Assembly (NCBI RefSeq): GCF_003387075.1
Contig: NZ_QUMQ01000001.1
Span: forward strand, 8,060,001 to 8,124,000
DNA from: Asanoa ferruginea
Lineage (GTDB): Bacteria > Actinomycetota > Actinomycetes > Mycobacteriales > Micromonosporaceae
DNA length: 64,000 nt
Reading direction: 5' to 3'
Positions 1 through 64,000 of this stretch are shown here, one piece after another. The notes below the pieces were generated by a model, which worked only from the letters and a program-made list of their open reading frames with translations, had not been told where the DNA came from and ran no database searches. Position 1 is the stretch's first letter; every line of letters starts with the position of its first letter. The translations under genes were made by a program, and so were the position numbers.

Positions 1-1
1 G

Positions 2-55
2 GAGACGGCGGCCGGCGACGGACCCGAGTCCACTTCAGACGGCGCGGACAGCTAA
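2..55 (+). CDS. 3' end of an upstream gene, cut by the window edge
   Basis: An open frame enters from the left edge and ends at a TAA 15 bases before the next start. The visible tail is acidic and rich in Ser, Gly and Ala (ends GADS). It could be the C-terminus of an ABC ATPase, because the next gene is an FtsX-type permease and such permeases usually follow their ATPase. Too little is visible to assign a function. Confidence 0.45.
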   Translation, partial: ETAAGDGPESTSDGADS

Positions 56-70
56 AGGCGGGCGGGTCAG

Positions 71-2623
71 ATGTTCAGGTCCATGTTGCGCGGTCTGCTG
101 ACGCACAAGCTGCGGCTGGCGCTCTCCGCGCTGGCCGTCATCCTCGGCACGATGTTCATCTCCGCCGCCTTCGTAGCCGGCGACACCTTCTCGCAGGGCT
201 TCACCGCCCTCTTCTCGACCGTCAACCGTGACATCGACGTCGAGGTCACCGCCAAGGACACCACCCCGGGCGGCCAGCAGCAGCAGTTCGGCAGCCCGAC
301 CGCGTTGCTCGACCAGAAAGACGTCGACACCGTCAGCAAGGTCGACGGGGTCGAGAAGGTCACGCCCGGCGTGTTCTCGGCCGGCGCCCGGGTCATCGGC
401 ACCGACGGCAAGGTGATTGGCGGGAACGGGCCACCACAACAGGGGATCGCCTGGCAGAACGACGATCCGCTGATTCAGCTTCGCCAGGGGCGACCCCCGG
501 CCGCCGACAACGAGATCGCCATCAACCAAGGGCTGGCGGAAACCGGCGGGTTCTCGCTCGGCGGCACCGCTGATGTGATCACGTTGCAGCCGCGGACGCC
601 GTACAAAATTGTCGGGATCTTTGGGTTTCCGGGTGATCGGCCCTCGCTTGCCGGGGAGACCACCGTGGCGTTCACGCTCGCCCAGGCGCAGCTTGTGTTG
701 CTCAACGCGCCCGGCATGTTCACCAGCATCGACGCCACCGCCGCCGCAGGGGTGAGCGACACCGTGTTGCGCGATCGGATCGCGGCCGCCCTGCCCAACG
801 AGGTGGTGCGGACCGGGGCGCAGGTTGCCGAGGAGCAGCAGAGTGCCACCTCCAGCTTCGTCAACATCCTGAAGACCGGGCTGGTGGTGTTCGCGCTGAT
901 CGGCATGTTCACCGGCGCGTTTCTCATCTTCAACACGTTCTCGATGCTGGTCGCGCAGCGGACCCGGGAGCTTGCTCTCTATCGGTCCTTCGGGGCGAGT
1001 CGGGGGCAGGTCAACCGGTCCGTGCTGGCCGAGTCGGTGCTGCTCGGGCTCGCCGCCAGCATTGTCGGGCTCGGGCTCGGGATCCTGGTCGGCTACATCC
1101 TCAACAAGGCGTTGCAGTCGTTCATCGACGCCAGCCTTCCGGTGAGTGGTGTGGTCGTGCGGGCCTACGCCGTGATCTCGACCCTGCTCGTCGGCACCGC
1201 GTTCACCGTCGTCGCCGCGCTGATCCCGGCGCTGCGGGCCAGCCGGGTACCGCCGATCGCGGCCATGCGCGAAGCCGTCACCCCCGACAAGCCGCTCACC
1301 CGGCTCACCATCGCCGGCGCGGTCATCCTCGCCGCCGGGGCGCTGTTGCTCGGGCTCGGCGTCGGGCATGTGGGCAACCCGCCGAAATGGCTGACACTGG
1401 GCATCGGCTCGGCGCTGTGCTTCCTCGGCGTCGCGCTGCTCGCCCCGATCATCTCCCGGCCGCTGACCACCGCCGCCGGGAAGGCGTTCGCCTGGTCGGC
1501 GCCGGGGCAGATCGGGGCCCGCAACACCGGGCGCAATCCCCGCCGGACCGCCGTCACCGCCGCCGCCCTGATGATCGGGGTGGCGCTGGCGACCGGCGCC
1601 GGCGTGTTCGCCCAGTCGGCCAAGGCCGGCATCAGCAACGCGTTCGAGCGCGACGTCAACGCGCAGCTCGCGGTGACCACCAGTTTCAGCAACGGGCCGG
1701 GCGCCGCGGCCGGGTTCCCGCCGCAGCTGGAACAGACAATGGCGGCATTGCCAGGTGTACGCACGGCGGTGGCGCTGCGCGGCGACACCGTCAACCTCAA
1801 CGGCAGTGACCGGTTCGTGCAGGCCGGCGACGCGCAGGCAGCGTCGACGATCTTCAACCTCCAGCCGGTCGCGGGGAACGTGCGCCAGCTCAATCCGGGT
1901 GAGGCGCTGCTCGACCAGGACACCGCCAACGCGCTGCACGTCGGCGTCGGCAATACCGTGACCATGCGGACCGCGCGCGGGCAGCCGGTCGGGCTCGACG
2001 TGGTCGGCATCTTCAAGCCCAACCAGGCGATCTCGAGCTCGCTGATCAGCAGCGCCGACGCGGGTGGGTTCCGGTCGCCGTTCGCGCAGTCGGGGTTCGT
2101 GCAGGTCGACAGCGACAGCCAGGTGCCGCAGGTGCGCGCCGAGCTGGACAAGCTGTTCGCCGACAACCCCGAGGTCACCGTCAACGACCAGTCGCAGCTC
2201 ATCGACCAGGCCAACAACTTCGTCGACATCCTGCTCGGCATCGTCAACACCCTGCTGGCGCTGACGATCATCGTGGCCGTCCTCGGCGTCGTGAACACGC
2301 TGCTGCTGTCGGTCTTCGAACGCACCCGGGAGCTCGGGCTGATCCGCGCGGTCGGGATGAGCCGGAGCCAGGTCGCCCGGATGATCACTGTCGAGTCGGT
2401 GCTGATCTCGGTGTTCGGTGCCGCGCTGGGGATCGTGATCGGCGTCGGGCTGGGCGTCTCGATCGTGGCGGCGCTGGGTGACGAGTTCCTGTCGCTGACC
2501 GTGCCCTGGACGTACCTCGTGATCACTTTGGCTCTGGCCGTGCTCGCCGGTGCCATCGCGGCGGTGTTGCCGGCCATCCGCGCTGCCCGGCTCAACGTCC
2601 TTCAAGCCATCGCGTACGAGTAG
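71..2623 (+). CDS. FtsX/MacB-type ABC transporter permease
   Basis: An 850-residue membrane protein with the duplicated FtsX layout seen in large actinobacterial permeases. A first membrane helix lies at about residues 14-38, followed by a large extracytoplasmic domain. A helix block spans about 270-400, a middle block lies near 410-465, a second extracytoplasmic domain spans about 515-710, and three helices close the protein at about 715-850. The signatures QRTRELALYRSFGASRGQV and FERTRELGLIRAVGMSRSQV are the coupling-helix motifs of the two halves. It is the paralogue of the permease at 3543-6080. The likely role is ATP-driven export or extraction of a lipid, peptide or lipoprotein at the cell membrane. 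The substrate cannot be read from sequence. Confidence 0.9.
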   Translation: MFRSMLRGLLTHKLRLALSALAVILGTMFISAAFVAGDTFSQGFTALFSTVNRDIDVEVTAKDTTPGGQQQQFGSPTALLDQKDVDTVSKVDGVEKVTPGVFSAGARVIGTDGKVIGGNGPPQQGIAWQNDDPLIQLRQGRPPAADNEIAINQGLAETGGFSLGGTADVITLQPRTPYKIVGIFGFPGDRPSLAGETTVAFTLAQAQLVLLNAPGMFTSIDATAAAGVSDTVLRDRIAAALPNEVVRTGAQVAEEQQSATSSFVNILKTGLVVFALIGMFTGAFLIFNTFSMLVAQRTRELALYRSFGASRGQVNRSVLAESVLLGLAASIVGLGLGILVGYILNKALQSFIDASLPVSGVVVRAYAVISTLLVGTAFTVVAALIPALRASRVPPIAAMREAVTPDKPLTRLTIAGAVILAAGALLLGLGVGHVGNPPKWLTLGIGSALCFLGVALLAPIISRPLTTAAGKAFAWSAPGQIGARNTGRNPRRTAVTAAALMIGVALATGAGVFAQSAKAGISNAFERDVNAQLAVTTSFSNGPGAAAGFPPQLEQTMAALPGVRTAVALRGDTVNLNGSDRFVQAGDAQAASTIFNLQPVAGNVRQLNPGEALLDQDTANALHVGVGNTVTMRTARGQPVGLDVVGIFKPNQAISSSLISSADAGGFRSPFAQSGFVQVDSDSQVPQVRAELDKLFADNPEVTVNDQSQLIDQANNFVDILLGIVNTLLALTIIVAVLGVVNTLLLSVFERTRELGLIRAVGMSRSQVARMITVESVLISVFGAALGIVIGVGLGVSIVAALGDEFLSLTVPWTYLVITLALAVLAGAIAAVLPAIRAARLNVLQAIAYE

Positions 2624-2737
2624 GGGTAAGGGACAAACCCTGAGGTCGGGTACGGGTTACCCGCACCGGAAAATCCGCCTGGCCTCCACCGCGGGGCGGA
2701 CGAAACCGCTTGACCCCCTCCGCGAGCATGGAACATG

Positions 2738-2764
2738 CCGGCCGGACCGCTGTGGTCCGGCCGG
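2738..2764. promoter_or_regulatory. Perfect 11-bp inverted repeat before the ABC ATPase gene
   Basis: The arms are CCGGCCGGACC and GGTCCGGCCGG around a 5-base GCTGT loop, ending about 30 bases before the GTG start at 2794. No T-run follows. It could be an operator, an attenuating hairpin or a weak terminator for the upstream permease. The hairpin after the second permease (6098-6127) has almost the same stem core. Confidence 0.5.
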
Positions 2765-2793
2765 ACCATGACCTGTTGACGAGGGGGAACCAG

Positions 2794-3543
2794 GTGACGG
2801 CGACGGCCAGCGACTCGGTGGCGGCCCGTGCGAACGACGTGTGGAAGGTGTACGGCAGTGGCGAGGCGGAGGTGGTCGCGCTCCGGGGGGTGAGCGTCAC
2901 CTTCCAGCGCGGTGTCTACACCGCGATCATGGGGCCGTCCGGCTCCGGCAAGTCGACGCTGATGCACTGCCTGGCCGGGCTCGACTCGGTGACCAAGGGC
3001 GACGTGCACATCGGTGACACCCGGGTGACCGGGCTCGGTGACGCCGGCCTGACCCGGTTGCGCCGCGACAAGGTTGGCTTCATCTTCCAGCAGTTCAACC
3101 TCCTGCCGACACTGTCGGCGAAGGAGAACATCCTGCTGCCGCTGTCGATCGCGGGACGCCAGCCCGACCAGGCGTGGTTCGACACCGTGATCAAGACGGT
3201 GGCGCTCCAGGACCGGCTCGGCCACCGGCCGGCCCAGCTCTCCGGCGGGCAGCAGCAGCGGGTCGCCTGCGCCCGCGCGCTCGTCGCCCGGCCCGAGGTC
3301 ATCTTCGCGGACGAGCCGACCGGCAACCTCGACTCGCGCTCGGGCGCCGACGTGCTCGGGTTCCTGCGTGACTCGGTGAAGACGCACGCCCAGACGATCG
3401 TCATGGTCACCCACGACCCAGTGGCCGCGTCCTACGCCGACCGGGTCATCTTCCTGGCCGACGGTTCCGTGGTCGACGAGTTGCACGACCCGACGCCCGA
3501 CATGGTCCTCGACCGGATGAAGAAGCTCGAGGTGGCACGCTGA
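2794..3543 (+). CDS. LolD/MacB-type ABC transporter ATP-binding protein
   Basis: A 249-residue ATPase. Visible motifs in order are Walker A (GPSGSGKST), the Q-loop (FIFQQFNLLP), the ABC signature (LSGGQQQRVACARAL), Walker B with catalytic Glu (VIFADEPTG) and the H-loop His (VTHDP). The FNLLPTLSAKEN stretch is typical of the LolD/MacB/FtsE class that powers FtsX permeases. I chose the GTG at 2794 because a GAGGGGG ribosome-binding site precedes it. An in-frame ATG at 2710 would add 28 residues lying across an inverted repeat. The stop overlaps the next permease start (TGATG), so the two are translationally coupled. Confidence 0.93.
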   Translation: MTATASDSVAARANDVWKVYGSGEAEVVALRGVSVTFQRGVYTAIMGPSGSGKSTLMHCLAGLDSVTKGDVHIGDTRVTGLGDAGLTRLRRDKVGFIFQQFNLLPTLSAKENILLPLSIAGRQPDQAWFDTVIKTVALQDRLGHRPAQLSGGQQQRVACARALVARPEVIFADEPTGNLDSRSGADVLGFLRDSVKTHAQTIVMVTHDPVAASYADRVIFLADGSVVDELHDPTPDMVLDRMKKLEVAR

Positions 3544-6080
3544 TGTTGCGCGCCACGCTCAAGAGCCTGATGGCCCGCAAGGTCCGCCTGGTCCTGTCGG
3601 GCCTGGCGGTCGTGCTCGGCGTCATGTTCGTCGCCGGCTCGTTCGTGCTCACCGACACGCTGTCCCGGTCGTTCGACTCGATCTTCTCCGACGTCTACTC
3701 GCAGACCGACGTGACCGTGAAGGGCAAGCCCAAGGTCGAGGTCGGCGAGATGGACGGCGAGACGGTGCCGGCCACGATCCCGGCCTCCGCGGTCGACGAC
3801 GTGGCCGCGCTGCCCGGCGTCGCGCAGGCGCAGGGTGTGGTCGCGGCCGACGGTGCCCGGCTGATCGGCAGCAACGGCAAGGTGGTCGCGTCGTCCGGGC
3901 CGCCGCGGATCGGCGAGAACTGGGTCGGCGAGAACGACATGATCAAGCTGCGCGAGGGGCGCGGCCCGACCGCCGACGACGAGATCGTGATCAACGTCGG
4001 GCTGGCCGAGGCGGCCAAGGTGAAGGTCGGCGACCAGGTCGGCGTGCTGACGCTCGAGCCCAAGAAGATGTTCACCATCGTCGGCACGTTCGGCTACAGC
4101 GGCGACCGCGACAGCATCGGCGGCGCCAACGAGGTCGCGTTCACCAACCCGGTGGCGCAGAAGCTGATGCTCGGCGAGACCGGCGTGTTCAGCAGCATCG
4201 ACGTGCGTGCCACCGACGGCACCAGCCCGGCCGAGCTCAAGCAGCGGGTGGCGGGCGCGCTCGGCGCCGACTACACCGTGCGGACCGGCGACGAGGCGGC
4301 CGCCGACGACGCGAAGGGGCTGAAGGGCTTCCTCGGCTTCTTCAACAACATCCTGCTCGGCTTCGCCGGCATCGCGCTGTTCGTCGGCATCTTCCTGATC
4401 ATCAACACGTTCTCGATCGTGGTCGCCCAGCGCACGAAGGAACTCGCCCTCCTCCGGGCGATCGGCGCGGGCCGGCGGCAGGTGATCAACTCCGTGCTCA
4501 CCGAGGCGGTGATCGTCGGCCTGGTCGCGTCGGTGATCGGCCTCGGCGCCGGCATCGGTGTCGGCGCCTTGCTCGCCTACCTGTTCAGCACGTTCTCCGG
4601 CGGGCTGACCCTGGCCGGGCTCGGCGTGCCGCCCGCCGCGATCATCGCGTCGTTCGCGGTCGGCCTGGTGGTCACCGTGATCGCGGCGATCGTGCCGGCC
4701 ATCCGGGCCTCCCGGATCCCGCCGATCGCCGCGATGCAGGACGTCGCGACGCCGGACCGCCCGCTGACCCGGGTCACCGTCATCGGCGCGGTGGTCACCG
4801 CGATCGCCGCGGCCCTGCTCGCGGTCGGCCTGTTCGGGTCCGGCAGCCTGCTGCTGGTCGCCGGCGGCGTGCTGCTCGCGTTCATCGGGGTGGCCCTGCT
4901 GACGCCGCTGCTCAGCCGCCCGGTCGTCGGGCTGCTCGGCCGGGTGTTCGCCTGGTCGGTGCCGGGCAAGCTGGGCCGGCTCAACTCCGGCCGCAACCCG
5001 CGCCGCACCGCGATCACGGCCGCCGCGCTGATGGTCGGCATCGCGCTCGTCACCAGCGTCGGCGTGATCGTCTCGTCGGCCAAGACCAGCATCGCCAGCG
5101 CGGTCGAGTCGACCGACGCCCAGTTGATCATCATGGGCGAGCAGAACAGCCCGCAGCCACCGACGTTCGACCCGGCGGTCATCGACCGGGCCAAGCAGGT
5201 GCCCGGGGTGCGCGAGGTGGTCGGCGTGGCATCCGACCTGGCCACGGTCAACGGCAAGCGGGAGTTCGTCACCTCGGTGACCGACGCGGCGCCGGTGCAG
5301 AGCATGTGGCACAGCACCGCGGTCGCCGGATCGATCTCGGCACAGGGCCCCGACCAGGTGATCGTCAACGAGCAGTCGGCGACCGACAACGGCTGGTCGA
5401 TCGGCTCGGTGCTGACGGTCCAGCTACCCCGGGGCGAGCAACACCGCTACACGGTCAGCGGCATCGCGCCGACCGACAAGTCGATCGGCGAGATCATGCT
5501 GCCGGCGGCCGCGATGCGGGACTTCGCGCAGCCGGCCCCGTTCGCCGGCTACATCCGGCTCGACGACGGCACCTCGGTCGCGTCGGTGCAGCCGCAGATC
5601 GAGGCGCTGGTCGCTGACAGTCCCGAGGTCTCGGTGGTCGACCAGGCGGCCTACATCGAGCAGCAGAAGGGTCAGGTCAACCAGATCCTGATCATGATCC
5701 AGATCCTGCTCGCGCTGGCCATCCTGATCGCGGTGCTCGGCATCATCAACACGCTGGCGCTGTCGGTCATGGAGCGGACCCGGGAGCTGGGCCTGCTCCG
5801 CGCGATCGGCCTGAGCCGCGCTGCGACCACCTGGATGATCACGGTCGAAGCGGTGGTGATCTCGGTGTTCGGCGCGCTGCTGGGCGTCGTGGTCGGCACC
5901 GGGCTGGGCGCCGCGGTGGTGCGCGCCCTGCGTGACCAGGGCTTCACCGACTTCACCCTGCCCTGGGGCACGATGCTGCTCTACCTGGGCGTCGCGGCCC
6001 TGGTGGGTGTCGTGGCGGCGATCCTGCCGTCGATCCGTGCGGCCCGACTCAACGTGCTGGGGGCCATCGCACATGAGTAG
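3543..6080 (+). CDS. FtsX/MacB-type ABC transporter permease
   Basis: An 845-residue paralogue of the permease at 71-2623, sharing its start (MLRATLKSLMARKVRLVLSG) and layout: one N-terminal helix, a large outer domain, paired helix blocks and three C-terminal helices. Coupling motifs are AQRTKELALLRAIGAGRRQV and MERTRELGLLRAIGLSRAA. The ATG overlaps the ATPase stop by one base. With the ATPase it forms a complete exporter. Whether the first permease belongs to the same complex or to an earlier transporter is unclear, because a 170-bp gap containing an inverted repeat separates them. Confidence 0.92.
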   Translation: MLRATLKSLMARKVRLVLSGLAVVLGVMFVAGSFVLTDTLSRSFDSIFSDVYSQTDVTVKGKPKVEVGEMDGETVPATIPASAVDDVAALPGVAQAQGVVAADGARLIGSNGKVVASSGPPRIGENWVGENDMIKLREGRGPTADDEIVINVGLAEAAKVKVGDQVGVLTLEPKKMFTIVGTFGYSGDRDSIGGANEVAFTNPVAQKLMLGETGVFSSIDVRATDGTSPAELKQRVAGALGADYTVRTGDEAAADDAKGLKGFLGFFNNILLGFAGIALFVGIFLIINTFSIVVAQRTKELALLRAIGAGRRQVINSVLTEAVIVGLVASVIGLGAGIGVGALLAYLFSTFSGGLTLAGLGVPPAAIIASFAVGLVVTVIAAIVPAIRASRIPPIAAMQDVATPDRPLTRVTVIGAVVTAIAAALLAVGLFGSGSLLLVAGGVLLAFIGVALLTPLLSRPVVGLLGRVFAWSVPGKLGRLNSGRNPRRTAITAAALMVGIALVTSVGVIVSSAKTSIASAVESTDAQLIIMGEQNSPQPPTFDPAVIDRAKQVPGVREVVGVASDLATVNGKREFVTSVTDAAPVQSMWHSTAVAGSISAQGPDQVIVNEQSATDNGWSIGSVLTVQLPRGEQHRYTVSGIAPTDKSIGEIMLPAAAMRDFAQPAPFAGYIRLDDGTSVASVQPQIEALVADSPEVSVVDQAAYIEQQKGQVNQILIMIQILLALAILIAVLGIINTLALSVMERTRELGLLRAIGLSRAATTWMITVEAVVISVFGALLGVVVGTGLGAAVVRALRDQGFTDFTLPWGTMLLYLGVAALVGVVAAILPSIRAARLNVLGAIAHE

Positions 6081-6097
6081 CAGCCGCTAGGGGGAAC

Positions 6098-6127
6098 GGG
6101 CCGGACCGGGGAAACTCGGTCCGGCCC
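6098..6127. terminator. Hairpin terminator between convergent genes
   Basis: A perfect 11-bp stem (GGGCCGGACCG / CGGTCCGGCCC) around an 8-base loop, placed between the stop of the permease and the stop of the opposing HAD gene. Its position suits a bidirectional terminator. There is no U-tract, as is common in GC-rich actinobacteria. Confidence 0.75.
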
Positions 6128-6134
6128 GACGCCG

Positions 6135-6830
6135 TTACGGCGTCGGCACCGACCGGGACGCCAGCGCCGCGAGCAGCGGCAGGTCGACGTCGGTCAGGCT
6201 GTCCACGATGTGTACGCCGCGGCGCGGGGCGACCGCCGCGTCGTGTGGAACGGCGATCACCGCCGCTCCCGCCGCGAGGGCGCTCGTGACGCCCACCGGA
6301 GAGTCTTCGATCGCGACGCAGCGGCTGCTCGGCGCGCCGAGCAGCCGCGCGGCCATCAGGTAGGGCTCGGGGTCCGGCTTGCCCGCCGTGACCTCGTCGC
6401 CGCAGACGACCGCGTCGAACCAGGTCCGCAGCCCGAGCACGTCGAGCGCGATGTCGACGAGGAAGCGGCCCGTGTTGGTGACCAGCGCGGTCGGGATACC
6501 GGCGTCGCGGGTCGCCGCCAGCAACTCCCGGGCACCCGGGCGCCAACGCAACTCGGTCTGGTAGAGCTCGGCCATCCGCCGGATCAGCCAGGCAGCGCTC
6601 TCGTCGCCGTCGCGCCAGGGCTGGTCGATGTCGGCGTGCAGGATCTCCATCGAGCTGTCCATGCTGCCGCCGACCATCGCCAGGCGGGCCGGGTCGGAGA
6701 GTTCCCCGCCGTAGGAGCGGGCCAGCTCGCGAAGCCCGATGTCCCAGACCCGCTCGCTGTCGAGCAGCGTGCCGTCCATGTCGAACAGCACAGCCGCGGG
6801 CTGGTCAGGGCCCTGCACCACATCAGTCAT
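6135..6830 (-). CDS. HAD-superfamily phosphatase, beta-phosphoglucomutase-like
   Basis: About 231 residues with the HAD motifs in order: motif I FDMDGTLLDS (nucleophile and acid/base Asp), motif II VTNTG, motif III Lys in AGKPDPEPYL, and motif IV IEDSPVGVTSALAAG. The cap domain between motifs I and II is helical, as in subclass IA. Related enzymes dephosphorylate sugar phosphates or similar small metabolites, and the real substrate is unknown. The start MTDVVQ at 6830 is preferred over an upstream in-frame start that would add 13 residues. It stands alone, transcribed towards the ABC genes. Confidence 0.85.
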   Translation of the reverse strand: MTDVVQGPDQPAAVLFDMDGTLLDSERVWDIGLRELARSYGGELSDPARLAMVGGSMDSSMEILHADIDQPWRDGDESAAWLIRRMAELYQTELRWRPGARELLAATRDAGIPTALVTNTGRFLVDIALDVLGLRTWFDAVVCGDEVTAGKPDPEPYLMAARLLGAPSSRCVAIEDSPVGVTSALAAGAAVIAVPHDAAVAPRRGVHIVDSLTDVDLPLLAALASRSVPTP

Positions 6831-7011
6831 CAGGACGAGTATCGCCCGGATGGCACCGCCGCCCGGCATCGGCGCCCCGGCCGGTGGCGAACCTCACCCA
6901 CCCAGGAGATCGACGTCAAGCCGCGTTCACCGGGTGTTCGCCCGGGGTACTGGTTGTGCCACCCGTGGACAATGAGGAGCCTGTGGTGGGCGAGCGAAAG
7001 GGGACGTCGCG

Positions 7012-7719
7012 ATGACCAGACCCGTGGTGGTGCGGGTGCTCGCCCTGCTGGCGGCCGGGGCGGTCGCGCTCGCCTGCGGCCTCGGGGAAGCCGGGGCGCC
7101 GCCCGAAGAGGACCCGCCGGCATCGAGCCGCAGCACCGAAGACGGCACGATGACCGCCGAAGAGTTCAAGAGTGACATCCAGGATGCGAAAAGCTCGGCC
7201 GAGTCCTACTGGGCCGATCGGTTCGAGCAGTCCGGCGAGCGGTTCCGCCCGGTCCGCCAGGTCGTCCCCTACACCCGCGACGGCGAGGTCGACTGCGGTG
7301 GCGAGCCGGTGCCCCGCAACAACGCCGTCTACTGCCCCGACGGCGACTTCATCGCCTACGACATCAACTTCGCCGTCGCCGCGTTCCAGAAGGTCGGCGA
7401 CGCCTTTCTCTACTACCTGCTCGGCCACGAATACGCCCACGCGATCCAGGCCCGGCTCGGCATCGAGCACCGGCTGACCATCGACCACGAGCTCCAGGCC
7501 GACTGCATGGCCGGCGCCTACCTCGGCGACTCGGTGAAGGCCAAGACCCTGAGCGTCGACGACGGCGACCTCGACGAGTTCCAGCGCGGCCTGCTCGCCG
7601 TCGGTGACGACCCGAGCGTGCCGTGGTTCACGCCGGGCGCACACGGCACCGCCGAGCAGCGCACCGAGTCGTTCTTCCTCGGCTACGAGAAGTCTCTGGC
7701 CGCCTGCGACCTCAACTGA
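7012..7719 (+). CDS. Secreted neutral zinc metallopeptidase (YpfJ-like)
   Basis: A 235-residue protein. The N-terminus is a hydrophobic export signal (about residues 4-21) ending ALAC, so Cys22 could be lipidated, though the lipobox is weak. The catalytic HExxH is HEYAH at 139-143, followed by HELQADCMAGAYLG, the typical second part of the putative neutral zinc metallopeptidase family, in which the Glu supplies the third metal ligand. An AAAGGGG ribosome-binding site precedes the ATG. It is probably exported and attached to the membrane; the substrate is unknown. It is not clearly in an operon. Confidence 0.85.
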   Translation: MTRPVVVRVLALLAAGAVALACGLGEAGAPPEEDPPASSRSTEDGTMTAEEFKSDIQDAKSSAESYWADRFEQSGERFRPVRQVVPYTRDGEVDCGGEPVPRNNAVYCPDGDFIAYDINFAVAAFQKVGDAFLYYLLGHEYAHAIQARLGIEHRLTIDHELQADCMAGAYLGDSVKAKTLSVDDGDLDEFQRGLLAVGDDPSVPWFTPGAHGTAEQRTESFFLGYEKSLAACDLN

Positions 7720-7776
7720 GGTCGGCACACGTCTTGCTTCCTGCTGGTCACCCCCGGACCGGCAGGAGGATGCGCG

Positions 7777-7833
7777 ATGACCGCGCCTACCGGGTCGACG
7801 GTGCGGCACGAGCTGACGCTCACGGGCAGGTGA
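7777..7833 (+). CDS. Possible 18-residue ORF with a strong ribosome-binding site
   Basis: A short frame (MTAPTGSTVRHELTLTGR) is preceded by GGCAGGAGG at a good distance from its ATG. It ends inside the 3' end of the opposing VOC gene. It may be a small peptide gene or the leftover start of a deleted gene whose body was lost when the VOC gene came to lie next to it. Nothing else supports translation. Confidence 0.25.
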   Translation: MTAPTGSTVRHELTLTGR

Positions 7834-8221
7834 GCTCGGCCTCGAAGCCGTCGGCGTCTTCCAGATAGGCACCGTAGGTGTCGGGGCCGCCGGCGTGCGG
7901 ATGGCGGTCGGGGAACAGCAGCGCCCAGCCGTGCTTGGGCGACTCGTCGACCAGCGCGTCGAGCTCGGCCCGGGTCGCCACGTGGAAGGCCAGGTGGTTG
8001 AGCCCGGGCCGGAGGCGGTCGTGGGTTTCGGCGCTGAGCGCGGGCGACTGCTCGACCACCACATAGGTTGCGCCGAGCCGCCAGCTCCGGCCGCCGGGCC
8101 AGTCCTGGAATCCCTCGTAGCCGAGCGCGCCGAGCAGCCAGCCCCAACTGGTCACCGCTCGGCCGAGGTCGGGGACCCAGAGCTCGACGTGGTGCAGCGT
8201 GCCGGTCGGTGCTTCGCTCAT
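7820..8221 (-). CDS. VOC (glyoxalase/bleomycin-resistance) family protein
   Basis: A 133-residue protein with the VOC fold pattern. It starts HHVELWVPDLGRAVTSWGWLLGALGY, contains LNHLAFHVATRAELDALV in the second module, and ends with GAYLEDADGFEAEL, where the Glu is a usual metal ligand. These metal-dependent enzymes or binding proteins act on many small substrates; the specific one cannot be told. It is divergent from a TetR gene only 45 bases away, so the TetR protein is a reasonable candidate for its regulator. Confidence 0.8.
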   Translation of the reverse strand: MSEAPTGTLHHVELWVPDLGRAVTSWGWLLGALGYEGFQDWPGGRSWRLGATYVVVEQSPALSAETHDRLRPGLNHLAFHVATRAELDALVDESPKHGWALLFPDRHPHAGGPDTYGAYLEDADGFEAELTCP

Positions 8222-8255
8222 CGGCCCATTCTCGTACCCCCGCTGTGGTGGCGGT

Positions 8256-8261
8256 TAGGCT
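8256..8261 (+). promoter_or_regulatory. -10 box of a leaderless TetR promoter
   Basis: TAGGCT lies five bases before the GTG start of the TetR gene, and no ribosome-binding site is visible. This fits a leaderless transcript (TANNNT then about 6 bases then RTG). Confidence 0.5.
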
Positions 8262-8266
8262 GAGTC

Positions 8267-8791
8267 GTGCGAGCAGACGCGGAGCGCAATCGGGCACGCA
8301 TCCTCGCCGCCGCCGAGGAGGTCTTCGCCGAGCAGGGCGCGTCCGCCTCCACCGACGAGGTCGCCGCCCGGGCCGGCGTCGCGATCGGCACGGTGTTCCG
8401 GCACTTCCCCACCAAAGACGACCTGCTCCGGGCGATCATGAAGAACCTGCTCGTGCGATTGGTCGACGAGGTCGGCACGCTGGCCGACGCCGACGGTGGC
8501 ACCGCGTTCTACCGCTTTTTCGCGGGCCTGGTGGCGGAGGCGGCGGCCAAGCGGGCCGTGGTCGAGCTGCTCGGCTTTCCGGTCGACTCGTTGGACGGCT
8601 TCACCGACGCCGTCGCGCGGCTGCTGGCCACCGGGCAGGCAGCGGGCACCGTCCGCGCCGACGTCGGCGTGCCGGCGACGATGGCGCTGCTGACCAGCAC
8701 GGTGCAGGGCGCGCTGCACGGCGGCTGGGACGCCGACCTCCAGCAGCGCACCCTCGACATCGTGTTCGCGGGGTTCAGGCCGTCCAATTAG
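8267..8791 (+). CDS. TetR-family transcriptional regulator
   Basis: A 174-residue regulator. The N-terminal helix-turn-helix reads ILAAAEEVFAEQGASASTDEVAARAGVAIGTVFRHFPTKDDLL, a classical TetR DNA-binding domain at about residues 8-55. The C-terminal ligand domain (about 70-174) resembles the TetR_C group with a GFxxSN-like end. The GTG start at 8267 seems leaderless. It is transcribed away from the VOC gene and probably represses itself and that neighbour in response to a small hydrophobic ligand; this target is inferred from position only. Confidence 0.87.
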   Translation: MRADAERNRARILAAAEEVFAEQGASASTDEVAARAGVAIGTVFRHFPTKDDLLRAIMKNLLVRLVDEVGTLADADGGTAFYRFFAGLVAEAAAKRAVVELLGFPVDSLDGFTDAVARLLATGQAAGTVRADVGVPATMALLTSTVQGALHGGWDADLQQRTLDIVFAGFRPSN

Positions 8792-8833
8792 GACGAGAAG
8801 CGTCGCGCTGGTCGAGGCCGGCTCCGCGACCGT

Positions 8834-8847
8834 CCGCCGTCCGGCGG
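8834..8847. terminator. Weak hairpin between TetR and MFS genes
   Basis: CCGCC-GTCC-GGCGG sits in the 140-bp gap between convergent genes. It is short and GC-only, so its role as a terminator is tentative. The rest of the gap has no convincing gene. Confidence 0.3.
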
Positions 8848-8931
8848 CACGGCGACAGTGGCCGGCTTCGATGCTCGGCCGGCTCTACCACCTCTGGTGG
8901 CTGTCGGTCCCGGCGCGGATGATGGTGCCGC

Positions 8932-10128
8932 TCACGACATCTCCAGGCGTTGTTCAGGTCGGAGGCGGACCGCGGCGACGGCCGCGAGGCCCGCGAGAGT
9001 GAGAGTGGCGAACCCGGCGAGGGCGCCGCGGGTGCCGGCGAGTTGGGTGGCCAGGCCCAGCCCGATCACCGGGATGGCCAGGCCGGAGTAGCCGGTGACG
9101 AACAGGGTGGCGAGCATGCCGGCCCGGCGCTCCGGCGTGCTGAGCTGCACGACGGTGGTGAGGCAGGCGCGGAAGAGCAGCCCCGCGGCGCCGCCGGTGA
9201 GCACGCCGCCGAGGATGAACAGCCCCAGGCTGCCGGCCCAGACCCCGCCGACGATGAGCGCGAGCCCGACCGGCATCGCCACGACCACCGTGCGCATGGC
9301 CGGACGTGGCGGCAGCTTGCGCAACCCGACTTGGCCGAACGCGGCGGCGCCCAGCCCGACGAAGGCGACCAGCCCGGCCAGGGCGTGCGAGTGGTAGCCC
9401 AGCGTGCCCGACAGGAACGTCGGGCTCAGGGCGCTGAACAGGCCGAACATCGCGAAGGCGAGCAGGCCGCCGAAGCAGGAGGCCAGGAAGAGATGTCGTT
9501 GATCCGGTGCGGTCGCCAGCGGTCGCCGGTTGGCTCGTGCGGCGGTGGTCTCCGTGGTTTCCGGCACGGTGGCGAGCAGGATGGCGGCCAGGGCCAGCAG
9601 GGCGCCGATGACCACGAACGGTAGCCGCAGCGGGGCGGGTGCCCACTCGGCGAGCACACCGGAGAGCAGCGGGCCGGCGGCGATCCCGCCGAGGTTGGCC
9701 GCGGTGGCGACGACCTCGGCCTGCCGCGGGTCGCCGTCGGGGAGGGCGCGGCGGCGCAGTTCGATCAGGTAGGCCGTGGCCGGGCCGGACAACAGGCCGA
9801 TGGACAGCCCGGAGAGCACCCGGCCGGTGAGGATGCCCGGCAGGTCGGGCCAGGCCAGGAAGACGGCGGCGGCCAGGATCTGGAGGGCGAGAGCAGCGCC
9901 GAGGAGCGGCCGGCGCCGGATGCGTTCGGCATGGGCTCCGGCGACCAGGAGGCCGGCGACGACGCCGATCACGTACACGGCGAAAACAACGCTGATCATG
10001 GTCGTGCCGAAGTGATCGCGGCGCTGGTAGAGCACGTAGAGCGGGGTCGGCACGGAGCCGCCCGCGGTGGCGGCGGCATAGGCGAGGGCGACGAGCGCGA
10101 ACCCGACGCGGTGGGTGGTGCGAGCCAT
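8932..10128 (-). CDS. MFS transporter, drug-efflux type
   Basis: A 398-residue membrane protein with about 12 helices. After helix 2 comes a motif-A-like loop (GAHAERIRRRPLLGAAL), and VLSGLSIGLLSGPATAYLIEL around helix 4-5 resembles motif C of efflux-type MFS proteins. The central loop near residue 200 is short and polar. The start MARTTHRVGF at 10128 was chosen because a CAGACT -10-like box lies seven bases upstream. It is divergent from a LysR gene, and both promoters are built on the same dyad, so the LysR protein probably controls it. Confidence 0.87.
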   Translation of the reverse strand: MARTTHRVGFALVALAYAAATAGGSVPTPLYVLYQRRDHFGTTMISVVFAVYVIGVVAGLLVAGAHAERIRRRPLLGAALALQILAAAVFLAWPDLPGILTGRVLSGLSIGLLSGPATAYLIELRRRALPDGDPRQAEVVATAANLGGIAAGPLLSGVLAEWAPAPLRLPFVVIGALLALAAILLATVPETTETTAARANRRPLATAPDQRHLFLASCFGGLLAFAMFGLFSALSPTFLSGTLGYHSHALAGLVAFVGLGAAAFGQVGLRKLPPRPAMRTVVVAMPVGLALIVGGVWAGSLGLFILGGVLTGGAAGLLFRACLTTVVQLSTPERRAGMLATLFVTGYSGLAIPVIGLGLATQLAGTRGALAGFATLTLAGLAAVAAVRLRPEQRLEMS

Positions 10129-10159
10129 GATCGCGAGTCTGACCCGATGCTCCATCATC

Positions 10160-10179
10160 ATCCAACATCAAGTTTGGAT
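10160..10179. promoter_or_regulatory. LysR operator: dyad that also forms both divergent -35 boxes
   Basis: ATCCAA-N8-TTGGAT is a perfect dyad between the divergent MFS and LysR genes. The right arm TTGGAT can serve as -35 for lysR (18-bp spacer to AATAAT, then 7 bases to GTG 10211). The left arm read on the minus strand can serve as -35 for the MFS gene (18-bp spacer to CAGACT, then 7 bases to ATG 10128). Confidence 0.6.
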
Positions 10180-10210
10180 GCGGTTATCGGATCTTGGAAT
10201 AATGGCGGGC

Positions 10211-11098
10211 GTGGACATCCGCAAGCTCGAGATCTTCATCGCCGTCGCGGAGGAACGCAGCTTCACCCGGGCGGCCCTGCGCCTGCACACCGCGCAATCA
10301 GGGGTGTCGACGGCGATCCGATCCTTGGAGCGCGAGTTGGGCACGCCGCTGCTCGACCGCACCACGCAGCGGGTGTCGCTCACGGAGGCCGGCCAGGCGC
10401 TGCTACCGGAAGCGCTGCGCATCCTGGCCGCGGTCGAGGCGGCGCGCGAGACGGTGACCCAGGTCGGTGCCGGCTTGCGGGGCCGGCTGCGGCTCGGGAT
10501 CCTCTACGCCCTGACGCCCGGGCGGGTGCGGGAGGCGCTGGCCGCGTTCCGCGCGGAGTTGCCGGCGGTGGAGCTGTGGCTGACCGCTCCCGGGGTGCGG
10601 GGGACGCTCGACCACCTGGACCGGATCCGGGACGGCTCGCTCGACCTCGCGATCGTGATCACCCACGGCCCGGTGCCGGACATCGACCAGCAGTTGCTGG
10701 CGACGGACGAGGTCGTGCTGGCCGTGCCGGCCGACCACAGGCTGGCCTCGCGCGCCGATTTCGACCTGGCGGACGTCGCCGACGAGCCGTTCATCGAGTT
10801 CCCGCCGGGCTGGGGCGTCCGCAGCTCGGTCGACATGGCCTTCGCGGCGGCCGGCGTCTCCCGGCGGATCACGGTCCAGCTCAACGACATGTCGACGATC
10901 CTGGATCTGGTGAGGTTGGGGCTGGGGATCGCGTTCGTGCCGCTGTCGGTCGCGGAACGCACCGACGACCTGCACTACCTGCGGATCCGGGGTGCCCGGC
11001 CGACCTACCGGATCGCGATCGCCCGGGCCTCGGGGCGGCCGCTGGGCCCGGTCGCCCGCCGCTTCCTGTCCATCGCGGCGGCTGATCGATCGACCTAG
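10211..11098 (+). CDS. LysR-family transcriptional regulator
   Basis: About 295 residues. The winged helix-turn-helix at residues 1-60 reads LEIFIAVAEERSFTRAALRLHTAQSGVSTAIRSLERELGTPLLDR, textbook LysR. The effector domain (about 90-290) has the periplasmic-binding-protein fold pattern. I prefer GTG at 10211, giving VDIRKLEIF, because of an AATAAT -10 box seven bases upstream; ATG at 10202 is also possible. It is divergent from the MFS exporter and likely regulates it and itself through the dyad between them. Its stop overlaps the stop of the opposing SARP gene by four bases (CTAG). Confidence 0.88.
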   Translation: MDIRKLEIFIAVAEERSFTRAALRLHTAQSGVSTAIRSLERELGTPLLDRTTQRVSLTEAGQALLPEALRILAAVEAARETVTQVGAGLRGRLRLGILYALTPGRVREALAAFRAELPAVELWLTAPGVRGTLDHLDRIRDGSLDLAIVITHGPVPDIDQQLLATDEVVLAVPADHRLASRADFDLADVADEPFIEFPPGWGVRSSVDMAFAAAGVSRRITVQLNDMSTILDLVRLGLGIAFVPLSVAERTDDLHYLRIRGARPTYRIAIARASGRPLGPVARRFLSIAAADRST

Positions 11099-13875
11099 GC
11101 CCGCTGCTCGAGCTTGGATCGGATGCTGTCCTGGTCCGGATGGCCGAGGTGCTCCAGGATGGTCAACGCGCTCCGCCAGGCGGCGTACGCGTCATCGCAC
11201 CTGCCACTGGTGTGGAGGGTGTCACCGAGTCGGGTGAGCGTGTCCGCCTCGTTGTAGCGGTCGCCGACCTCGCGCCACAGCCCGATCGCCGTGCGGTAGC
11301 TGCTGACCGCCTGGGCGTGATCGTTCAGGTGGTGCTGGATGAAGCCGAGGCTGTCCCAGGTGTTGGCTTCCCCATAGAGGTCGGCGGCCTGGTGGTGGAT
11401 GTCCAACGCCGCCAGGCAGCTCGCCAGGGCCTGCTCATAGTCGCCGAGAAGCGCTTGATACCAGCCCGCGTTGTTGAGCGCGCGGGCCTGCATGACGTGT
11501 TGGGCGACGCGGTCGAAGAGCCGCACCGCGTGCCTGGTCTCCGCCAGCGCTGCGCGGTGGTCACCCTGCCGCCCGAACACCCGCGCGCGGGAATTGTGCG
11601 TGTGCGCCTGGCCCGCCTCGTCCCGCTGGTCGCGATACATCCGCAGCGCGGTCTCCAGCCTCCCGTGCGCTTCGTCGTAACGGCCGAGCTGCGCCAGGGC
11701 CAGCCCGATGTTGCGATGCGAGAAAGCCATGGCCGATCGGTCCGGCAGGCGGGTCGCCGACGCCAGCGCCAGCTCCTGTGTGCGGACCCAGTCGTGCCAA
11801 TGGCCCTGCAGGTCGAGGTAGGTGGTCATCGCCCAGGCCAGTTGCCAGGTGACCTCGTCGAGGCCGGTGCCGGCCGCCTGCCGGACCGCATTCAGCAGCA
11901 CCTCGTGCTCCTCGGCGCACCAGGCCAACGCCGCTTCGCGGTCGGCGAACAGGGTGACCGGCTCTGGCGCGGCCGGCGGCACCGGATCGCGGTGCGGATA
12001 GAGCTTCCGATCAGCGGCGTACGCGGTATGCAGGTAGTAGCCGAGCATCCTGGCGATCGTCGCCCGCTGCGCCGCGCTGTCGTGGACCTCGGCCTGTTCC
12101 GCCGCGTAGCCGCGGACCAGATCGTGAAACGCGTAGCGGCCAGGTCGGTGCTCGCCGAGGAGCCCGGCGCAGGTGAGCTCGGCCAACAGCTCGCGCGCGG
12201 GCCCGACCGGCAGGTCCGCCAGGCTCGCGGCGGCGGCTGCCGCGAAGTCGGGTCCTGGATGGAGCCCGAGGAGCCGGAACAGCCGGGCGGCCGCGGGCGT
12301 GAGGACCCGGTAGGACCAGGAGAACACGGCGCGGACATCGGTCGCCGGGTCGTCGCCCGCGAACGCGTCCAGCCCGCGCCGGGCCGCGCGCAGTTCGTCG
12401 GCGAGCGTTCGCAGCGGCAACGACGGGTGAGTCGCCGCCCGGGCGGCCAGGATCGCTAGGGCGAGCGGCAGCCGGGCGCACCCCGTGATGATCTCCTGGA
12501 CGGCGGCGGGATCGGCGGCCACCCGGTCACGGTCGATCCGGCGCGCGAGGAACTCGCAGGCCTCGGCCGAGCTCAAGACGTCGACCGCCAGCGGGCGGGC
12601 GCCCTCGCCGGCGACGAGACCGGGCAGCCTGTGGCGGCTGGTTACCACTACCATGGCGCCGGGCGCCCCCGGCAACAGCGGGCGGACCTGCTCGGCCGAA
12701 CTGGCGTTGTCCGCGATGACGAGCAGCCGCCGACCGTTGACCAGGCTTCGATACAAGCCGACCTGTGACTCCAGGCTCGCCGGCATCCGGTGCGTGGGCA
12801 CGTCGAACGCTTCGAGGAAACCCCTGAGTGCCTCGGTGGGGAGCAGCGGCGGCCCGGTCGGATCGAAGCCGCGAAGGTTGACGTAGAGCTGCCCGTCGGG
12901 GAACAGACGACGGGAGCGATGCGCCCAGTGCACCGCGAGGGCGGTCTTGCCCACGCCGGCCATGCCGGACACCGCGGCGACGACCACCGCGTTGGGCTCC
13001 TCACCGGACCCGGCGAGCGCGGCGTCGAGTGCGGCCAGCTCGGCACCGCGGCCGGTGAAGCCGCGCACGTCCAGCGGGAGTTGCGCCGGCGCCCCGGCCC
13101 GCCCCTGGGCCGCGGGCGGTGCCGCCGCGCTGCCGTCGGTGCGCAGGATCGACTGGTGCAGGGCGCGCAACGCCGGTCCCGGGTCGACGCCGAGCGCCTC
13201 GGCCAGGTTGCGCCGGGTCGTCGCATACCGATCGAGCGCCTCGGCCGAACGGCCCGCGGCGTGCAGCGCGCGGATCAACGCGGTGGCGAGCGGCTCGACG
13301 AGCGGGTGCTCGTCGGCCAGTTCGGTGAGTGGCGCGATCACGGTCCCGGGGTTGCCGAGCCGAAGTTCGACCTCCGCCCAGGCGATCACCGCGTCGCGAT
13401 GCTCACGGCGCCAGCTCGTGCGGGTGCGAGCGGCCCATTCACCCGGGACTCCGGCCAGCGGCTCGCCCTGCCAGAGGGCCAGCGCCTCGCGCAGGAGTGC
13501 CGCCCGGGTCTCGTCGTGGACGGCCGGTTGGCCGGCCTGGTCCACCAACCGGCGGTAGCGGTGGAGGTCGACCCGGTCGAGGTCGGTCTCGATCAGGTAT
13601 CCGCTGCCGCGGCGCACTATCCGCGCGTCGGCCGGCTCGGCGTGGCCTGGCTGTGCCAGGAGCCGTCTGATCCGTGCGATGTAGGTGTGCAACGCCCGTC
13701 GTGCGCCATCGTGCGCGGCGTCTCCCCAGACCCGGTCGACCAACGCTTCGGCGCTCAACGGCTGATTGGCGTGGACCAACAAAGCGGCCAGTACGGCGAC
13801 CTGCTTAGTGGAACCGATCGCCAAGCGCACATGGTCGGCCCGCACATCGACGGCGCCCAAGAGATGAAACCACAT
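11095..13875 (-). CDS. SARP-type regulator with NB-ARC ATPase and TPR repeats (AfsR-like)
   Basis: A 926-residue multidomain regulator. Residues about 1-95 form an OmpR-like winged helix (FHLLGAVDVRADHVRLAIGSTKQ, LVDRVWGD). About 100-250 is the bacterial transcriptional activator domain. About 270-560 is an NB-ARC ATPase with Walker A GMAGVGKTAL (Lys near 309) and LLVIADNASSAEQV as Walker B region. About 680-926 carries TPR repeats, with repeated ALNNAGWYQALLGDYEQAL-type units. This is the AfsR order; such proteins activate secondary-metabolism or differentiation genes, with the ATPase and TPR parts gating activity. An AGGGAG ribosome-binding site precedes the ATG at 13875. No biosynthetic cluster is adjacent; the divergent neighbour is a small secreted protein. 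Confidence 0.93.
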   Translation of the reverse strand: MWFHLLGAVDVRADHVRLAIGSTKQVAVLAALLVHANQPLSAEALVDRVWGDAAHDGARRALHTYIARIRRLLAQPGHAEPADARIVRRGSGYLIETDLDRVDLHRYRRLVDQAGQPAVHDETRAALLREALALWQGEPLAGVPGEWAARTRTSWRREHRDAVIAWAEVELRLGNPGTVIAPLTELADEHPLVEPLATALIRALHAAGRSAEALDRYATTRRNLAEALGVDPGPALRALHQSILRTDGSAAAPPAAQGRAGAPAQLPLDVRGFTGRGAELAALDAALAGSGEEPNAVVVAAVSGMAGVGKTALAVHWAHRSRRLFPDGQLYVNLRGFDPTGPPLLPTEALRGFLEAFDVPTHRMPASLESQVGLYRSLVNGRRLLVIADNASSAEQVRPLLPGAPGAMVVVTSRHRLPGLVAGEGARPLAVDVLSSAEACEFLARRIDRDRVAADPAAVQEIITGCARLPLALAILAARAATHPSLPLRTLADELRAARRGLDAFAGDDPATDVRAVFSWSYRVLTPAAARLFRLLGLHPGPDFAAAAAASLADLPVGPARELLAELTCAGLLGEHRPGRYAFHDLVRGYAAEQAEVHDSAAQRATIARMLGYYLHTAYAADRKLYPHRDPVPPAAPEPVTLFADREAALAWCAEEHEVLLNAVRQAAGTGLDEVTWQLAWAMTTYLDLQGHWHDWVRTQELALASATRLPDRSAMAFSHRNIGLALAQLGRYDEAHGRLETALRMYRDQRDEAGQAHTHNSRARVFGRQGDHRAALAETRHAVRLFDRVAQHVMQARALNNAGWYQALLGDYEQALASCLAALDIHHQAADLYGEANTWDSLGFIQHHLNDHAQAVSSYRTAIGLWREVGDRYNEADTLTRLGDTLHTSGRCDDAYAAWRSALTILEHLGHPDQDSIRSKLEQRA

Positions 13876-13973
13876 GTCGCACTCCCTGCGTCGCACGACC
13901 GGGCACTGCCGGGTTCCACATGCCTGCGACATTCGCTTGACAGGCGGGGCTGATTCTAGGCATCGACGGCCGC

Positions 13974-13999
13974 TGGTATCTGCCCGCCGGGCAGACCAG
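13974..13999. promoter_or_regulatory. Inverted repeat upstream of the small secreted protein gene
   Basis: TCTGCCC-GCC-GGGCAGA (13979-13995) lies about 30 bases before ATG 14025, with outer CTGGT/ACCAG flanks extending it around a two-base bulge. It could be an operator for the divergent SARP protein or an mRNA hairpin. TTGACA at 13937-13942 may be the -35 of this promoter. Confidence 0.4.
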
Positions 14000-14024
14000 C
14001 AACGACCCAACAACTGGAGACACG

Positions 14025-14471
14025 ATGAAACCCATCACGGGGCCAAGAAGCCTCAAGCGGATTCCGCGAACGGTGGCGTTGTCCTTAGTGGCGATCATGG
14101 CCCTCGCCGGCGTGCTCCTGCCCGCCTCACCGGCTGCGGCCAGGCCCATCGACTGCAGCCTGACCGCGGTCCTCTACCAGAGCCCGGCCGGCCTGCAGGC
14201 CAGCGGCCAGGTGTATTGCTCGACGCCGGAAACCTATGACGTGAAGGTCTACCTCTACCGCCGCGACTGGTGCTGCGGCACGGTCGTCGCTTCCTCGGTC
14301 GTGGGCCGGAACAACTACGCGGGCTATACCACCGCGTACGCCGTCGAGCCCTGCTCCGACCTGCAGACCGACAAGCAGTACGACGCGAAGATCGCATTGG
14401 ACGACACGCGATTCGGACCCGGAATCCGGGTCAAGGAGATCATCACCAACAAGGTCACCGGCCACTGTTAG
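14025..14471 (+). CDS. Small secreted Cys-rich protein of unknown function
   Basis: A 148-residue protein with a clear Sec signal peptide: basic start, hydrophobic stretch TVALSLVAIMALAGVLL, and an ASPAAA cleavage region near residue 39. The mature part of about 109 residues has six cysteines (44, 65, 83, 84, 110, 148), including an adjacent pair and a C-terminal Cys, suggesting three disulfides. It alternates beta-like stretches (YDVKVYLYRRDW, GIRVKEIITNKV). I do not recognise the family. It is divergent from the SARP/NB-ARC regulator and may be its target. It ends just before a strong terminator. Confidence 0.75.
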   Translation: MKPITGPRSLKRIPRTVALSLVAIMALAGVLLPASPAAARPIDCSLTAVLYQSPAGLQASGQVYCSTPETYDVKVYLYRRDWCCGTVVASSVVGRNNYAGYTTAYAVEPCSDLQTDKQYDAKIALDDTRFGPGIRVKEIITNKVTGHC

Positions 14472-14485
14472 CCACGCCGCTCACC

Positions 14486-14514
14486 CCTGCCCGCCGATCC
14501 CATCGGCGGGCAGG
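14486..14514. terminator. Strong bidirectional hairpin terminator
   Basis: A perfect 13-bp stem (CCTGCCCGCCGAT / ATCGGCGGGCAGG) around a CCC loop lies in the 50-bp gap between two convergent genes, the secreted protein and metH. Confidence 0.85.
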
Positions 14515-14521
14515 TCGGCCT

Positions 14522-17500
14522 TCACTTCGCGTTGAAGTAGTTGGCCTCCGGGTGGTGGACGATGATCGCGTCGGTGGCCTGCTCCGGAACGAGTTGGAAC
14601 TCCTCCGACAGCGTGACGCCGATCCGCGACGCGTCCAGCAACGAGACCACCTTCGCCCGGTCCTCCAAGTCCGGGCAGGCCGGATAGCCGAAGGCGTAGC
14701 GGCAGCCTCGGTATTCCGTGCGGAGTAGACCGGCCAACGACGACGGGTCCGAGGCGCCGACCGTCTCGCCCGACGGAAGTGTCAGCTCGGACCGGATCCG
14801 TTGGTGCCAATACTCGGCCAGGGCCTCGGTGAGCTGCACCGACAAGCCGTGCACTTCCAGGTAGTCGCGATACTCGTTGCGGGCGAACAGCTTCGCCGTG
14901 TATTCGCTGATCGGCTGGCCTACCGTCACCAGTTGCATGGCCAGCACGTCGTCGCCCGACGGCGAGAAGAAGTCGGCCAGGCACAGGCGGCGTTCCTGGC
15001 GCTGGCGTGGGAACGAGAAGCGGGTCAGCTCTTCGCCGGCCGATGACAGAACGGCGAGGTCGTTGCCCTCGGAGCGGGCGCGGAAGTAGCCGTAGACCAC
15101 CGACGCCTCCAGGACCTGGTCGGCGGTGAGGCGGTCGAGCCAATAGCGCAGCCGCGGCCGGCCTTCGGTCTCGACCAGCTCCTCATAGGACGGACCACCG
15201 CCCCGGGCGCCGCGCAGGCCCCACTGGCCCAGGAAGAGCGCGCGTTCGTCGAGCAACGCCGCATAGGAAGCGAGCGGCACACCCTTGACGACCCGCGTGT
15301 CGAAGAACGGTGGTGCCGGGATGTCCACCGACACAGCCACGTCCGAGCGGACCGAGTCGTCTTCCAGCGAGGGCAACGCGTCCGAGACCTGTGCACGCTG
15401 ACGCTCGCGCCGAGCCCGGCGCGCGGCCAGAGCCGCTTCCCGCGAAGGATCGATCACCGGAGCGCCGCCGCGCCGCGCGGCCATCACCCGGTCCATCAGC
15501 GAGAGACCCTCGAAGGCGTCGCGCGCGTAGTGCACCTCGCCGCCCGAATACAGCGACCGCAGGTCGTCCTCCACATAGGACCGGGTCAGGGCGGCGCCGC
15601 CGAGGAGCACCGGCCAACGCTCGGCGACACCGCGGGAGAGCATCTCCTGGAGGTTCTCCTTCATCACGACGGTGCTTTTCACCAACAGGCCCGACATGCC
15701 GATCGCGTCGGCGTTGTGGGTCTCGGCGGCGTCCAGGATCGAGGCGATCGGCTGCTTGATGCCGATGTTGACGACCTCGTACCCGTTGTTGGACAAGATG
15801 ATGTCGACCAGGTTCTTCCCGATGTCGTGCACGTCGCCCTTCACGGTGGCGAGCACGATCCGGCCCTTGCCCTCGTCGTCGGCCGACTCGATGTGCGGCT
15901 CCAGATAGGCCACCGCGGTCTTCATCACCTCGGCCGACTGCAACACGAACGGGAGCTGCATCTGGCCCGATCCGAACAGCTCTCCGACCACCTTCATCCC
16001 GTCGAGGAGCGTGTCGTTGATGATCTCCAGAGCGGGCCGGGACGACAGCGCGTCGTCAAGATCGGATTCCAGGCCGTTGCGCTCCCCGTCGATGATCCGG
16101 CGCTTGAGCCGCTCGTCCAACGGCAACGCCAGCAACTCCGCAGCCCGCGACGCCCGCGCCGACGCCACGTCGACACCCTCGAAGACCGAGATGAACTCCT
16201 GCACCGGGTCATACCCGGGCTTCCGCCGGTCATAGATCAGATCAAGGGCCACCTCGCGCTGCCGGTCTGGAATGCGAGACATCGGCAGGATCTTGCTCGC
16301 GTGCACGATCGCGCTGGTCAGCCCGGCCTCGACGCACTCGTGCAGGAATACCGAGTTGAGCACCTGCCGGGCCGCCGGATTGAGGCCGAACGAGATGTTG
16401 GAGACGCCGAGCGTGAAGTTGACGCCTGGATAGAGCGCGGCGATCTCGCGGATCGCGTTGATCGTCTCGATGCCGTCGCGGCGCGTCTCCTCCTGGCCCG
16501 TCGCGATCGGGAACGTCAGCGCGTCGATCAGGATGTCGGAGCGGTCCAGCCCCCAGTTCCCGGTCAGGTCGTCGATCAGCCGCCGCGCGACGCGTACCTT
16601 CCATTCCGCGGTCCGGGCCTGCCCCTCCTCGTCGATCAGCAGCGCGACCACCGCCGCACCGTGCTCCCGCACGACCGGCATCACCCGCGCATAGCGCGAC
16701 CCGGGCCCGTCGCCGTCTTCGAAGTTGACCGAGTTGACCACGCACCGCCCGCCGAGCATCTCCAGCCCGGCCTCCACCACCGCGGGCTCGGTCGAGTCCA
16801 ACATGATCGGCAAGGTGGACGCGGTCGCGAAGCGGCCCGCCAGCTCCCGCATGTCGACGTCGCCGTCCCGGCCCACGTAGTCGACGCACAGGTCGAGCAG
16901 GTGCGAGCCGTCGCGCGCCTGCGACCGGGCCATCTCCACGCACGCCTGCCAGTCGGACGCCAGCATCGCCTCGCGGAACGCCTTCGAGCCGTTGGCGTTG
17001 GTCCGCTCGCCGATCATCAGCACGCTGGCGTCCTGCGCGAACGGCACGTGGTGATAGATCGAGGACACTCCGGGCTCGACCCGCGCCTCCCGCTCCACCC
17101 GCGGAGCCCCGACGCCCAACGCGCCGACCACGGCGGAGATGTGCGCGGGCGTGGTGCCGCAACAGCCTCCGACGAGGGCCGCGCCGTAGTCAGCGACGAA
17201 CGAACCCAGAGCCGAGGCCAACTCATCGGGCGTCAGCGGATAGTGCGCGCCGTCCGCGGTCAGTTGCGGCAGGCCCGCATTGGGCATCACCGACAGGGGT
17301 ACGCGTGCGTGCTGCGCCAGATAACGCAAATGCTCGGTCATCTCCGCCGGCCCGGTCGCGCAGTTGAGCCCGATCAGGTCGACCCCGAGCGGCTCGATGG
17401 CGGTCAGCGCCGCGCCGATCTCACTGCCCAGCAGCATCGTCCCGGTGGTCTCGACCGTCACGTGGGCGATCACCGGCACCTCGCGCCCCGCGTCCACCAT

Positions 17501-18028
17501 GGCCCGCTTGGCGCCGTTGACCGCCGACTTGAGCTGGAGCAGGTCCTGGCAGGTCTCGATGATCAACGCGTCGGCGCCGCCGGCGATCAGACCAAGGGCG
17601 TTCTCCTGGTACGCGTCGCGCAGCGTCCGGTAGGCCGCGTGCCCCAGCGTCGGCAACTTGGTGCCCGGCCCCATCGACCCGAGCACGAAACGGGGCCGCT
17701 CGGCGGTCGCGAACCGGTCGGCCGACGCGCGGGCGATCCGGGCACCGGCCTCGGCCAGCTCGCGAATGCGCGACTCGATCCCGTACTCCCCGAGGTTTCC
17801 GAGGTTTGCTCCGAAGGTGTTGGTCTCGACGCAGTCGGCACCCGCCGCGAAGTAGGCGTCGTGCACTTCGCCGACCACGTCGGGCCGGGTCGCGTTGAGC
17901 ACCTCGTTGCAGCCCTCGTGGCCCTCGAAGTCGTCGAGCGTCAGGTCGGCGGCCTGGAGCATCGTGCCCATGGCGCCGTCGGCGATGAGTACCCGGTCGG
18001 CCAGCGCGTCAAGAAACGAGTTCGACAC
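14522..18028 (-). CDS. metH: Cobalamin-dependent methionine synthase
   Basis: An 1168-residue enzyme that methylates homocysteine to methionine using methyltetrahydrofolate and B12. Domains in order: homocysteine-binding barrel (about 1-310) with zinc cysteines in LNCATGP (near 220) and GGCCGTTP (near 288-289); pterin-binding barrel (about 335-610) with GERTNANGSK; B12 cap (about 640-725); B12 domain (about 735-880) with the cobalt-ligand motif GDVHDIGKN (His near 736); and AdoMet reactivation domain (about 920-1168). All modules look complete. The GTG start at 18028 is preceded by TAGCCT exactly six bases upstream, which implies a leaderless mRNA with no room for a B12 riboswitch. Confidence 0.97.
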   Translation of the reverse strand: MSNSFLDALADRVLIADGAMGTMLQAADLTLDDFEGHEGCNEVLNATRPDVVGEVHDAYFAAGADCVETNTFGANLGNLGEYGIESRIRELAEAGARIARASADRFATAERPRFVLGSMGPGTKLPTLGHAAYRTLRDAYQENALGLIAGGADALIIETCQDLLQLKSAVNGAKRAMVDAGREVPVIAHVTVETTGTMLLGSEIGAALTAIEPLGVDLIGLNCATGPAEMTEHLRYLAQHARVPLSVMPNAGLPQLTADGAHYPLTPDELASALGSFVADYGAALVGGCCGTTPAHISAVVGALGVGAPRVEREARVEPGVSSIYHHVPFAQDASVLMIGERTNANGSKAFREAMLASDWQACVEMARSQARDGSHLLDLCVDYVGRDGDVDMRELAGRFATASTLPIMLDSTEPAVVEAGLEMLGGRCVVNSVNFEDGDGPGSRYARVMPVVREHGAAVVALLIDEEGQARTAEWKVRVARRLIDDLTGNWGLDRSDILIDALTFPIATGQEETRRDGIETINAIREIAALYPGVNFTLGVSNISFGLNPAARQVLNSVFLHECVEAGLTSAIVHASKILPMSRIPDRQREVALDLIYDRRKPGYDPVQEFISVFEGVDVASARASRAAELLALPLDERLKRRIIDGERNGLESDLDDALSSRPALEIINDTLLDGMKVVGELFGSGQMQLPFVLQSAEVMKTAVAYLEPHIESADDEGKGRIVLATVKGDVHDIGKNLVDIILSNNGYEVVNIGIKQPIASILDAAETHNADAIGMSGLLVKSTVVMKENLQEMLSRGVAERWPVLLGGAALTRSYVEDDLRSLYSGGEVHYARDAFEGLSLMDRVMAARRGGAPVIDPSREAALAARRARRERQRAQVSDALPSLEDDSVRSDVAVSVDIPAPPFFDTRVVKGVPLASYAALLDERALFLGQWGLRGARGGGPSYEELVETEGRPRLRYWLDRLTADQVLEASVVYGYFRARSEGNDLAVLSSAGEELTRFSFPRQRQERRLCLADFFSPSGDDVLAMQLVTVGQPISEYTAKLFARNEYRDYLEVHGLSVQLTEALAEYWHQRIRSELTLPSGETVGASDPSSLAGLLRTEYRGCRYAFGYPACPDLEDRAKVVSLLDASRIGVTLSEEFQLVPEQATDAIIVHHPEANYFNAK

Positions 18029-18034
18029 CCCTTC

Positions 18035-18040
18035 AGGCTA
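18035..18040 (-). promoter_or_regulatory. -10 box of leaderless metH
   Basis: Read on the minus strand, TAGCCT is followed by GAAGGG and then the GTG start of metH. The six-base spacing is the leaderless pattern. GAAGGG resembles a ribosome-binding site but is too close to the start to act normally. Confidence 0.55.
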
Positions 18041-18077
18041 CGGCGTCGTCCGATTCGCGAAGGAAGCGATGATCCAA

Positions 18078-18100
18078 CCCGGTCCTGTTGTGTGACCGGG
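18078..18100. promoter_or_regulatory. Inverted repeat in the metH/PAC2 divergent region
   Basis: CCCGGTC-N9-GACCGGG, a perfect 7-bp dyad, lies between the two divergent promoters. It is a candidate operator for a shared regulator; none is known from sequence alone. Confidence 0.35.
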
Positions 18101-18168
18101 GTCGCCTGCCGACCCCACCCGCGCCGCGCCGCCGAGCCCTCGCTGGCGGGGCCACGTAGGCTGGCTTG

Positions 18169-18228
18169 GTGAACGTGTGGACCAACCAGGTGACCGCAGC
18201 GACATGGTGGACGGAGGGCGTGGCATGA
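18169..18228 (+). CDS. Putative leaderless 19-residue leader peptide coupled to the PAC2 gene
   Basis: TAGGCT at 18157-18162 is followed by six bases and a GTG that opens a 19-codon frame (MNVWTNQVTAATWWTEGVA). Its TGA overlaps the ATG of the PAC2 gene as ATGA. Three of 19 residues are tryptophan, including an adjacent pair. This arrangement is that of an actinobacterial leaderless upstream ORF, which can couple or attenuate translation of the downstream gene. Translation is inferred only from the promoter spacing and the exact overlap. Confidence 0.45.
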   Translation: MNVWTNQVTAATWWTEGVA

Positions 18229-19094
18229 CCGAGTTCGATGGCCTGCCCCAGTTGCGTTCCCCGGTGGCGATCGCGGCGTTCGAAGGCTGGAACGACGCCG
18301 CCGACGCCTCGACCGCCGCGGTCGAACACCTCGAGCAGGTCTGGGGCGCCCGCGAGATCGCGGCGCTCGACCCCGAGGACTTCTACGACTTCCAGGTGAG
18401 CCGCCCGACCATCACCATGGCCGACGGCGAGACCCGGCGCATCGAGTGGCCGACCACCCGCTTCATGGTGGCCAGCCCGGAGGGCACCGACCGCGATGTC
18501 GTGCTCATCCGCGGCATCGAGCCGAGCATGCGCTGGCGCACGTTCTGCGAGCAGGTGCTCGAGCTGTGCCACAGCCTGGAGATCAACCGGGTGGTGCTGC
18601 TCGGCGCGCTGCTGGCCGACGTCCCCTACACCCGGCCGCTGCCGATCAGCGGGAGCGCGTCCGACAAAGACGCCGCCGACCGTTTCCAGCTCACCCCGAC
18701 CCGCTACGACGGCCCGACCGGCATCGTCGGCGTGCTGCACGACGCCTGCCACCGCGCCGAGGTCGACGCGCTGTCGTTCTGGGTGCACGTGCCGCACTAC
18801 GCCAACAACCCGCCGTGCCCGAAGGCGACGCTCGCCCTGCTCCACCGGGTCGAAGAGGTGCTCGACCTGCCGGTCCCGATGGCCGACCTGGCAGAAGAGT
18901 CGGCCGAGTGGGAGCAGCGCGTCAAGGCGGCCGCCGACCAAGACGCCGAACTCGGCGAATACGTCCGTGAGCTGGAAGAACGCGCCGGTGACGCGGGCAT
19001 CCAGTCGGTCAGCGGCGACGAGATCGCCCAGGAGTTCGAGAAATACCTGCGGCGCCGGGGCGGCTCGGCCGGCCCCACCGCCGGCTCCTGGTAA
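18225..19094 (+). CDS. PAC2-family protein
   Basis: A 289-residue protein of the PAC2 (proteasome-assembly-chaperone-like) family. Hallmarks are SPVAIAAFEGWNDAADASTAAVEHLEQ at the start, DFQVSRPT, VVLLGALLADVPYTRPLPISGSAS, and a helical C-terminus rich in Glu. In archaea and eukaryotes PAC2 relatives chaperone proteasome assembly; in actinobacteria the role is unproven. A family member next to metH is common in this phylum. GGAGGG precedes the ATG at 18225, but the start also overlaps an upstream short frame, so translation may be coupled. Confidence 0.88.
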   Translation: MTEFDGLPQLRSPVAIAAFEGWNDAADASTAAVEHLEQVWGAREIAALDPEDFYDFQVSRPTITMADGETRRIEWPTTRFMVASPEGTDRDVVLIRGIEPSMRWRTFCEQVLELCHSLEINRVVLLGALLADVPYTRPLPISGSASDKDAADRFQLTPTRYDGPTGIVGVLHDACHRAEVDALSFWVHVPHYANNPPCPKATLALLHRVEEVLDLPVPMADLAEESAEWEQRVKAAADQDAELGEYVRELEERAGDAGIQSVSGDEIAQEFEKYLRRRGGSAGPTAGSW

Positions 19095-19133
19095 CTGACG
19101 GCGTGTCGGGCGCGACCCGCCGCGGAGTGGTGC

Positions 19134-19143
19134 ATCCTAGGAT
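19134..19143. promoter_or_regulatory. Palindrome over the -10 box of the GntR gene
   Basis: ATCCTAGGAT is a perfect palindrome whose right part TAGGAT can act as the -10 box. The GntR start lies 24 bases downstream after a GGGAGG ribosome-binding site. It is a good candidate for an autoregulatory operator. Confidence 0.45.
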
Positions 19144-19167
19144 CATCGCCCCGCGGGAGGTCGCGCC

Positions 19168-19965
19168 ATGCAGCAGCTCAATCCAGGTGCCGCCGAAGCG
19201 CCGCACCGCCAGATAGCCGAGCAGATCAAAGCCCAGATCCGCCGCGGTGACTGGGCCGCCGGCGAGCGCCTGCCGTCGATCCCGGCGCTGGCCGAGACGT
19301 TCGGCGTGGCGAAGCAGACCCTCCAGCGCAGCATCGACCAACTAAGGGTCGAGGGCGTTCTGATCACCAAACCCGGATCGGGTACGTACGTCCGCGGCAC
19401 CAAACGCCGCCTCAACCGCCTGTCCCGAGGTCGCTACGGCGGCCACCGCGGCTACCACGCGGATCTGGCGGCCCGCTACCGCCAGCACCTGACCGAGGTC
19501 GGCCGCGCGCCCGCCCCGCCGGAGGTGGCCGACGCGTTCGGCGTGGCCGACCACACCCCGCTGCTGGTCCGCCGCCACCTGGTGCGCACCGACGACGTGC
19601 CGGTGGAGATCGGCGCGGCGTGGTTCCGGGTGGAGGACGCGGCCGGCACCAGCCTGGAGCGCTTCGAGGGCTTCGGCCGCCCGCTCTACCAGGAGGCCGA
19701 GGAGGCGATCGGCCGTCGCTACGCGACCGCGTCCGACGTGATCACGGCCCGCCAGCCCGACCGCGACGAGGCCGAGATCCTCCAGATCCGCGCCGACACC
19801 CCGGTGCTGCACCTGCTGCACGTGGCCTACGACGACAAGCACCGCGCGATCGAGGTCAGCCAGGCGACCTGGCCGGGCCCAATGACCACCCTGACCGAGA
19901 ACTACAAGATCCCCGGCCCGGCCGAAGATCTCCCCGACGACGAGCCGGGCATGGCCCTCGGCTGA
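19168..19965 (+). CDS. GntR-family regulator, HutC/UTRA subfamily
   Basis: A 265-residue regulator. The winged helix (about 10-80) contains QIAEQIKAQIRRGDWAAGERLPSIPALAETFGVAKQTLQRSIDQLRVEGVLITKPGSGTYV. The effector domain (about 105-245) has the UTRA pattern, with HLVRTDDVPVEIGAAWF and TPVLHLLHVAYDDKHRAIEVSQATWPG. HutC-type GntR proteins answer to sugars, histidine intermediates or similar small ligands. No metabolic operon is attached, so its targets are unknown. An ATCCTAGGAT palindrome overlaps its own promoter. Confidence 0.9.
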   Translation: MQQLNPGAAEAPHRQIAEQIKAQIRRGDWAAGERLPSIPALAETFGVAKQTLQRSIDQLRVEGVLITKPGSGTYVRGTKRRLNRLSRGRYGGHRGYHADLAARYRQHLTEVGRAPAPPEVADAFGVADHTPLLVRRHLVRTDDVPVEIGAAWFRVEDAAGTSLERFEGFGRPLYQEAEEAIGRRYATASDVITARQPDRDEAEILQIRADTPVLHLLHVAYDDKHRAIEVSQATWPGPMTTLTENYKIPGPAEDLPDDEPGMALG

Positions 19966-19990
19966 CGCCGGACCAGGTGCCAGGCCACTG

Positions 19991-20052
19991 GCCGCGGGCC
20001 TCTGCCGCAGGCGTTTGCTCTGCCGCGGGCCTCTGCCGCAGGCGTTTGCTCT
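19991..20052. repeat. Perfect 31-bp tandem duplication
   Basis: Two identical 31-bp copies (19991-20021 and 20022-20052), each starting GCCGCGGGCC and ending GTTTGCTCT. The second copy runs into the left arm of the palindrome at 20046, and each copy carries its own TTGCTCT end, so the duplication probably arose together with the palindrome. Confidence 0.9.
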
Positions 20053-20109
20053 GCTGCCAGATGGGCAGCACCCGGGAGCGGCGGTGCTGCCCATCTGGCA
20101 GCAGAGCAA
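20046..20109. repeat. 64-bp palindromic element (solitary copy)
   Basis: A perfect 26-bp inverted repeat with a 12-base loop. Outer ends are TTGCTCTGC and GCAGAGCAA, the same ends as the units of the array at 26432-26710, and the size is also the same. It lies between the convergent GntR and cupin genes, so it may double as a terminator, but the shared ends mark it as a repeat family. Confidence 0.9.
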
Positions 20110-20121
20110 GGGGTCAGCCGG

Positions 20122-20493
20122 TCACGCGGCCCAGGGCGGTTGGACGCGGTTGCCGCCGGCGGTGGCGGTGCTGCCCGACGCGCTCGTGACGATCGCGGTC
20201 AGCCCCTGCTCGGCGTCGGCGATGAGCTGGCGTTCGACGTCGGGCGCCAGTACCAGGGTGTCCCCCACGCCGACGCGCACTTCCTCGCCGCCGAGCACGA
20301 CGGCGGCCCCGCCGGACAGCACGGTCCAGATCTGCTCGGCGTCGATCGTGTGCACGGGGCCGGCGCTCCCGGCCGGCATCTCGACCCGCCAGATCGGGCG
20401 GGTGGCGCCGCCCAGGGTGGGCGAGCCGAGCGTGGTCATCACTCCGGCGGGTGTCTCGAAGCGACGGGTCTGGTCCTGGCGGATGACAGTCAT
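20122..20493 (-). CDS. Small cupin-domain protein
   Basis: A 123-residue single-domain cupin. The first motif region is GPVHTIDAEQIWTVLSGGAAVVLGGEEVRVGVGDTLVL and the second is APDVERQLIADAEQGLTAIV. The first motif keeps one His and a Glu, but the usual pair of metal His is incomplete, so metal binding is uncertain. Such proteins are small-molecule-binding or oxidative enzymes. It is divergent from a MarR gene 61 bases away and is probably its regulatory target. Confidence 0.8.
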   Translation of the reverse strand: MTVIRQDQTRRFETPAGVMTTLGSPTLGGATRPIWRVEMPAGSAGPVHTIDAEQIWTVLSGGAAVVLGGEEVRVGVGDTLVLAPDVERQLIADAEQGLTAIVTSASGSTATAGGNRVQPPWAA

Positions 20494-20513
20494 GGCTGGC
20501 GTCTCCTAAGATA

Positions 20514-20549
20514 GTCAACGTGGTTGTCCAAAACGTAAACCTGGTTGTC
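20514..20549. promoter_or_regulatory. Candidate MarR operators, two spaced sites
   Basis: TGGTTGTC occurs at 20521-20528 and again at 20542-20549, 21 bases (two helical turns) apart. Each is the right half of a dyad: CAAC-GTG-GTTG for the first and AACC-T-GGTT for the second. They lie between the divergent cupin and MarR genes. Confidence 0.45.
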
Positions 20550-20554
20550 TAACC

Positions 20555-21022
20555 GTGTCAACTGAAGACCCCCCGGGGTTCCTGCTGCCGCTGCGGCTGT
20601 TCATCGGCTTCCGGCAGCTCATCGACGCCGTGCATGCGGAGTTGGCCCGCGAGGGCCACCCCGATGTGCGGCCGCTGCACGGGTTCGTGTTCCAGGCCAT
20701 CGGCCGCGACGGCACGACCGCGGTCGAGTTGGGCCGCCGGCTCGGCGTCTCGAAGCAGGCCGCAGGCAAGACCCTCGACGGCCTGGAACGCCTCGGCTAC
20801 GTCGAACGCGCCACCGACCCCGCCGACGCCCGGCGCAAGCTGGTCCGCCTCACCGACCGGGGCGTCGACATGCTGGCCCGCTCGGCGCGGATCTTCGACG
20901 AACTGCGGGCTGAATGGGCGGCCCAGATCGGCCCCGACCGCCTCCGCGCCCTGGAGGCCGACCTGGCCACGGTCACCGGCGCCGACCCGTTCCGCCTGGA
21001 CGTCCCAGGCTGGTTCACCTAG
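20555..21022 (+). CDS. MarR-family transcriptional regulator
   Basis: A 155-residue regulator with a typical MarR winged helix: TAVELGRRLGVSKQAAGKTLDGLERLGYVERATDPADARRKLVRLTDRG at about residues 48-110, with helices on either side forming the dimer. The GTG at 20555 has no clear ribosome-binding site, so the message may be leaderless. It is divergent from a cupin gene, and paired repeats in between suggest it represses both. The inducing ligand is unknown. Confidence 0.87.
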   Translation: MSTEDPPGFLLPLRLFIGFRQLIDAVHAELAREGHPDVRPLHGFVFQAIGRDGTTAVELGRRLGVSKQAAGKTLDGLERLGYVERATDPADARRKLVRLTDRGVDMLARSARIFDELRAEWAAQIGPDRLRALEADLATVTGADPFRLDVPGWFT

Positions 21023-21064
21023 AGGAATCAGGTCGTTTTGCCCGCTTTGCGAGCGCCACTTTAG

Positions 21065-21114
21065 AGATCTAGGTAAATGGTTGTAGCTATAGCTACATCC
21101 ATTTACCTAGATCT
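21065..21114. repeat. 50-bp AT-rich near-perfect palindrome
   Basis: Outer arms AGATCTAGGTAAATGG / CCATTTACCTAGATCT are perfect over 16 bp. They enclose TGTAGCTATAGCTACA, itself a 16-bp palindrome, with one T-T mismatch between. GC content is 36 % against roughly 70 % around it. It sits between the convergent MarR and aldo/keto reductase genes. It could end transcription both ways, bind a protein, or be the remains of an element. No T-run and no gene are present. Confidence 0.93.
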
Positions 21115-21184
21115 GGAAAGGACCGACGCGGCGGCAGGCGCGCAGCGCTCATTACGGATAAATCGCGGACCGGTCCCGGGTCGG

Positions 21185-22156
21185 CTAAGCGTCGCGTTCC
21201 GGGTAGCCGATCGGGATCGCGGAGACGTCGTCGAGCGCCGTCTCGATCTCCGACGGCAGGGTCATCTCCTCGACCTTCAGCGCGCCGAGGAGCTGCCCGA
21301 CCGTGCGGGCGCCCAGGACCGGCGCGACCACCCCCGGCCGGTCGCGGACCCAGGCCAGCGCGACCTCCAACGGCGAGACGCCGAGCCCGCCGGCCGCGGT
21401 GGCCACCGCCTCGACGATCGACGACGACCGGGAATCCAGATAAGTAGCGACAAAGGGCCCGAAATGCGGCGACGCCGCGCGGCTGTCGGCCGGCCGCCCG
21501 TGCCGGTATTTGCCGGTGAGCACCCCGCGCCCCAGCGGCGACCAGGCCAGCACCCCCAGCCCCAACGCCGAACAGGCGGGCAGCACCTCGCGCTCGATGC
21601 CGCGCTCCAGCAGCGAATATTCGACCTGCGTCGCCACCACCGGGGTCCGCCCGGGCACCGCCTGCTGCCAGGCCGCCGCCCGCGCCGTCTGCCATCCCCC
21701 GAAATTGGAGACCCCGGCATAGCGGACCCGGCCGCTGCTCACCGCGAAGTCCAAAGCGGCGAGGGTCTCCTCCAGCGGCGTCGTCTCGTCGTACCCATGG
21801 ACCTGCCAAAGATCGACATGGTCGGTGCCGAGCCGGCGCAGCGAAGCGTCCAGCGAGCGGAGCAGGTGCCCGCGCGAGCCGTCGCGGCGCCGGCCGTGGC
21901 CGGGGCGCAGCCCGCCCTTGGTGGCGATCAGGATGTCGTCGCGGGAGATCAGCGAGTCCAGCAGCGAGCCGATCACCGCCTCGGCCTCGCCGTCGCCATA
22001 GACGTCGGCCGTGTCGACCAGGTTGCCACCGGCGTCGACGAAGCCCTTGAGCTGGGCCGCCGCGTCGTCGGTGTCGGTGTCGGCACCCCACGTCATGGTG
22101 CCGAGCGCGAGCCGGGAGACCGCGAGCCCGCTACGGCCTAGCGGTCTCTGCTGCAT
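21185..22156 (-). CDS. Aldo/keto reductase
   Basis: A 323-residue NADPH-dependent oxidoreductase with the TIM-barrel AKR pattern. The catalytic tetrad is visible: Asp48 and Tyr53 in NLVDTADVYGDG, Lys80 in ATKGG, and His120 in LWQVHGYD. The cofactor-binding C-terminus has VAPVLGARTVGQLLGAL. It starts LGRSGLAVSRLALGTMTWG, as in the AKR group that reduces aldehydes, quinones or sugars. No neighbour suggests a specific substrate. Confidence 0.93.
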   Translation of the reverse strand: MQQRPLGRSGLAVSRLALGTMTWGADTDTDDAAAQLKGFVDAGGNLVDTADVYGDGEAEAVIGSLLDSLISRDDILIATKGGLRPGHGRRRDGSRGHLLRSLDASLRRLGTDHVDLWQVHGYDETTPLEETLAALDFAVSSGRVRYAGVSNFGGWQTARAAAWQQAVPGRTPVVATQVEYSLLERGIEREVLPACSALGLGVLAWSPLGRGVLTGKYRHGRPADSRAASPHFGPFVATYLDSRSSSIVEAVATAAGGLGVSPLEVALAWVRDRPGVVAPVLGARTVGQLLGALKVEEMTLPSEIETALDDVSAIPIGYPERDA

Positions 22157-22231
22157 GGGTGCACCTTATGCCGCGCGCGCGGAGCGGTATAGCCGGCCGG
22201 TCAGTGCATGATGCAGGCATGCCGCCCGCGT

Positions 22232-22252
22232 GTTGGGGACGCCGTCCCCAAC
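22232..22252. promoter_or_regulatory. Inverted repeat upstream of the LLM oxidoreductase gene
   Basis: GTTGGGGAC-GCC-GTCCCCAAC is a perfect 9-bp dyad with a 3-base spacer, 67 bases before the GTG at 22320 in the divergent region. It is a candidate operator or 5' hairpin for the gene row that starts there. Confidence 0.4.
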
Positions 22253-22319
22253 GGTCCGGTCGGCATTTCGTACCCTGGTCCCGCGTCGCCCCTCAACGGC
22301 GGCATTGGGGAGGGGCACG

Positions 22320-23372
22320 GTGCGACTCGGACTGAACCTCGGATACCAGAGCGCCTGGAGCTCGCCGGCGACCGACCTGGCGATGGCTCAGGAGGCGGAG
22401 CGGCTGGGCTACACGGTCGTGTGGGCGGCGGAGGCCTACGGCTCCGACTCGCCGTCGACGCTGGCCTGGCTGGCCGGGCAGACGAGCACGATCGACCTGG
22501 GCGCCGCCGTCATGCAGATCCCGGCCCGCACCCCGGCCGCGACCGCGATGACCGCGACCACGATCGACAACCTGTCCGGCGGCCGCTTCCGGCTCGGGCT
22601 CGGCGTCTCCGGCCCCCAGGTCTCCGAGGGCTGGCACGGCGTCCGGTTCGGCAAACCGTTGGGGCGCACCCGGGAGTACGTCGACATCGTCAAGCTGGCC
22701 GTCGGCCGCAAGCCGGTGCAGTACGACGGCGAGCACTACACGCTGCCGCTGCCCGACGGCCCCGGCAAGGCGCTGCGGCTCGGCTTCCACCCGCCGCGCG
22801 AGCACATCCCGATCTACCTCGCCGCCGTCGGCCCGAAGAACCTCGAACTGGCCGGCGAGATCGCCGACGGGTGGCTGGCGGTCTTCTACTCCCCCGAGTT
22901 CGCCGCCGAGCAGCACGCGTCGTGGCACGCGGGGCGGGCCAAGGCGGGCCTGCCGACCGAGGGCTTCGACGTGGTGCCGAGCGTGCCGGTCGTGGTCAGC
23001 GACGACGTGGCGGCGGCGGCAAACCTGATCCGGCCCTACGCCGCCCTCTACGTCGGCGGGATGGGCAGCCGCAAGCAGAACTTCTACAACGACCTCGCGA
23101 TCAGGATGGGTTACGCCGACGCGGCGAAGACGGTGCAGGATCTCTACCTCGACAAGCGACAGCGGGACGCGGCGGCGGCCGTACCCCTGGAGTTCATCGA
23201 TCGCACCTCACTGCTCGGGCCGAAAGAACGGATCGCGGACCGGCTCAAGGTGTACGCGGCATCGGGCGTCACCACCCTTTCGGTGAGTCCGGCCGTGGCC
23301 GACGCCGAAACGGGGGTTCAGACGTTGCGCACTGTGGCGGAGGCGCTGGAAATGTCGGGGGTCGGGGCATGA
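22320..23372 (+). CDS. LLM-class F420-dependent oxidoreductase
   Basis: A 350-residue luciferase-like barrel. It starts [15 protein letters not shown] and has [85 protein letters not shown]-type blocks (about residues 15-115), which are diagnostic of F420-dependent LLM enzymes. They use deazaflavin F420 for hydride transfer; the substrate is unknown. The GTG at 22320 follows GGGAGGGG. Its stop overlaps the ATG of uppP (ATGA), so it heads a co-translated row with uppP. Confidence 0.9.
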
Positions 23373-24202
23373 CGTGGACCGAGGCGATCGTGCTCGGGAT
23401 CGTGCAGGGACTCACCGAGTTCCTGCCGATCAGCTCGTCCGGGCACATGCGGATCACCTCGGCCATCTTCTTCGGTCAGGACGCGGGTGCCTCGTTCACC
23501 GCCGTCACCCAGCTCGGCACCGAGGCGGCCGTCCTGGTCTACTTCGCCAAGGACATCTGGCGAATAACCAAGACCTGGGTCGTCGGCATCTGGGACAAGT
23601 CGGCCCGCAAGGAGCTCGACTACAAGATGGGCTGGTACGTGATCGTCGGCTCGATCCCGATCGGCATCATCGGCTTCGTCTTCAAGGACCAGATCCGCAC
23701 CGCGGCCCGTAACCTGTGGCTCGTCTCGATCGTGCTGGTGGTCTTCTCGTTCGTGCTCGCGTTCGCCGAATACTGGGGTCGGCAGACCCGCAACCTCGAG
23801 CGCTTCAAGATGCCGGACGCGGTCACCATGGGCTTCGCCCAGGCGCTGGCGCTGATCCCCGGCGTCTCCCGCTCCGGCGGCACCGCGAGCGCCGGCCTGT
23901 TCCTCGGCCTGACCCGCGAGGCGGCATTACGCTTCTCGTTCCTGCTGGCCATCCCGGCGGTGGTCATGTCGGGGGTGTTCAGCCTCCCCGACGTGTTCGA
24001 CAAGACCGGCGGCGGCCTGGTCCCGTCGGGCGCCCAGATGGTGGTCGCCACGATCATCGCGTTCGTCCTCGGCTACGCCTCGATCGCCTGGCTGCTGAAA
24101 TACGTGTCGGCGCACACGTTCTATCCGTTCGTCCTCTACCGCGTCGCCCTCGGCGCGATCGTCATGGCTCTGCTGATCAACGGCACGATCGCCGCCACGT
24201 AG
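23369..24202 (+). CDS. uppP: Undecaprenyl-diphosphatase (BacA/UppP)
   Basis: A 277-residue membrane enzyme that recycles the lipid carrier of peptidoglycan synthesis by removing a phosphate from undecaprenyl diphosphate. The two active-site regions are present: [13 protein letters not shown] (about 15-27) and [21 protein letters not shown] (about 160-180). About eight helices are visible. The ATG overlaps the upstream LLM stop. The neighbours uppP, phosphatase, DUF3090 and SCO1664-type genes next to mshC are found together in many actinobacteria. Confidence 0.95.
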
Positions 24203-24205
24203 GGT
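24200..24205 (+). promoter_or_regulatory. -10 box of a leaderless promoter inside the uppP stop
   Basis: TAGGGT begins with the TAG stop of uppP and lies exactly six bases before the GTG at 24212, with no ribosome-binding site between. The phosphatase gene may therefore have its own leaderless transcript. Confidence 0.5.
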
Positions 24206-24211
24206 TGGCGC

Positions 24212-24913
24212 GTGGCGACCCTCCTCCTTCTGCGGCACGGCCGGACCACCGCGAACGCCGACGGTGGCCTGGCCGGCCGGCAGCCCGTCGAGCTCGACGA
24301 CACCGGCCGGGCCCAGGCCGTCGCGGTCGGTGCGCGGCTGGCCGGGCTCCCGCTGGCCGAGGTGGTGTCCAGCCCGCTGATCCGCTGCCGGCAGACGCTC
24401 GACCTGGCCCTGCCCGACCTACCGCCGGCCGTCGAAGACGGGCTGATCGAGTGCGGCTACGGCGAGTGGGAGGGCCAGCCGCTCAAGAAGCTGGCCAAGG
24501 ATCCCCTCTGGCCGGTCGTCCAGTTGCACCCCTCCGCCGTGGTCTTCCCCGGCGGCGAGGCGATGGCGGCGATGGCCGGTCGGGCAGTCGGCGCGGTGCG
24601 CCGCTGGGACGCGGACGTCACCGAGAAGCACGGCGCCGAGGCGCTCTGGCTGGCCTGCACCCACGGCGACATCATCAAGGCGATCGTGGCCGACGCGATG
24701 GGCCTACACCTCGACCATTTCCAGCGGATCGTGGCCGACCCGGCGTCGGTGACCGTGATCCGTTACACACCCACCCGCCCCTTCCTGATCCGCCTCAACG
24801 ACACCGGCGGTGACCTGGCCGGGCTCGTACCCCCGAAACGCCGTCGACGACCTCGCAAAAGCGCCGCGACCTCCTCCGATGCGGTGGTCGGCGGCGGGGC
24901 CGGCACGACCTGA
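24212..24913 (+). CDS. Histidine phosphatase, MSMEG_4193 family
   Basis: A 233-residue phosphoglycerate-mutase-like phosphatase. The catalytic RHG is in LLLLRHGRTTANADGGLAGR (His9), the second Arg is in SSPLIRCRQT, the acid Glu region is in ECGYGEWEG, and the second His is in ACTHGDIIKAI. The basic C-terminal tail (PPKRRRRPRKS) is unusual and may bind nucleic acid or membrane. This subfamily is restricted to actinobacteria and sits beside DUF3090 and SCO1664-type genes; its substrate is not known. It probably starts as a leaderless message. Confidence 0.9.
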   Translation: MATLLLLRHGRTTANADGGLAGRQPVELDDTGRAQAVAVGARLAGLPLAEVVSSPLIRCRQTLDLALPDLPPAVEDGLIECGYGEWEGQPLKKLAKDPLWPVVQLHPSAVVFPGGEAMAAMAGRAVGAVRRWDADVTEKHGAEALWLACTHGDIIKAIVADAMGLHLDHFQRIVADPASVTVIRYTPTRPFLIRLNDTGGDLAGLVPPKRRRRPRKSAATSSDAVVGGGAGTT

Positions 24914-24991
24914 AATTCGCTCTGGGCGAACGCGGCTGATCCGCTCCCCACAATCGAGCCAGTGCGCTACGCGTGCGTACTAGTGGGCGGA

Positions 24992-24997
24992 TAGGGT
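24992..24997 (+). promoter_or_regulatory. -10 box of leaderless DUF3090 gene
   Basis: TAGGGT lies six bases before the ATG at 25004, with no ribosome-binding site. It is the same hexamer and spacing as at the phosphatase gene just upstream, so the two may be expressed in parallel. Confidence 0.5.
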
Positions 24998-25003
24998 CTT
25001 CAT

Positions 25004-25594
25004 ATGACCCACCAGGTGCATGCGTTCGAGCCGCCGGAGCGGTTCGTGGCTGGAACCGTGGGCCCGCCGGGTGAGCGCAGCTTCTTCCTGCAGGCTCGCG
25101 GCGGCGGCCGCGTGGTCAGCGTGGCGCTGGAGAAGGTTCAGGTCTCGCTCCTGGCCGAGAAGCTCGAAGAGCTGCTCACCGAGGCGGCCCGCCGGTTCGG
25201 TGTCGACCTTGAGCTCCCCACCGAGGAGCCGCTCTCCTCCGACAACGAGCCCCTGGAGAGCCCGGTCGACGAAGAGTTCCGGGTCGGCACGCTGGGCCTC
25301 GCGTTCGACGTCGACTCGGCCACCGTGGTGATCGAGGCGATCGCGGCCGGCGAGGGCGAGCTCGAGGTCGACGAGACCGAGGCCGAAGCGGTCGAAGACG
25401 ACGAGGAAGACGAAGAAGAGCCCGACGACGACCTCGACCGGCTCCGGGTCCGGCTCACCCCGCAGGCCACCCGCGAGTTCATCAGCCGAGCGAAGCGCGT
25501 CGTCGCCGCCGGCCGCCCACCCTGCCCGCTCTGCGGCCAACCGCTCGACCCCCGCGGCCACCTCTGCCCGCGCCACAATGGCTATCACCGGTGA
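25004..25594 (+). CDS. DUF3090-family protein
   Basis: A 196-residue protein that matches my memory of DUF3090: THQVHAFEPPERFVAGTVGPPGERSFFLQARGGGRVVSVALEKVQVSLLAEKLEELL at the start, a very acidic middle (about 125-150), then LTPQATREFISRAKRVVAAGRPPCPLCGQPLDPRGHLCPRHNGY. The C-terminal CPLC...CPRH cluster is a likely zinc site. Its biochemical role is undescribed. It overlaps the next gene by 17 bases and probably acts with it. Confidence 0.85.
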   Translation: MTHQVHAFEPPERFVAGTVGPPGERSFFLQARGGGRVVSVALEKVQVSLLAEKLEELLTEAARRFGVDLELPTEEPLSSDNEPLESPVDEEFRVGTLGLAFDVDSATVVIEAIAAGEGELEVDETEAEAVEDDEEDEEEPDDDLDRLRVRLTPQATREFISRAKRVVAAGRPPCPLCGQPLDPRGHLCPRHNGYHR

Positions 25595-26420
25595 CGGCGC
25601 CGCGCCGGTGGGTTCTCCGTCCCGGCTGCCTGAGCTCGACGCGCTGACGCTGCTGCGCTCGGGCGAGATGGAGCTCGAAGGCCGCCTGGTCGACGCGTCC
25701 AACACGACGCTGCGGGCGATCGTCTCGCTCGACGGCGTCAGCGCCCGCTGCGTCTACAAGCCGATCAGCGGCGAGCGTCCCCTGTGGGACTTCCCCGACG
25801 GCACCCTGGCCGGCCGCGAGGTCAGCGCCTACCTGGTCTCGGCCGCCACCGGTTGGGACCTGGTGCCGCCGACGCTGCTGCGTGAGGAGGGCCCGCTCGG
25901 GCCCGGCATGTGCCAGCTCTGGATCGACGAGCCCGAGGGCGCCCAGCCGCTGGTCGGCTTCGTGCCGGCCCGCCAGCTGCCGACGGGCTGGAAGCGGATC
26001 GCCTCGGCCCGCGACGACGAGGGCAACGCCTACTCGCTCGCGCACGCCGACGACGAGCGGCTGGCCCGGCTCGCGGTCCTCGACATCGTGATCAACAACG
26101 CCGACCGCAAGGGCGGCCACGTGCTGATGGGTCCCGACGACCGGGTGTACGGGGTCGACCACGGCGTCACCTTCAATGTGGAGCCGAAGCTGCGCACCGT
26201 CCTCTGGGGCTGGACGGGCGGCGTGCTCCCGGACGAGGCGGTCGACGTGTTGGGGCGGCTGACCACGGGCCTGCGCGGCGAGTTGGGCGGCGCGCTCCGC
26301 GAGCACCTGACCGGCGCCGAGGTGGCCCGGGTCCGCGGCCGGGTCCGCCGGCTGCTGGAGAACGCCAGCTTCCCGGAGCCGGGCACCGACTGGCCGTCGG
26401 TGCCCTGGCCTCCGATGTAG
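25578..26420 (+). CDS. SCO1664-family protein, PI3/4-kinase-like fold
   Basis: A 280-residue protein of the actinobacterial SCO1664 family. It shows kinase-like features: Lys in ARCVYKPISGERPLWDFPDGTLAGREVSAYLVS as a candidate ATP-binding lysine, then DIVINNADRKGGHVLMG and VYGVDHGVTFN, which resemble the catalytic and metal loops (NADR, DHG) of PI3/4-kinase- and HipA-like folds. The substrate is unknown. Its 17-base overlap with DUF3090 and closeness to a histidine phosphatase suggest a phosphorylation-linked pathway; that is inference. Confidence 0.85.
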   Translation: MAITGDGAAPVGSPSRLPELDALTLLRSGEMELEGRLVDASNTTLRAIVSLDGVSARCVYKPISGERPLWDFPDGTLAGREVSAYLVSAATGWDLVPPTLLREEGPLGPGMCQLWIDEPEGAQPLVGFVPARQLPTGWKRIASARDDEGNAYSLAHADDERLARLAVLDIVINNADRKGGHVLMGPDDRVYGVDHGVTFNVEPKLRTVLWGWTGGVLPDEAVDVLGRLTTGLRGELGGALREHLTGAEVARVRGRVRRLLENASFPEPGTDWPSVPWPPM

Positions 26421-26431
26421 ATCCGCAGGCT

Positions 26432-26710
26432 TTGCTCTGCACCCCTGTAGGAAGCGCCCTGTCCGACGGGGGCTTCCTACACGGGTGCAGAGCAAGCGGG
26501 TCGTTCTGCAACCCTGACTAAGCGCCCTGTCCGACGGGGGCTTCCTACAGGGGTGCAGAGCAAGCGGGTTGCTCTGCACCCCTACAGGAAGCGCCCGTCC
26601 GACAGGGGCTTCCTACACAGGTGCAGAGCAAGGGGGTTGCTCTGCACCCCCACAGGAAGCCCCCGTCCGACACGGGCTTCCCACACAGGTGCAGAGCAAG
26701 CGGGGTTGCT
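26432..26710. repeat. Tandem array of four 63-64 bp palindromes plus a fragment
   Basis: Units start at 26432, 26501, 26569 and 26637, a period of 68-69, and end at 26495, 26563, 26631 and 26699. The 5-base spacers are GCGGG, GCGGG and GGGGG. Each unit is a long inverted repeat with ends TTGCTCTGCACCC and GGGTGCAGAGCAA; the left arm of unit 2 is decayed. A fifth left end (TTGCTCT, 26705-26711) runs into the mshC stop codon. The array fills the gap between the convergent SCO1664-type gene and mshC. It has no gene. Confidence 0.95.
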
Positions 26711-27970
26711 CTAGATCGCCGTGTGGCGCAGGGTGATGCCGAGGAGGGCGTCGACCGTGTGTGCCATCAGCTTCGGGGCGTCGGGGTCGTCGCCGGCACC
26801 GGCCAGGGTGGCGTCGGCCCACGCGTCGACCAGGGCCAGCGCGCCCGGGGTGTCGAGGTCGTCGGCGATCCGGCCGCGTACCCCCGCCAGCAGGTCGGCG
26901 CCCGACGGCCCGGCGGTGGCCGAGGCGGCCGCGCGCCAGCGGGCCAGCCGCTCCTGGGCGGTCTTGAGCAGGTCGTCGGTCCAGATTCGGTCGGCCCGGT
27001 AGTGGTCGGCGATCAGCGCGAGGCGCAGCGCCATCGGGTCGACGTGGTCGGCGCGCAGGCGGGAGACGAAGACCAGGTTGCCCTTCGACTTCGACATCTT
27101 CTCGCCGTCGAGACCGATCATGCCCGCGTGCACGTAGTGCGACGCGAACGGCGCCTGGCCGGTCAGCCGCTCGGCGTGCGCGGCGGAGCACTCGTGGTGC
27201 GGGAACAGCAGGTCGCTGCCGCCGCCCTGGACGTCGATCGTGTCGCCGAGCAGCCCGAGGGCGATCACCGCGCACTCGATGTGCCAGCCGGGCCGTCCGG
27301 GCCCCAGCGGGCCGCCCGGCCAGGCCGGCTCGCCGTCGCGGGCGCCGCGCCACAGCAGGGGGTCGAGCGGGTCGCGCTTGCCGGCCCGCTCGGGGTCGCC
27401 GCCCCGCTCGGCCGCGAGCACCAGCATCTCCTCGCGGCTCAGGTTGGACTCGTAGCCGAACGCCGGCGCGGCCGCGATGTCGAAGTAGACGTCGCCGGTG
27501 CCGTCGTCGAGCACGTAGGCCGCGCCGTCGGCGAGCAGCTCGACCACCCGGTCGACGATCGCCGGAATCGACTCGACCGCGCCGACGTAGTGCGCCGGCG
27601 GGATCAGCCGCAGCGCCTCCATGTCCTCGCGGAAGAGCGCGGTCTCGCGCATGGCCAGCACGACCCAGTCCTCGCCGTCGCGGGCCGCCCGCTCGAGCAG
27701 CGGGTCGTCGATGTCGGTGACGTTCTGCACGTATCGCACCGGGTGGCCGGCGTCGAGCCAGGCCCGCTGCACCAGGTCGAACGTGATCATCGTGGCCGCG
27801 TGGCCAAGATGCGTCGCGTCGTAGGGCGTGATCCCGCAGACATACATCGTCGCGCCGGGCTCCGGCTGCGGCCGGGTCGGATGTGCGCTCTGTCGCGCGG
27901 AATCGAACAACACGAGCGGCTGACCGGTGCCCGGCAGCCGCGGCACGTCGTGCCCGGTCCAAGACTGCAT
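26711..27970 (-). CDS. mshC: Cysteine:glucosaminyl-inositol ligase of mycothiol synthesis
   Basis: A 419-residue class I cysteinyl-tRNA-synthetase-like enzyme that joins cysteine to GlcN-Ins in mycothiol biosynthesis. Zinc/cysteine-binding Cys45 lies in [18 protein letters not shown], with the HIGH-like HLGH at 54-57. [32 protein letters not shown] holds further zinc ligands, and EKMSKSKGN (about 290-298) is the ATP loop. The length matches MshC and is shorter than CysS, since the tRNA-binding end is absent. ATG 27970 is preceded by TAGGCT and six bases: a leaderless start, with a MITE-like element 3 bases further upstream. Confidence 0.95.
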
Positions 27971-27976
27971 TCCGCC

Positions 27977-27982
27977 AGCCTA
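27977..27982 (-). promoter_or_regulatory. -10 box of leaderless mshC, next to a MITE
   Basis: On the minus strand TAGGCT-GGCGGA-ATG gives the leaderless spacing. The MITE-like element begins at 27985, so the -35 region of this promoter (about 28000-28005) must lie inside the element. Confidence 0.55.
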
Positions 27983-27984
27983 GC

Positions 27985-28150
27985 TAGGTCTTGTCCTGTC
28001 GATCATCGCGGCCTGCGACGGGCCCGGATGCCGCCTGGCGGTGTCCCGGGATCACCGAGGTACAACTCCGGTATCCCGGCAATCCCGGGCCACCACCAGA
28101 CAACATCTGGACTCCGTCTCGACTCACGATGACCGACAGGACAAGACCTA
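27985..28150. mobile_element. MITE-like element, copy 1 (162 bp plus TA duplication)
   Basis: Terminal inverted repeats of 22-23 bp with a single mismatch start GGTCTTGTCCTGTCGAT and close with its complement at 28148. They are flanked by TA on both sides (27985-27986 and 28149-28150), as expected of a TA target duplication. There is no ORF inside. The interior has smaller dyads and aligns along its length with the second copy at 28932-29093, which has exactly the same size. Confidence 0.85.
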
Positions 28151-28190
28151 CGCGCGACAAGATCAAACCTGATGAGCAGGAGGGGCCGAC

Positions 28191-28664
28191 GTGACGGATG
28201 TGGCATTGCGGGCGCTGGAGGACGGCGACCTCGACGCGATCTTCGCCCAGATGAGCGACCCGGAGTCGGTGTGGATGGCCGCTTTCACCTCGCGGGATCC
28301 CGCTGACCGGGCGGCCTTCGACGCCCACATGAAGCGGATCCGGGCGCTGCCCGACGTCAGGTTCCTGGCGGTGACCCGCGACGGCGAGCTGGTGGGCACC
28401 ATCGGGAGCTTCGTCATGGAGGGTGAGACGGACATTACCTACTGGATCGACCGGGCCTACTGGGGCCAGGGCATCGCGAGCCGCGCCGTGGCCGCGTTTC
28501 TGGACCTGGTGACCGAGCGCCCCCTCTACGGCCGGGCGGCCAGCGACAACCTCGGCTCACTCAAAGTGCTGCGCCGGGCCGGTTTCCGCGAAATCGGGAC
28601 GGAGATCTCCCACGCCAACGCCCGCGGCGGCGAGATCGAGGAGACCGTCCTGCGGCTCGAGTGA
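28191..28664 (+). CDS. GNAT-family N-acetyltransferase
   Basis: A 157-residue acetyltransferase of the RimJ/RimL type. It starts LRALEDGDLDAIFAQMSDPESVWMAAF, has the acetyl-CoA loop YWIDRAYWGQGIASRAVAAFLD (motif A, GQGIAS near 95-100) and ends with DNLGSLKVLRRAGFREIG (motif B). The acceptor may be an amino acid, a protein N-terminus or a drug. The GTG at 28191 follows a GCAGGAGGGG ribosome-binding site located just outside MITE copy 1. It is divergent from mshC, but a role in mycothiol synthesis (MshD) is unlikely, because MshD is a double-GNAT protein twice this long. Confidence 0.88.
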   Translation: MTDVALRALEDGDLDAIFAQMSDPESVWMAAFTSRDPADRAAFDAHMKRIRALPDVRFLAVTRDGELVGTIGSFVMEGETDITYWIDRAYWGQGIASRAVAAFLDLVTERPLYGRAASDNLGSLKVLRRAGFREIGTEISHANARGGEIEETVLRLE

Positions 28665-28740
28665 CCAGTGCAACCCCGGGTGTGAGCAGGTTGGGGGAAG
28701 GGCTGGATTCCGCCCGCGAGGAGTGGGCAGGATAGGTGCC

Positions 28741-28932
28741 ATGGACTACGAGTACGCGCCCCTGCGGTTGCCGCCGAATGTCGATCGGGCGACCGCAGAG
28801 GCGCAGCTGGCAATCCAGGCGGAGTTTTCTGGGTGGGAGCTAGCCCGGGTGCGGTTGTTTCGTGACGGGACGCGGCAGGTGGTTCTGCGGCGCCGCATGG
28901 TCAACAAGCCGCAACCGGGCCTCTCCTACTAG
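28741..28932 (+). CDS. Small DUF5703-like protein, stop codon made by a MITE
   Basis: A 63-residue protein (starts MDYEYAPLRLPPNVDRATAEAQ, then FSGWELARVRLFRDGTRQVVLRRR). It resembles the small basic DUF5703 proteins seen near M20 peptidases in actinobacteria. The function is unknown. An in-frame GTG at 28723 would add six residues. The TAG stop is formed by the TA target site plus the first G of the MITE-like element at 28932, so the natural C-terminus may have been cut or changed by the insertion. Confidence 0.7.
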   Translation: MDYEYAPLRLPPNVDRATAEAQLAIQAEFSGWELARVRLFRDGTRQVVLRRRMVNKPQPGLSY

Positions 28933-29095
28933 GCCCTGTTTCCTGACTGGGGCCGGGCTGCGGCGGGCCCAGGCGCCGCCTGACCGCACGGCGCCTTCAC
29001 CCGGATACAACACCGGTATCCGGGCAAAGCCGCCGCACGCCCAGACGACACCTGGACTCCGCCTCGCCTCGACCCCAGTCAGGAAACAGGGCCTG
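28930..29095. mobile_element. MITE-like element, copy 2 (162 bp)
   Basis: Perfect terminal repeats of at least 20 bp start GGCCCTGTTTCCTGACTGGG at 28932 and close at 29093. TA lies on the left and TG on the right, a TA duplication with one changed base. Inside, CCGGATAC and GTATCCGG form a further dyad. It is the same length as copy 1 and alignable throughout by eye, with clear divergence. No transposase is in the window, so it would need a partner enzyme elsewhere. Confidence 0.88.
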
Positions 29096-29126
29096 GCCCA
29101 GGCACTCGAGCCCCGGGCAGGCCGCG

Positions 29127-29819
29127 TCAGGCGCCCGGGCGCCCCTCCTCGTCTTCTTCTTCCTCCTCGACCTCGCCGTCGAGGTCTGACGGCAGGAACG
29201 GGTGCTCGTCGAGGCGGCCGACCAGCCGGTCTTCGCCGGCCGGGCGGAACGGCCCGTGGCTGTCGTGCTCTTCGAACACCTCCAGGTCGAGCGCGGTGGT
29301 GACCTCGCTGACCATCACCACCCCGTCGAGCGGCTCGAGCTCCGGGACGTCGAGCGCGCTGAGCGAGCCGTCGCCGGCCTGGAGCAGCTCCAGCACCGCC
29401 TCGCCCACGGTCTCGACCGAGCCGCCGACCTCGTCGGGGTTGACCTCGGTGCGGGTCTCCTCGGCCCGGCGGACCAGGGCCATCACGCTCGGCACCCGGT
29501 AGTCGCGGCGCTGCCGCACCGAGATCACGTGCGGGTGTGCGTCGCGGACCTCGACGCCGTCGACGGTCGGGATGCCGCCGAGCTGGCCCTCGACCTCGTC
29601 GGGGTCGATCGACTCGACATCCCAGGGCGTGACCTCGCCAAACGCTTCGAGCAGCAGCTCGTCGTAGGCGTAGGAGGCGTTGTTGAGCGTGACGTAGGCC
29701 TGCCACACATCGTCGTCGTCGACCCGGCCGTCGGCGGCCTTCACCGCGGTCAGGTGGGCCCGTGCGGCGGTGATGACCTCCTCGAGCGCGGCGTCGAGCG
29801 AAGCGTGTTCGTCGGTCAT
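29127..29819 (-). CDS. Acidic protein of unknown function
   Basis: A 230-residue protein without signal peptide or membrane helices. The first 60 residues are helical (LDAALEEVITAARAHLTAVKAADG), the middle is mixed with a DYRVPSVMALVRRAEE stretch, and the C-terminus is extremely acidic (EVEEEEEDEEG). I do not recognise a domain. It lies downstream of the M20 peptidase gene, 37 bases away on the same strand, and is probably co-transcribed with it. It may be an accessory or stress protein, but nothing visible decides this. Confidence 0.8.
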   Translation of the reverse strand: MTDEHASLDAALEEVITAARAHLTAVKAADGRVDDDDVWQAYVTLNNASYAYDELLLEAFGEVTPWDVESIDPDEVEGQLGGIPTVDGVEVRDAHPHVISVRQRRDYRVPSVMALVRRAEETRTEVNPDEVGGSVETVGEAVLELLQAGDGSLSALDVPELEPLDGVVMVSEVTTALDLEVFEEHDSHGPFRPAGEDRLVGRLDEHPFLPSDLDGEVEEEEEDEEGRPGA

Positions 29820-29856
29820 GGTGAAACCATCCCTCGGGGAGAAAAAGAAGAGCAGA

Positions 29857-31173
29857 TCAGCAGCTGCGCAGGAAGCGGTCGAGCACTCGCGCGCCGAACC
29901 GGAGGCCCTCCACGGGCACCCGCTCGTCGATGCCGTGGAACAGGTTGGCGAAGTTGAGGTCCGGCGGGAGCCGCAGCGGGGCGAACCCGAAGCAGCGGAT
30001 GCCCAGGCGCTGCCAGGCCTTGGCGTCGGTGCCACCCGACAGCATGTAGGGCACCGCGCGGGCGCCCGGGTCTTCGGCCCGCAGCGCCGCCGACATCGCC
30101 TCGACCAGCGGGCCGTCGAAGGTGGTCTCGACCGCGGGCTGGCGCTGGATGTGTGCGACGTCGATGTCGGGGCCGAGCAGGTCGCGGATCTCGGCCAGGA
30201 ACGACTCGGCGTGGCCCGGCAGGTTGCGGCAGTCGAGGGTGGCGCTGGCCCGGCTCGGGATGACGTTTTCCTTGTAGCCGGCCTCGAGCCGGGTCGGGTT
30301 GGCCGTGTTGCGGACCGTGGCACCGACGAAACCGGCGATCGGGCCGAGCTTGGCGATGGTCGCCTCGGGGTCTTCGGGGTCGAACTCGATGCCGAGCAGA
30401 CCGGAGACCTCGGCCAGGAAGGTGCGGGCGGTGTCGGTCAGCACGATCGGCGACTTGTGCCGGCCGACCCGGGCGACCGCCTCGGCCAGCGCGGTGACCG
30501 CGTTGTCGTCGTGGATCATCGAGCCGTGACCGGGCCGACCGTGTGCGGTCAGCTTGAGCCACTGGATGCCCTTTTCGGCGGTCTCGATCAGGTAGAGCCG
30601 CAGGTCTTCGGAGACCGTGAAGGAGAAGCCGCCGACCTCGCCGATCGCCTCGGTGCAGCCTTCGAGCAGGTCGGCGTGGTTGTCGACGAGGAAGTGGGCA
30701 CCGTAGTCGCCACCGGCCTCCTCGTCGGCGGTGAACGCGAGCACCAGGTCGCGCGGCGGGCGCACGCCACGCCGCTGCCAGTCGCGGATCACCGCGAGCA
30801 CCATCGCGTCGAAGTCCTTCATGTCGACGGCACCGCGCCCCCACAGGTAGCCGTCGCGGATCTCACCGCCGAACGGGTCGACGGACCACTCGCCCGGGTC
30901 GGCCGGCACCACGTCGAGGTGGCCGTGCACGAGCAGCGCGCCGCGCGAGGAGTCGGTGCCCGGGATGCGGGCGACCAGGCTGGTCCGGCCGGGCGCGGAC
31001 TCCCGCAACTCGGCCTCGACACCCACCTCGGCCAGCATCTCGGCGACATATTCGGCGGCCACCCGCTCGCCCGCCGACGTCTCCGTGTCGCCGGTGTTGG
31101 TGGTGTCGATCCGGATCAGGTCGCGGCAGATGTCGACGACCTCGTCGGCACTGGACAGGGCGGGGCTGGTCAT
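29857..31173 (-). CDS. M20-family metallopeptidase (dipeptidase/deacylase type)
   Basis: A 438-residue cytoplasmic enzyme. The M20 motifs are in order: LLVHGHLDVVP (His85, catalytic Asp87), YLWGRGAVDMKDF (bridging Asp117), FTADEEAGG (catalytic Glu151, metal Glu152), a dimerisation domain containing HGRPGHGSMIHDDNAV, and a last metal His near the C-terminus (NLFHGIDERVPV). It resembles Rv2141c and other actinobacterial M20 proteins encoded in the same region as mshC. The substrate is a dipeptide or N-acyl amino acid. It likely forms an operon with the acidic unknown protein. Confidence 0.92.
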   Translation of the reverse strand: MTSPALSSADEVVDICRDLIRIDTTNTGDTETSAGERVAAEYVAEMLAEVGVEAELRESAPGRTSLVARIPGTDSSRGALLVHGHLDVVPADPGEWSVDPFGGEIRDGYLWGRGAVDMKDFDAMVLAVIRDWQRRGVRPPRDLVLAFTADEEAGGDYGAHFLVDNHADLLEGCTEAIGEVGGFSFTVSEDLRLYLIETAEKGIQWLKLTAHGRPGHGSMIHDDNAVTALAEAVARVGRHKSPIVLTDTARTFLAEVSGLLGIEFDPEDPEATIAKLGPIAGFVGATVRNTANPTRLEAGYKENVIPSRASATLDCRNLPGHAESFLAEIRDLLGPDIDVAHIQRQPAVETTFDGPLVEAMSAALRAEDPGARAVPYMLSGGTDAKAWQRLGIRCFGFAPLRLPPDLNFANLFHGIDERVPVEGLRFGARVLDRFLRSC

Positions 31174-31237
31174 GCGGTCTTTCTTACCAGCACGGCGGGT
31201 GCGGTGCCCGACCGGGCACGTGTCCCTGTGGATAACA

Positions 31238-32485
31238 TCAGCGACCCTCGGCGCGGGCCTGGAAGAGCGTCCGCTCGGCGTCGTTGCGGGTCAGCGCCGC
31301 CGCCTGCGCGAACGCCGCTTTCGCCTCGTCGGCCCGGCCGAGGCGGGCCAGCAGGTCGCCGCGGACAGCGGGCAACTGTGGATAGTCGCGCAGGGACTTC
31401 TCCCCCGCCACCGCGTCGACCACGGCCAGGCCACGGGCCGGATCACCGGCCATCGCGTACGCCACCGCCTGGTTGACCCGCAGCACCGGCGACGGTCGCA
31501 GGTGGAACAGCACCTCGTAGAGGGCGGCGACGCGCTCCCAGTCGGTGGCCTCGTGGGAGCGGGCCCGGGCATGGCAGGCCGCGATCTCCGCCTGCACCGT
31601 GTAGGGCCCACCGCCCAGCTCCGCCGCCCGGGACAGCGCCGCCAGCCCGCGCCGGATCAGCAGCCGGTCCCAGCGCCGCCGGTCCTGGTCGGGCAGCAGC
31701 ACTGGCCGGCCGGCCTGGTCGACCCGGGCCGGCAGCCGCGACGCCTGCAACTCCATCAGCGCGGCCAGCCCGTGCACCTCGGCCTCGCGCGGCAGCAACC
31801 CCTGCAACAGCCGGCCCAGCCGCACCGCCTCGTCGGAAACCTCCGGCCGGGCCCAGGCGGACCCGCCCGTGGCGGCGTAGCCCTCATTGAAGATCAAATA
31901 GACGGTGGCCAGGACCGACTCGACGCGCGGGGCCAGCTCGGCGGCGGGCGGGAGCGCGAACTCGACGCCGCTGAGCGCCTTCTTCGCCCGGGTGATGCGG
32001 GCCGCCATGGTCGCCTCGGGCACCAGGAAGGCTCGCGCGATCTCGGCGGTGGTCAGCCCGCCCAGCAGGCGCAACGTCAGCCCGACGCGGGACTCGGCCG
32101 GCAGGTCCGGATGGCAGACCGTGAAGATCAACCGGAGCAGGTCGTCGCCGATCCGGCCCTCGTCGAGCACCTCGTCGAAGCCGCCGTCGTCGGTCTCCGC
32201 GGTCGCCCGGCCCACGAGTTGCAACTTGGCGGCATAGTTCTGCCGGCGCCGGATCTGGTCGATCGCGCGGTGCCGCGCCGTGGCCAGCAACCATGGACCC
32301 GGATCATCGGGTACGCCGTCGCGCGGCCACTGCTCCAGCGCCACCACCAGCGCGTCCTGGGCGATCTCCTCGGCGAGCCCGACGTCGCCGGTCAGCCGGG
32401 CGACCACCGCGACGATCCGGGCGGCCTCGATCCGCCACACCGCCTCGACCGTGCGGTGCACAACGGCAGGATCGGCGGTCGTCAC
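31238..32485 (-). CDS. ECF42-type RNA polymerase sigma factor
   Basis: About 415 residues, far longer than a simple ECF sigma factor. Region 2 has VWRIEAARIVAVVARLTGDVGLAEEIAQDALVVALEQWP and WLLATARHRAIDQIRRRQ, and region 4 has LRLLGGLTTAEIARAFLVPEATMAARITRAKKAL. The remaining 220 residues form the C-terminal helical TPR-like domain of the ECF42 group (VYLIFNEGYAATGG). ECF42 genes are typically paired with YCII/DGPF genes, as here. I chose GTG at 32485 because the protein then begins like relatives; GTG at 32515, overlapping the YCII stop as GTGA, is equally possible. Confidence 0.92.
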   Translation of the reverse strand: MTTADPAVVHRTVEAVWRIEAARIVAVVARLTGDVGLAEEIAQDALVVALEQWPRDGVPDDPGPWLLATARHRAIDQIRRRQNYAAKLQLVGRATAETDDGGFDEVLDEGRIGDDLLRLIFTVCHPDLPAESRVGLTLRLLGGLTTAEIARAFLVPEATMAARITRAKKALSGVEFALPPAAELAPRVESVLATVYLIFNEGYAATGGSAWARPEVSDEAVRLGRLLQGLLPREAEVHGLAALMELQASRLPARVDQAGRPVLLPDQDRRRWDRLLIRRGLAALSRAAELGGGPYTVQAEIAACHARARSHEATDWERVAALYEVLFHLRPSPVLRVNQAVAYAMAGDPARGLAVVDAVAGEKSLRDYPQLPAVRGDLLARLGRADEAKAAFAQAAALTRNDAERTLFQARAEGR

Positions 32486-32511
32486 GACCACCGATCCTGC
32501 CACGTTCGCGA

Positions 32512-32883
32512 TCACGCCTGGGGCGCGAAGTCCTCCGGGCCCATCACCTTGAGCACCTGCGACTCGCCTTCCCAGCCGGCCCACAGGTCGCGGTGCACCC
32601 GCATGAAGCGCGAGGTCCACTCGACGGCCTCCGCCTTGTCGCGCACGTCGTACACGGCGTAGCTGATCACCTCTTTGGCCTCGGCGAACGGGCCGTCGGT
32701 CACGGTCAGCTCGCCGCCGGACACCCCGACCAGGGCACCGAACGAGCTGGACGACAGGCCGGCCTGGTCGACCAGCGCGCCGGCGTTGGTGGCCTCCTCG
32801 CCGAGCTTCATGATCGCTTCCAGCAGCTCCGGCGGCGGCGGCGTGTTGGGACGGGTGGCGGTGAGCAGAGCGATGTAGCGCAT
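32512..32883 (-). CDS. YCII/DGPF-domain protein, partner of the ECF42 sigma factor
   Basis: A 123-residue YCII-related protein carrying the name-giving motif in LTVTDGPFAEAKEVISYAVYDV and WTSRFMRVH near the end. DGPF proteins accompany ECF42 sigma factors and are thought to be regulators or members of the regulon; the mechanism is open. Its stop touches the possible upstream start of the sigma factor (GTGA), pointing to one transcript. The ATG at 32883 follows CAGGAGGAAATCCC, a good ribosome-binding site. Confidence 0.92.
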   Translation of the reverse strand: MRYIALLTATRPNTPPPPELLEAIMKLGEEATNAGALVDQAGLSSSSFGALVGVSGGELTVTDGPFAEAKEVISYAVYDVRDKAEAVEWTSRFMRVHRDLWAGWEGESQVLKVMGPEDFAPQA

Positions 32884-32912
32884 GGGATTTCCTCCTGTTG
32901 GGTGAACCGGAT

Positions 32913-33536
32913 TCAGATCGAGCGGTAGAGACGGACCGAGACGGCGGACAGCCACGCCGAGACCAGCACCACGGCGGCCGTGAACGCGATGATCCCCCAC
33001 GAGGCGCCGGCGCTCGCGTTGAGCGCGAGGAACGTGCCGACCAGGATCACGCCGACCGCGCGGGTCAGCAGCGGGAAGCCGGTCCGGCTCGCGAGCAGGA
33101 AGCAGGCCACCGCCAGGGCGACGAAACCGACCCCACCCGCGGCCAGGTGGATCAGGCCGTGCCAGCTCACCGTGCCGCCCTCGCTGCCGGGCGGAAAGCC
33201 CGGGCCGGGGTCGGCCCGGAAGATGCCGGCGACGACCATGCCCAGCCCGTAGACGCCGAGCGGCACGCCGCCCCGACCGACCGCGCGCTGCACGCCCACG
33301 GCCGCGGCGATGACCATGAGACCGGAAACGATCAGGTTGGTGATCTGGATCCAGCGGAGGTCGCCGTTCTGGAGCAGGCTCCAGGCGTGCCGGCTGGGAT
33401 CGAAGCCGTCGCGGGTGAACGCCTGGGCCAGCGCGACCGCGACGTAGAGCGGTCCGGCGATGACGCCGTACCCCAGCAGGCTCTTTGTCACCCGGTCGGC
33501 GGGTGCGCAGACGTTGGTGGCGGTCGTGGTGGTCAT
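32913..33536 (-). CDS. DUF998-family integral membrane protein
   Basis: A 207-residue protein with six hydrophobic helices and the DUF998 pattern: LLGYGVIAGPLYVAVALAQAFTRDGFDPSRHAWSLLQNGDLRWIQITNLIVSGL at the start, then GIFRADPGPGFPPGS and WHGLIHLAAGG. The function is unknown. It lies 29 bases upstream of the DGPF and sigma factor genes on the same strand, so the three likely form an operon. AAGGAG precedes the ATG at 33536. Confidence 0.9.
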   Translation of the reverse strand: MTTTTATNVCAPADRVTKSLLGYGVIAGPLYVAVALAQAFTRDGFDPSRHAWSLLQNGDLRWIQITNLIVSGLMVIAAAVGVQRAVGRGGVPLGVYGLGMVVAGIFRADPGPGFPPGSEGGTVSWHGLIHLAAGGVGFVALAVACFLLASRTGFPLLTRAVGVILVGTFLALNASAGASWGIIAFTAAVVLVSAWLSAVSVRLYRSI

Positions 33537-33552
33537 GTCGATCTCCTTCTCG

Positions 33553-33591
33553 GGCCCGTTCGGGTGCTCTCACCCCTAGCTCGAACGGGCC
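33553..33591. promoter_or_regulatory. Inverted repeat in the DUF998/LysR divergent region
   Basis: GGCCCGTTCG-N19-CGAACGGGCC is a perfect 10-bp dyad just upstream of the DUF998 start and within its probable promoter or leader. The stretch 33605-33640 is AT-rich for this genome and may hold a promoter. Confidence 0.4.
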
Positions 33592-33667
33592 GCGCCGGAT
33601 TCGACACATGGCCCTAGTTTTTCTGAAAGGACATATCAAGGTCTTCCGATGGATCCTTCCGGAGTCA

Positions 33668-33673
33668 TACGGT
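33668..33673 (+). promoter_or_regulatory. -10 box of a leaderless LysR gene
   Basis: TACGGT is followed by six bases and the ATG at 33680, without a ribosome-binding site, the leaderless spacing seen repeatedly in this window. Confidence 0.5.
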
Positions 33674-33679
33674 CACGCT

Positions 33680-34663
33680 ATGAACCTGGAGCTGCGGCAC
33701 CTCAGGGTGGTTACCGCCATCGCGGAGACCGGCAGCGTGACCAAGGCCGCCTCCATGCTCGGCCTCGCCCAACCGGCACTTACCGCCCAACTCCAGCGGA
33801 TCGAGCGCGCCCTCGGCGGCCCGCTGTTCGAGCGCGACCGGCGCGGCGCCCGGCCGACCGCGCTCGGCGAGTTGGTGCTCGACCGCGCCCGGGTGCTGCT
33901 CCCGGCGATGAAGGGCCTCCAGGACGAGGCGGCCCGGCTGGCCGGCGGCGACATGGCGATGAGCCGCTACCGGCTCGGCGGCGTCAACAGCCCGATCCTG
34001 GGCCGCCTCGTGCACCGGCTCACCGCCGACCAGCCGACCTCGCAGATCAGCACCTACGTGAGCTGGTCGGTCGACGAGCTGGCCCGGATGATCCTTTCCG
34101 GACGGTTGGACTTCGCGCTCTCCGGCGTCTGCGGCGACGCGGTGCCCAGCGCCGAGCTCGGGCTGGCCTGGCTCGCGATCGCGATCGACCCCGTGTGGGT
34201 GCTGCTGCCCGAGGGGCACGCCCAGGCCACCGCCGACGAGGTCGACCTCGCCGACCTGGCCGAAGAGCGCTGGGTGGCGGCGCCCGGCGACGGCTGCTTC
34301 GGCGACTGCTTCGCGGCCGCCTGCGCGCGCTCCGGATTCACCCCCCGCAAGATGTACGAGACCGACGTGCGCGGCAGCATCGACCTGGTCGAGGCCGGCG
34401 AGGCGATCGCCCTGTGCCAGGCCACCTTCCGCCCCGTGCCGGGGCTGGCCAGCCGGCCGATCAAGGGCTCGCCGCTGCGCTGGCGGCTGCTGCTGGGCTG
34501 GCACCCCGAGTCGCAGGCGGGCCAGTTCGCCGACCGGGTGATCAAACACGCGGCCCTCGGCTACGCCGACATCCTCGACCGCAACGCCCCCTACCGGTCG
34601 TGGCTGGCCACCCACCCGGGCTTCGGCGCGCAGGTCAACCCGGAGTTCGAGCCGGCGGTATGA
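33680..34663 (+). CDS. LysR-family transcriptional regulator
   Basis: A 327-residue LysR protein. The DNA-binding part is ELRHLRVVTAIAETGSVTKAASMLGLAQPALTAQLQRIERALGGPLFERDRRGARPTALG (about 3-62). The effector domain (about 90-300) includes SWSVDELARMILSGRLDFALSGVCG, and a C-terminal tail of about 25 residues extends beyond the usual length. The ATG at 33680 fits a leaderless message. Likely targets are itself and either the divergent DUF998 row or the secreted protease downstream; position alone cannot decide. Confidence 0.9.
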   Translation: MNLELRHLRVVTAIAETGSVTKAASMLGLAQPALTAQLQRIERALGGPLFERDRRGARPTALGELVLDRARVLLPAMKGLQDEAARLAGGDMAMSRYRLGGVNSPILGRLVHRLTADQPTSQISTYVSWSVDELARMILSGRLDFALSGVCGDAVPSAELGLAWLAIAIDPVWVLLPEGHAQATADEVDLADLAEERWVAAPGDGCFGDCFAAACARSGFTPRKMYETDVRGSIDLVEAGEAIALCQATFRPVPGLASRPIKGSPLRWRLLLGWHPESQAGQFADRVIKHAALGYADILDRNAPYRSWLATHPGFGAQVNPEFEPAV

Positions 34664-34670
34664 GCCAGGT

Positions 34671-34680
34671 GGTATATACC
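34671..34680. promoter_or_regulatory. GGTATATACC palindrome upstream of the protease gene
   Basis: A perfect 10-bp AT-centred palindrome lies 69 bases before the protease start, in the 85-bp gap after the LysR stop. It may be an operator or part of the promoter. Confidence 0.35.
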
Positions 34681-34748
34681 GACATCGATTTTCCGTAGCT
34701 ACGTTGACGGTGCTTTCCACGCTCCCTTACGCCCCCGAGGAGTGCACC

Positions 34749-36224
34749 GTGAACCGTCTTCTCGCCGGCCTCGCCGCAGCCACCCTGCTGCCGGCCGGCA
34801 TCACCGTAGCCCTGGCCGCACCGGCCATGGCGAAACCGGCACCGGCACCCGCGCCGGCGCCCGCCGAGGCCGCCTCGCCGGCCATGCTCGCCGCGCTGCA
34901 GCGCGACCTCGGCCTCACCGCCGACCAGGCCCGGGTCCGGATCGCCAAGGACGACGCGGCCAGCCGCACCGAAGCCCGGCTGCGCAAGTCGCTCGGCGGC
35001 GCGTTCGGCGGCGCCTACCTCACCCCGTCCGGGACGTTCGTGGTCAACGTGACGTCGTCGGCCCGGGCCGGCGAGGTCACCGCGGCCGGCGCCACCGCGA
35101 AGGTGGTCGGCCGTAGTGAGGCGTCGCTCGACGCTCTCAAGACCAAGCTCGACCGGACCGGCGCGCCGGCTGCCAGCGTCGCCGGCTGGTATGTCGACGT
35201 CACCACCAACAAGGTCGTCGTGCTGGCGCGCGGCGGCACCGCGGCGGCGCAACGGCTCGTGCGCTCCAGTGGTGTCGACGCTGCCGCGGTCGCGATCGTC
35301 GCCTCGACCGAGGCGCCGCGCCCGCTCTACGACGTCCGCGGCGGCGACGCCTACTACATGGGCGGCGGGCGCTGCTCAGTCGGCCTGTCGGTCAACGGCG
35401 GCTTCGTCACCGCCGGCCACTGTGGCACGCCGGGCACCGCGGCACAGGGCTACAACCAGGTCGCCATGGGTACGTTCCAGGGCTCCTCGTTCCCCGGCAA
35501 CGACTACGCGTGGGTGTCGGTCAACAGCAACTGGACCCCGCAGCCGTGGGTCAACAACTACAGCGGCGGCAACGTGACCGTGGCCGGCTCCACCGAAGCG
35601 GCCGTCGGCGCGGCGATCTGCCGCTCCGGTTCCACCACCGGCTGGCACTGCGGCACGGTCGGCGCCAAGAACCAGACGGTCAACTACTCGCAGGGTTCGG
35701 TCAGCGGCCTGACCCGCACCAACGTGTGTGCCGAGCCCGGCGACTCGGGCGGCGGCTGGATGAGCGGCCAGCAGGGCCAGGGCGTCACCTCCGGTGGGTC
35801 CGGCAACTGCAGCAGCGGCGGCACCACCTACTTCCAGCCGGTCAACGAGATCCTCTCGGCGTACGGCCTGACGCTGCGCACCTCCGGTGGTGGCGGCAAC
35901 CCGCCGCCGACCGGGTGCACCGGCTACGAGTTCACCGTCAGCGGCTCGCTCTCCTCCGGCGGCGCCGTCTACCAGCCGAACGGCAGCTACTACTACTCGT
36001 CGCTGTCGGGCACGCACCGCGCCTGCCTGGACGGCCCGACCGGCACGGACTTCGACCTCTACCTCCAGAAGTGGAATGGCTCGGCCTGGGCGACGGTGGC
36101 CGAGGGCAGCACGGCGGCGGCCGACGAGACGGTCTCCTACAACGGCACGGCCGGCTACTACCGCTACCAGGTGCACGCCTACAGCGGCTCCGGCAGCTAC
36201 TCGCTGGGCTACTCGAACCCGTAG
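34749..36224 (+). CDS. Secreted streptogrisin-like S1 protease with C-terminal PPC-like domain
   Basis: A 491-residue exported serine protease. A signal peptide (about 1-28, ending APAMA) is followed by an Ala/Pro linker and an alpha-lytic-type pro-region (about 40-190, LQRDLGLTADQARVRIAKDDAA...). The S1 domain has the triad His224 in TAGHCG, Asp252 in NDYAWVSV and Ser333 in GDSGGGW, with cysteines placed as in streptogrisins. After a GGGNPPPTG linker, about 395-491 forms a beta-rich domain like PPC domains (TDFDLYLQKWNGSAWATVAEGS). Streptogrisin relatives need their pro-region to fold. The GTG at 34749 was chosen as the signal peptide start. Confidence 0.93.
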   Translation: MNRLLAGLAAATLLPAGITVALAAPAMAKPAPAPAPAPAEAASPAMLAALQRDLGLTADQARVRIAKDDAASRTEARLRKSLGGAFGGAYLTPSGTFVVNVTSSARAGEVTAAGATAKVVGRSEASLDALKTKLDRTGAPAASVAGWYVDVTTNKVVVLARGGTAAAQRLVRSSGVDAAAVAIVASTEAPRPLYDVRGGDAYYMGGGRCSVGLSVNGGFVTAGHCGTPGTAAQGYNQVAMGTFQGSSFPGNDYAWVSVNSNWTPQPWVNNYSGGNVTVAGSTEAAVGAAICRSGSTTGWHCGTVGAKNQTVNYSQGSVSGLTRTNVCAEPGDSGGGWMSGQQGQGVTSGGSGNCSSGGTTYFQPVNEILSAYGLTLRTSGGGGNPPPTGCTGYEFTVSGSLSSGGAVYQPNGSYYYSSLSGTHRACLDGPTGTDFDLYLQKWNGSAWATVAEGSTAAADETVSYNGTAGYYRYQVHAYSGSGSYSLGYSNP

Positions 36225-36240
36225 TTCACCGCAACACCGC

Positions 36241-36272
36241 CCCGTCCGCCGCGATCATCCGCGGCGGGCGGG
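36241..36272. terminator. Hairpin terminator after the protease gene
   Basis: Arms CCCGTCCGCCGCG and CGCGGCGGGCGGG pair over 12 of 13 positions (one T/G) around an ATCATC loop, shortly after the protease stop. The following gene has its own -10 box within its end. Confidence 0.7.
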
Positions 36273-36286
36273 GTAGGTTGCGAATC

Positions 36287-36505
36287 ATGAGCGACCACGA
36301 GAACGCGCGCCGCGCCGCCGCCGCGCACACCGAGGCGTCCCGCGAGATCGAAGCGTTCCTGCGCCGGGTGCCCGAGCTTCCGGAGCCGCAGCACATCATC
36401 GAGTTCGCCGCGCTGCTCGCCCGCGAGGAAGAGGTCCGCGCCGAGCGGCAGGACGCCCTGGACGCGTTCGGCCTGAGCACGCCCAGCATCGACGAGGAGC
36501 CCTGA
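36287..36505 (+). CDS. Small helical protein of unknown function
   Basis: A 72-residue soluble protein (MSDHENARRAAAAHTEASRE...), predicted mostly helical, with an acidic tail ending IDEEP. It has no signal peptide and no recognised motif. TAGGTT at 36274-36279 lies seven bases before the ATG, fitting a leaderless start. A PIN/NYN-like protein gene begins 13 bases after its stop, so the two are probably translated from one message; a partner or inhibitor role is possible but unproven. Confidence 0.65.
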   Translation: MSDHENARRAAAAHTEASREIEAFLRRVPELPEPQHIIEFAALLAREEEVRAERQDALDAFGLSTPSIDEEP

Positions 36506-36518
36506 GGTCGCGCCGCTG

Positions 36519-36884
36519 GTGGTGGTCGACGTCGCCAACGTGATGGGCTCCCGGCCCGACGGCTGGTGGCGCGACCGTGCGGCCGCGGCGACCCGCATCC
36601 GCGACGACCTGGCCGCCGCGGTCGCCGCCGGGCATCCGATCGGCGACCTTCCGCCGCCGGTCGAGGTGGTGCTCGTCGTCGAGGGCCGGGCCGGCGGGGT
36701 CGGCCCGGTGCCCGGGGTCGAGGTGGTCTCCGCCCCGGGCTCGGGAGACGACGCGATCGTCGACGTGGTCCGCGATCGCGGCCAGGACCGGCCGGTCGTG
36801 GTGGTCACCGCCGACCGCGAACTACGCGGCCGGGTGGCCGCCCTGGGCGCGACCGTGCACGGCCCCCGCTGGTTGCGGCCTTAG
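36519..36884 (+). CDS. PIN/NYN-like putative nuclease
   Basis: A 121-residue protein often given loose names such as NTP pyrophosphohydrolase in related genomes. What is visible fits a PIN/NYN nuclease fold better: VVVDVANVMGSRPDGWW (Asp and Asn after a first strand), VEVVLVVEGRA, a GSGDDAIVDVVRD stretch with paired Asp, and VVVVTADRELRGRVAALGATVHGPRWL as the last strand and loop. In such enzymes these acidic residues hold Mg for RNA cleavage. It follows the small 72-residue gene closely. Its TAG overlaps the stop of the opposing GH3 gene (TTAG). Confidence 0.7.
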   Translation: MVVDVANVMGSRPDGWWRDRAAAATRIRDDLAAAVAAGHPIGDLPPPVEVVLVVEGRAGGVGPVPGVEVVSAPGSGDDAIVDVVRDRGQDRPVVVVTADRELRGRVAALGATVHGPRWLRP

Positions 36885-39223
36885 GCGCGGTAGCCCTGGG
36901 TGAAACGCGACGCGTCGAGCTTGAGCAGATCCTCGTCGGGGACTAGGGGCGCGAGGGCGGGATCGTCGGGCAGGTCGATGCTCGTGCTCACGCGGATGTC
37001 GCGCGACGACGCGCCCACCTCGATGACGAACTCGCCGCCTTCCCGGCGCCAGGCGCCGAACCGGCCGTCGCCACGGTCGGCCGCGACGTCCCAGTACGCG
37101 AAATCGCGACTGTCGAGATCGAAGCCGACCCGGGCGCTCTCGCCCGGTGCGAGCGCCACCTTCTCGAAGCCACGGAGCTCGCGGACGGGTCGGCGGACCG
37201 CGGCGTCAGGATCCCCGACGTAGAGCTGCACAACCTCGCGGCCGGCGACCGCACCGGTGTTGGTGACGGTGCACGAGACGCGGACGGCACCGGCGGCGGC
37301 ATCGGCGATGTCGACGTCGAGGTCCGCGTAGGTGAAGGTCGTGTAGGACAGGCCGTGTCCGAACGGATAACGCACCGCGCGACGGAGCGCGTCATACCAG
37401 CGGTATCCGATGAACACCCCTTCGCCGTAGAGCACGGTGCCGCGTTCGCCGGTCCAGGTCACGTAACCGGGAGCGTCCTCGACCACCAGGGGGAACGTCT
37501 CGGCGACCTTTCCGGAGGGGTTGACGCGGCCCAACAGGACGTCGACGACGGCGCCGGCTCCGGCCTGCCCGGGCAGCCACGCCTCGACGATCGCGTCGAC
37601 CCGGTCGTGCCACGGATCCATGGTCACGGCCGACCCGTTGGACAGCACCACGACGAGTGCGGCGCCGGTTCGTTCGCGAAGATCGGCCAGCTTCCCGATG
37701 AGCGCGACCTGATCGGTGGGGAGCGCGAGCGTCGTGCGGTCGTCGGCCTCCTGCTCGAACGCGAGCGGCAGGCCGGCGAACACGACGATGACGTCGGCGT
37801 CCGAAGCGGCGACGACGGCCTCGTCGATGAGCCGGCGGGCCTGCGCCGAGAGCGGCCCGGCGGCGACCACCTCGGCGGCGGCGGCCATCCGCAGCGCTTC
37901 GGCGAGTGCGGCCGACCGGCGCGCCGGTCCCCGGCCGTCGTCGACGAACGGCGCGTCGTGTGCGGCCAGATAGGCGCCGATGTCGTCCTGGTAGGCGTTC
38001 TTGGGCGCGTGGACGTATCCGGGCGCGTAGCCGAGCCGGTCGCCGAACTCGTCGTTCAGCAGGTCGAGTGCGTTGTCGACGCGCGTCGGGTCGACCCCCG
38101 ACGAACCGCCGCCCTGGATCCGGGCGTGCGCGGCGAACGCGCCGATCACCGCGACGCGGCGGCCGGACTCGAGCGGCAGGGGGGCGGAACCGCCAGGGCC
38201 GGTCTCGTTGCGCAGCAGCGTCACCGCACCGGCGGCGGCTTCCCGCGCGAGCTCGTGGTGCTGGTCGGCGTGCAGGAGGGCGAGCTGCTCGCCGGACAGT
38301 CGATCCCCGGGCCGCACGCCCAGGTCCATGATCGGCCCGTTCACCCGGTCGGGGCCCGGGTAGGCGCGGGCGACCAGGCGCAGGACGCGGCGGGCCGCGG
38401 CGTCGACGACGCTCTCGTCGAGCTCACCGGACCGGACGGCGGCCACGACCTCCGCGTCGGTCACCCCGCCGGTGCCGGGCATCTCGAGGTCGAGCCCCGC
38501 CGCCAGCGCGCGTACGCGGTGGTGGACGGCGTTCCAGTCGGAGACGACGAGCCCGTCGTATTTCCAGTCGTCGCGCAGCACGTCGTTGAGCAGCCACCGG
38601 TTCTCGGATGCGTGCACACCGTGCAGGCGGTTGTAGGAGCACATCACCGTCCAGGGATCCGCGGTCGTCACGACGCGTTCGAACGCGGCGAGGTAGGTCT
38701 CGCGCAGCGTGCGCTCGTCGGCCTCGACCGAGATGCGGGTCCGCTCGATCTCCTGGTTGTTGGCGGCGAAGTGCTTGAGGGACGCTCCGACACCGACCGA
38801 CTGCACGCCCTCGACATACGCGGCACCGAGCTCGCCGGACAGCAGCGCGTCCTCGGAGAAGTATTCGAAGTTGCGCCCGCACAACGGTGACCGCTTCATG
38901 TTGACGCCCGGGCCGAGCACGACCTGCACGCCCTGCGCCCGAGCCTCCTCCCCGATCGCCGCCGCCACCCGCCGGGTCAGGTCGCGATCCCAGGAGGCGC
39001 CCATCGCGGACGCGGTCGGGAAGCCCGTGGCGGGCACCCAGACCATGTCGATGCCGGTCTCCTTGCGCAGCCCGTGCGGGCCGTCGCCGACCTCGATCGC
39101 GGGGAGGCCGACACGGTCGATCGTCTCGGTGTACCAGTCATCGTGGCCCGAGAGCAGCGATGCCTTCTCCTCCAGGGTCAGGGTGGCGAGCACGGCGTCG
39201 ACGTCGAACGGGGCAGTGGTCAT
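36881..39223 (-). CDS. Glycoside hydrolase family 3, beta-glucosidase type
   Basis: A 780-residue cytoplasmic enzyme (no signal peptide). The GH3 N-terminal barrel spans about 10-290, with the substrate-binding KHFAANNQE (150-158) and the nucleophile Asp229 in GLVVSDWNAVH. The C-terminal alpha/beta domain runs about 330-580, and a fibronectin-III-like domain (about 660-745) contains YPFGHGLSYTTFTYADL before it. This layout is that of bacterial beta-glucosidases. It is the last gene of the sugar operon and probably cleaves the imported oligosaccharide inside the cell. Its exact linkage preference (glucoside, xyloside, other) is open. Confidence 0.93.
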   Translation of the reverse strand: MTTAPFDVDAVLATLTLEEKASLLSGHDDWYTETIDRVGLPAIEVGDGPHGLRKETGIDMVWVPATGFPTASAMGASWDRDLTRRVAAAIGEEARAQGVQVVLGPGVNMKRSPLCGRNFEYFSEDALLSGELGAAYVEGVQSVGVGASLKHFAANNQEIERTRISVEADERTLRETYLAAFERVVTTADPWTVMCSYNRLHGVHASENRWLLNDVLRDDWKYDGLVVSDWNAVHHRVRALAAGLDLEMPGTGGVTDAEVVAAVRSGELDESVVDAAARRVLRLVARAYPGPDRVNGPIMDLGVRPGDRLSGEQLALLHADQHHELAREAAAGAVTLLRNETGPGGSAPLPLESGRRVAVIGAFAAHARIQGGGSSGVDPTRVDNALDLLNDEFGDRLGYAPGYVHAPKNAYQDDIGAYLAAHDAPFVDDGRGPARRSAALAEALRMAAAAEVVAAGPLSAQARRLIDEAVVAASDADVIVVFAGLPLAFEQEADDRTTLALPTDQVALIGKLADLRERTGAALVVVLSNGSAVTMDPWHDRVDAIVEAWLPGQAGAGAVVDVLLGRVNPSGKVAETFPLVVEDAPGYVTWTGERGTVLYGEGVFIGYRWYDALRRAVRYPFGHGLSYTTFTYADLDVDIADAAAGAVRVSCTVTNTGAVAGREVVQLYVGDPDAAVRRPVRELRGFEKVALAPGESARVGFDLDSRDFAYWDVAADRGDGRFGAWRREGGEFVIEVGASSRDIRVSTSIDLPDDPALAPLVPDEDLLKLDASRFTQGYRA

Positions 39224-39243
39224 CGGGTTTCCTTAGAGACAAA

Positions 39244-40245
39244 TCAGGTGCTGAGGAAGTCGTGGGGGTGGGCGTCGCGTACGCGGGTGAGCAGGTCCGG
39301 GCCGATGACGGTGCCGCCTTCGGCCAGCGCGTCGAGCACGACTCCGCTCAGCGGTGAGGCGTCGGCGACCACCACGCGCGCGGCCGGCGCGATCCGGCCC
39401 AGCTCGGCGGTGAGCGCGGCGCGCATCGCCGGGTGCTCCGACGTGGCGACCGAACCGTTGAGCAGCACCGGCAGCTCGCCGGACGCCAGGTCGACGCCGA
39501 CCCGGGTGGCGCACCACTGGGCATACCGCGCGAAGGCTGCCGCCTGGGTGTCGACGATGTCGCGAGCGACCGCGTCGCCCGCGTCGGCCGCGGCGAGCAC
39601 GAGCCGGGCGGCCCGCCACAGGTCCGTCGCCGGTCGCGCGCCGAACCTGCGCGTGAACGCGTGGCGCAGCTCCCAGCCGTCGGCGACGCCGTACAACGTG
39701 CACAGCTCTTCGGTCAGGGCCGTTGCCGGGCCGATGCCCATCCAGGCCTGGCACACCGCTTTGAGGGCGGAATTGCCGAGTCCGCTGCCACCGAGGTGGT
39801 CGAACACGAAGAAGCCGGAGCATTCCTCGCGGCCGTCCTTCGCCCGGGCGGCGACGGCGGGACCGGTGCCGACGGCGATCGACACCGCGACGCCCGACCC
39901 GTCGAGCAGCCGCAGGGACGCGAACGCGTCGTTCTTGACGCTCCAGCGGCCCATGTCGCCGAGCCGTTCACGGACGTGGCCGTCCCAGAACTCGGCGTCC
40001 TCGGGGTAGTCGACGCCGGCGATCCGGAACGCCGCCGACGCGACGTCGCCGGGCGTGGTCCCGGCGTCGGCCAGGGCGGCGTCAACCGCGCCGAACACGG
40101 ACGAGATCGCCTCGGGAACGCTCGCGGCGCCGTAGATGTCGCCGTTTCCGCCGCGGCCGCGCCCCAGGACGGTGCCCTCGGCGTCGGTGACGAGGGCGAC
40201 CGTCTTGGAGTTTCCGGCGTCGACCGCCAGGTAGGCACGCTTCAC
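39244..40245 (-). CDS. BadF/BcrAD-type sugar kinase (N-acetylglucosamine-kinase-like)
   Basis: A 333-residue ASKHA-fold ATPase. Phosphate 1 is LAVDAGNSKTVALVTD (about 6-21), then GRGRGGNGDIYGAASV and GVAVSIAVGTGPAVAAR as the sugar and phosphate 2 region, FDHLGGSGLGNSALKAVC, and LPVLLNGSVATSEHPAM as the adenosine region. This is the pattern of the BadF family that includes N-acetylglucosamine and other amino-sugar kinases. Its GTG start overlaps the TGA of the GH4 gene (GTGA). With the NagB-family enzyme upstream it suggests amino-sugar or glucoside phosphorylation after uptake. Confidence 0.88.
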   Translation of the reverse strand: MKRAYLAVDAGNSKTVALVTDAEGTVLGRGRGGNGDIYGAASVPEAISSVFGAVDAALADAGTTPGDVASAAFRIAGVDYPEDAEFWDGHVRERLGDMGRWSVKNDAFASLRLLDGSGVAVSIAVGTGPAVAARAKDGREECSGFFVFDHLGGSGLGNSALKAVCQAWMGIGPATALTEELCTLYGVADGWELRHAFTRRFGARPATDLWRAARLVLAAADAGDAVARDIVDTQAAAFARYAQWCATRVGVDLASGELPVLLNGSVATSEHPAMRAALTAELGRIAPAARVVVADASPLSGVVLDALAEGGTVIGPDLLTRVRDAHPHDFLST

Positions 40246-41543
40246 TTGAGCAGCCGCTCCGGGAGGTAGGCGCGGTGGGCGTAGGCCATCTCGTCGTAGA
40301 GCTCCTCGGCGACCGCGAGCGTGGGCACCATCGGGTTCGCCGCGAGCGCGCGGATCCCGTCGGCCCGGTTGCCCTTCCACGCGGCCTCGGCGGCGAGGTA
40401 CTGGAACTCGGCGAGCTGCTGCACGAGCCCGCGGACGGCGTGCGGGAGCGGCTTCTGGGGCAGCGGCCGGACGCCCTGCCCGTCGACCTCGCACCACACC
40501 TCGACGACGACGTCGTCGTCGAACCCCGGCAGCGCGCCGCCGACGTTCGGAAGGTTGACGGGCAACCGGGCGCTCTTGTCGTTGTAGTAGGCGCTCATCA
40601 CGTCGATCGCGAGCTCGAGTTCGTGGATGCCGCCGCGGGAGCGGGCCGGGTCCAGCTCCGGGACGTCGACCGCCATCTGCTCCTCGTAGTGCTGCCAGTA
40701 GCCCGGCAGCGCGGCGAGCAGGTCTTCGGCGCGGGTCGTGCGGGCGCCCTGGAGCTCCCGCAGCACCTCCTCGCGGAAGTAGTAGTACTGGAAGTAGTCG
40801 GCCGGCACCGAGCGCATGGTCGTCGTCAGGCGCAGCATCCGCTTGGCGTGGACGCTGAGCGTCGGGTCGTCCTTGCGTGCCTCCCACGCCTGGTCGAGCA
40901 GGGGCATCAGGTCCTGGCCCTCGTAGGTGTGCTCGTAGGACCAGCAGTTGTGGTTGACGCCGGCCATCACGATGTCGGCCTTGTCGGGGTCGAGGCCGGC
41001 GGCGCGCAGCACGGTCTTCGGGAACACGATCGGGCCCTCGCACATCGACCAGATCGTGCGGTCGGTGAACCGCGTCACCGCCTGCGACACGATGTTCACC
41101 GGGTTGGTGTAGTTGAAGATCACCGCGTTCGGCGCGACCGCGTCGAGGTCGCGGATGATGTCCTCGTAGATGTGGATCGAGCGCAGCGACATGAAGAACC
41201 CGCCCGGTCCCTGCGTCTCCTGGCCGATGACGCCGTGCTTGAGCGGGATGCGCTCGTCGAGGGCCCGCGCGGCGAAGTCGCCCGGGCGAAAGCTCGCGAG
41301 GACGGCGTCGGCGTCGGTCAGCGCGGCCCGCCGGTCGGTGGTCGCGGAGATGGTGATGTCGAGGCCCTGCGCCTTAGCCAGCTTCCGGGCGATGGTCTCC
41401 ACGGCTTGCAGACGCTCCGGGTTCACGTCCTGGATGACGATCTCCGAGCCGTCGAACTCCTTGCCGTGCGACAGGATGGACGCCATGGTCCCCGCGCCGC
41501 GCGACGATCCGCCGCCGATGTAGACGAGCTTGATGGCTGCCAT
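40242..41543 (-). CDS. Glycoside hydrolase family 4 (NAD- and Mn-dependent)
   Basis: A 433-residue GH4 enzyme. The Rossmann NAD site is KLVYIGGGSSRGAG (5-18). NYTNPVNIVSQAV follows, and the metal site is built from Cys168 in SMCEGP and His198 in GVNHNCW. GH4 enzymes split glycosidic bonds by oxidation and elimination, often on 6-phospho-glycosides; the CEGP type includes 6-phospho-beta-glucosidases. Here no PTS is present, so the substrate might be phosphorylated by the neighbouring kinase or not at all. It ends in a 4-base overlap with the kinase gene. Confidence 0.92.
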   Translation of the reverse strand: MAAIKLVYIGGGSSRGAGTMASILSHGKEFDGSEIVIQDVNPERLQAVETIARKLAKAQGLDITISATTDRRAALTDADAVLASFRPGDFAARALDERIPLKHGVIGQETQGPGGFFMSLRSIHIYEDIIRDLDAVAPNAVIFNYTNPVNIVSQAVTRFTDRTIWSMCEGPIVFPKTVLRAAGLDPDKADIVMAGVNHNCWSYEHTYEGQDLMPLLDQAWEARKDDPTLSVHAKRMLRLTTTMRSVPADYFQYYYFREEVLRELQGARTTRAEDLLAALPGYWQHYEEQMAVDVPELDPARSRGGIHELELAIDVMSAYYNDKSARLPVNLPNVGGALPGFDDDVVVEVWCEVDGQGVRPLPQKPLPHAVRGLVQQLAEFQYLAAEAAWKGNRADGIRALAANPMVPTLAVAEELYDEMAYAHRAYLPERLLK

Positions 41544-41558
41544 GTGAATCAGTTCCTT

Positions 41559-42350
41559 TCAGCGACCGGCGGCGGCGCGGTCGGCGATGAGCGTGGGGTT
41601 CTTGCATTCGACGACCACGGTGGCCGGCCAGTCCGGTTCGTACGCCTCAGCGCCGGCGATGCGCGCGTACGCGGCACGCTTGTGCTCACCGCAGATGATC
41701 ATGACCACCTCACGCGAGGTCGCGGCGATCGTGTCGACGCCGACGGTCACGCCGTGCGTGGGCACCATGTCGAGGCGCGTGAACTCCGGAAAGGTCGACA
41801 TGTTGTCGCGCCTCGTCGCCTCACCGAGCGGCGTGACGTGCGTGCGTGCGTCGCGGGGTGTGCCGGGCTGGTTGAACGCGATGTGTCCGTCACCGGCGCC
41901 GCTGGCGAGCAGGAACAGGTCGATCCCGCCGGCCGCCTCGATGCGCGCGTCGTAGGCCGCCGGGTCGGCGGGATCGGGCGTCCAGATCTCGGTCGGCGCG
42001 ACCGTGCCGGCCTGGGCACACGCCGCGGCGATCGGGCCGAGGATCCGCCGGTGCGCGAACCCGACGCACGAGTAGGACAGCTCCGGGTCGACGCGGTCGA
42101 AGGCACCGCCGGCGCCGGGCACGACGTATTCGTCCATCATCACGATGACCAGCCGCGACAGGTCCGCGCCGCGCGCGGCGTGGCGGGCCAGGGCCTGGTA
42201 GGTCGGCTTCGCGGTGCGGCCGCTGGGGCAGCCGAGCAGGAACTGGTCGCGATCGGTCGCGGCGATGCGATCGAGGATCGTCGCGGCGACGTCGTCGCCG
42301 ACGGCGTCGGCGTCGGGCAGGACAGTGGGATGCAGAGACAAGGCTTTCAC
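41559..42350 (-). CDS. NagB-family sugar-phosphate isomerase/deaminase
   Basis: A 263-residue protein of the glucosamine-6-phosphate deaminase/6-phosphogluconolactonase fold. It keeps VIVMMDEYVVPG (Asp73, Glu74) and GAGDGHIAFNQPGTP (Asp154, His156), matching the catalytic loop of NagB, and a phosphate loop in CPSGRTAKPTY. The lid region differs from E. coli NagB, so the substrate may be another amino- or keto-sugar phosphate. GTG 42350 is preceded by AAGAGGAA. It lies between the transporter genes and GH4 in the operon. Confidence 0.88.
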   Translation of the reverse strand: MKALSLHPTVLPDADAVGDDVAATILDRIAATDRDQFLLGCPSGRTAKPTYQALARHAARGADLSRLVIVMMDEYVVPGAGGAFDRVDPELSYSCVGFAHRRILGPIAAACAQAGTVAPTEIWTPDPADPAAYDARIEAAGGIDLFLLASGAGDGHIAFNQPGTPRDARTHVTPLGEATRRDNMSTFPEFTRLDMVPTHGVTVGVDTIAATSREVVMIICGEHKRAAYARIAGAEAYEPDWPATVVVECKNPTLIADRAAAGR

Positions 42351-42388
42351 TGGTTCCTCTTGCGGGTGGGGCAAAGCTGCGGGCACGG

Positions 42389-43201
42389 TCACTCCTTGAT
42401 CGCGCCCGCGAGCATTCCGGAGATGAACTTGCGCTGGAATGCGATGTAAAGGATGAGAACCGGGGCGGCGACGATGAGGCCGCCGGCGGCCATCAGGTTG
42501 ATCTGGGTGACATACCTGCCCTGGAACACGCCCAGCGCCACGGTCGCCGTCTGGTTCGAACCGTGCAGGAACACCAGGGACAGGAAGTAGTCGTTCCAGG
42601 TCCACATGAAACTGAGCAGGATCAGCGTGTAGATGGCGGGCCTGGCCATCGGCGCGGCCATCGACCGGAGCATGCGCAACGCGCCGGCGCCGTCCAACTC
42701 GGCCGACTCGAACGCCGAGCGCGGCAGCGCGCGGAACGCGGCACGCATCCAGAAGACGCCGAACGGCACACCCATGCCGAGATGGATGAGGATGATGCCG
42801 GGCAACGTGTTGGTCAGGCCGAACGTACGGAACTGGTAATAGAGCGGCACGATGATCGCCTCGAGGGAAATCATCATGCCGAGCAGCACGATCGGGAAGA
42901 GCACCTTGTCGCCCACGACGCCCAGCACGCCGAACGCATACCCGCCGAGCAGGGCCAGCAGCACCTGCCCCGCCACCACGCACACGGCGATGATGATCGA
43001 GACCGTCATGGCCCGCGCGAAGTCGGCGTCGCGCCAGGCGGTGGCGAAGTTTCCCCACTGGAAGTCGCCCACCCCGACGGGCTTGCCGGACCGGTCGGGG
43101 CTGACGGCCGCGGCGACGAACGTGCCGACCGGCACGAGCACCAGGGCGGCCATGATCGTCAGCACGACGTAGTTGACGATGCGCTCAGTCTTCGAGACCA
43201 C
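42389..43201 (-). CDS. Sugar ABC transporter permease, MalG type
   Basis: A 270-residue inner-membrane protein with six helices and the EAA loop for contacting the ATPase: SAFESAELDGAGALRMLRSMAAPMARPAI (near 175-205). The start ERIVNYVVLTIMAALVLVPVGTF and the segment LIHLGMGVPFGVFWMRAAFRALP are typical of MalG/CUT1 permeases. The GTG at 43201 begins two bases after the restored stop of the MalF gene, with GAGAGGGA upstream. The operon has no ATPase gene; actinobacteria usually supply a shared MsiK-type ATPase. Confidence 0.9.
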   Translation of the reverse strand: MVSKTERIVNYVVLTIMAALVLVPVGTFVAAAVSPDRSGKPVGVGDFQWGNFATAWRDADFARAMTVSIIIAVCVVAGQVLLALLGGYAFGVLGVVGDKVLFPIVLLGMMISLEAIIVPLYYQFRTFGLTNTLPGIILIHLGMGVPFGVFWMRAAFRALPRSAFESAELDGAGALRMLRSMAAPMARPAIYTLILLSFMWTWNDYFLSLVFLHGSNQTATVALGVFQGRYVTQINLMAAGGLIVAAPVLILYIAFQRKFISGMLAGAIKE

Positions 43202-43203
43202 GG

Positions 43204-44158
43204 TCAGTCCCTCTCCGAGATGCGGGTGATGACGATCGCGATGACCAGGCACAGCAGCGCCATCACCACACCGATCGCCGCCGCGAGGCCGACCTGCGGG
43301 TTCTGGAACGCGGCCTTGTAGAGGGCCACCGCGGGGGTCAGGGTCGACGTTCCCGGACCGCCGTGCGTCGTGATCCAGACGAGGGTCGAACGTACGCAGG
43401 GCGGCGGTGATCGTCAGCGTCAGCGCGACGGCCAACTGCCCGCGCAGGCCCGGCAGCGTGACCGCGAAGAACTCACGGAACGGGCCGGCGCCGTCCATCC
43501 GCGCCGCCTCGTAGAGCTCCGGGGAGATGGCCGACGTGCCGGAGATGAACAGCACCATGCAGAAGCCGAAGGTCACCCACGTCCCGACCAGGCCGAGCGC
43601 CGGCAACGCCCAGGTGAAGTCGCCGAGCCAGGTCCGCGCGAGCGAGTCGAGCCCGACGGCGCGCAGCGCCTGGTTGAGCGGGCCGTCCGGACTGTAGATC
43701 CGCTTGAAGACGAGCGCGATGACCACGGTCGTCATCACCTGCGGCAGGAAGAAGATCCAGCGGTAGACGGCCATGCCCGGCTGCTTCGTCCGCGTGAGCA
43801 GCGCCGCGGACAGCAGGCCCAACACGATGGGCAGCAGCGCGAAGAAGCCGATGAGGACCAGCACGTGCCCGAAGGTCGAGCGCAGGACCGGATCGGTGAG
43901 GAACGACCGGTAGTTGTCGAACCCCGCCCAGGACGGCGCGCTGACCCCGTCCCACTTGTAGAAGGAGTACTGAACCGACTGCCCCAGCGGCACGAGCACG
44001 ACGAGTGCGTAGATCGCCAGCGGGAGCGCGGCGAACGCGAGGCCGATCCACCGCCTCCGGCGCCGCAGGGAGCGGCGCCGGACGGCGGTGGCCGAGGCCG
44101 GGCGCGCGTCGCCCGTGGCAGCCGGTGGGCCGGTCACGGTGTCGACGGAGGCGGGCAT
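43204..44158 (-). pseudogene. MalF-type sugar ABC permease gene with a one-base frameshift
   Basis: The first part encodes a normal MalF/CUT1 permease (RRRRWIGLAFAALPLAIYALVVLVPLGQS, EAA loop YEAARMDGAGPFREFFAVTLPGLRGQ) up to ITAALRTFD. There the frame is broken: the minus strand reads TTC GAC C CTC GTC TGG. Removing one C restores LVWITTHGGPGTSTLTPAVALYKAAFQNPQVGLAAAIG... with the expected last helix and a TGA at 43204. The span is 955 bases, not a multiple of three. In the broken frame translation runs without stop into the MalG gene. It could be a real mutation, a phase-variable tract or a sequencing error in the GGG at 43383-43385. Confidence 0.88.
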
Positions 44159-44159
44159 G

Positions 44160-45521
44160 TCAGCCCTGCCCTGCCAGGAAGGTGTCGCGGTCCTTGTCGA
44201 CGGCGGCGGTGAACTTGTCCGGCGTCATCTTGCCGCCGAACACGAGTTGCAGGTTCTGGCCGATGGTGTCGAGCATCGTCGGGCTGGACCAGTCGAAGTA
44301 GGGCACGTAGCCGTCGTTCGAGTCGAGCGTCGCGGCGCCCGCGGACTCACCGGTCAGGCTCAGCGACGCGGCCGGAACCTTGACGTTCGGCGACATCGCC
44401 GGGACCAGGCCGCGGTCGGCGGCCGCCTGGCCGGACTCCGCCGACATCATGTAGTCGAGGAACGCCGCGGCGACGTCCGGGTGCTTGCTCTTCGCGGAGA
44501 TCACCATGGCACCCGGTGCGGCGCCGACGCCCACCGTCCCGCTGCCGGCCTGCTGCGGAAGCTGCACATAGCCGAAGTGCCCTTGCTGCTGCGCGTTCAG
44601 GCCGAGCGAGCCCGTGTATTCCCAGCGGAACACCCCCTTGCCGCCGACGTAGTTGGCGACCGCCGTCTGGTAGTCGATGCCCTCGAAGTGCGGCGGGAAG
44701 TAGCCCTCGTCGGCCCACTTCTTGGTGAGCGTGATGGCCTCGGTCATCCCGACATCGGCGGCCTTCACCGACGGGTCGTCATAGATGTAGTCGTTGAGCT
44801 TCTTCTTGTCGGCGAGCAGGGCCTGCAGCCCGAGGAGCACGGTCGTCGAGTTGTCGAGGCTTCCGTACTCGAAGGGCACCTCGCCCTTGGCCTTCGCCGT
44901 CGCGGCAGCGGCCTCGAGGTCGGCGAGGGTCTTCGGCGGCTGGAGGCCGAGCGACTTGAGCTTGTCGGCGTTGTAGTACAGACCGATCAGCGACGTACGC
45001 GACATCGGCGTCGAGAACCAGGAACCCGAGCCCATCGTCTTGAAGTCGGTGGTGAACTTGTTCTGCCGCGTGATCGTGCTCGGGACCTTCTGATCCCAGC
45101 CATACGCCTTCGCGTACGCGTCGAGGTTGCGCACCAGGCCGCCCTTGGCCAGCGTGCCCAGCGACTGCCAGCCGTTGTTGGCCGTCGCGATGTCGGGGCC
45201 GCTGTCGTCCTGGAGTTGAAGGTTGAGGGTCGAGTTGAGCTGCCCCCAGTCCTCGGTCGTCTCCTGGATCTTGACGTTCGGGTACTTCTTCTCGAAGTCG
45301 GCGACCAGCTGCTTGATCCACTCGCCCTCGGCCCCGCCCCAGAAGTCGGTGAGCTTGAGTGTCACGTCGCCGGCCCCGGCGACGTCGGTGGACACGGCGC
45401 TCGGGGTGTCCTGCGCGGTGGCGCCGCCGCCGCCGCCCGGTGCGCACGCCGCTACTGCCAGGGAAAGCGCGATGCCGGCCGCTATTCCCGCAGCTGTCCT
45501 CCTGGCTGCGATTGCTCTCAT
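44160..45521 (-). CDS. Extracellular sugar-binding lipoprotein of an ABC transporter
   Basis: A 453-residue solute-binding protein of the CUT1 (family 1) type. A lipoprotein signal ends VAAC with Cys26 as the lipid anchor. After a Gly/Ala linker come VTLKLTDFWGGAEGEWIKQLVADFEKKYPNVKIQETTEDW and GPDIATANNGW, then aromatic residues along the ligand cleft. It captures the sugar outside the membrane and delivers it to the two permeases encoded downstream. ATG 45521 follows GGAG; a GTG six bases earlier is possible. It is the first gene of the operon and is divergent from the GntR regulator. Confidence 0.93.
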   Translation of the reverse strand: MRAIAARRTAAGIAAGIALSLAVAACAPGGGGGATAQDTPSAVSTDVAGAGDVTLKLTDFWGGAEGEWIKQLVADFEKKYPNVKIQETTEDWGQLNSTLNLQLQDDSGPDIATANNGWQSLGTLAKGGLVRNLDAYAKAYGWDQKVPSTITRQNKFTTDFKTMGSGSWFSTPMSRTSLIGLYYNADKLKSLGLQPPKTLADLEAAAATAKAKGEVPFEYGSLDNSTTVLLGLQALLADKKKLNDYIYDDPSVKAADVGMTEAITLTKKWADEGYFPPHFEGIDYQTAVANYVGGKGVFRWEYTGSLGLNAQQQGHFGYVQLPQQAGSGTVGVGAAPGAMVISAKSKHPDVAAAFLDYMMSAESGQAAADRGLVPAMSPNVKVPAASLSLTGESAGAATLDSNDGYVPYFDWSSPTMLDTIGQNLQLVFGGKMTPDKFTAAVDKDRDTFLAGQG

Positions 45522-45614
45522 CTTCACTCCGTTGTGTCGCTGAGCCACATGCAGGTGGAACGGGGGTGCTCGCGCCTTGTGGCCCACGCTCGACCAGACA
45601 CTAAACGCAGCTAT

Positions 45615-45674
45615 ACCAGTTAGTCCAGTGCTGAACCAGAAATCGCTACTGGTCGAACCGAACAGAGAACTGGT
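45615..45674. promoter_or_regulatory. Repeated ACTGGT/ACCAG operator sites between the sugar operon and GntR
   Basis: ACCAGT at 45615-45620, ACCAG at 45635-45639, ACTGGT at 45648-45653 and ACTGGT at 45669-45674. The middle two form a dyad ACCAG-N9-CTGGT, and the last two are 21 bases apart. ACTGGT is the half site of the DasR/NagR class of GntR/UTRA regulators. The last copy touches the TACTGT -10 box of the GntR gene. Confidence 0.55.
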
Positions 45675-45686
45675 ACTGTGCTCTAT

Positions 45687-46406
45687 GTGACGGCTGGGAC
45701 CGCCTCGACACAGGCTTACGAATCGCTGACGCGCGACCTCGTCGTCGGCCGCTACGCACCCGGCTCCCGGCTGCCCGGCGAGCGCGACCTCGCCGTCCAG
45801 CTCGGGGTCAGCCGGGCGACGCTGCGCCTCGCGCTCAGCCGTCTCGAGTCCGAGGGCACCTTGCAGCGCTCGGCGCAGCGCGGCTGGTTCGTCCCGACGC
45901 AGGTGCTGGGCGAGCCACCCAGCACACTTCAGTCCTTCACGGAGATGGCCCGGTCCCGAGGCCTGCGCCCGACCGCGCGCGTGATGCGCCAGGAGGGCCG
46001 GCCCGCCAGCATGGACGAGGCCACGAAGCTGCGCATCGCGCCGGCCGCCCCGGTCATCGAGATCGACCGCCTGCGCGGCATGGACGGCACGCCGGTCTGC
46101 TTCGACGTGGTCGTTCTTCCCGAGAACCGCGCCGCCGCCCTGGCCACCGCCGACCTCACCGACGCGTCCCTCTACGACGCGCTGCGCCGGCACTGCGGCA
46201 TCGAAGTCCACCGCAGCACCTACACCCTCATGGCCGAAAGTGCCGACGCCGAACTGGCCCGACTCCTGGGCATCACCCCCGGAGCACCCGTCCTCGTCGG
46301 CGACGAGGTCGCCTACACCGCTGACGGCACACCCGTCCTCATCGGCCACAACAAATATCGCGGCGACGCCTACCGATTCGAGGCAGACCTCTTCCGCCAC
46401 GCATGA
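45687..46406 (+). CDS. GntR-family regulator, HutC/UTRA subfamily, of the sugar operon
   Basis: About 239 residues. The winged helix is AYESLTRDLVVGRYAPGSRLPGERDLAVQLGVSRATLRLALSRLESEGTLQRSAQRGWFV (about 10-70). The UTRA effector domain (about 90-235) contains IEIDRLRGMDGTPVCFDVVVLP and ITPGAPVLVGDEVAYTADGTPVLIGHNKYRGDAYRF. Relatives such as DasR and NagR sense glucosamine- or GlcNAc-6-phosphate. I chose GTG 45687 because TACTGT lies seven bases upstream (leaderless); GTG at 45678 would add three residues. It is divergent from the transporter operon and almost certainly controls it. Confidence 0.9.
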   Translation: MTAGTASTQAYESLTRDLVVGRYAPGSRLPGERDLAVQLGVSRATLRLALSRLESEGTLQRSAQRGWFVPTQVLGEPPSTLQSFTEMARSRGLRPTARVMRQEGRPASMDEATKLRIAPAAPVIEIDRLRGMDGTPVCFDVVVLPENRAAALATADLTDASLYDALRRHCGIEVHRSTYTLMAESADAELARLLGITPGAPVLVGDEVAYTADGTPVLIGHNKYRGDAYRFEADLFRHA

Positions 46407-46440
46407 CCACCACAGTGGACGGTCGCGATGAGACCGGGCA

Positions 46441-46461
46441 TTGACATGGAACGGTGTTCCA
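46441..46461 (+). promoter_or_regulatory. TTGACA -35 box followed by a TGGAAC-GGT-GTTCCA dyad
   Basis: A consensus -35 hexamer (46441-46446) is immediately followed by a perfect 6-bp dyad with a 3-base spacer (46447-46461), so a bound protein would sit between -35 and -10. It controls the secreted glycosidase-like gene starting at 46505. Confidence 0.5.
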
Positions 46462-46504
46462 GGTGGACTGCTGATCTCCGTAAGTGGGCACACGGGAGGT
46501 CGGC

Positions 46505-48505
46505 ATGGTTCACAAAGAGTGGTGGCGCACCGTCACCGGCAGACGCGTCCGGACCGGGTTTCTCGCTGGATTGATGGGCGTGGTGGCACTCACCGTGCCG
46601 ACCGCCGCGGCTGGGCAGACGCCCGCCGACGCCGGGGTGCCGCAGGACGGCAACCTGGTGGCCAACGCCGGCTTCGACGTCGGTGATCCGGCCGGGCATC
46701 CGATCGGCTGGAGCGTCGAGGGTGACGAGGCCGCCGTCAACGTCGTCAACCTCTCGGCCTACCGCACCGCTGGCCCCGGCTCGCTCGAGGTCAACGTGAC
46801 CGCGGGCAGACCTGTCACCGTGACCAGCGACCGGATGGTGGCCGCGCCTGATCGCGCGTACACCTTGAAAGCGAGGGTCAAGGGTCGTAGCGGCACCCCG
46901 GCGGGCCTGGCCATGGCCTTCACCGACTTCAACCGCACGGAGCTTGGCGTCAAGGCGGCCGACATCGCCTTCAGCGCCGACTGGCAGACCATCACCGTGA
47001 GCGGGACCGCGCCCGCCAACACCGCCCAGGTCACCGTGCGGATCACCGGTGCCGATGCCGGGTGGTCCTACTTCGACGAGGTCAGCCTGACCGGGGCGCC
47101 GGCCGCCTATGACCCCCACCTCGGCACCGAGCGGGAACTGTTCCTCGACGACTACCGGATCGAGTCGAGCAGCGACGTCGGGCGGGTGGTGCACGCGGCC
47201 GATAAGCGGCCTGAGCCGATCATCCGGGCCACCTACCCGTGGGAGAGCAACAGCTACATCTACGGGTCGGTATTCAAGATCGGCAACCTCTACCGCATGT
47301 GGTACGACTGCAACAACGACGTCTCCCCCGGTTACTTCCTCTGCTACGCCGAGAGTCGCGACGGCGTCAAGTGGACCAAGCCGCTGGGTCGCGGCAACGT
47401 CGGCTACAAGGACATCCCGGCCTCGCGGACCAACCTGATCATCGCGGGTGGCGGGACGATCGCCTACAACCCGACCGCGCCGGCCGACCGGCGGTTCTCG
47501 TTGCTCCAGTTCCAGACCGGTGTGGTCAACCAGACCCTCGGCTACTACGCCTACTTCTCGCCCGACGGCTACACCTGGACCAAGGCCAGCAGCGCGCCGG
47601 TGCTGCTCGACGGCGACGTCTCCCAGGTCGCCTGGGACGCCAGGTCGCAGCGCTACATCGCCACCATCAAGAAGCGGATGTTCACCTCGCGCACGCCGGG
47701 TGTCTACGACCGGGCGGCCTTCGTCTCCACCAGCACGGACTTCCTCACCTGGAGCACGCCGATCCTCGGTGTCGCCGGCGACTACGCCGATGACGGAGCG
47801 GCCCAGGCGCTCAACGGGCTCGAGGGCCAGATCTACGGCATGCCCGTCCTGCCCTACGAGAGCACGTACATCGGCATTCCCTGGGTCCTGCTGATCACCA
47901 ACTTCACGCACGGCACCCAGTCGTCGGCCGGTGACGGCCCGGTGCTGCCGCAGGTCGCGTCGTCGCGTGACCTGGTCGACTGGAGCCGGCCCGTGCGCGA
48001 CCCGGTCATCCAACCCGGCCAGCCCGGCGCGTGGGACGACGGTGCGCTCTACACGGCGTCGAACGTGCTGGTCGACGACAAGAAGATCACGATGTACTAC
48101 GGCGCCTTCAACGCCGGCCACGGTGGTCAGGTCGCCGGGTCGGTGCCCTACACCAGCGGGGTCGGCATGGCGACCTGGCGCCGCGACGGGTTCGTCTCGC
48201 TGACCAACGCCTCCCAGCCGGGCATCGGTGACCCGGGCACCGTCACCACCAAGCCGCTGGTCACCAGCGGCGAAAATCTGCACGTCAATGCGGTGGTACG
48301 CGCCAAGGGCTCGCTGACCGTTGACGTGCTCGACGCGGCCGGCAACCCGATCCCCGGCTACACCTCGGTCCCGCTCAAGGGCGACCAGTTGGACGCGCAG
48401 GTGCGCTGGAAGGGCGGCCAGACGCTGGCGGCCCTCGCCGGGCAGCAGATCAAGCTGCGCTTCTCGCTGATCAACACCGACCTGTATTCCTACCGCATCG
48501 GCTGA
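46505..48505 (+). CDS. Secreted glycosidase-like protein (beta-propeller, GH32/GH43 type) with CBM-like domain
   Basis: A 666-residue exported protein. A Tat/Sec-like signal (RRVRTGFLAGLMGVVALTVPTAAAG) is followed by a CBM4/9-like module (about 45-200, NLVANAGFDVGDPAGHPIGWSVEG and YFDEVSLTG). The main part (about 205-560) has repeated WYDCNNDVSPGYFLCYAESRDGVKWTKP, YYAYFSPDGYTWTKAS and WDARSQRYIATIKKR blocks like five-bladed propeller glycosidases. The C-terminal 80 residues look beta-rich (LKGDQLDAQVRWKGG). I cannot place the catalytic acids, so the GH family is uncertain. GGGAGG precedes ATG 46505. It may generate sugars for the operon next door. Confidence 0.75.
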   Translation: MVHKEWWRTVTGRRVRTGFLAGLMGVVALTVPTAAAGQTPADAGVPQDGNLVANAGFDVGDPAGHPIGWSVEGDEAAVNVVNLSAYRTAGPGSLEVNVTAGRPVTVTSDRMVAAPDRAYTLKARVKGRSGTPAGLAMAFTDFNRTELGVKAADIAFSADWQTITVSGTAPANTAQVTVRITGADAGWSYFDEVSLTGAPAAYDPHLGTERELFLDDYRIESSSDVGRVVHAADKRPEPIIRATYPWESNSYIYGSVFKIGNLYRMWYDCNNDVSPGYFLCYAESRDGVKWTKPLGRGNVGYKDIPASRTNLIIAGGGTIAYNPTAPADRRFSLLQFQTGVVNQTLGYYAYFSPDGYTWTKASSAPVLLDGDVSQVAWDARSQRYIATIKKRMFTSRTPGVYDRAAFVSTSTDFLTWSTPILGVAGDYADDGAAQALNGLEGQIYGMPVLPYESTYIGIPWVLLITNFTHGTQSSAGDGPVLPQVASSRDLVDWSRPVRDPVIQPGQPGAWDDGALYTASNVLVDDKKITMYYGAFNAGHGGQVAGSVPYTSGVGMATWRRDGFVSLTNASQPGIGDPGTVTTKPLVTSGENLHVNAVVRAKGSLTVDVLDAAGNPIPGYTSVPLKGDQLDAQVRWKGGQTLAALAGQQIKLRFSLINTDLYSYRIG

Positions 48506-48516
48506 CCGCCGCGACG

Positions 48517-48544
48517 GCCCGCCCCGGGGAGATCCGGGGCGGGC
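48517..48544. terminator. Hairpin terminator after the glycosidase-like gene
   Basis: A perfect 11-bp stem (GCCCGCCCCGG / CCGGGGCGGGC) around GGAGAT, 12 bases after the stop codon. Confidence 0.8.
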
Positions 48545-48567
48545 TCGCGGATGGCAGGCTGGGTCAC

Positions 48568-49707
48568 ATGGACCTGTTGCCGGTGGCCCCGATCGAGACA
48601 CTGCGCCAGCGCCGCAGCGCGAAGTGGCGCTTCCATCCGCACGACGTGCTGCCGCTTCCGGTGGCCGAGATGGACTTCGACCTCGCGCCGCCCATCCAGG
48701 AGGCGTTGCGCGCGGCGGTCGAGCGGTCCGACACCGGCTATCCGGCCCCGGTTCCGACACTCGCCGACGCGCTGGTCGGGTTCGCCGGCGAGCGCTGGGG
48801 CTGGGAGATCGACCCGGCGGCGGTGACCGCCGTCGCCGACGTCGGGGTCGGCGTCGTCGAGTTGCTGCGGGTGCTGGTGCGGCCCGCCGACCCAGTGGTG
48901 ATCTGCCCGCCGGTCTACCCGCCGTTCTTCGGGTGGATCCCGGAGGCGGGCGGCCGGGTGCACGAGGTGCCGCTGCGCGACGGGCGACTCGACCTGGCCG
49001 GCCTGGAGCGGGCGTTCGCCACGCATCCCGCCGCGTTCCTGCTCTGCAATCCACACAACCCGGTCGGCCGGGTGCACAGTCGCGACGAGCTGACCGAGAT
49101 CGTGCGCCTCGCCACGGCGTACGGCGTGCCGGTGATCAGTGACGAGATCCACGCGCCGCTGGTGCCGCCCGGTGCGACGTTCACGCCGATCCTCACCATC
49201 CCGGGCGCGGCCGCCATCGCGGTGAGCCTGGTGTCGACGAGCAAGGCGTGGAACCTGGCCGGGCTCAAGTGCGCCACGCTGGTCACCGCGTCGCCGGCGA
49301 TGGCCGCCGTCACCGACCGCCTCCCGCCGGACACGCCGTGGCGGGTCGGCCACTTCGGGGTGCTGGCGAGCGTGGCCGCCTACACCGAGGGAGTCGGCTG
49401 GCTCGACCGCTTGCTGGCGACGTTGGATGACCGGCGGGCGTTGCTCGGCCGGCTGCTGGCGGAGCGCCTCCCCGAGGTCTCCTGGACCCCGCCCGAAGCG
49501 ACCTTCCTGGCCTGGCTCGACTGCTCGGCCATCGGCGCCGGCGCAGCACCGCGCGACCTGTTCTTCGAGAAGGGCCGGGTGGCCCTGGAGCCGGGCCCAC
49601 GGTTCGGTGCGGCCGGCGACGGCCACGTCCGGCTCAACTTCGGCACCAGTGCGGAGATCCTCGAAGCGGCGGTCGACCGGATGGCGGCGGCGCGGGGTTC
49701 GCTCTAG
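48568..49707 (+). CDS. PLP-dependent aminotransferase, MalY/PatB (C-S lyase) type
   Basis: A 379-residue fold-type I PLP enzyme. It starts with the PatB/MalY pattern RRSAKWRFHPHDVLPLPVAEMDFDLAPPIQEALRAAVERSDTGYP. Further motifs are NPHNPVGR (161-168), SDEIHAPL (Asp192, PLP ring nitrogen), STSKAWNLAGLK (Lys226, Schiff base) and a C-terminal Arg in HVRLNFGTS. MalY/PatB enzymes cleave cystathionine and similar C-S substrates, releasing a thiol, ammonia and pyruvate. The activity is likely but not proven from sequence. It appears to stand alone. Confidence 0.9.
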   Translation: MDLLPVAPIETLRQRRSAKWRFHPHDVLPLPVAEMDFDLAPPIQEALRAAVERSDTGYPAPVPTLADALVGFAGERWGWEIDPAAVTAVADVGVGVVELLRVLVRPADPVVICPPVYPPFFGWIPEAGGRVHEVPLRDGRLDLAGLERAFATHPAAFLLCNPHNPVGRVHSRDELTEIVRLATAYGVPVISDEIHAPLVPPGATFTPILTIPGAAAIAVSLVSTSKAWNLAGLKCATLVTASPAMAAVTDRLPPDTPWRVGHFGVLASVAAYTEGVGWLDRLLATLDDRRALLGRLLAERLPEVSWTPPEATFLAWLDCSAIGAGAAPRDLFFEKGRVALEPGPRFGAAGDGHVRLNFGTSAEILEAAVDRMAAARGSL

Positions 49708-49902
49708 GCGAACGATCACGACGGGCGCGGCGGAGCGCGGCGGGGTTACCGTCTAGGCGGGTAGTGCGCCTGCCCGCGCCTCGTGCGGTTGCCCACGCCG
49801 ACCGCCGTTGCGGCCAAGAGGCTTCGACTCAGCGCCCCAGCTCCGCGCGGCCACGCCGTGCCCCGGACTGAGGTGCGTGGGGCCTCGCGAGGGCGTGAAG
49901 GC

Positions 49903-52142
<2,240 letters not shown>

Positions 52143-52155
<13 letters not shown>

Positions 52156-52979
52156 CCGGTCTCCTGCCCCGCCAGCACGACGACGTCGCCGGGCCGCACC
52201 CGCCGCGGCCCGGGGGCGCCGTCGAACCACACGTCATAGCCGATCGGCGGCCCGTCGGCGGCCCACCAGGCACCGACGATCGACCCCTCGGCGGTCTGCG
52301 CCGGCGTGCGGACCCGGGTGCCCGGCGCGTGACCGTCATCGGCGACGACGAGCAGGGCGTCGAGCACCTGGCGTACGCCGGTCCACGGCGCGCCGGCCTC
52401 GTCGCCGAAGCCCCGGAACGCCTCGCGGAGCCCGGGCAACGGGTTCGCGGTCACGGCCGCGTCGATGCGGTCCCACAGGATCGTCCAGTCGCCGTCGAGG
52501 AGGCGTCGGGCGGCGCGGTCCAGTTCACCGCACACGGTGTCGATCGCGGTCTCCTGGCCGGTCTCGGCCGCCCACGCGCGCCCTTCGGGTGCGTCGCCGG
52601 CAGCTACCAGGTAGAGCATCGCGAGCAGGTCCGCGCGGCCCTCGCCGGCATAAAAGGGTCCGTGGTCGGCCGCGCCCGGTGGGAATCGCAGGACCAGGTG
52701 TGCCGCGCGCCCGAGCGGGAGGCGGGCGGCCAGCCGGGCGTCGTCGAGTTGCTCCGCCGCCGGTCGCGCGATGCGACCGGCGAGGGAGCCGCGGCCGGCG
52801 AGGGCGATCGGATAGACGGTGCGGCCATGACTGCCGGGCGTTTCGCCGGCGCCCAGGCCGGCGGCGACCTGGCGGGCCGCGATCGAGTAGGGCAGACCGG
52901 AACGCGCGGCATGCGCCCGGATGGCCCGCTTGCGCGCCCGTCCCGAGCGCGGCCGTCGCCGCGACAGTTCCTCGGTCAT
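52143..52979 (-). CDS. Protein of unknown function with a basic N-terminal motif
   Basis: A 278-residue soluble protein. The N-terminus RRRPRSGRARKRAIRAHAARSGLPYSIAARQ is a basic segment that recurs at the start of otherwise different actinobacterial proteins. The body (about 60-278) has no motif I recognise, although ADHGPFYAGEGRADLLAMLYLV and GTRVRTPAQTAEGSIVGAWW look conserved. The start MTEELS at 52979 was chosen over a TTG six bases earlier. Its 3' end overlaps the Clp gene by 13 bases in convergent direction. Confidence 0.7.
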
Positions 52980-53187
52980 GCTCAAAACCTACCGCTGCCG
53001 CGCACCCGTCCCGTCGCCCGTGTGGGATCGGCCGAAGGCCTTGTCAGCCGTACGTCCGGATGTCCGAGGTTGATCACGTCGATCGGCTGCCGGCCCGCGC
53101 CGACCCGACGCGGAGCGTGGTCGTTGAGAGTCAGAATCCGCACGACCGCTTGTCGTTTCCGGAGTGGATCGTGGGCAGACTGCGACG

Positions 53188-53799
53188 ATGACGTATCGAG
53201 GAGCGCGGTCCGGGTTGCTGGCAGTCATCGCGGCAGTGGCGTTCGTCGCGGGGTGCGGCAGTCCCGAGCAGACCGCGACGCGGCCGGTCGACCTGGCGGT
53301 GCCGGTTCCGGCCGGCCTGGGCACGGCCGCTCCGGAGACCTCCGCCCCCGAGACCGCCGAGCCGACGACGGCGCCGGCGACCACCGCACCGGTGGTGGAG
53401 AAGAAGATGGTCCGCGAGACCCAGCGGATCGCCTTCTCGACCCGGACGGTGAAGGACTCCAGCCTGGCCTCGGGGAAGAAGAAGGTGCGCACCAAGGGCG
53501 TCGCCGGAGTCCGGACCATTACCTTCGAGGTGACCCTCACCAACGGGAAGCAGACCGCGAAGAAGCAGGTCAGCTCGACGATCACCAAGGCACCGGTGAC
53601 CCAGGTCGTGGCCGTCGGCACGAAGCCGGCCAGCAAGTGCGACCCGAACTACAGTGGTTGCGTGCCGATCGCGTCCGATGTGGACTGTGCGGGCGGCAGC
53701 GGAAACGGCCCGGCGTACGTCCAGGGTCCGGTCCGGGTCATCGGCGACGACATCTACGACCTCGACCGGGACGGCGACGGGATCGCCTGCGACAGCTGA
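53188..53799 (+). CDS. Lipoprotein with G5-like and excalibur-like domains
   Basis: A 203-residue exported protein. A lipobox VAGC puts the lipid on Cys23. A Pro/Thr/Ala-rich linker (about 25-70) follows, then a G5-like domain (about 75-145, VVEKKMVRETQRIAFSTRTVKDSSLASGKKKVRTKGVAGVRTITFEVTLTNGK). The C-terminus has CDPNYSGCVPIASDVDCAGGSGNGPAYV and DIYDLDRDGDGIACDS, an excalibur-type calcium-binding DxDxDG loop. G5 domains occur in cell-wall and glycan-binding proteins. It is probably anchored at the membrane facing the wall; the partner is unknown. Confidence 0.88.
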   Translation: MTYRGARSGLLAVIAAVAFVAGCGSPEQTATRPVDLAVPVPAGLGTAAPETSAPETAEPTTAPATTAPVVEKKMVRETQRIAFSTRTVKDSSLASGKKKVRTKGVAGVRTITFEVTLTNGKQTAKKQVSSTITKAPVTQVVAVGTKPASKCDPNYSGCVPIASDVDCAGGSGNGPAYVQGPVRVIGDDIYDLDRDGDGIACDS

Positions 53800-53860
53800 C
53801 CGGCAGCCCTCAAAGGGCAAAGGTCTTGACGTTTGCCCGAAGCGAGCGTCCACTAGATCA

Positions 53861-55048
53861 ATGACGCTCCCGGTCCGCCTGCGCTGCGTGCTCTGCGAGC
53901 AAGACCGGCCGGCCACGGTCGACGCACACGTCTGCCCGGAACACGAGGGCCTCGCCGGGATCCTCGACGTCGTCGTCGACAACCCCCGGCGGGGCACGGG
54001 CGACGACCCGCTCGACCGTTACCGATCGCACCTGCCGCTCCCGGCCACGCCGCGGGTGCTGCCGACCGGCTACCTGACCCGGACCCCGCTGCTGCCCGCG
54101 CCGCGGCTGGCCACGCTGCTCGGCGTCGGCGAGCTGCTGATCAAGGACGAGAGCCGCAACCCCACCGGCTCGCTCAAGGACCGGTCGTCGGCGCTGGCGG
54201 TCGAGCTCGCGGTGTACGGCGGCTACACCGACATCGCCTGCGCGTCCACCGGCAACGCGGCGTCCAGCCTGGCCGGTGCCTGTGCGGTCGCCGGGCTGAC
54301 CGCCCGCATCTTCGTGCCCGTCGGGACACCGGTGGGCAAGCTGGCCCAGCTCGCCGCGTTCGGCGCCCAGGTGATGCTGGTCCGGGGCAGCTACGACGAC
54401 GCCTACTACCTGTGCGAAGACGCCGCCCGCGCGTTCGGCTGGTACGACCGCAACTGCGCCGTCAACCCGTACCTGATGGAAGGCAAGAAGACCTGCGGTC
54501 TTGAACTGGCCGACCAGCTCGGCGACGCGCGGGCCGACTGGGTCAGCGTCGCCGTCGGCGACGGCTGCACCGTGGCGGCCATCGGCAAGGGGCTCGCCGA
54601 GGGCGGCCACGGCGACACCCGGCTGCTGGCGGTGCAACCGGCCGGTGCCGCGCCGATCGTCGACGCGTGGGTCAGGAACAGCGAGGAGATCACGGCGATA
54701 GAGGCGCACACGGTCGCCGACTCGGTCTCGGTCGGCCGGCCCCGCAACGCGGTCAAGGCCCTGCGCACCGTGCGGGCCAGCGGCGGCGCCTTCCGCGCGG
54801 TCGACGACGCCGACATCGAAGCGGCCGCCCGCCTGCTCGGCCGGATCGCCGGTTTCTTCGCCGAGCCCGGTGCCGCCGCCGGCATCGCCGCGATCCAGGG
54901 CGCCCGCGCCGAGGGCCTGATCGGGCCGCACGACCGGGTCGTCCACGTGGTCACCGGCAGCGGGCTGAAGACGACGGCCCGCACGGCAACGCCGTTCCCG
55001 GAGATCGAGGCGACCCTCGACGCCGTCCGCGCGGTGGTGGACGCGTGA
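53861..55048 (+). CDS. Threonine-synthase-like PLP-dependent enzyme with zinc ribbon
   Basis: A 395-residue fold-type II PLP enzyme. An N-terminal Cys cluster (RCVLCEQ, HVCPEH; Cys9, Cys12, Cys25) resembles a zinc ribbon, as in some threonine synthases. The PLP lysine is Lys106 in NPTGSLKDRSS, and the substrate loop is ACASTGNAASSLAGACAVAG. DGCTVAAIGKGLAEGG binds phosphate of PLP, and GSGLKTTA ends the core. In this cluster beside acylases and a FadR regulator a catabolic lyase or racemase is more likely than threonine synthesis. No ribosome-binding site is obvious. Its stop overlaps the next start (GTGA). Confidence 0.85.
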   Translation: MTLPVRLRCVLCEQDRPATVDAHVCPEHEGLAGILDVVVDNPRRGTGDDPLDRYRSHLPLPATPRVLPTGYLTRTPLLPAPRLATLLGVGELLIKDESRNPTGSLKDRSSALAVELAVYGGYTDIACASTGNAASSLAGACAVAGLTARIFVPVGTPVGKLAQLAAFGAQVMLVRGSYDDAYYLCEDAARAFGWYDRNCAVNPYLMEGKKTCGLELADQLGDARADWVSVAVGDGCTVAAIGKGLAEGGHGDTRLLAVQPAGAAPIVDAWVRNSEEITAIEAHTVADSVSVGRPRNAVKALRTVRASGGAFRAVDDADIEAAARLLGRIAGFFAEPGAAAGIAAIQGARAEGLIGPHDRVVHVVTGSGLKTTARTATPFPEIEATLDAVRAVVDA

Positions 55049-55731
55049 CCGACGCGCCGTTCGTCCCGGTCCGCGGCGGCCGGCTCTACGAGGACGTCGT
55101 CGACCAGATCACCTACGCGATCCGGCGTGGCCGGTTCGTCACCGGCGACCGCATCCCCGGCATCGACGACCTGGCCGCGATGCTCGGCACCAGCCGGCCG
55201 ACCGTGCGCGAGGCCGTCGGGCTGCTCGCGAACGCCGGCGTGCTGCGGGTCAAGCGCGGCCACACCGGCGGGATCGAGGTCGCCACCGACATCGTGCCGA
55301 CCGGCGTGCTGGCCCTCTCCCGGGCCGGCCACCGCGCCACCCTGACCGAGTTGACCGAGGCCCGCCGCCCGGTCGAGCAGGAGTTGGCCCGGCTCGCGGG
55401 GCAGCGGGCGACCGAGGACAACTTCCAGGCGCTGGCCGACGCGATCGCGATGCTGGCGCCGGCGCGCGGGAAACCGGCCGAGTGGGTGCGCGCCAACGAC
55501 CTGTTCCACTACGAGATCGCCCGCGCCGCGCACAGCCCGCGGCTGGCCCGCTACTCCCACGAGATCATGGAGGAGCTGGCGATCCTGCTCGACGGCTTCG
55601 ACGAGAAATACACCGACTACGACCACACCGTGCACATCCACGAGGAGACGCTGCGCGCGCTGCGTAGCCGGGACGACCGGCGCATCGCCGCGGTGATGGA
55701 CGACCACCTGGGCGAGCTGGAGGACACATGA
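55045..55731 (+). CDS. GntR-family regulator, FadR subfamily
   Basis: A 228-residue regulator. The winged helix (about 12-75) reads LYEDVVDQITYAIRRGRFVTGDRIPGIDDLAAMLGTSRPTVREAVGLLANAGVLRVKRGHTGGIEV. The all-helical FCD domain (about 95-220) keeps the metal-binding His pattern (NDLFHYEIARAAHS, HEETLRALRSRDDRRIAAVMDDHLGELE). FCD regulators usually sense organic acids or acyl compounds. It is coupled by 4-base overlaps to the PLP enzyme upstream and the amidohydrolase downstream, so it is the resident regulator of the cluster. Confidence 0.92.
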   Translation: MTDAPFVPVRGGRLYEDVVDQITYAIRRGRFVTGDRIPGIDDLAAMLGTSRPTVREAVGLLANAGVLRVKRGHTGGIEVATDIVPTGVLALSRAGHRATLTELTEARRPVEQELARLAGQRATEDNFQALADAIAMLAPARGKPAEWVRANDLFHYEIARAAHSPRLARYSHEIMEELAILLDGFDEKYTDYDHTVHIHEETLRALRSRDDRRIAAVMDDHLGELEDT

Positions 55732-56900
55732 TCACGATCGTCGGGGCCCAGGTGTTCGACGCCGTCACCGGGACGGCCGCGCGTAAAGACGTGACCATCC
55801 ATGATGGACTGATCAGCGCCGTCGGTGGTGACGTCGCGGCCGAGACGATCGACGGCACCGGCGCCACGCTGCTGCCCGGCCTCATCGACTGCCACACCCA
55901 CCTGTGCGCCACCGCGACCCCCGACATCATCGCCCAGATGGGCGGCGACAGCCCGACCCGCGCCACCCTGCACGCGGCCCGCAACGCGAAGGCCCACCTG
56001 GACGCGGGCGTGACGACGGTCCGCGACTGCGGCGCCCTCGGCGGCGTCGCGATCGAGTTGGCCCGGGCGATCGACGACGGCCTGGTCGACGGGGCACGGG
56101 TGCAGGCGGCCGGGCTGGTCATCACGATGACCGGCGGCCACGGCCACTTCCTCGGCCGCGAGGTCGACGGCGTCGACGAGGTGCGCAAGGCCACCCGGCA
56201 GGCGATCAAGGACGGCGCCGGCTTCGTCAAAGTGATGTCGACGGGCGGCCTGCTGACCCCGGGCGTCACCGCGGGCCGCACCGCGTTCGCACCCGACGAG
56301 CTGAAGGTGCTGGTCGACGAGGCGCACAACGCCGGCCTGCGGGTCGCGACGCACGCGATCGGCAACGAGGGCATCAAGAACGCGCTGCGGGCCGGCGTCG
56401 ACTCGGTCGAACACGGCTTCTATCTCGACGACGAGGCGATCGACCTGCTGCTCGCCCGCGACGACGTCTACCTCGTGCCGACCCTCTCGGGCGTCGAGTG
56501 CGCGCTCGCGCACGGCGACGAACTCGCGCCCTGGCTGCGGACCAAGTCGCAGGCCGTCGTCGAGGACCGGGCGGCGAGCTTCCGCCGGGCCCACGCGGCC
56601 GGCGTACGGTTCGCCGCCGGCACCGACGCCGGCACCCCGTTCAACCCGCACGGCGGCCTGCCGCACGAGATCGCGCTGATGGCGGAGGTCGGCCTGTCCC
56701 ACGCCGAGGCGCTGATCGCGGCGACCCGGCACGCGGCGGCCAACCTGGGCCTGGCCGACCGGATCGGCACGATCGAGGTGGGCAAGGTCGCCGACCTGGT
56801 CCTCGTCGACGGCGACCCGCTGGCCGACCTCGGCGCGCTCCGCAAGGTGCGGCAGGTCATCCAGGCCGGTGTCCCACGACCCCCGGCCGGGCACCGGTGA
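55728..56900 (+). CDS. Metal-dependent amidohydrolase (Xaa-Pro/aminoacyl hydrolase type)
   Basis: A 390-residue amidohydrolase. Metal ligands are visible in order: DCHTHL after LLPGLI, the carboxylated Lys in GFVKVMSTGG, THAIGN, SVEHGFYL, and Asp in GTDAGTP. TMTGGHGHFLGREVDGVDEVRKATRQAIKDGA is typical of the group (Sgx9260/Sgx9359, Xaa-Pro-like) that cuts N-acyl or dipeptidyl amide bonds. The ATG overlaps the regulator stop. Its 3' end overlaps the opposing D-aminoacylase gene by 44 bases, which may couple the two gene rows by antisense. Confidence 0.9.
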   Translation: MITIVGAQVFDAVTGTAARKDVTIHDGLISAVGGDVAAETIDGTGATLLPGLIDCHTHLCATATPDIIAQMGGDSPTRATLHAARNAKAHLDAGVTTVRDCGALGGVAIELARAIDDGLVDGARVQAAGLVITMTGGHGHFLGREVDGVDEVRKATRQAIKDGAGFVKVMSTGGLLTPGVTAGRTAFAPDELKVLVDEAHNAGLRVATHAIGNEGIKNALRAGVDSVEHGFYLDDEAIDLLLARDDVYLVPTLSGVECALAHGDELAPWLRTKSQAVVEDRAASFRRAHAAGVRFAAGTDAGTPFNPHGGLPHEIALMAEVGLSHAEALIAATRHAAANLGLADRIGTIEVGKVADLVLVDGDPLADLGALRKVRQVIQAGVPRPPAGHR

Positions 56901-58455
56901 GCCGCCCGTCCCGCACCACCGCGACGCCGTTGACCAGCACCTCGTCGATGCCCGCCGGCACGGCGATCAGCGCGTCCTCGCGCACCGCGGTGCCGACCCG
57001 AGCGGGGTCGAACACGGTCACGTCGGCGCGGTAGCCGGGCGCCAGCACGCCCCGGTCGGTCAGCCCGATCTGGGCGGCCGGCTCGGCGGTCATCCGTGCG
57101 ACCGCCGCGGCCAGCGGCACCAGGGCCTCGTCGCGGACGAACCGGGCCAGCATCTCCGGCACGTAGCCCCAGTCGGACGCGCACATCGCGTGCCCGGCCA
57201 GCGGGCCGTCCAGCGCGCCGGTCAAACCGTCGCCCATCACCAGGAAGTCGGGTTGGGCCAGCGCCCAGCGCAGGTCGTCGTCGGCGAAGACGGGCTCGAC
57301 CACGACCGCGTCGTAGAAGTCGTCGCCGGCCCGGCGGAGGATCTCCAGCACCACCTCGGGCAACGACAGATCCCATTCCTTGGCCAGCTCGCCGAGGGTC
57401 CGGCCGACCAGCGTGCCGTCGCCGCCGTCGGAGGCAAGGTGGCAGGCCGCGGCCTCGCCGCCGGTGAGCGCGTCGACGAACCGCTGGTCGAGCGTCTCCA
57501 GCAGGCTGGTGCTGAGCAGCCGGCGGGCCACCTCGCGGCGGGGCGCGTCGCGCAGCGACATCGGCACCACAAACGTCGGCAGCGGCGTCGGTCCGTGCGG
57601 GAACGGGAACACGTCGAGCCGCGACCGGGTCGGCCCGGCCCGCACGACGTCGACGGCCTGGTAGAACAACGAGGGGTCGGTCGACGTCGGCCGCCGCACG
57701 AAGTGCGAGAGCTGGAGCCGGCACCCGGTGCGCGCGGTGATCGTCACCGCTTCCGTTGCCGCTTCCACGATCCGGTCCGTCCGATTGCGACAGTGCGAGG
57801 CGTAGAGGCCGCCCCGCTCCCCCACCGGTGTCGCGACGGCGACCAGCTCGTCGGTGTCGGCGGCCAGGCCCGGCGCGTACTCCAGGCCAGACGAGACGCC
57901 GACTGCGCCCGCGTCCATCGCCTCGGCCGCGAGGCCGCGTACCCGGTCGAGCTCTTTGGCGGTCAGCGAACGGGTCGAGAACCCGGCCACCGCGAGCCGC
58001 AGCGCGCCGTGCGCGACGAGCGGGTACACGTTGACGCCGACGCCCTGGCCGCGCAGCGCGTCGAGGTATTCCGGGAACGTGCGCCAGGTCTGCCGGTCGT
58101 CCCAGGCCGCGCGCCAACCGGGGATGTTCGTCGGCACCAGCGGCGCGGACCGGTCGGTCACCGGCGCGACCCCGTGCCCGCAGTTGCCGGTCACCACGGT
58201 GGTGATGCCCTGCGCCACGCTGCTCTGCGCCCGCCCGTCGACCGCGAGGGTGAAGTCGGCGTGCGAGTGGATGTCGATGAACCCGGGGCTGACCACCTTG
58301 CCTGTGACGTCGATCGTCTCGTGGCCGTCGAGCGTTCCCGGCGCCCCGACGGCAGCGACCCGATCGCCCGACAGAGCGACGTCAGCCACCACCGGCGGCC
58401 CGCCGCGGCCGTCGACCACGGTGCCGCCGGCCAGCACCAGGTCGTGCTCAGCCAT
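56857..58455 (-). CDS. D-aminoacylase/N-acyl-D-amino-acid deacylase family protein
   Basis: A 532-residue amidohydrolase of the D-aminoacylase type. Metal and catalytic sites are FIDIHSHADF (His63, His65), Cys92 in VVTGNCGHG (the unusual cysteine ligand of this family), GVSSGLEYAPG, and SHCRNRTDRIVEA and QLSHF with further His. Near 410, VMGDGLTGALDG holds the likely catalytic Asp. These enzymes release free D-amino acids from N-acyl forms, or act on related amides. It overlaps the TPP-enzyme gene by eight bases, so it is in the same minus-strand operon. Confidence 0.88.
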   Translation of the reverse strand: MAEHDLVLAGGTVVDGRGGPPVVADVALSGDRVAAVGAPGTLDGHETIDVTGKVVSPGFIDIHSHADFTLAVDGRAQSSVAQGITTVVTGNCGHGVAPVTDRSAPLVPTNIPGWRAAWDDRQTWRTFPEYLDALRGQGVGVNVYPLVAHGALRLAVAGFSTRSLTAKELDRVRGLAAEAMDAGAVGVSSGLEYAPGLAADTDELVAVATPVGERGGLYASHCRNRTDRIVEAATEAVTITARTGCRLQLSHFVRRPTSTDPSLFYQAVDVVRAGPTRSRLDVFPFPHGPTPLPTFVVPMSLRDAPRREVARRLLSTSLLETLDQRFVDALTGGEAAACHLASDGGDGTLVGRTLGELAKEWDLSLPEVVLEILRRAGDDFYDAVVVEPVFADDDLRWALAQPDFLVMGDGLTGALDGPLAGHAMCASDWGYVPEMLARFVRDEALVPLAAAVARMTAEPAAQIGLTDRGVLAPGYRADVTVFDPARVGTAVREDALIAVPAGIDEVLVNGVAVVRDGRLTGARPGVVGHRPG

Positions 58456-60742
58456 GGAGCGCCATCGCCGACAGAGCCGCGTTGACGATCGCTCCGGGCT
58501 CCAGGTCGTGCAGCGCGTAGAGGTCGGCCACGCTGCCGGACTGCCCGAAGCCGTCGACGCCGAGCGGCACGGCCGGCACCCCGAGCGCGGAACCCAGCCA
58601 GGCCATCGTGTGCGAGGCCGCGTCGTGCACGGTCACCAGCGGCACCCCGGGCGCGAACACGCCGCGCAGCGCACCCGGCAACGCCGGCACCCGCGCCGAC
58701 CGGATGCCCGCGCGCAGGGCCGCCTGCCAGTCCGAGTAGAGCCGGTCCAGCGAAGTGACGTCGACGACGTGCGCGGCGACGCCCTCGTCGGCCAGTTCGT
58801 CGGCCGCGGCCAGCACCTCGGGCAGCACCGCGCCGCTGGCCACCAACTGCACCGCGGCCGGCTCCCCGGCGTCGCGCAGCCGGTAGGCGCCGGCGAGCAC
58901 CTGCCGGCGCAGCAGCGCGTCGCCGAGCCGCTCCCGGGCGGCCTCGAACGGCGCCTGGTCGATCGGCCGAGTGGTGAGCCGGAAGTAGAACGCGCCCTTG
59001 CCCGCCGCCACGGCACCGAGCGCCGCGCAGAGCTGCCAGTCGAGGGCGGTGCCGTAGGCCGGTTCGGCGAACGTGACGCCCGGCAACTCCAGCCCGATCG
59101 AGGCGGTCAGCGTCGACTGGTGCGCGCCGCCCTCGGGGGCCAGCGTGACGCCCGACGGCGTGCCGGCGACGACGAAGCTGGCGCCGCTGTAGGCCGCGTA
59201 GATGAACGCATCCAGGCCGCGGCAGACGAACGGGTCGTAGACGGTGCCCACCGGCAGCAGCGGTTGCCCCGACAGGTCGCCGGCCAGGCCGAGCTGGCCG
59301 AGCAGCATGAACAGGTTCATCTCGGAGATGCCCAGCTCGATGTGCTGGCCACCCGGCCCTTCGACCCAGCGCAACACCGGGTCGGTCGACCAGGTCGTAC
59401 GCGGGTCGGGTGCGAAAATGCCTGTGCGGTTGATGAAGCCGGCCAGGTTCGTCGAGGTCGCCACGTCCGGCGCGGTCGTCACCAGGTAGGGCGCGACCGC
59501 AGGATCCCGGGCGAGGTCGGTCAGAACCCGCCCGAAAACCTCCTGTGTGGACGCTCGCGCACCCACCCGCACACCCGAGCGCTGCGGGACGGCTGCCCGT
59601 TGCGGTGCCGCGGCGTCGGGCCGGGTCAGCGCCGCGCGACGGGCCTCGGCCAACGCGCCCGCCGCCGACGACGGGTCGAGACGATCCCACTCGGTGTCGA
59701 CGGTCAGCCCGGTCGCCGCGCGCAGCACGTCGACCTGCTCCCCGCTCAGCAACGCCGAATGGTTGCGCGGATGACCGGCGGCGGGCAGATGCCAACCCTT
59801 CACGGTGTACGCGAAGACCACGCTCGGCCGGTCGGTCACCGCGTCGCATTCCGCGTAGGCGGCCAGCAGCGCCGCGACGTCGTGCCCGCCGAGGTCCTGG
59901 AGAAGCGCCGCCAAATCGGCGTCCGGCACGCCGGCGATGGCCGCGGCGACCGGCGCCGGCGCACCGTCGAGGAACTGCTTGCGCAGCGCCTCGCCGTCGA
60001 GGCCGAACAGCGACTGGTAGTGCTCGTTGGGCATCTGGTCGATCCAGTCCCGCAGCGCGCCGCCGTGCTCCCGGGCGAACGCCGCCCGCAGCCGGGAGCC
60101 GTATTTGACCTCGACCACGTGCCAGCCGGCCGCCGCGAACTGTGCGGCCCACTGGGCGACCCGGATGCCGGGCACGACCCGGTCGAGCGACTGGCGGTTG
60201 AGGTCGACCACCCACATCACGTTGCCGAGGCCCGCGGTCGCCGGGTCGGCCACCGCCTCCCAGACGCTGCCCTCGTCGAGTTCGGCGTCACCGATGACGG
60301 CGACGAACCGGGAGTCCTCGCGCGGGCCGAAGTGCGCGTCGACGTAGCGGCGGGTGGCGGCGGCGAAGAGCGGCGCGGCCGCGCCGAGCCCGACCGAGCC
60401 GGTGGAGAAGTCGACGCCGTCGGGGTCCTTCGTGCGCGACGGGTAGGCCTGGAGGCCGCCGCGGGCCCGAAGCTGGGTCAGGTAGGACCGGTCGAGGTTG
60501 CCCAGCAGATAGGAGATCGCGTGGAAGACCGGCGCGGCGTGCGGCTTGACCGAGACCCGGTCGCCGGCCCGCAGGTGCGCGAAGTAGAGCGCCGTGAGCA
60601 CCGAGACCAGCGAGGCCGACGACGCCTGGTGCCCGCCGACCTTCACACCGTCGCCGGTCTCGCGCTCGCGGTTGGCGGCGTCGACCATCCGCACCGCGAG
60701 CCAGAGCACCCGCCGCTGGATCTCCTCCAACGCCTCGTTCAT
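58448..60742 (-). CDS. AceE/transketolase-like TPP enzyme
   Basis: A 764-residue two-domain thiamine diphosphate enzyme. The PP domain has VIGDAELDEGSVWEAV (151-) and VVDLNRQSLDRVV (Asn182), the GDG...N TPP-binding motif with Ala in place of the central Gly; NRQSLD is typical of AceE-like E1 enzymes. VKVGGHQASSASLVSVLTALYFAHLRAGDRV starts the enzyme, and GISEMNLFMLLGQLGL lies in the pyrimidine domain with the activating Glu. It is over 100 residues shorter than AceE, and no E2 or E3 gene is near. It may decarboxylate a 2-oxo acid or transfer a C2 unit. The ATG overlaps the M20 stop (ATGA). Confidence 0.88.
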   Translation of the reverse strand: MNEALEEIQRRVLWLAVRMVDAANRERETGDGVKVGGHQASSASLVSVLTALYFAHLRAGDRVSVKPHAAPVFHAISYLLGNLDRSYLTQLRARGGLQAYPSRTKDPDGVDFSTGSVGLGAAAPLFAAATRRYVDAHFGPREDSRFVAVIGDAELDEGSVWEAVADPATAGLGNVMWVVDLNRQSLDRVVPGIRVAQWAAQFAAAGWHVVEVKYGSRLRAAFAREHGGALRDWIDQMPNEHYQSLFGLDGEALRKQFLDGAPAPVAAAIAGVPDADLAALLQDLGGHDVAALLAAYAECDAVTDRPSVVFAYTVKGWHLPAAGHPRNHSALLSGEQVDVLRAATGLTVDTEWDRLDPSSAAGALAEARRAALTRPDAAAPQRAAVPQRSGVRVGARASTQEVFGRVLTDLARDPAVAPYLVTTAPDVATSTNLAGFINRTGIFAPDPRTTWSTDPVLRWVEGPGGQHIELGISEMNLFMLLGQLGLAGDLSGQPLLPVGTVYDPFVCRGLDAFIYAAYSGASFVVAGTPSGVTLAPEGGAHQSTLTASIGLELPGVTFAEPAYGTALDWQLCAALGAVAAGKGAFYFRLTTRPIDQAPFEAARERLGDALLRRQVLAGAYRLRDAGEPAAVQLVASGAVLPEVLAAADELADEGVAAHVVDVTSLDRLYSDWQAALRAGIRSARVPALPGALRGVFAPGVPLVTVHDAASHTMAWLGSALGVPAVPLGVDGFGQSGSVADLYALHDLEPGAIVNAALSAMALHG

Positions 60743-62043
60743 GACGGCCTCCCGGGCAGATAGGCGAGCGCCGCGCCGACCAGCGTCTCGACACCGCGGC
60801 GCAGGGTCGGTAGGCGATCCGGTGCGTAGAACGGGGTGTGCTGCCCGGGCATCCGCGCCATCCGCTCGCGCAGGTCGCCGGGCTCGGCGTCCCACCGGTC
60901 GGCCGCGGTGCTGCCGTAGAACCACATCGTGGCCGGGATCGACACGCCGTCCCACGAGGAGAAGTAGGCGAAGTCCTCGCTGCCGTTGTTGGCCGTCGGC
61001 AGGTCGATCACGTCGCCCTCCGGGAACAGCTCGGCGTGCACCGCCCGGACCCGGGCCGTCACCGCGGCGTCGTTGTCGACCGGGATGGTGTGCTCCAGCA
61101 ACTCGATGTCCGGCGGCCGGGGCGCGCGCCCGGTCTCGGCGACGCCGCGGACGATCCGTTCGAGCGCGGCCTGGAGCGTGTCCATGACGGCCTCGCTGGT
61201 GGCCCGGAGGGTCACCTCGAGCACGGCCTCGGGCGGGATGATGTTGGGCCGGGTGCCGGCGTGCACGGAACCCACGGTGACCACGGTCATCTCGCCAGGA
61301 TCGATCTCGCGGGCCACGATCCCCTGGAGCGACACGATGGTCTGCGCGGCCAGCAGCACCGGGTCGACCGACCAGTGCGGCGCCGCGCCGTGCGCACCGC
61401 GGCCGTGGATGGTGATCCGGAAGTTGCGGCAGCCCGAGTAGGCGATCCCCGGCCGGTGGTGCACCATCCCGGTGCGGGTCACCGCGCAGTGCTGCGCGAG
61501 CACTACGTCGGGCCGGGGGAAGCGGTCGAACAGACCCGCGCCGAGCATGGCCTTGGCGCCCTGCATGGTCTCCTCGGCCGGCTGCGCGATCAGCAGGAGC
61601 GTGCCGCGCCACAGGTCGCGGCGGTCGGCCAGCAGGCGTGCCGCCCCGATCAGGCTGGCGGTGTGCAGGTCGTGGCCGCACGCGTGCATGACCGGCACGG
61701 TCGTCCCGTCGGGCCGGCCACCGACCGCGGTGCTCGCGTAGGGCAGCCCGGTGTCCTCGGCGATCGGCAGCGCGTCGAAGTCGGCCCGCACCCCGACCAC
61801 CGGCCCGGGCCCGTTGGCCAGCACGCCGACGACACCGTGGCCACCGAAGCCGGCGGTCACGTCGAGCCCCGCGGCGGCGTAACGATCGGCGACGATGCCG
61901 GCCGTGCGCTTCTCGGAGCCGGACAGCTCGGGGTGGGCGTGCAGATCCTGGTAAAGCACGTCGATGTCGGGCAGCACCTGGTCGAGGCCGCTGAGCACCG
62001 CGCGGGCGCGGCGGGCCGTATCCGGTGGGGACTCGGTCGTCAT
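60739..62043 (-). CDS. M20-family amidohydrolase (aminoacylase/hippurate-hydrolase type)
   Basis: A 434-residue enzyme of the M20D group: DLHAHPELSGSEKRT, VRADFDALPIAEDTGLPYAS, MHACGHDLHTASLIGAA (Cys122 and His124 as metal ligands), AQPAEETMQGAKAML (catalytic Glu), the dimerisation domain with HGRGAHGAAPHWSVDP, and ANNGSEDFAYF near the end. These enzymes remove acyl groups from N-acyl amino acids or open amide bonds. It is the first gene of the minus-strand operon. ATG 62043 is preceded by GGGGAGG. Its neighbours suggest it feeds an amino acid to the PLP and TPP enzymes. Confidence 0.92.
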   Translation of the reverse strand: MTTESPPDTARRARAVLSGLDQVLPDIDVLYQDLHAHPELSGSEKRTAGIVADRYAAAGLDVTAGFGGHGVVGVLANGPGPVVGVRADFDALPIAEDTGLPYASTAVGGRPDGTTVPVMHACGHDLHTASLIGAARLLADRRDLWRGTLLLIAQPAEETMQGAKAMLGAGLFDRFPRPDVVLAQHCAVTRTGMVHHRPGIAYSGCRNFRITIHGRGAHGAAPHWSVDPVLLAAQTIVSLQGIVAREIDPGEMTVVTVGSVHAGTRPNIIPPEAVLEVTLRATSEAVMDTLQAALERIVRGVAETGRAPRPPDIELLEHTIPVDNDAAVTARVRAVHAELFPEGDVIDLPTANNGSEDFAYFSSWDGVSIPATMWFYGSTAADRWDAEPGDLRERMARMPGQHTPFYAPDRLPTLRRGVETLVGAALAYLPGRPS

Positions 62044-62124
62044 GGGTTTGCCTCCCCTATGGACCACATTCGAGCCACAGACTAGCTTTCACTCTCAACG
62101 TCGCTCAAGGAAATGTCGCCCTGT

Positions 62125-62143
62125 TTTCGAAACTCTATTGACT
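62125..62143. promoter_or_regulatory. TTTCGAAA palindrome and TTGACT -35 in the M20/FAH divergent region
   Basis: The 170-bp divergent gap is AT-richer than its surroundings. It holds TTTCGAAA (62125-62132), TTGACT (62138-62143, a possible -35 for the FAH gene) and several TCGA cores. It is a plausible target of the FadR-type regulator, but no clear FCD-type operator stands out. Confidence 0.35.
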
Positions 62144-62213
62144 ACTCGAACACTTGGGCCTGATGCTGAGGCGGGCCGGGCGGCCGGCCCTCTTGGCGAG
62201 CAAGGAGCGGCAC

Positions 62214-63071
62214 ATGCGGATTGCCAACGTCGCCGGCCGGCTGACCGTCGTCACGCCGTCCGGTGGCATCGACGTCGAGCGCGCGAGCGGCGGCCGCTTC
62301 CCGGCCGACGTGGCCGCGGTCTACGCCCGCTGGGCCGAGTTCACCGCGTGGGCCGCCGGTCTTGACCTCGCCGCCGACGCGACGCCGATCGACGAGGCCG
62401 CCCTGGGCGCCCCGTCGCCGCGCCCGGCACAGGTCTTCGCGATCGGCCTCAACTACGGCGCGCACGCGCTCGAGGCGGGCTACGACATCCCCGAGGTGCC
62501 GATCACGTTCACGAAGTTTCCGACCTGCATCACCGGCCCACACGGCGACCTGCCCATCCCCGGCGACACGGTCGACTGGGAGGTCGAGCTGGTCGCCGTC
62601 GTCGGCCGGCTCGCCAGCAACGTCTCGACCGACGACGCGTGGTCTTTTGTCGCGGGCCTGACCGTCGGCCAGGACTATTCCGAGCGCCGGGTGCAGACCC
62701 TGGGCCAGTCGCCCCAGTTCAGCCTGGGCAAGTCGTTCCCGGGCTTCGGCCCGACCGGCCCGTGGCTGGTCACCCTCGACGAGTTCGACAACATCGACGA
62801 CCTGGCCTTGGACTGCACGGTGAACGGCGAGGTGATGCAGTCGGGCCGCACCCGCGACATGATCATGTCGGTGCCCGCCCTGATCTCCCGCCTGTCGGCG
62901 ATCTGCCCACTCCTGCCCGGCGACCTCATTTTCACCGGCACCCCGGAGGGCGTCGGCTCGGGCCGCACGCCGCCGGTCTACCTGCGCCCGGGCGACGAGG
63001 TGGTCAGCACGATCGAGCGAATCGGCACCATCCGCCAGCGCTGCGTCGTCGCCGCCCACGCCGCCGTCTAG
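62214..63071 (+). CDS. Fumarylacetoacetate-hydrolase (FAH) family protein
   Basis: A 285-residue FAH-fold enzyme. QVFAIGLNYGAHALEAGYDIPEVPITFTKFPTCITGPHGDL leads to the metal site, with VDWEVELVAVVGR (Glu ligands), GQDYSERRVQTLGQSPQFSLGKSFPGFGPTGPWLV, and LLPGDLIFTGTPEGVGSGRTPPVYLRPGD. Family members hydrolyse C-C bonds of acylpyruvates or decarboxylate or hydrate 2-oxo diacids. AAGGAG precedes ATG 62214. It is divergent from the M20 gene and probably completes the catabolic cluster by acting on a 2-oxo acid intermediate. Confidence 0.9.
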   Translation: MRIANVAGRLTVVTPSGGIDVERASGGRFPADVAAVYARWAEFTAWAAGLDLAADATPIDEAALGAPSPRPAQVFAIGLNYGAHALEAGYDIPEVPITFTKFPTCITGPHGDLPIPGDTVDWEVELVAVVGRLASNVSTDDAWSFVAGLTVGQDYSERRVQTLGQSPQFSLGKSFPGFGPTGPWLVTLDEFDNIDDLALDCTVNGEVMQSGRTRDMIMSVPALISRLSAICPLLPGDLIFTGTPEGVGSGRTPPVYLRPGDEVVSTIERIGTIRQRCVVAAHAAV

Positions 63072-63171
63072 CAGGCCGTTCGAGCCCTTCCCAGGACGCG
63101 TCCGCCGCCCGACGGGCCGTCCGCCCGATACGCTGGCATAAGCAGCATTCGCCCGGCTCGGGAGGGAGACC

Positions 63172-64000
63172 GTGCCCAGATCGCCGCGACCCTCGCACGA
63201 CGCCTACGTGCGGGTCCGTGGCGCGCGGGTGCACAACCTGCGCGACGTCGACGTCGACATCCCGCGGGACGGGCTCGTCGCGTTCACAGGCATCTCCGGC
63301 TCGGGCAAGTCCTCCCTCGCGTTCGCCACCATCTACGCCGAGGCCCAGCGGCGCTACTTCGAGTCGATCGCGCCCTACGTCCGCCGGTTGCTCAACCAGA
63401 TCCCCGCGCCGCAGGTCAAGGAGATCACCGGGTTGCCGCCGGCGGTCGCGTTGCAGCAACGGCGCGGCGCCGGTGGCGCCCGTTCGACGGTGGGCACGCT
63501 GACGACCCTGTCCAACCTGCTGCGCCTTCTGATGTCGCGGGCCGGCACCTACCCGCGCGGCATGACGGACCGGCTCGACTCCGACGCCTTCTCCCCCAAC
63601 ACCGCGGTCGGCGCCTGCCCGACCTGTCACGGGCTCGGCCGTACCCACGTCGTCTCGGAAAGGTTGATGGTCCCCGACCCGAATCTGAGCATCCGCGACG
63701 GCGCGGTCGCCGCGTGGCCCGGGGCGTGGCAGGGGGTCAACCTGCGCGACATCCTCGTGGCGCTCGGCTACGACGTCGACCGGCCGTGGCGCCGGCTGCC
63801 CAAGCGTGACCGCGACTGGATCCTCTACACCGAGGAACAGCCGGTCGTGGAGGTGCATCCGCAGCGCGACCGCGGCGAGGGCATCTACAACGGACGGTTC
63901 TGGAGCGCCGCTTCACACGTGATGCACACGCTGACCAACTCGAAAAGCCCGAAGATGCGCGAGCGGGCGCTGCGCTTCGTCGAGGTGGGACCATGCCCGA
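63172..64000 (+). CDS. UvrA-like ABC ATPase, 5' part
   Basis: The first 276 residues of a UvrA paralogue, cut by the window edge. Present are YVRVRGARVHNLRDVDVDIPRDGLVAFTGISGSGKSSLAFATIYAEAQRRYFESIAPYVRRLL (Walker A GISGSGKSS), the GLPPAVALQQRRGAGGARSTVGTLTTLSNLLRLL signature-insert region and a CPTCHGLG zinc motif. The short spacing suggests the smaller UvrA2/drug-resistance type that lacks the UvrB-binding domain, rather than the main excision-repair UvrA. GGGAGGGAG precedes the GTG. Confidence 0.88.
   Translation, partial: MPRSPRPSHDAYVRVRGARVHNLRDVDVDIPRDGLVAFTGISGSGKSSLAFATIYAEAQRRYFESIAPYVRRLLNQIPAPQVKEITGLPPAVALQQRRGAGGARSTVGTLTTLSNLLRLLMSRAGTYPRGMTDRLDSDAFSPNTAVGACPTCHGLGRTHVVSERLMVPDPNLSIRDGAVAAWPGAWQGVNLRDILVALGYDVDRPWRRLPKRDRDWILYTEEQPVVEVHPQRDRGEGIYNGRFWSAASHVMHTLTNSKSPKMRERALRFVEVGPCP

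Follow-up and report, generated by a model that had tools for sequence, protein, structure and literature searches.

Seven adjacent genes of Asanoa ferruginea, which encode a PLP enzyme, a GntR regulator, three amidohydrolases, a TPP enzyme and an FAH-superfamily enzyme, belong to a larger conserved set of about seventeen genes, of which they form one end. Soil bacteria probably use this set to import and break down an amide-containing compound.

Gene content and conservation of the locus

An earlier note on the window, by which we mean the whole 64,000-nucleotide stretch of DNA that was analyzed, described two gene rows that converge with a 44-bp overlap and one gene that diverges. An open reading frame check of the window DNA verified the seven genes, their order and the tail overlap (56857-56900, between the AH and DA genes), and each of the seven proteins scores above the Pfam cut-off for its family (Table 1). 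The first GntR gene overlaps both the PLP gene and the AH gene by 4 bp, and 170 bp separate the FAH gene from the divergent M20 gene. The regulator had been called FadR-type, which is correct as regards the FCD subfamily of GntR proteins (Pfam) but not for FadR itself, since it scores 22.3 bits on the FadR equivalog against a cut-off of 249.2.

Table 1. Features of the locus in the window and conserved genes beyond it
Feature	Coordinates	Strand	Basis or position
Inverted-repeat element GCAAA-N10-TTTGC enclosing CTTGAC	53817..53836	+	ahead of PLP operon
PLP enzyme, fold type II	53861..55048	+	PF00291, 240 bits
GntR regulator, FCD subfamily	55045..55731	+	PF00392 and PF07729 above cut-off
AH, amidohydrolase of the prolidase/carboxypeptidase/ochratoxinase group	55728..56900	+	PF01979, 172 bits
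DA, D-aminoacylase-like amidohydrolase	56857..58455	-	PF07969 and residue table
Stand-alone TPP enzyme, AceE fold	58448..60742	-	profile scores, alignments, AlphaFold2 model
M20 aminoacylase-type amidohydrolase	60739..62043	-	TIGR01891, 256 bits, above 153.75 cut-off
25-base element TTCGAAANTNTATTGACNNNTCGAA	62126..62150	+	divergent M20/FAH promoter
FAH-superfamily acylpyruvate/diketo-acid hydrolase-like enzyme	62214..63071	+	PF01557, 209 bits
Further genes 1-4: S9 peptidase, MDR alcohol dehydrogenase, D-2-hydroxyacid dehydrogenase, class V aminotransferase			outside window
Further genes 5-8: Opp-type double ATPase, two permeases, family-5 binding protein			outside window
Further genes 9-10: MR/MLE enolase-superfamily enzyme, second GntR/FCD regulator			outside window

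The order and orientation of the seven genes recur in six genomes from two genera, this one included, and the cluster proteins are 75-90% identical across genomes. The GntR gene is absent from the G734 cluster and the TPP gene from the G721 cluster. Among the cluster genes compared, codon positions 1 and 2 differ at 0.05-0.17 and position 3 at 0.23-0.37, and in the five other genomes the AH and DA genes again overlap at their tails, by 44 bp in four of them and by 93 bp in one. Six-genome synteny, the codon-position pattern and a common promoter element together rule out chance adjacency, and the genes are conserved together.

The locus continues past position 63071, resuming about 3.3 kb further on, outside the window. 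There, in the window genome, an inserted UvrA-like gene, which is not at that place in the other five cluster genomes, precedes ten further locus genes. These ten genes follow in the same order in all six genomes; in G691, G712 and G734, the far end of the locus had been expected from spacing and was then confirmed by direct inspection. Because the ten include an importer, the claim that the seven genes constitute a full route is not supported. The second regulator has GntR and FCD domains above cut-off (Pfam), and the highest scores of the MR/MLE enzyme are on acid-sugar dehydratases, none of them reaching the cut-off.

Two sequence elements mark the promoters. The GCAAA-N10-TTTGC repeat (one match, where none is expected) is exact in L127, L203/L038 and L128 and, by eye, has one change in L130. 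It is lost in L129, the only genome without the first GntR gene, and it is a candidate operator of that regulator. The M20/FAH spacer, where a repeat search returned one GC-rich palindrome, holds the 25-base element, and a second copy occupies the spacer between the MR/MLE gene and the second GntR gene, at the other end of the locus. Both spacers hold one copy each in all six cluster genomes, and the element occurs exactly twice in five of the six (one mismatch allowed); these two spacers served to define the element, so that independent support comes only from its rarity elsewhere and from two extra copies in G721. One of those copies precedes a second FAH gene, and the other precedes a further GntR-like gene that adjoins a second Opp set. 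No copies were found in any of three congeners that lack the DA gene.

Enzyme subfamilies and their relatives

The name D-aminoacylase, given to DA in the earlier note, is not supported by its residue table. DA belongs to the same family as D-aminoacylase and N-acyl-D-glutamate deacylase (1m7j, 3gip) and keeps the metal site (zinc ligands C96, H220 and H250, with H67 and H69) and the catalytic D366, as well as Y192. However, the residues of the alpha-carboxylate clamp, K252, Y283, S289 and R377, are replaced by V, F, P and S, and F191 is replaced by E. The clamp is given here in 1m7j numbers, set from the PpOngB numbers of PMC12017989, two lower; that paper reports the equivalent residues to be strictly conserved in D-aminoacylases and OngB. 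They are also missing in L039, L131, L190 and L132, and the nearest relatives found outside the locus, 46-47% identical, have the same clamp-less residues. At E ≤ 1e-80, DA was found in two of 396 genomes of the phylum, its own and G420. The latter, from another class, has a clamp-less DA (37%) with a GntR gene (44%), Opp genes, a PALP enzyme and, by eye, an enolase-superfamily gene; its PALP enzyme shares no more than about 30% identity with the window PLP enzyme, over 147 residues.

The PLP enzyme had been described as threonine-synthase-like, which holds for its fold type II core and its N-terminal Cys-rich stretch but does not make it ThrC. It falls below two thrC cut-offs (157.5 of 167.1 and 223 of 303 bits), and the Arg of the NVDRLHG stretch in the true ThrC, located elsewhere in the window genome (L159), aligns with Leu; we take this arginine to be phosphate-binding. 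In a tree, the enzyme falls, with a local support of 1.000, into one group with PLP enzymes from urate-type clusters, and its closest relatives outside the locus are 57% identical. Matches occur in 12 genomes of the phylum, and the surroundings of seven others among these 12 were examined. The relative in G443 stands with YgeY, a hydantoinase, carbamate kinase and a YgeW-like gene, and that in G316 with a YgeW-like gene. No urate-type set was found at L185, L186 (which has an amidohydrolase by eye) or L187, and L183 and L184 are short contigs on which no further open reading frame was called. For the haloarchaeal relatives, a D-aminoacylase lies within 8 kb in six of the nine plasmid loci viewed (out of 19 plasmid records with a PLP match), loci that are partly near-copies of one another. 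YgeX was not found above cut-off in any of the 11 genomes or records searched, four of which are single plasmids. The nearest relatives lie in clusters of the reductive-urate type, which would be expected to encode a 2,3-diaminopropionate lyase, and from this gene neighborhood we predict that the window enzyme is a beta-eliminating ammonia-lyase. Judging from these neighborhoods and the missing YgeX, enzymes of this group seem to take the place of YgeX in certain clusters of actinobacteria and haloarchaea.

The TPP enzyme (AlphaFold2 pTM 0.85) has its best PDB fold matches among AceE structures, with TM up to 0.87 (2g25), and shares with AceE, the homodimeric pyruvate dehydrogenase E1, the overall fold, the catalytic Glu and the TPP/Mg motif. 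It differs from AceE in having a transketolase-like NHSALL loop and in lacking about 70-90 N-terminal residues, presumably the E2-binding part: the alignment begins at AceE residue 77-81, and some 87 residues of the genome's own AceE precede it. The score on the AceE equivalog is 231 bits against a cut-off of 860. The AceE inner-loop histidine is missing as well, and two transketolase residues that we take to bind sugar phosphate are replaced in the alignment (Arg by Q400, His by P529).

We considered the TPP enzyme as the core of the pathway and rejected this, because the G721 cluster lacks it and the gene is widespread without the other six. Relatives at E ≤ 1e-60 occur in 94 of 249 genomes of the order, its own included, and the other six genes are absent from 77 of the 80 loci listed, some of them on short contigs. 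By eye, GatB is present in 56 of these 80 loci and GatA in 53. An AsnC/Lrp regulator adjoins the gene in four of 20 loci of other genomes, in three families (Pfam, on those four open reading frames). G721 retains a 23-residue TPP remnant beside its second FAH gene and has elsewhere a 50% relative that could act in trans. The TPP step, which the earlier note placed within the route, is therefore not obligatory within the cluster. At one TPP locus (L148), an aldehyde dehydrogenase gene lies 1.5 kb away, which suggests a decarboxylase-plus-dehydrogenase couple; no such partner was seen in the window. A search on MdeB gave no lead.

AH has prolidase, Cc2672 and ochratoxinase as PDB neighbors and scores 287 bits on NF051886, below the cut-off of 500. 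At E ≤ 1e-80 it was found in one of 236 genomes of the class, its own, and the one plasmid locus viewed out of 70 plasmid records, that of the best relative (42%, in Rhodococcus opacus), shares no neighboring genes with the window. The nearest PDB chain to M20 is the N-alpha-acyl-glutamine aminoacylase 6slf (262 bits), and those to FAH are 6v77 (274 bits) and then the 2,4-diketo-3-deoxyrhamnonate hydrolase 8gsr (169 bits).

Known pathways and competing readings

No paper with the seven-family set was found in open-licence PubMed Central, and the matches listed there held nothing relevant on D-aminoacylase gene clusters. The earlier statement that no named pathway has this set needs qualification. 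According to PMC12507026, the reductive uric acid cluster comprises SsnA, HyuA, UacY or YgeW, YgeY and YgeX, and four of the seven Pfam families (PF01979, PF07969, PF01546 and PF00291) make up its lower half, although the subfamilies differ. Amide or ureide hydrolysis followed by a fold-II PLP enzyme is common to both systems. The window cluster might accordingly be a divergent lower branch of reductive urate or ureide breakdown, in which DA, M20, AH and the PLP enzyme would correspond to UacY, YgeY, HyuA and YgeX and lead through 2,3-diaminopropionate to pyruvate; the company kept by the nearest PLP relatives agrees with this. We nevertheless consider it very unlikely. AH scores 34 bits on the dihydropyrimidinase (hydantoinase) model (cut-off 393), M20 scores 30 bits on the YgeY model (cut-off 321) and the PLP enzyme scores 38 bits as a gene and 52 as a protein on the YgeX model (cut-off 276), and such subfamily scores led us to lower the urate pathway proper. 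SsnA is not among the 25 listed of 44 profile matches, and a 2-ureido acid would presumably have to be held by the clamp that is missing from DA. Among the locus genes of the window genome, no XdhD, carbamoyltransferase, xanthine dehydrogenase homologue or urate-type reductase (YgfK, UacX or F420 type) was recognized by eye. Furthermore, the importer is of the peptide (Opp) type rather than a nucleobase carrier, and the window cluster adds FAH, TPP and MR/MLE enzymes and dehydrogenases.

Two other readings turn on DA, and both were lowered because of its residue table. The earlier note proposed breakdown of an N-acyl or D-amino acid, in which the three hydrolases would deacylate, the PLP enzyme deaminate or racemize, the TPP enzyme decarboxylate the 2-oxo acid and FAH cleave. 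The family assignments, the proximity of M20 to N-acyl-glutamine aminoacylase and the fold and metal site of DA all fit, but the clamp is gone, one intact cluster does without TPP, and the importer, MR/MLE enzyme and dehydrogenases are left unexplained, which makes this quite unlikely. What stands of the proposal is a co-conserved cluster of catabolic type with three amidohydrolases, PLP, TPP and FAH enzymes and a GntR/FCD regulator; the full route, the D-aminoacylase and the obligatory TPP step do not. Breakdown of an amino-sugar acid in the style of oxidative chitin degradation strikes us as highly improbable. The ong cluster (PMC9537276, PMC12017989) has, like the window cluster, a deacetylase of D-aminoacylase fold (OngB) beside a PLP deaminase under repressor control. 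DA would then play the part of OngB, with an N-acetylated aldonic acid as its substrate, and the PLP enzyme would supply a 2-keto-3-deoxy acid to FAH, in keeping with the acid-sugar matches of the MR/MLE and FAH enzymes. However, OngB retains the clamp that DA lacks, OngC is of fold type III whereas the window PLP enzyme is of the fold-II PALP family, and a sugar kinase stands where the window cluster has FAH; no KDG kinase was recognized in the locus.

The locus might also serve to detoxify or scavenge a peptide-like antibiotic, or a precursor of one, with DA and the S9 peptidase stripping an acyl or peptidyl cap; we judge this unlikely. The Opp importer and several peptidases suit it. Of the nearest clamp-less DA relatives found outside the locus, that of Variovorax SRS16 directly adjoins valS and that of G697 has a class I tRNA-synthetase gene within 4 kb, but these two clusters have little else in common with that of the window. 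No resistance-type gene was recognized in the locus except the inserted UvrA-like gene, which is absent there in the other five genomes.

A proposed import-and-degradation regulon

We favor, at about even confidence, the reading that an inducible regulon imports and degrades a small amide-containing compound and that the seven genes are its proximal half. The Opp importer would take up this compound, and AH, the clamp-less DA, M20 and S9 hydrolases would cleave its amide bonds. In a late step, the PLP enzyme would eliminate ammonia (alpha,beta-elimination) from a released beta-substituted amino acid, 2,3-diaminopropionate or similar, to give a 2-oxo acid. The MR/MLE enzyme, the dehydrogenases and FAH would convert a second, sugar-acid-like part to pyruvate, and the TPP enzyme may have an accessory role, either decarboxylating a non-phosphorylated 2-oxo acid or using it in a ketol transfer. 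The two GntR/FCD regulators would govern the two promoter types. The amino-acid and sugar-acid parts are presumed to belong together solely from the co-localization of the genes. No known ligand in DA would hold the amino acid destined for the PLP enzyme, so the steps may run in another order.

A bolder version, speculative and rather unlikely as a whole, is a dedicated and complete pathway for an unrecognized natural nutrient, a beta-substituted (2,3-diaminopropionate-like) amino acid amide-linked to a sugar-acid-like part. DA would then found a new, carboxylate-independent subfamily within the D-aminoacylase fold, and the PLP family, although labelled threonine synthase, would supply the diaminopropionate lyase that urate-type pathways of actinobacteria and haloarchaea are missing.

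What began as a guess about seven genes is now a locus whose borders are defined and to which an importer, two regulators and a promoter element belong. Discovery of the substrate therefore becomes practical, because direct screens can be run on the binding protein and on the regulators. The labels D-aminoacylase and threonine synthase are unsafe for the DA and PLP subfamilies, respectively, and for reductive urate-type clusters that showed no YgeX, the PLP family provides a candidate final enzyme.

Extent and conservation of the locus

The seven open reading frames described in the earlier note, including their strands, short overlaps, and 44-bp tail overlap, were borne out. Their products all score above Pfam cut-offs, for PALP (PLP), GntR plus FCD (GntR1), Amidohydro_1 (AH), Amidohydro_3 (DA), transketolase/PDH-E1 (TPP), Peptidase_M20 (M20), and FAA_hydrolase (FAH). 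A search of named genomes with the TPP protein as query yielded 80 loci, and the other cluster genes adjoin TPP in three of these: Asanoa iriomotensis (L038), Dactylosporangium sucinum (L039), and D. sp. AC04546 (L040), from which GntR is absent. None of the other cluster genes was found at E ≤ 1e-10 in the remaining 77 loci, some on short contigs, except for 28-31% GntR matches (L099, L109). Among 350 genomes of the family, DA is present at E ≤ 1e-120 in seven: the window genome, G673, and G691 (three of the six genomes listed for its own genus), G712, G721, and G734 (genus g338), and G697 (at 47%). The first six carry the cluster, four of them with the full seven-gene set; G734 lacks GntR and G721 lacks TPP. 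In every gene, the fraction of sites that differ from the window is 0.05-0.17 at codon positions 1 and 2, against 0.23-0.37 at position 3. The co-occurrence check proposed earlier found the genes kept together in these six genomes, and the cluster is real and conserved.

The borders first drawn around seven genes proved too narrow. On the 3' side of FAH in the five other genomes lie genes for an S9 peptidase, an MDR alcohol dehydrogenase, a D-2-hydroxyacid dehydrogenase, and a class V aminotransferase, followed by a double Opp ATPase, two permeases, a family-5 binding protein, and an MR/MLE protein, with a second regulator gene (GntR2) divergent (families by Pfam). Because the same series starts just beyond the window edge in the window genome, ten further genes are present in unchanged order in all six cluster genomes, and the whole locus comprises approximately seventeen genes over approximately 25 kb. 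Among these six, only the window genome has the series split by a gene for a UvrA-like ABC protein, and short FAH-matching fragments 3' of this gene suggest an insertion with partial duplication. In G712 and G734, another Opp set together with an F420-PPOX-type gene also adjoins the PLP gene. Separately, genes resembling xanthine/CO dehydrogenase subunits were seen beyond the PLP gene of A. iriomotensis.

Coordinates of features in and around the locus (G000, window genome; L201 and L038, fetched sequences)
Feature	Position	Remark
Seven-gene cluster, PLP to FAH	window 53861-63071	borders of the earlier note
UvrA-like ABC protein gene	window 63172 onward; G000:C1:8123172-8125715 (L201 1173-3716)	
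FAH-matching fragments	L201 3955-4106	95% and 78%
S9 peptidase gene	contig 8126400-8128181	77% to D. sucinum
MR/MLE gene	contig 8136713-8137834	89% to G673
Xanthine/CO dehydrogenase FAD and 2Fe-2S subunit-like genes, A. iriomotensis	L038 19789-21732	by eye; ~3 kb beyond PLP gene

Promoter elements in the locus

The element TTCGAAANTNTATTGACNNNTCGAA is common to the divergent M20/FAH and MR/MLE-GntR2 spacers. It was derived from these two spacers, so its match there, one copy per spacer in all six cluster genomes, is by construction. Genome-wide, with at most one mismatch, exactly two copies occur in each of G000, G673, G691, G712, and G734, and none occurs in G641, G705, and G716, three genomes in which DA was not found at E ≤ 1e-120; a reversed control gave no matches in any of the nine genomes. 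The two extra copies in G721 precede an additional FAH gene (77%) and another GntR-like gene (identified by eye); a 23-residue TPP remnant, a second Opp set, and an F420-PPOX-type gene lie alongside. This extra pair, which was not built in, again points to FAH and Opp. Upstream of the PLP operon lies another element, GCAAANNNCTTGACGTTTGC, with exact copies in three other genomes and a single change in G712 (by eye); G734, which has no GntR1, has lost it.

Predicted chemistry of the hydrolases and the TPP enzyme

The best PDB relatives of DA are D-aminoacylase 1m7j (228 bits) and N-acyl-D-glutamate deacylase, with PpOngB lower. The earlier assignment as a D-aminoacylase holds for the family, for the residues of the metal and catalytic sites, and for Y192. 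It fails at the clamp that holds the substrate α-carboxylate, where K252, Y283, S289, and R377 (1m7j numbering) are replaced by V, F, P, and S; F191 is E. PMC12017989 reports the counterparts of these four clamp residues to be strictly conserved in D-aminoacylases and OngB. The pattern V/A, F, P, S/A, E recurs in all five members of the group (window DA, L039, G697, Variovorax SRS16, and G420). For comparison, three haloarchaeal proteins have all four clamp residues but Asp at ligand C96, and three clamp residues are kept in L148 (G216) and two in a second copy from the window genome (L133). Because the clamp is replaced, reasoning on this fold makes an N-acyl-α-amino acid an unlikely DA substrate. 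The clamp-less deacylase genes of G697 (L131) and Variovorax SRS16 plasmid 3 (L190) lie near aminotransferase and class I tRNA-synthetase genes, the latter annotated valS in Variovorax; these surroundings look like a biosynthetic or self-resistance cluster.

Among the NCBIfam matches listed (the best 25 of 38, 44, and 54 for PLP, AH, and DA, respectively), the sole cut-off passed is that of subfamily model TIGR01891, by M20, whose nearest PDB relative is an N-acyl-glutamine aminoacylase. PDB neighbors place AH in the prolidase/ochratoxinase group, and FAH is nearest to 6v77, then to 2,4-diketo-3-deoxyrhamnonate hydrolase. The best profile scores of MR/MLE are to acid-sugar dehydratases, each below cut-off, and its nearest PDB chain is 4ggb, which we take to be galactarolactone cycloisomerase. 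Together, MR/MLE, FAH, and the two dehydrogenases resemble a non-phosphorylated sugar-acid route, beside amide and PLP chemistry.

A structure model of TPP (33 sequences, pLDDT 83, pTM 0.85) best matches the AceE fold (TM up to 0.87), with transketolases next (TM 0.64-0.70 among the 50 matches listed). The alignment starts at AceE residue 77-81, such that the N-terminal part, presumably E2-binding, is missing, and a transketolase-like NHSALL loop replaces the AceE inner loop. The phosphate-binding residues of transketolases are not conserved. The most plausible role of TPP is that of an accessory enzyme whose substrate would be a non-phosphorylated 2-oxo acid or ketol.

Other TPP loci offer separate observations. 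In four other genomes, drawn from three families (L142, L143, L144, L155), the stand-alone AceE-like TPP gene adjoins an AsnC/Lrp regulator, which suggests amino-acid-linked control of this enzyme, itself common in the order. A homologue in G216 (71%; L148) lies ~1.5 kb from an aldehyde dehydrogenase gene, near a D-aminoacylase-like gene, a layout as expected if decarboxylase and aldehyde oxidation were coupled. Another in G163 (73%; L147) accompanies genes for a PRAI-family TIM barrel, a CutC-family protein, and an ABC transporter.

The PLP enzyme and the role of the locus

PLP is not read as a threonine synthase: it scores below thrC cut-offs, and a clear ThrC (L159, 302 bits) is encoded at another site in the genome. 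Matches at E ≤ 1e-60 occur in 12 of 236 genomes of the phylum sample, own included. The two nearest relatives (57%) come from G443 and G316, and their placement with the window clade has a local support of 1.000. In G443, the neighbors above cut-off (in brackets) are YgeY at 464 bits (321), dihydropyrimidinase at 516 (393), and carbamate kinase at 362 (358); a YgeW-like carbamoyltransferase is below it at 237 (453). On its short contig, the G316 gene is also near a YgeW-like gene. G303 (45%) has an N-carbamoylputrescine-amidase-like gene nearby (256 bits, below 410) and a BMP-type transporter (by eye). No urate-type gene set was seen around the more distant members L185-L187.

PMC12507026 describes urate reduction as ending in 2,3-diaminopropionate, which is cut by the PLP enzyme YgeX, and YgeW as replaced in Clostridioides difficile by UacY, a PF07969 enzyme. 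YgeX is above cut-off in none of the 11 genomes or records searched, which include four single plasmids and some draft genomes. We infer that the "threonine synthase" group containing the window PLP fills the YgeX slot, and therefore predict by analogy that PLP would be a β-eliminating lyase whose substrate is diaminopropionate or an amino acid like it.

Nine haloarchaeal plasmid relatives of PLP, out of 19 plasmid matches, were viewed, several regions being near-copies; six of the nine have a D-aminoacylase gene within 8 kb, and six have two amidohydrolase-type genes and an LLM oxidoreductase gene. An M20 gene is the sole neighbor of this kind in Haloprofundus; the neighbors in Salinigranum are peptide-transporter ATPases, a zinc dehydrogenase, and an acetamidase/formamidase; and for one of the two Haloarcula amidohydrolases, SsnA is the best-scoring model (286 bits, below 444). 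As a side observation, thrC-annotated genes at six haloarchaeal plasmid loci (L192, L194, L209-L212) sit inside an apparent F420-type reductive purine/urate cluster with two amidohydrolases and an LLM oxidoreductase, plus a D-aminoacylase and a Zn-dependent hydrolase in five of the six; the thrC-annotated genes are probably mis-annotated lyases.

G420 carries a PALP enzyme (only ~30% identical to PLP, over 147 residues), a clamp-less DA (37%), a GntR (44%), and Dpp/Opp genes, together with a Gfo/Idh dehydrogenase, an enolase-superfamily gene (by eye), and an F420-PPOX gene that has a counterpart in Dactylosporangium-type clusters and none in that of the window genome. G420 belongs to another class, and its gene set supports an old link between deacylase, fold-II PLP enzyme, GntR, and importer.

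The earlier note knew no named pathway with this set, and we likewise found no paper describing the cluster in open-licence PubMed Central. Its proposal of a full route within seven genes is not supported, given the larger cluster with its Opp importer. Judged from sequence, the likeliest reading of the locus is a regulon for the import and degradation of an amide-linked compound, of which one part would be a β-substituted amino acid and another possibly a sugar acid.
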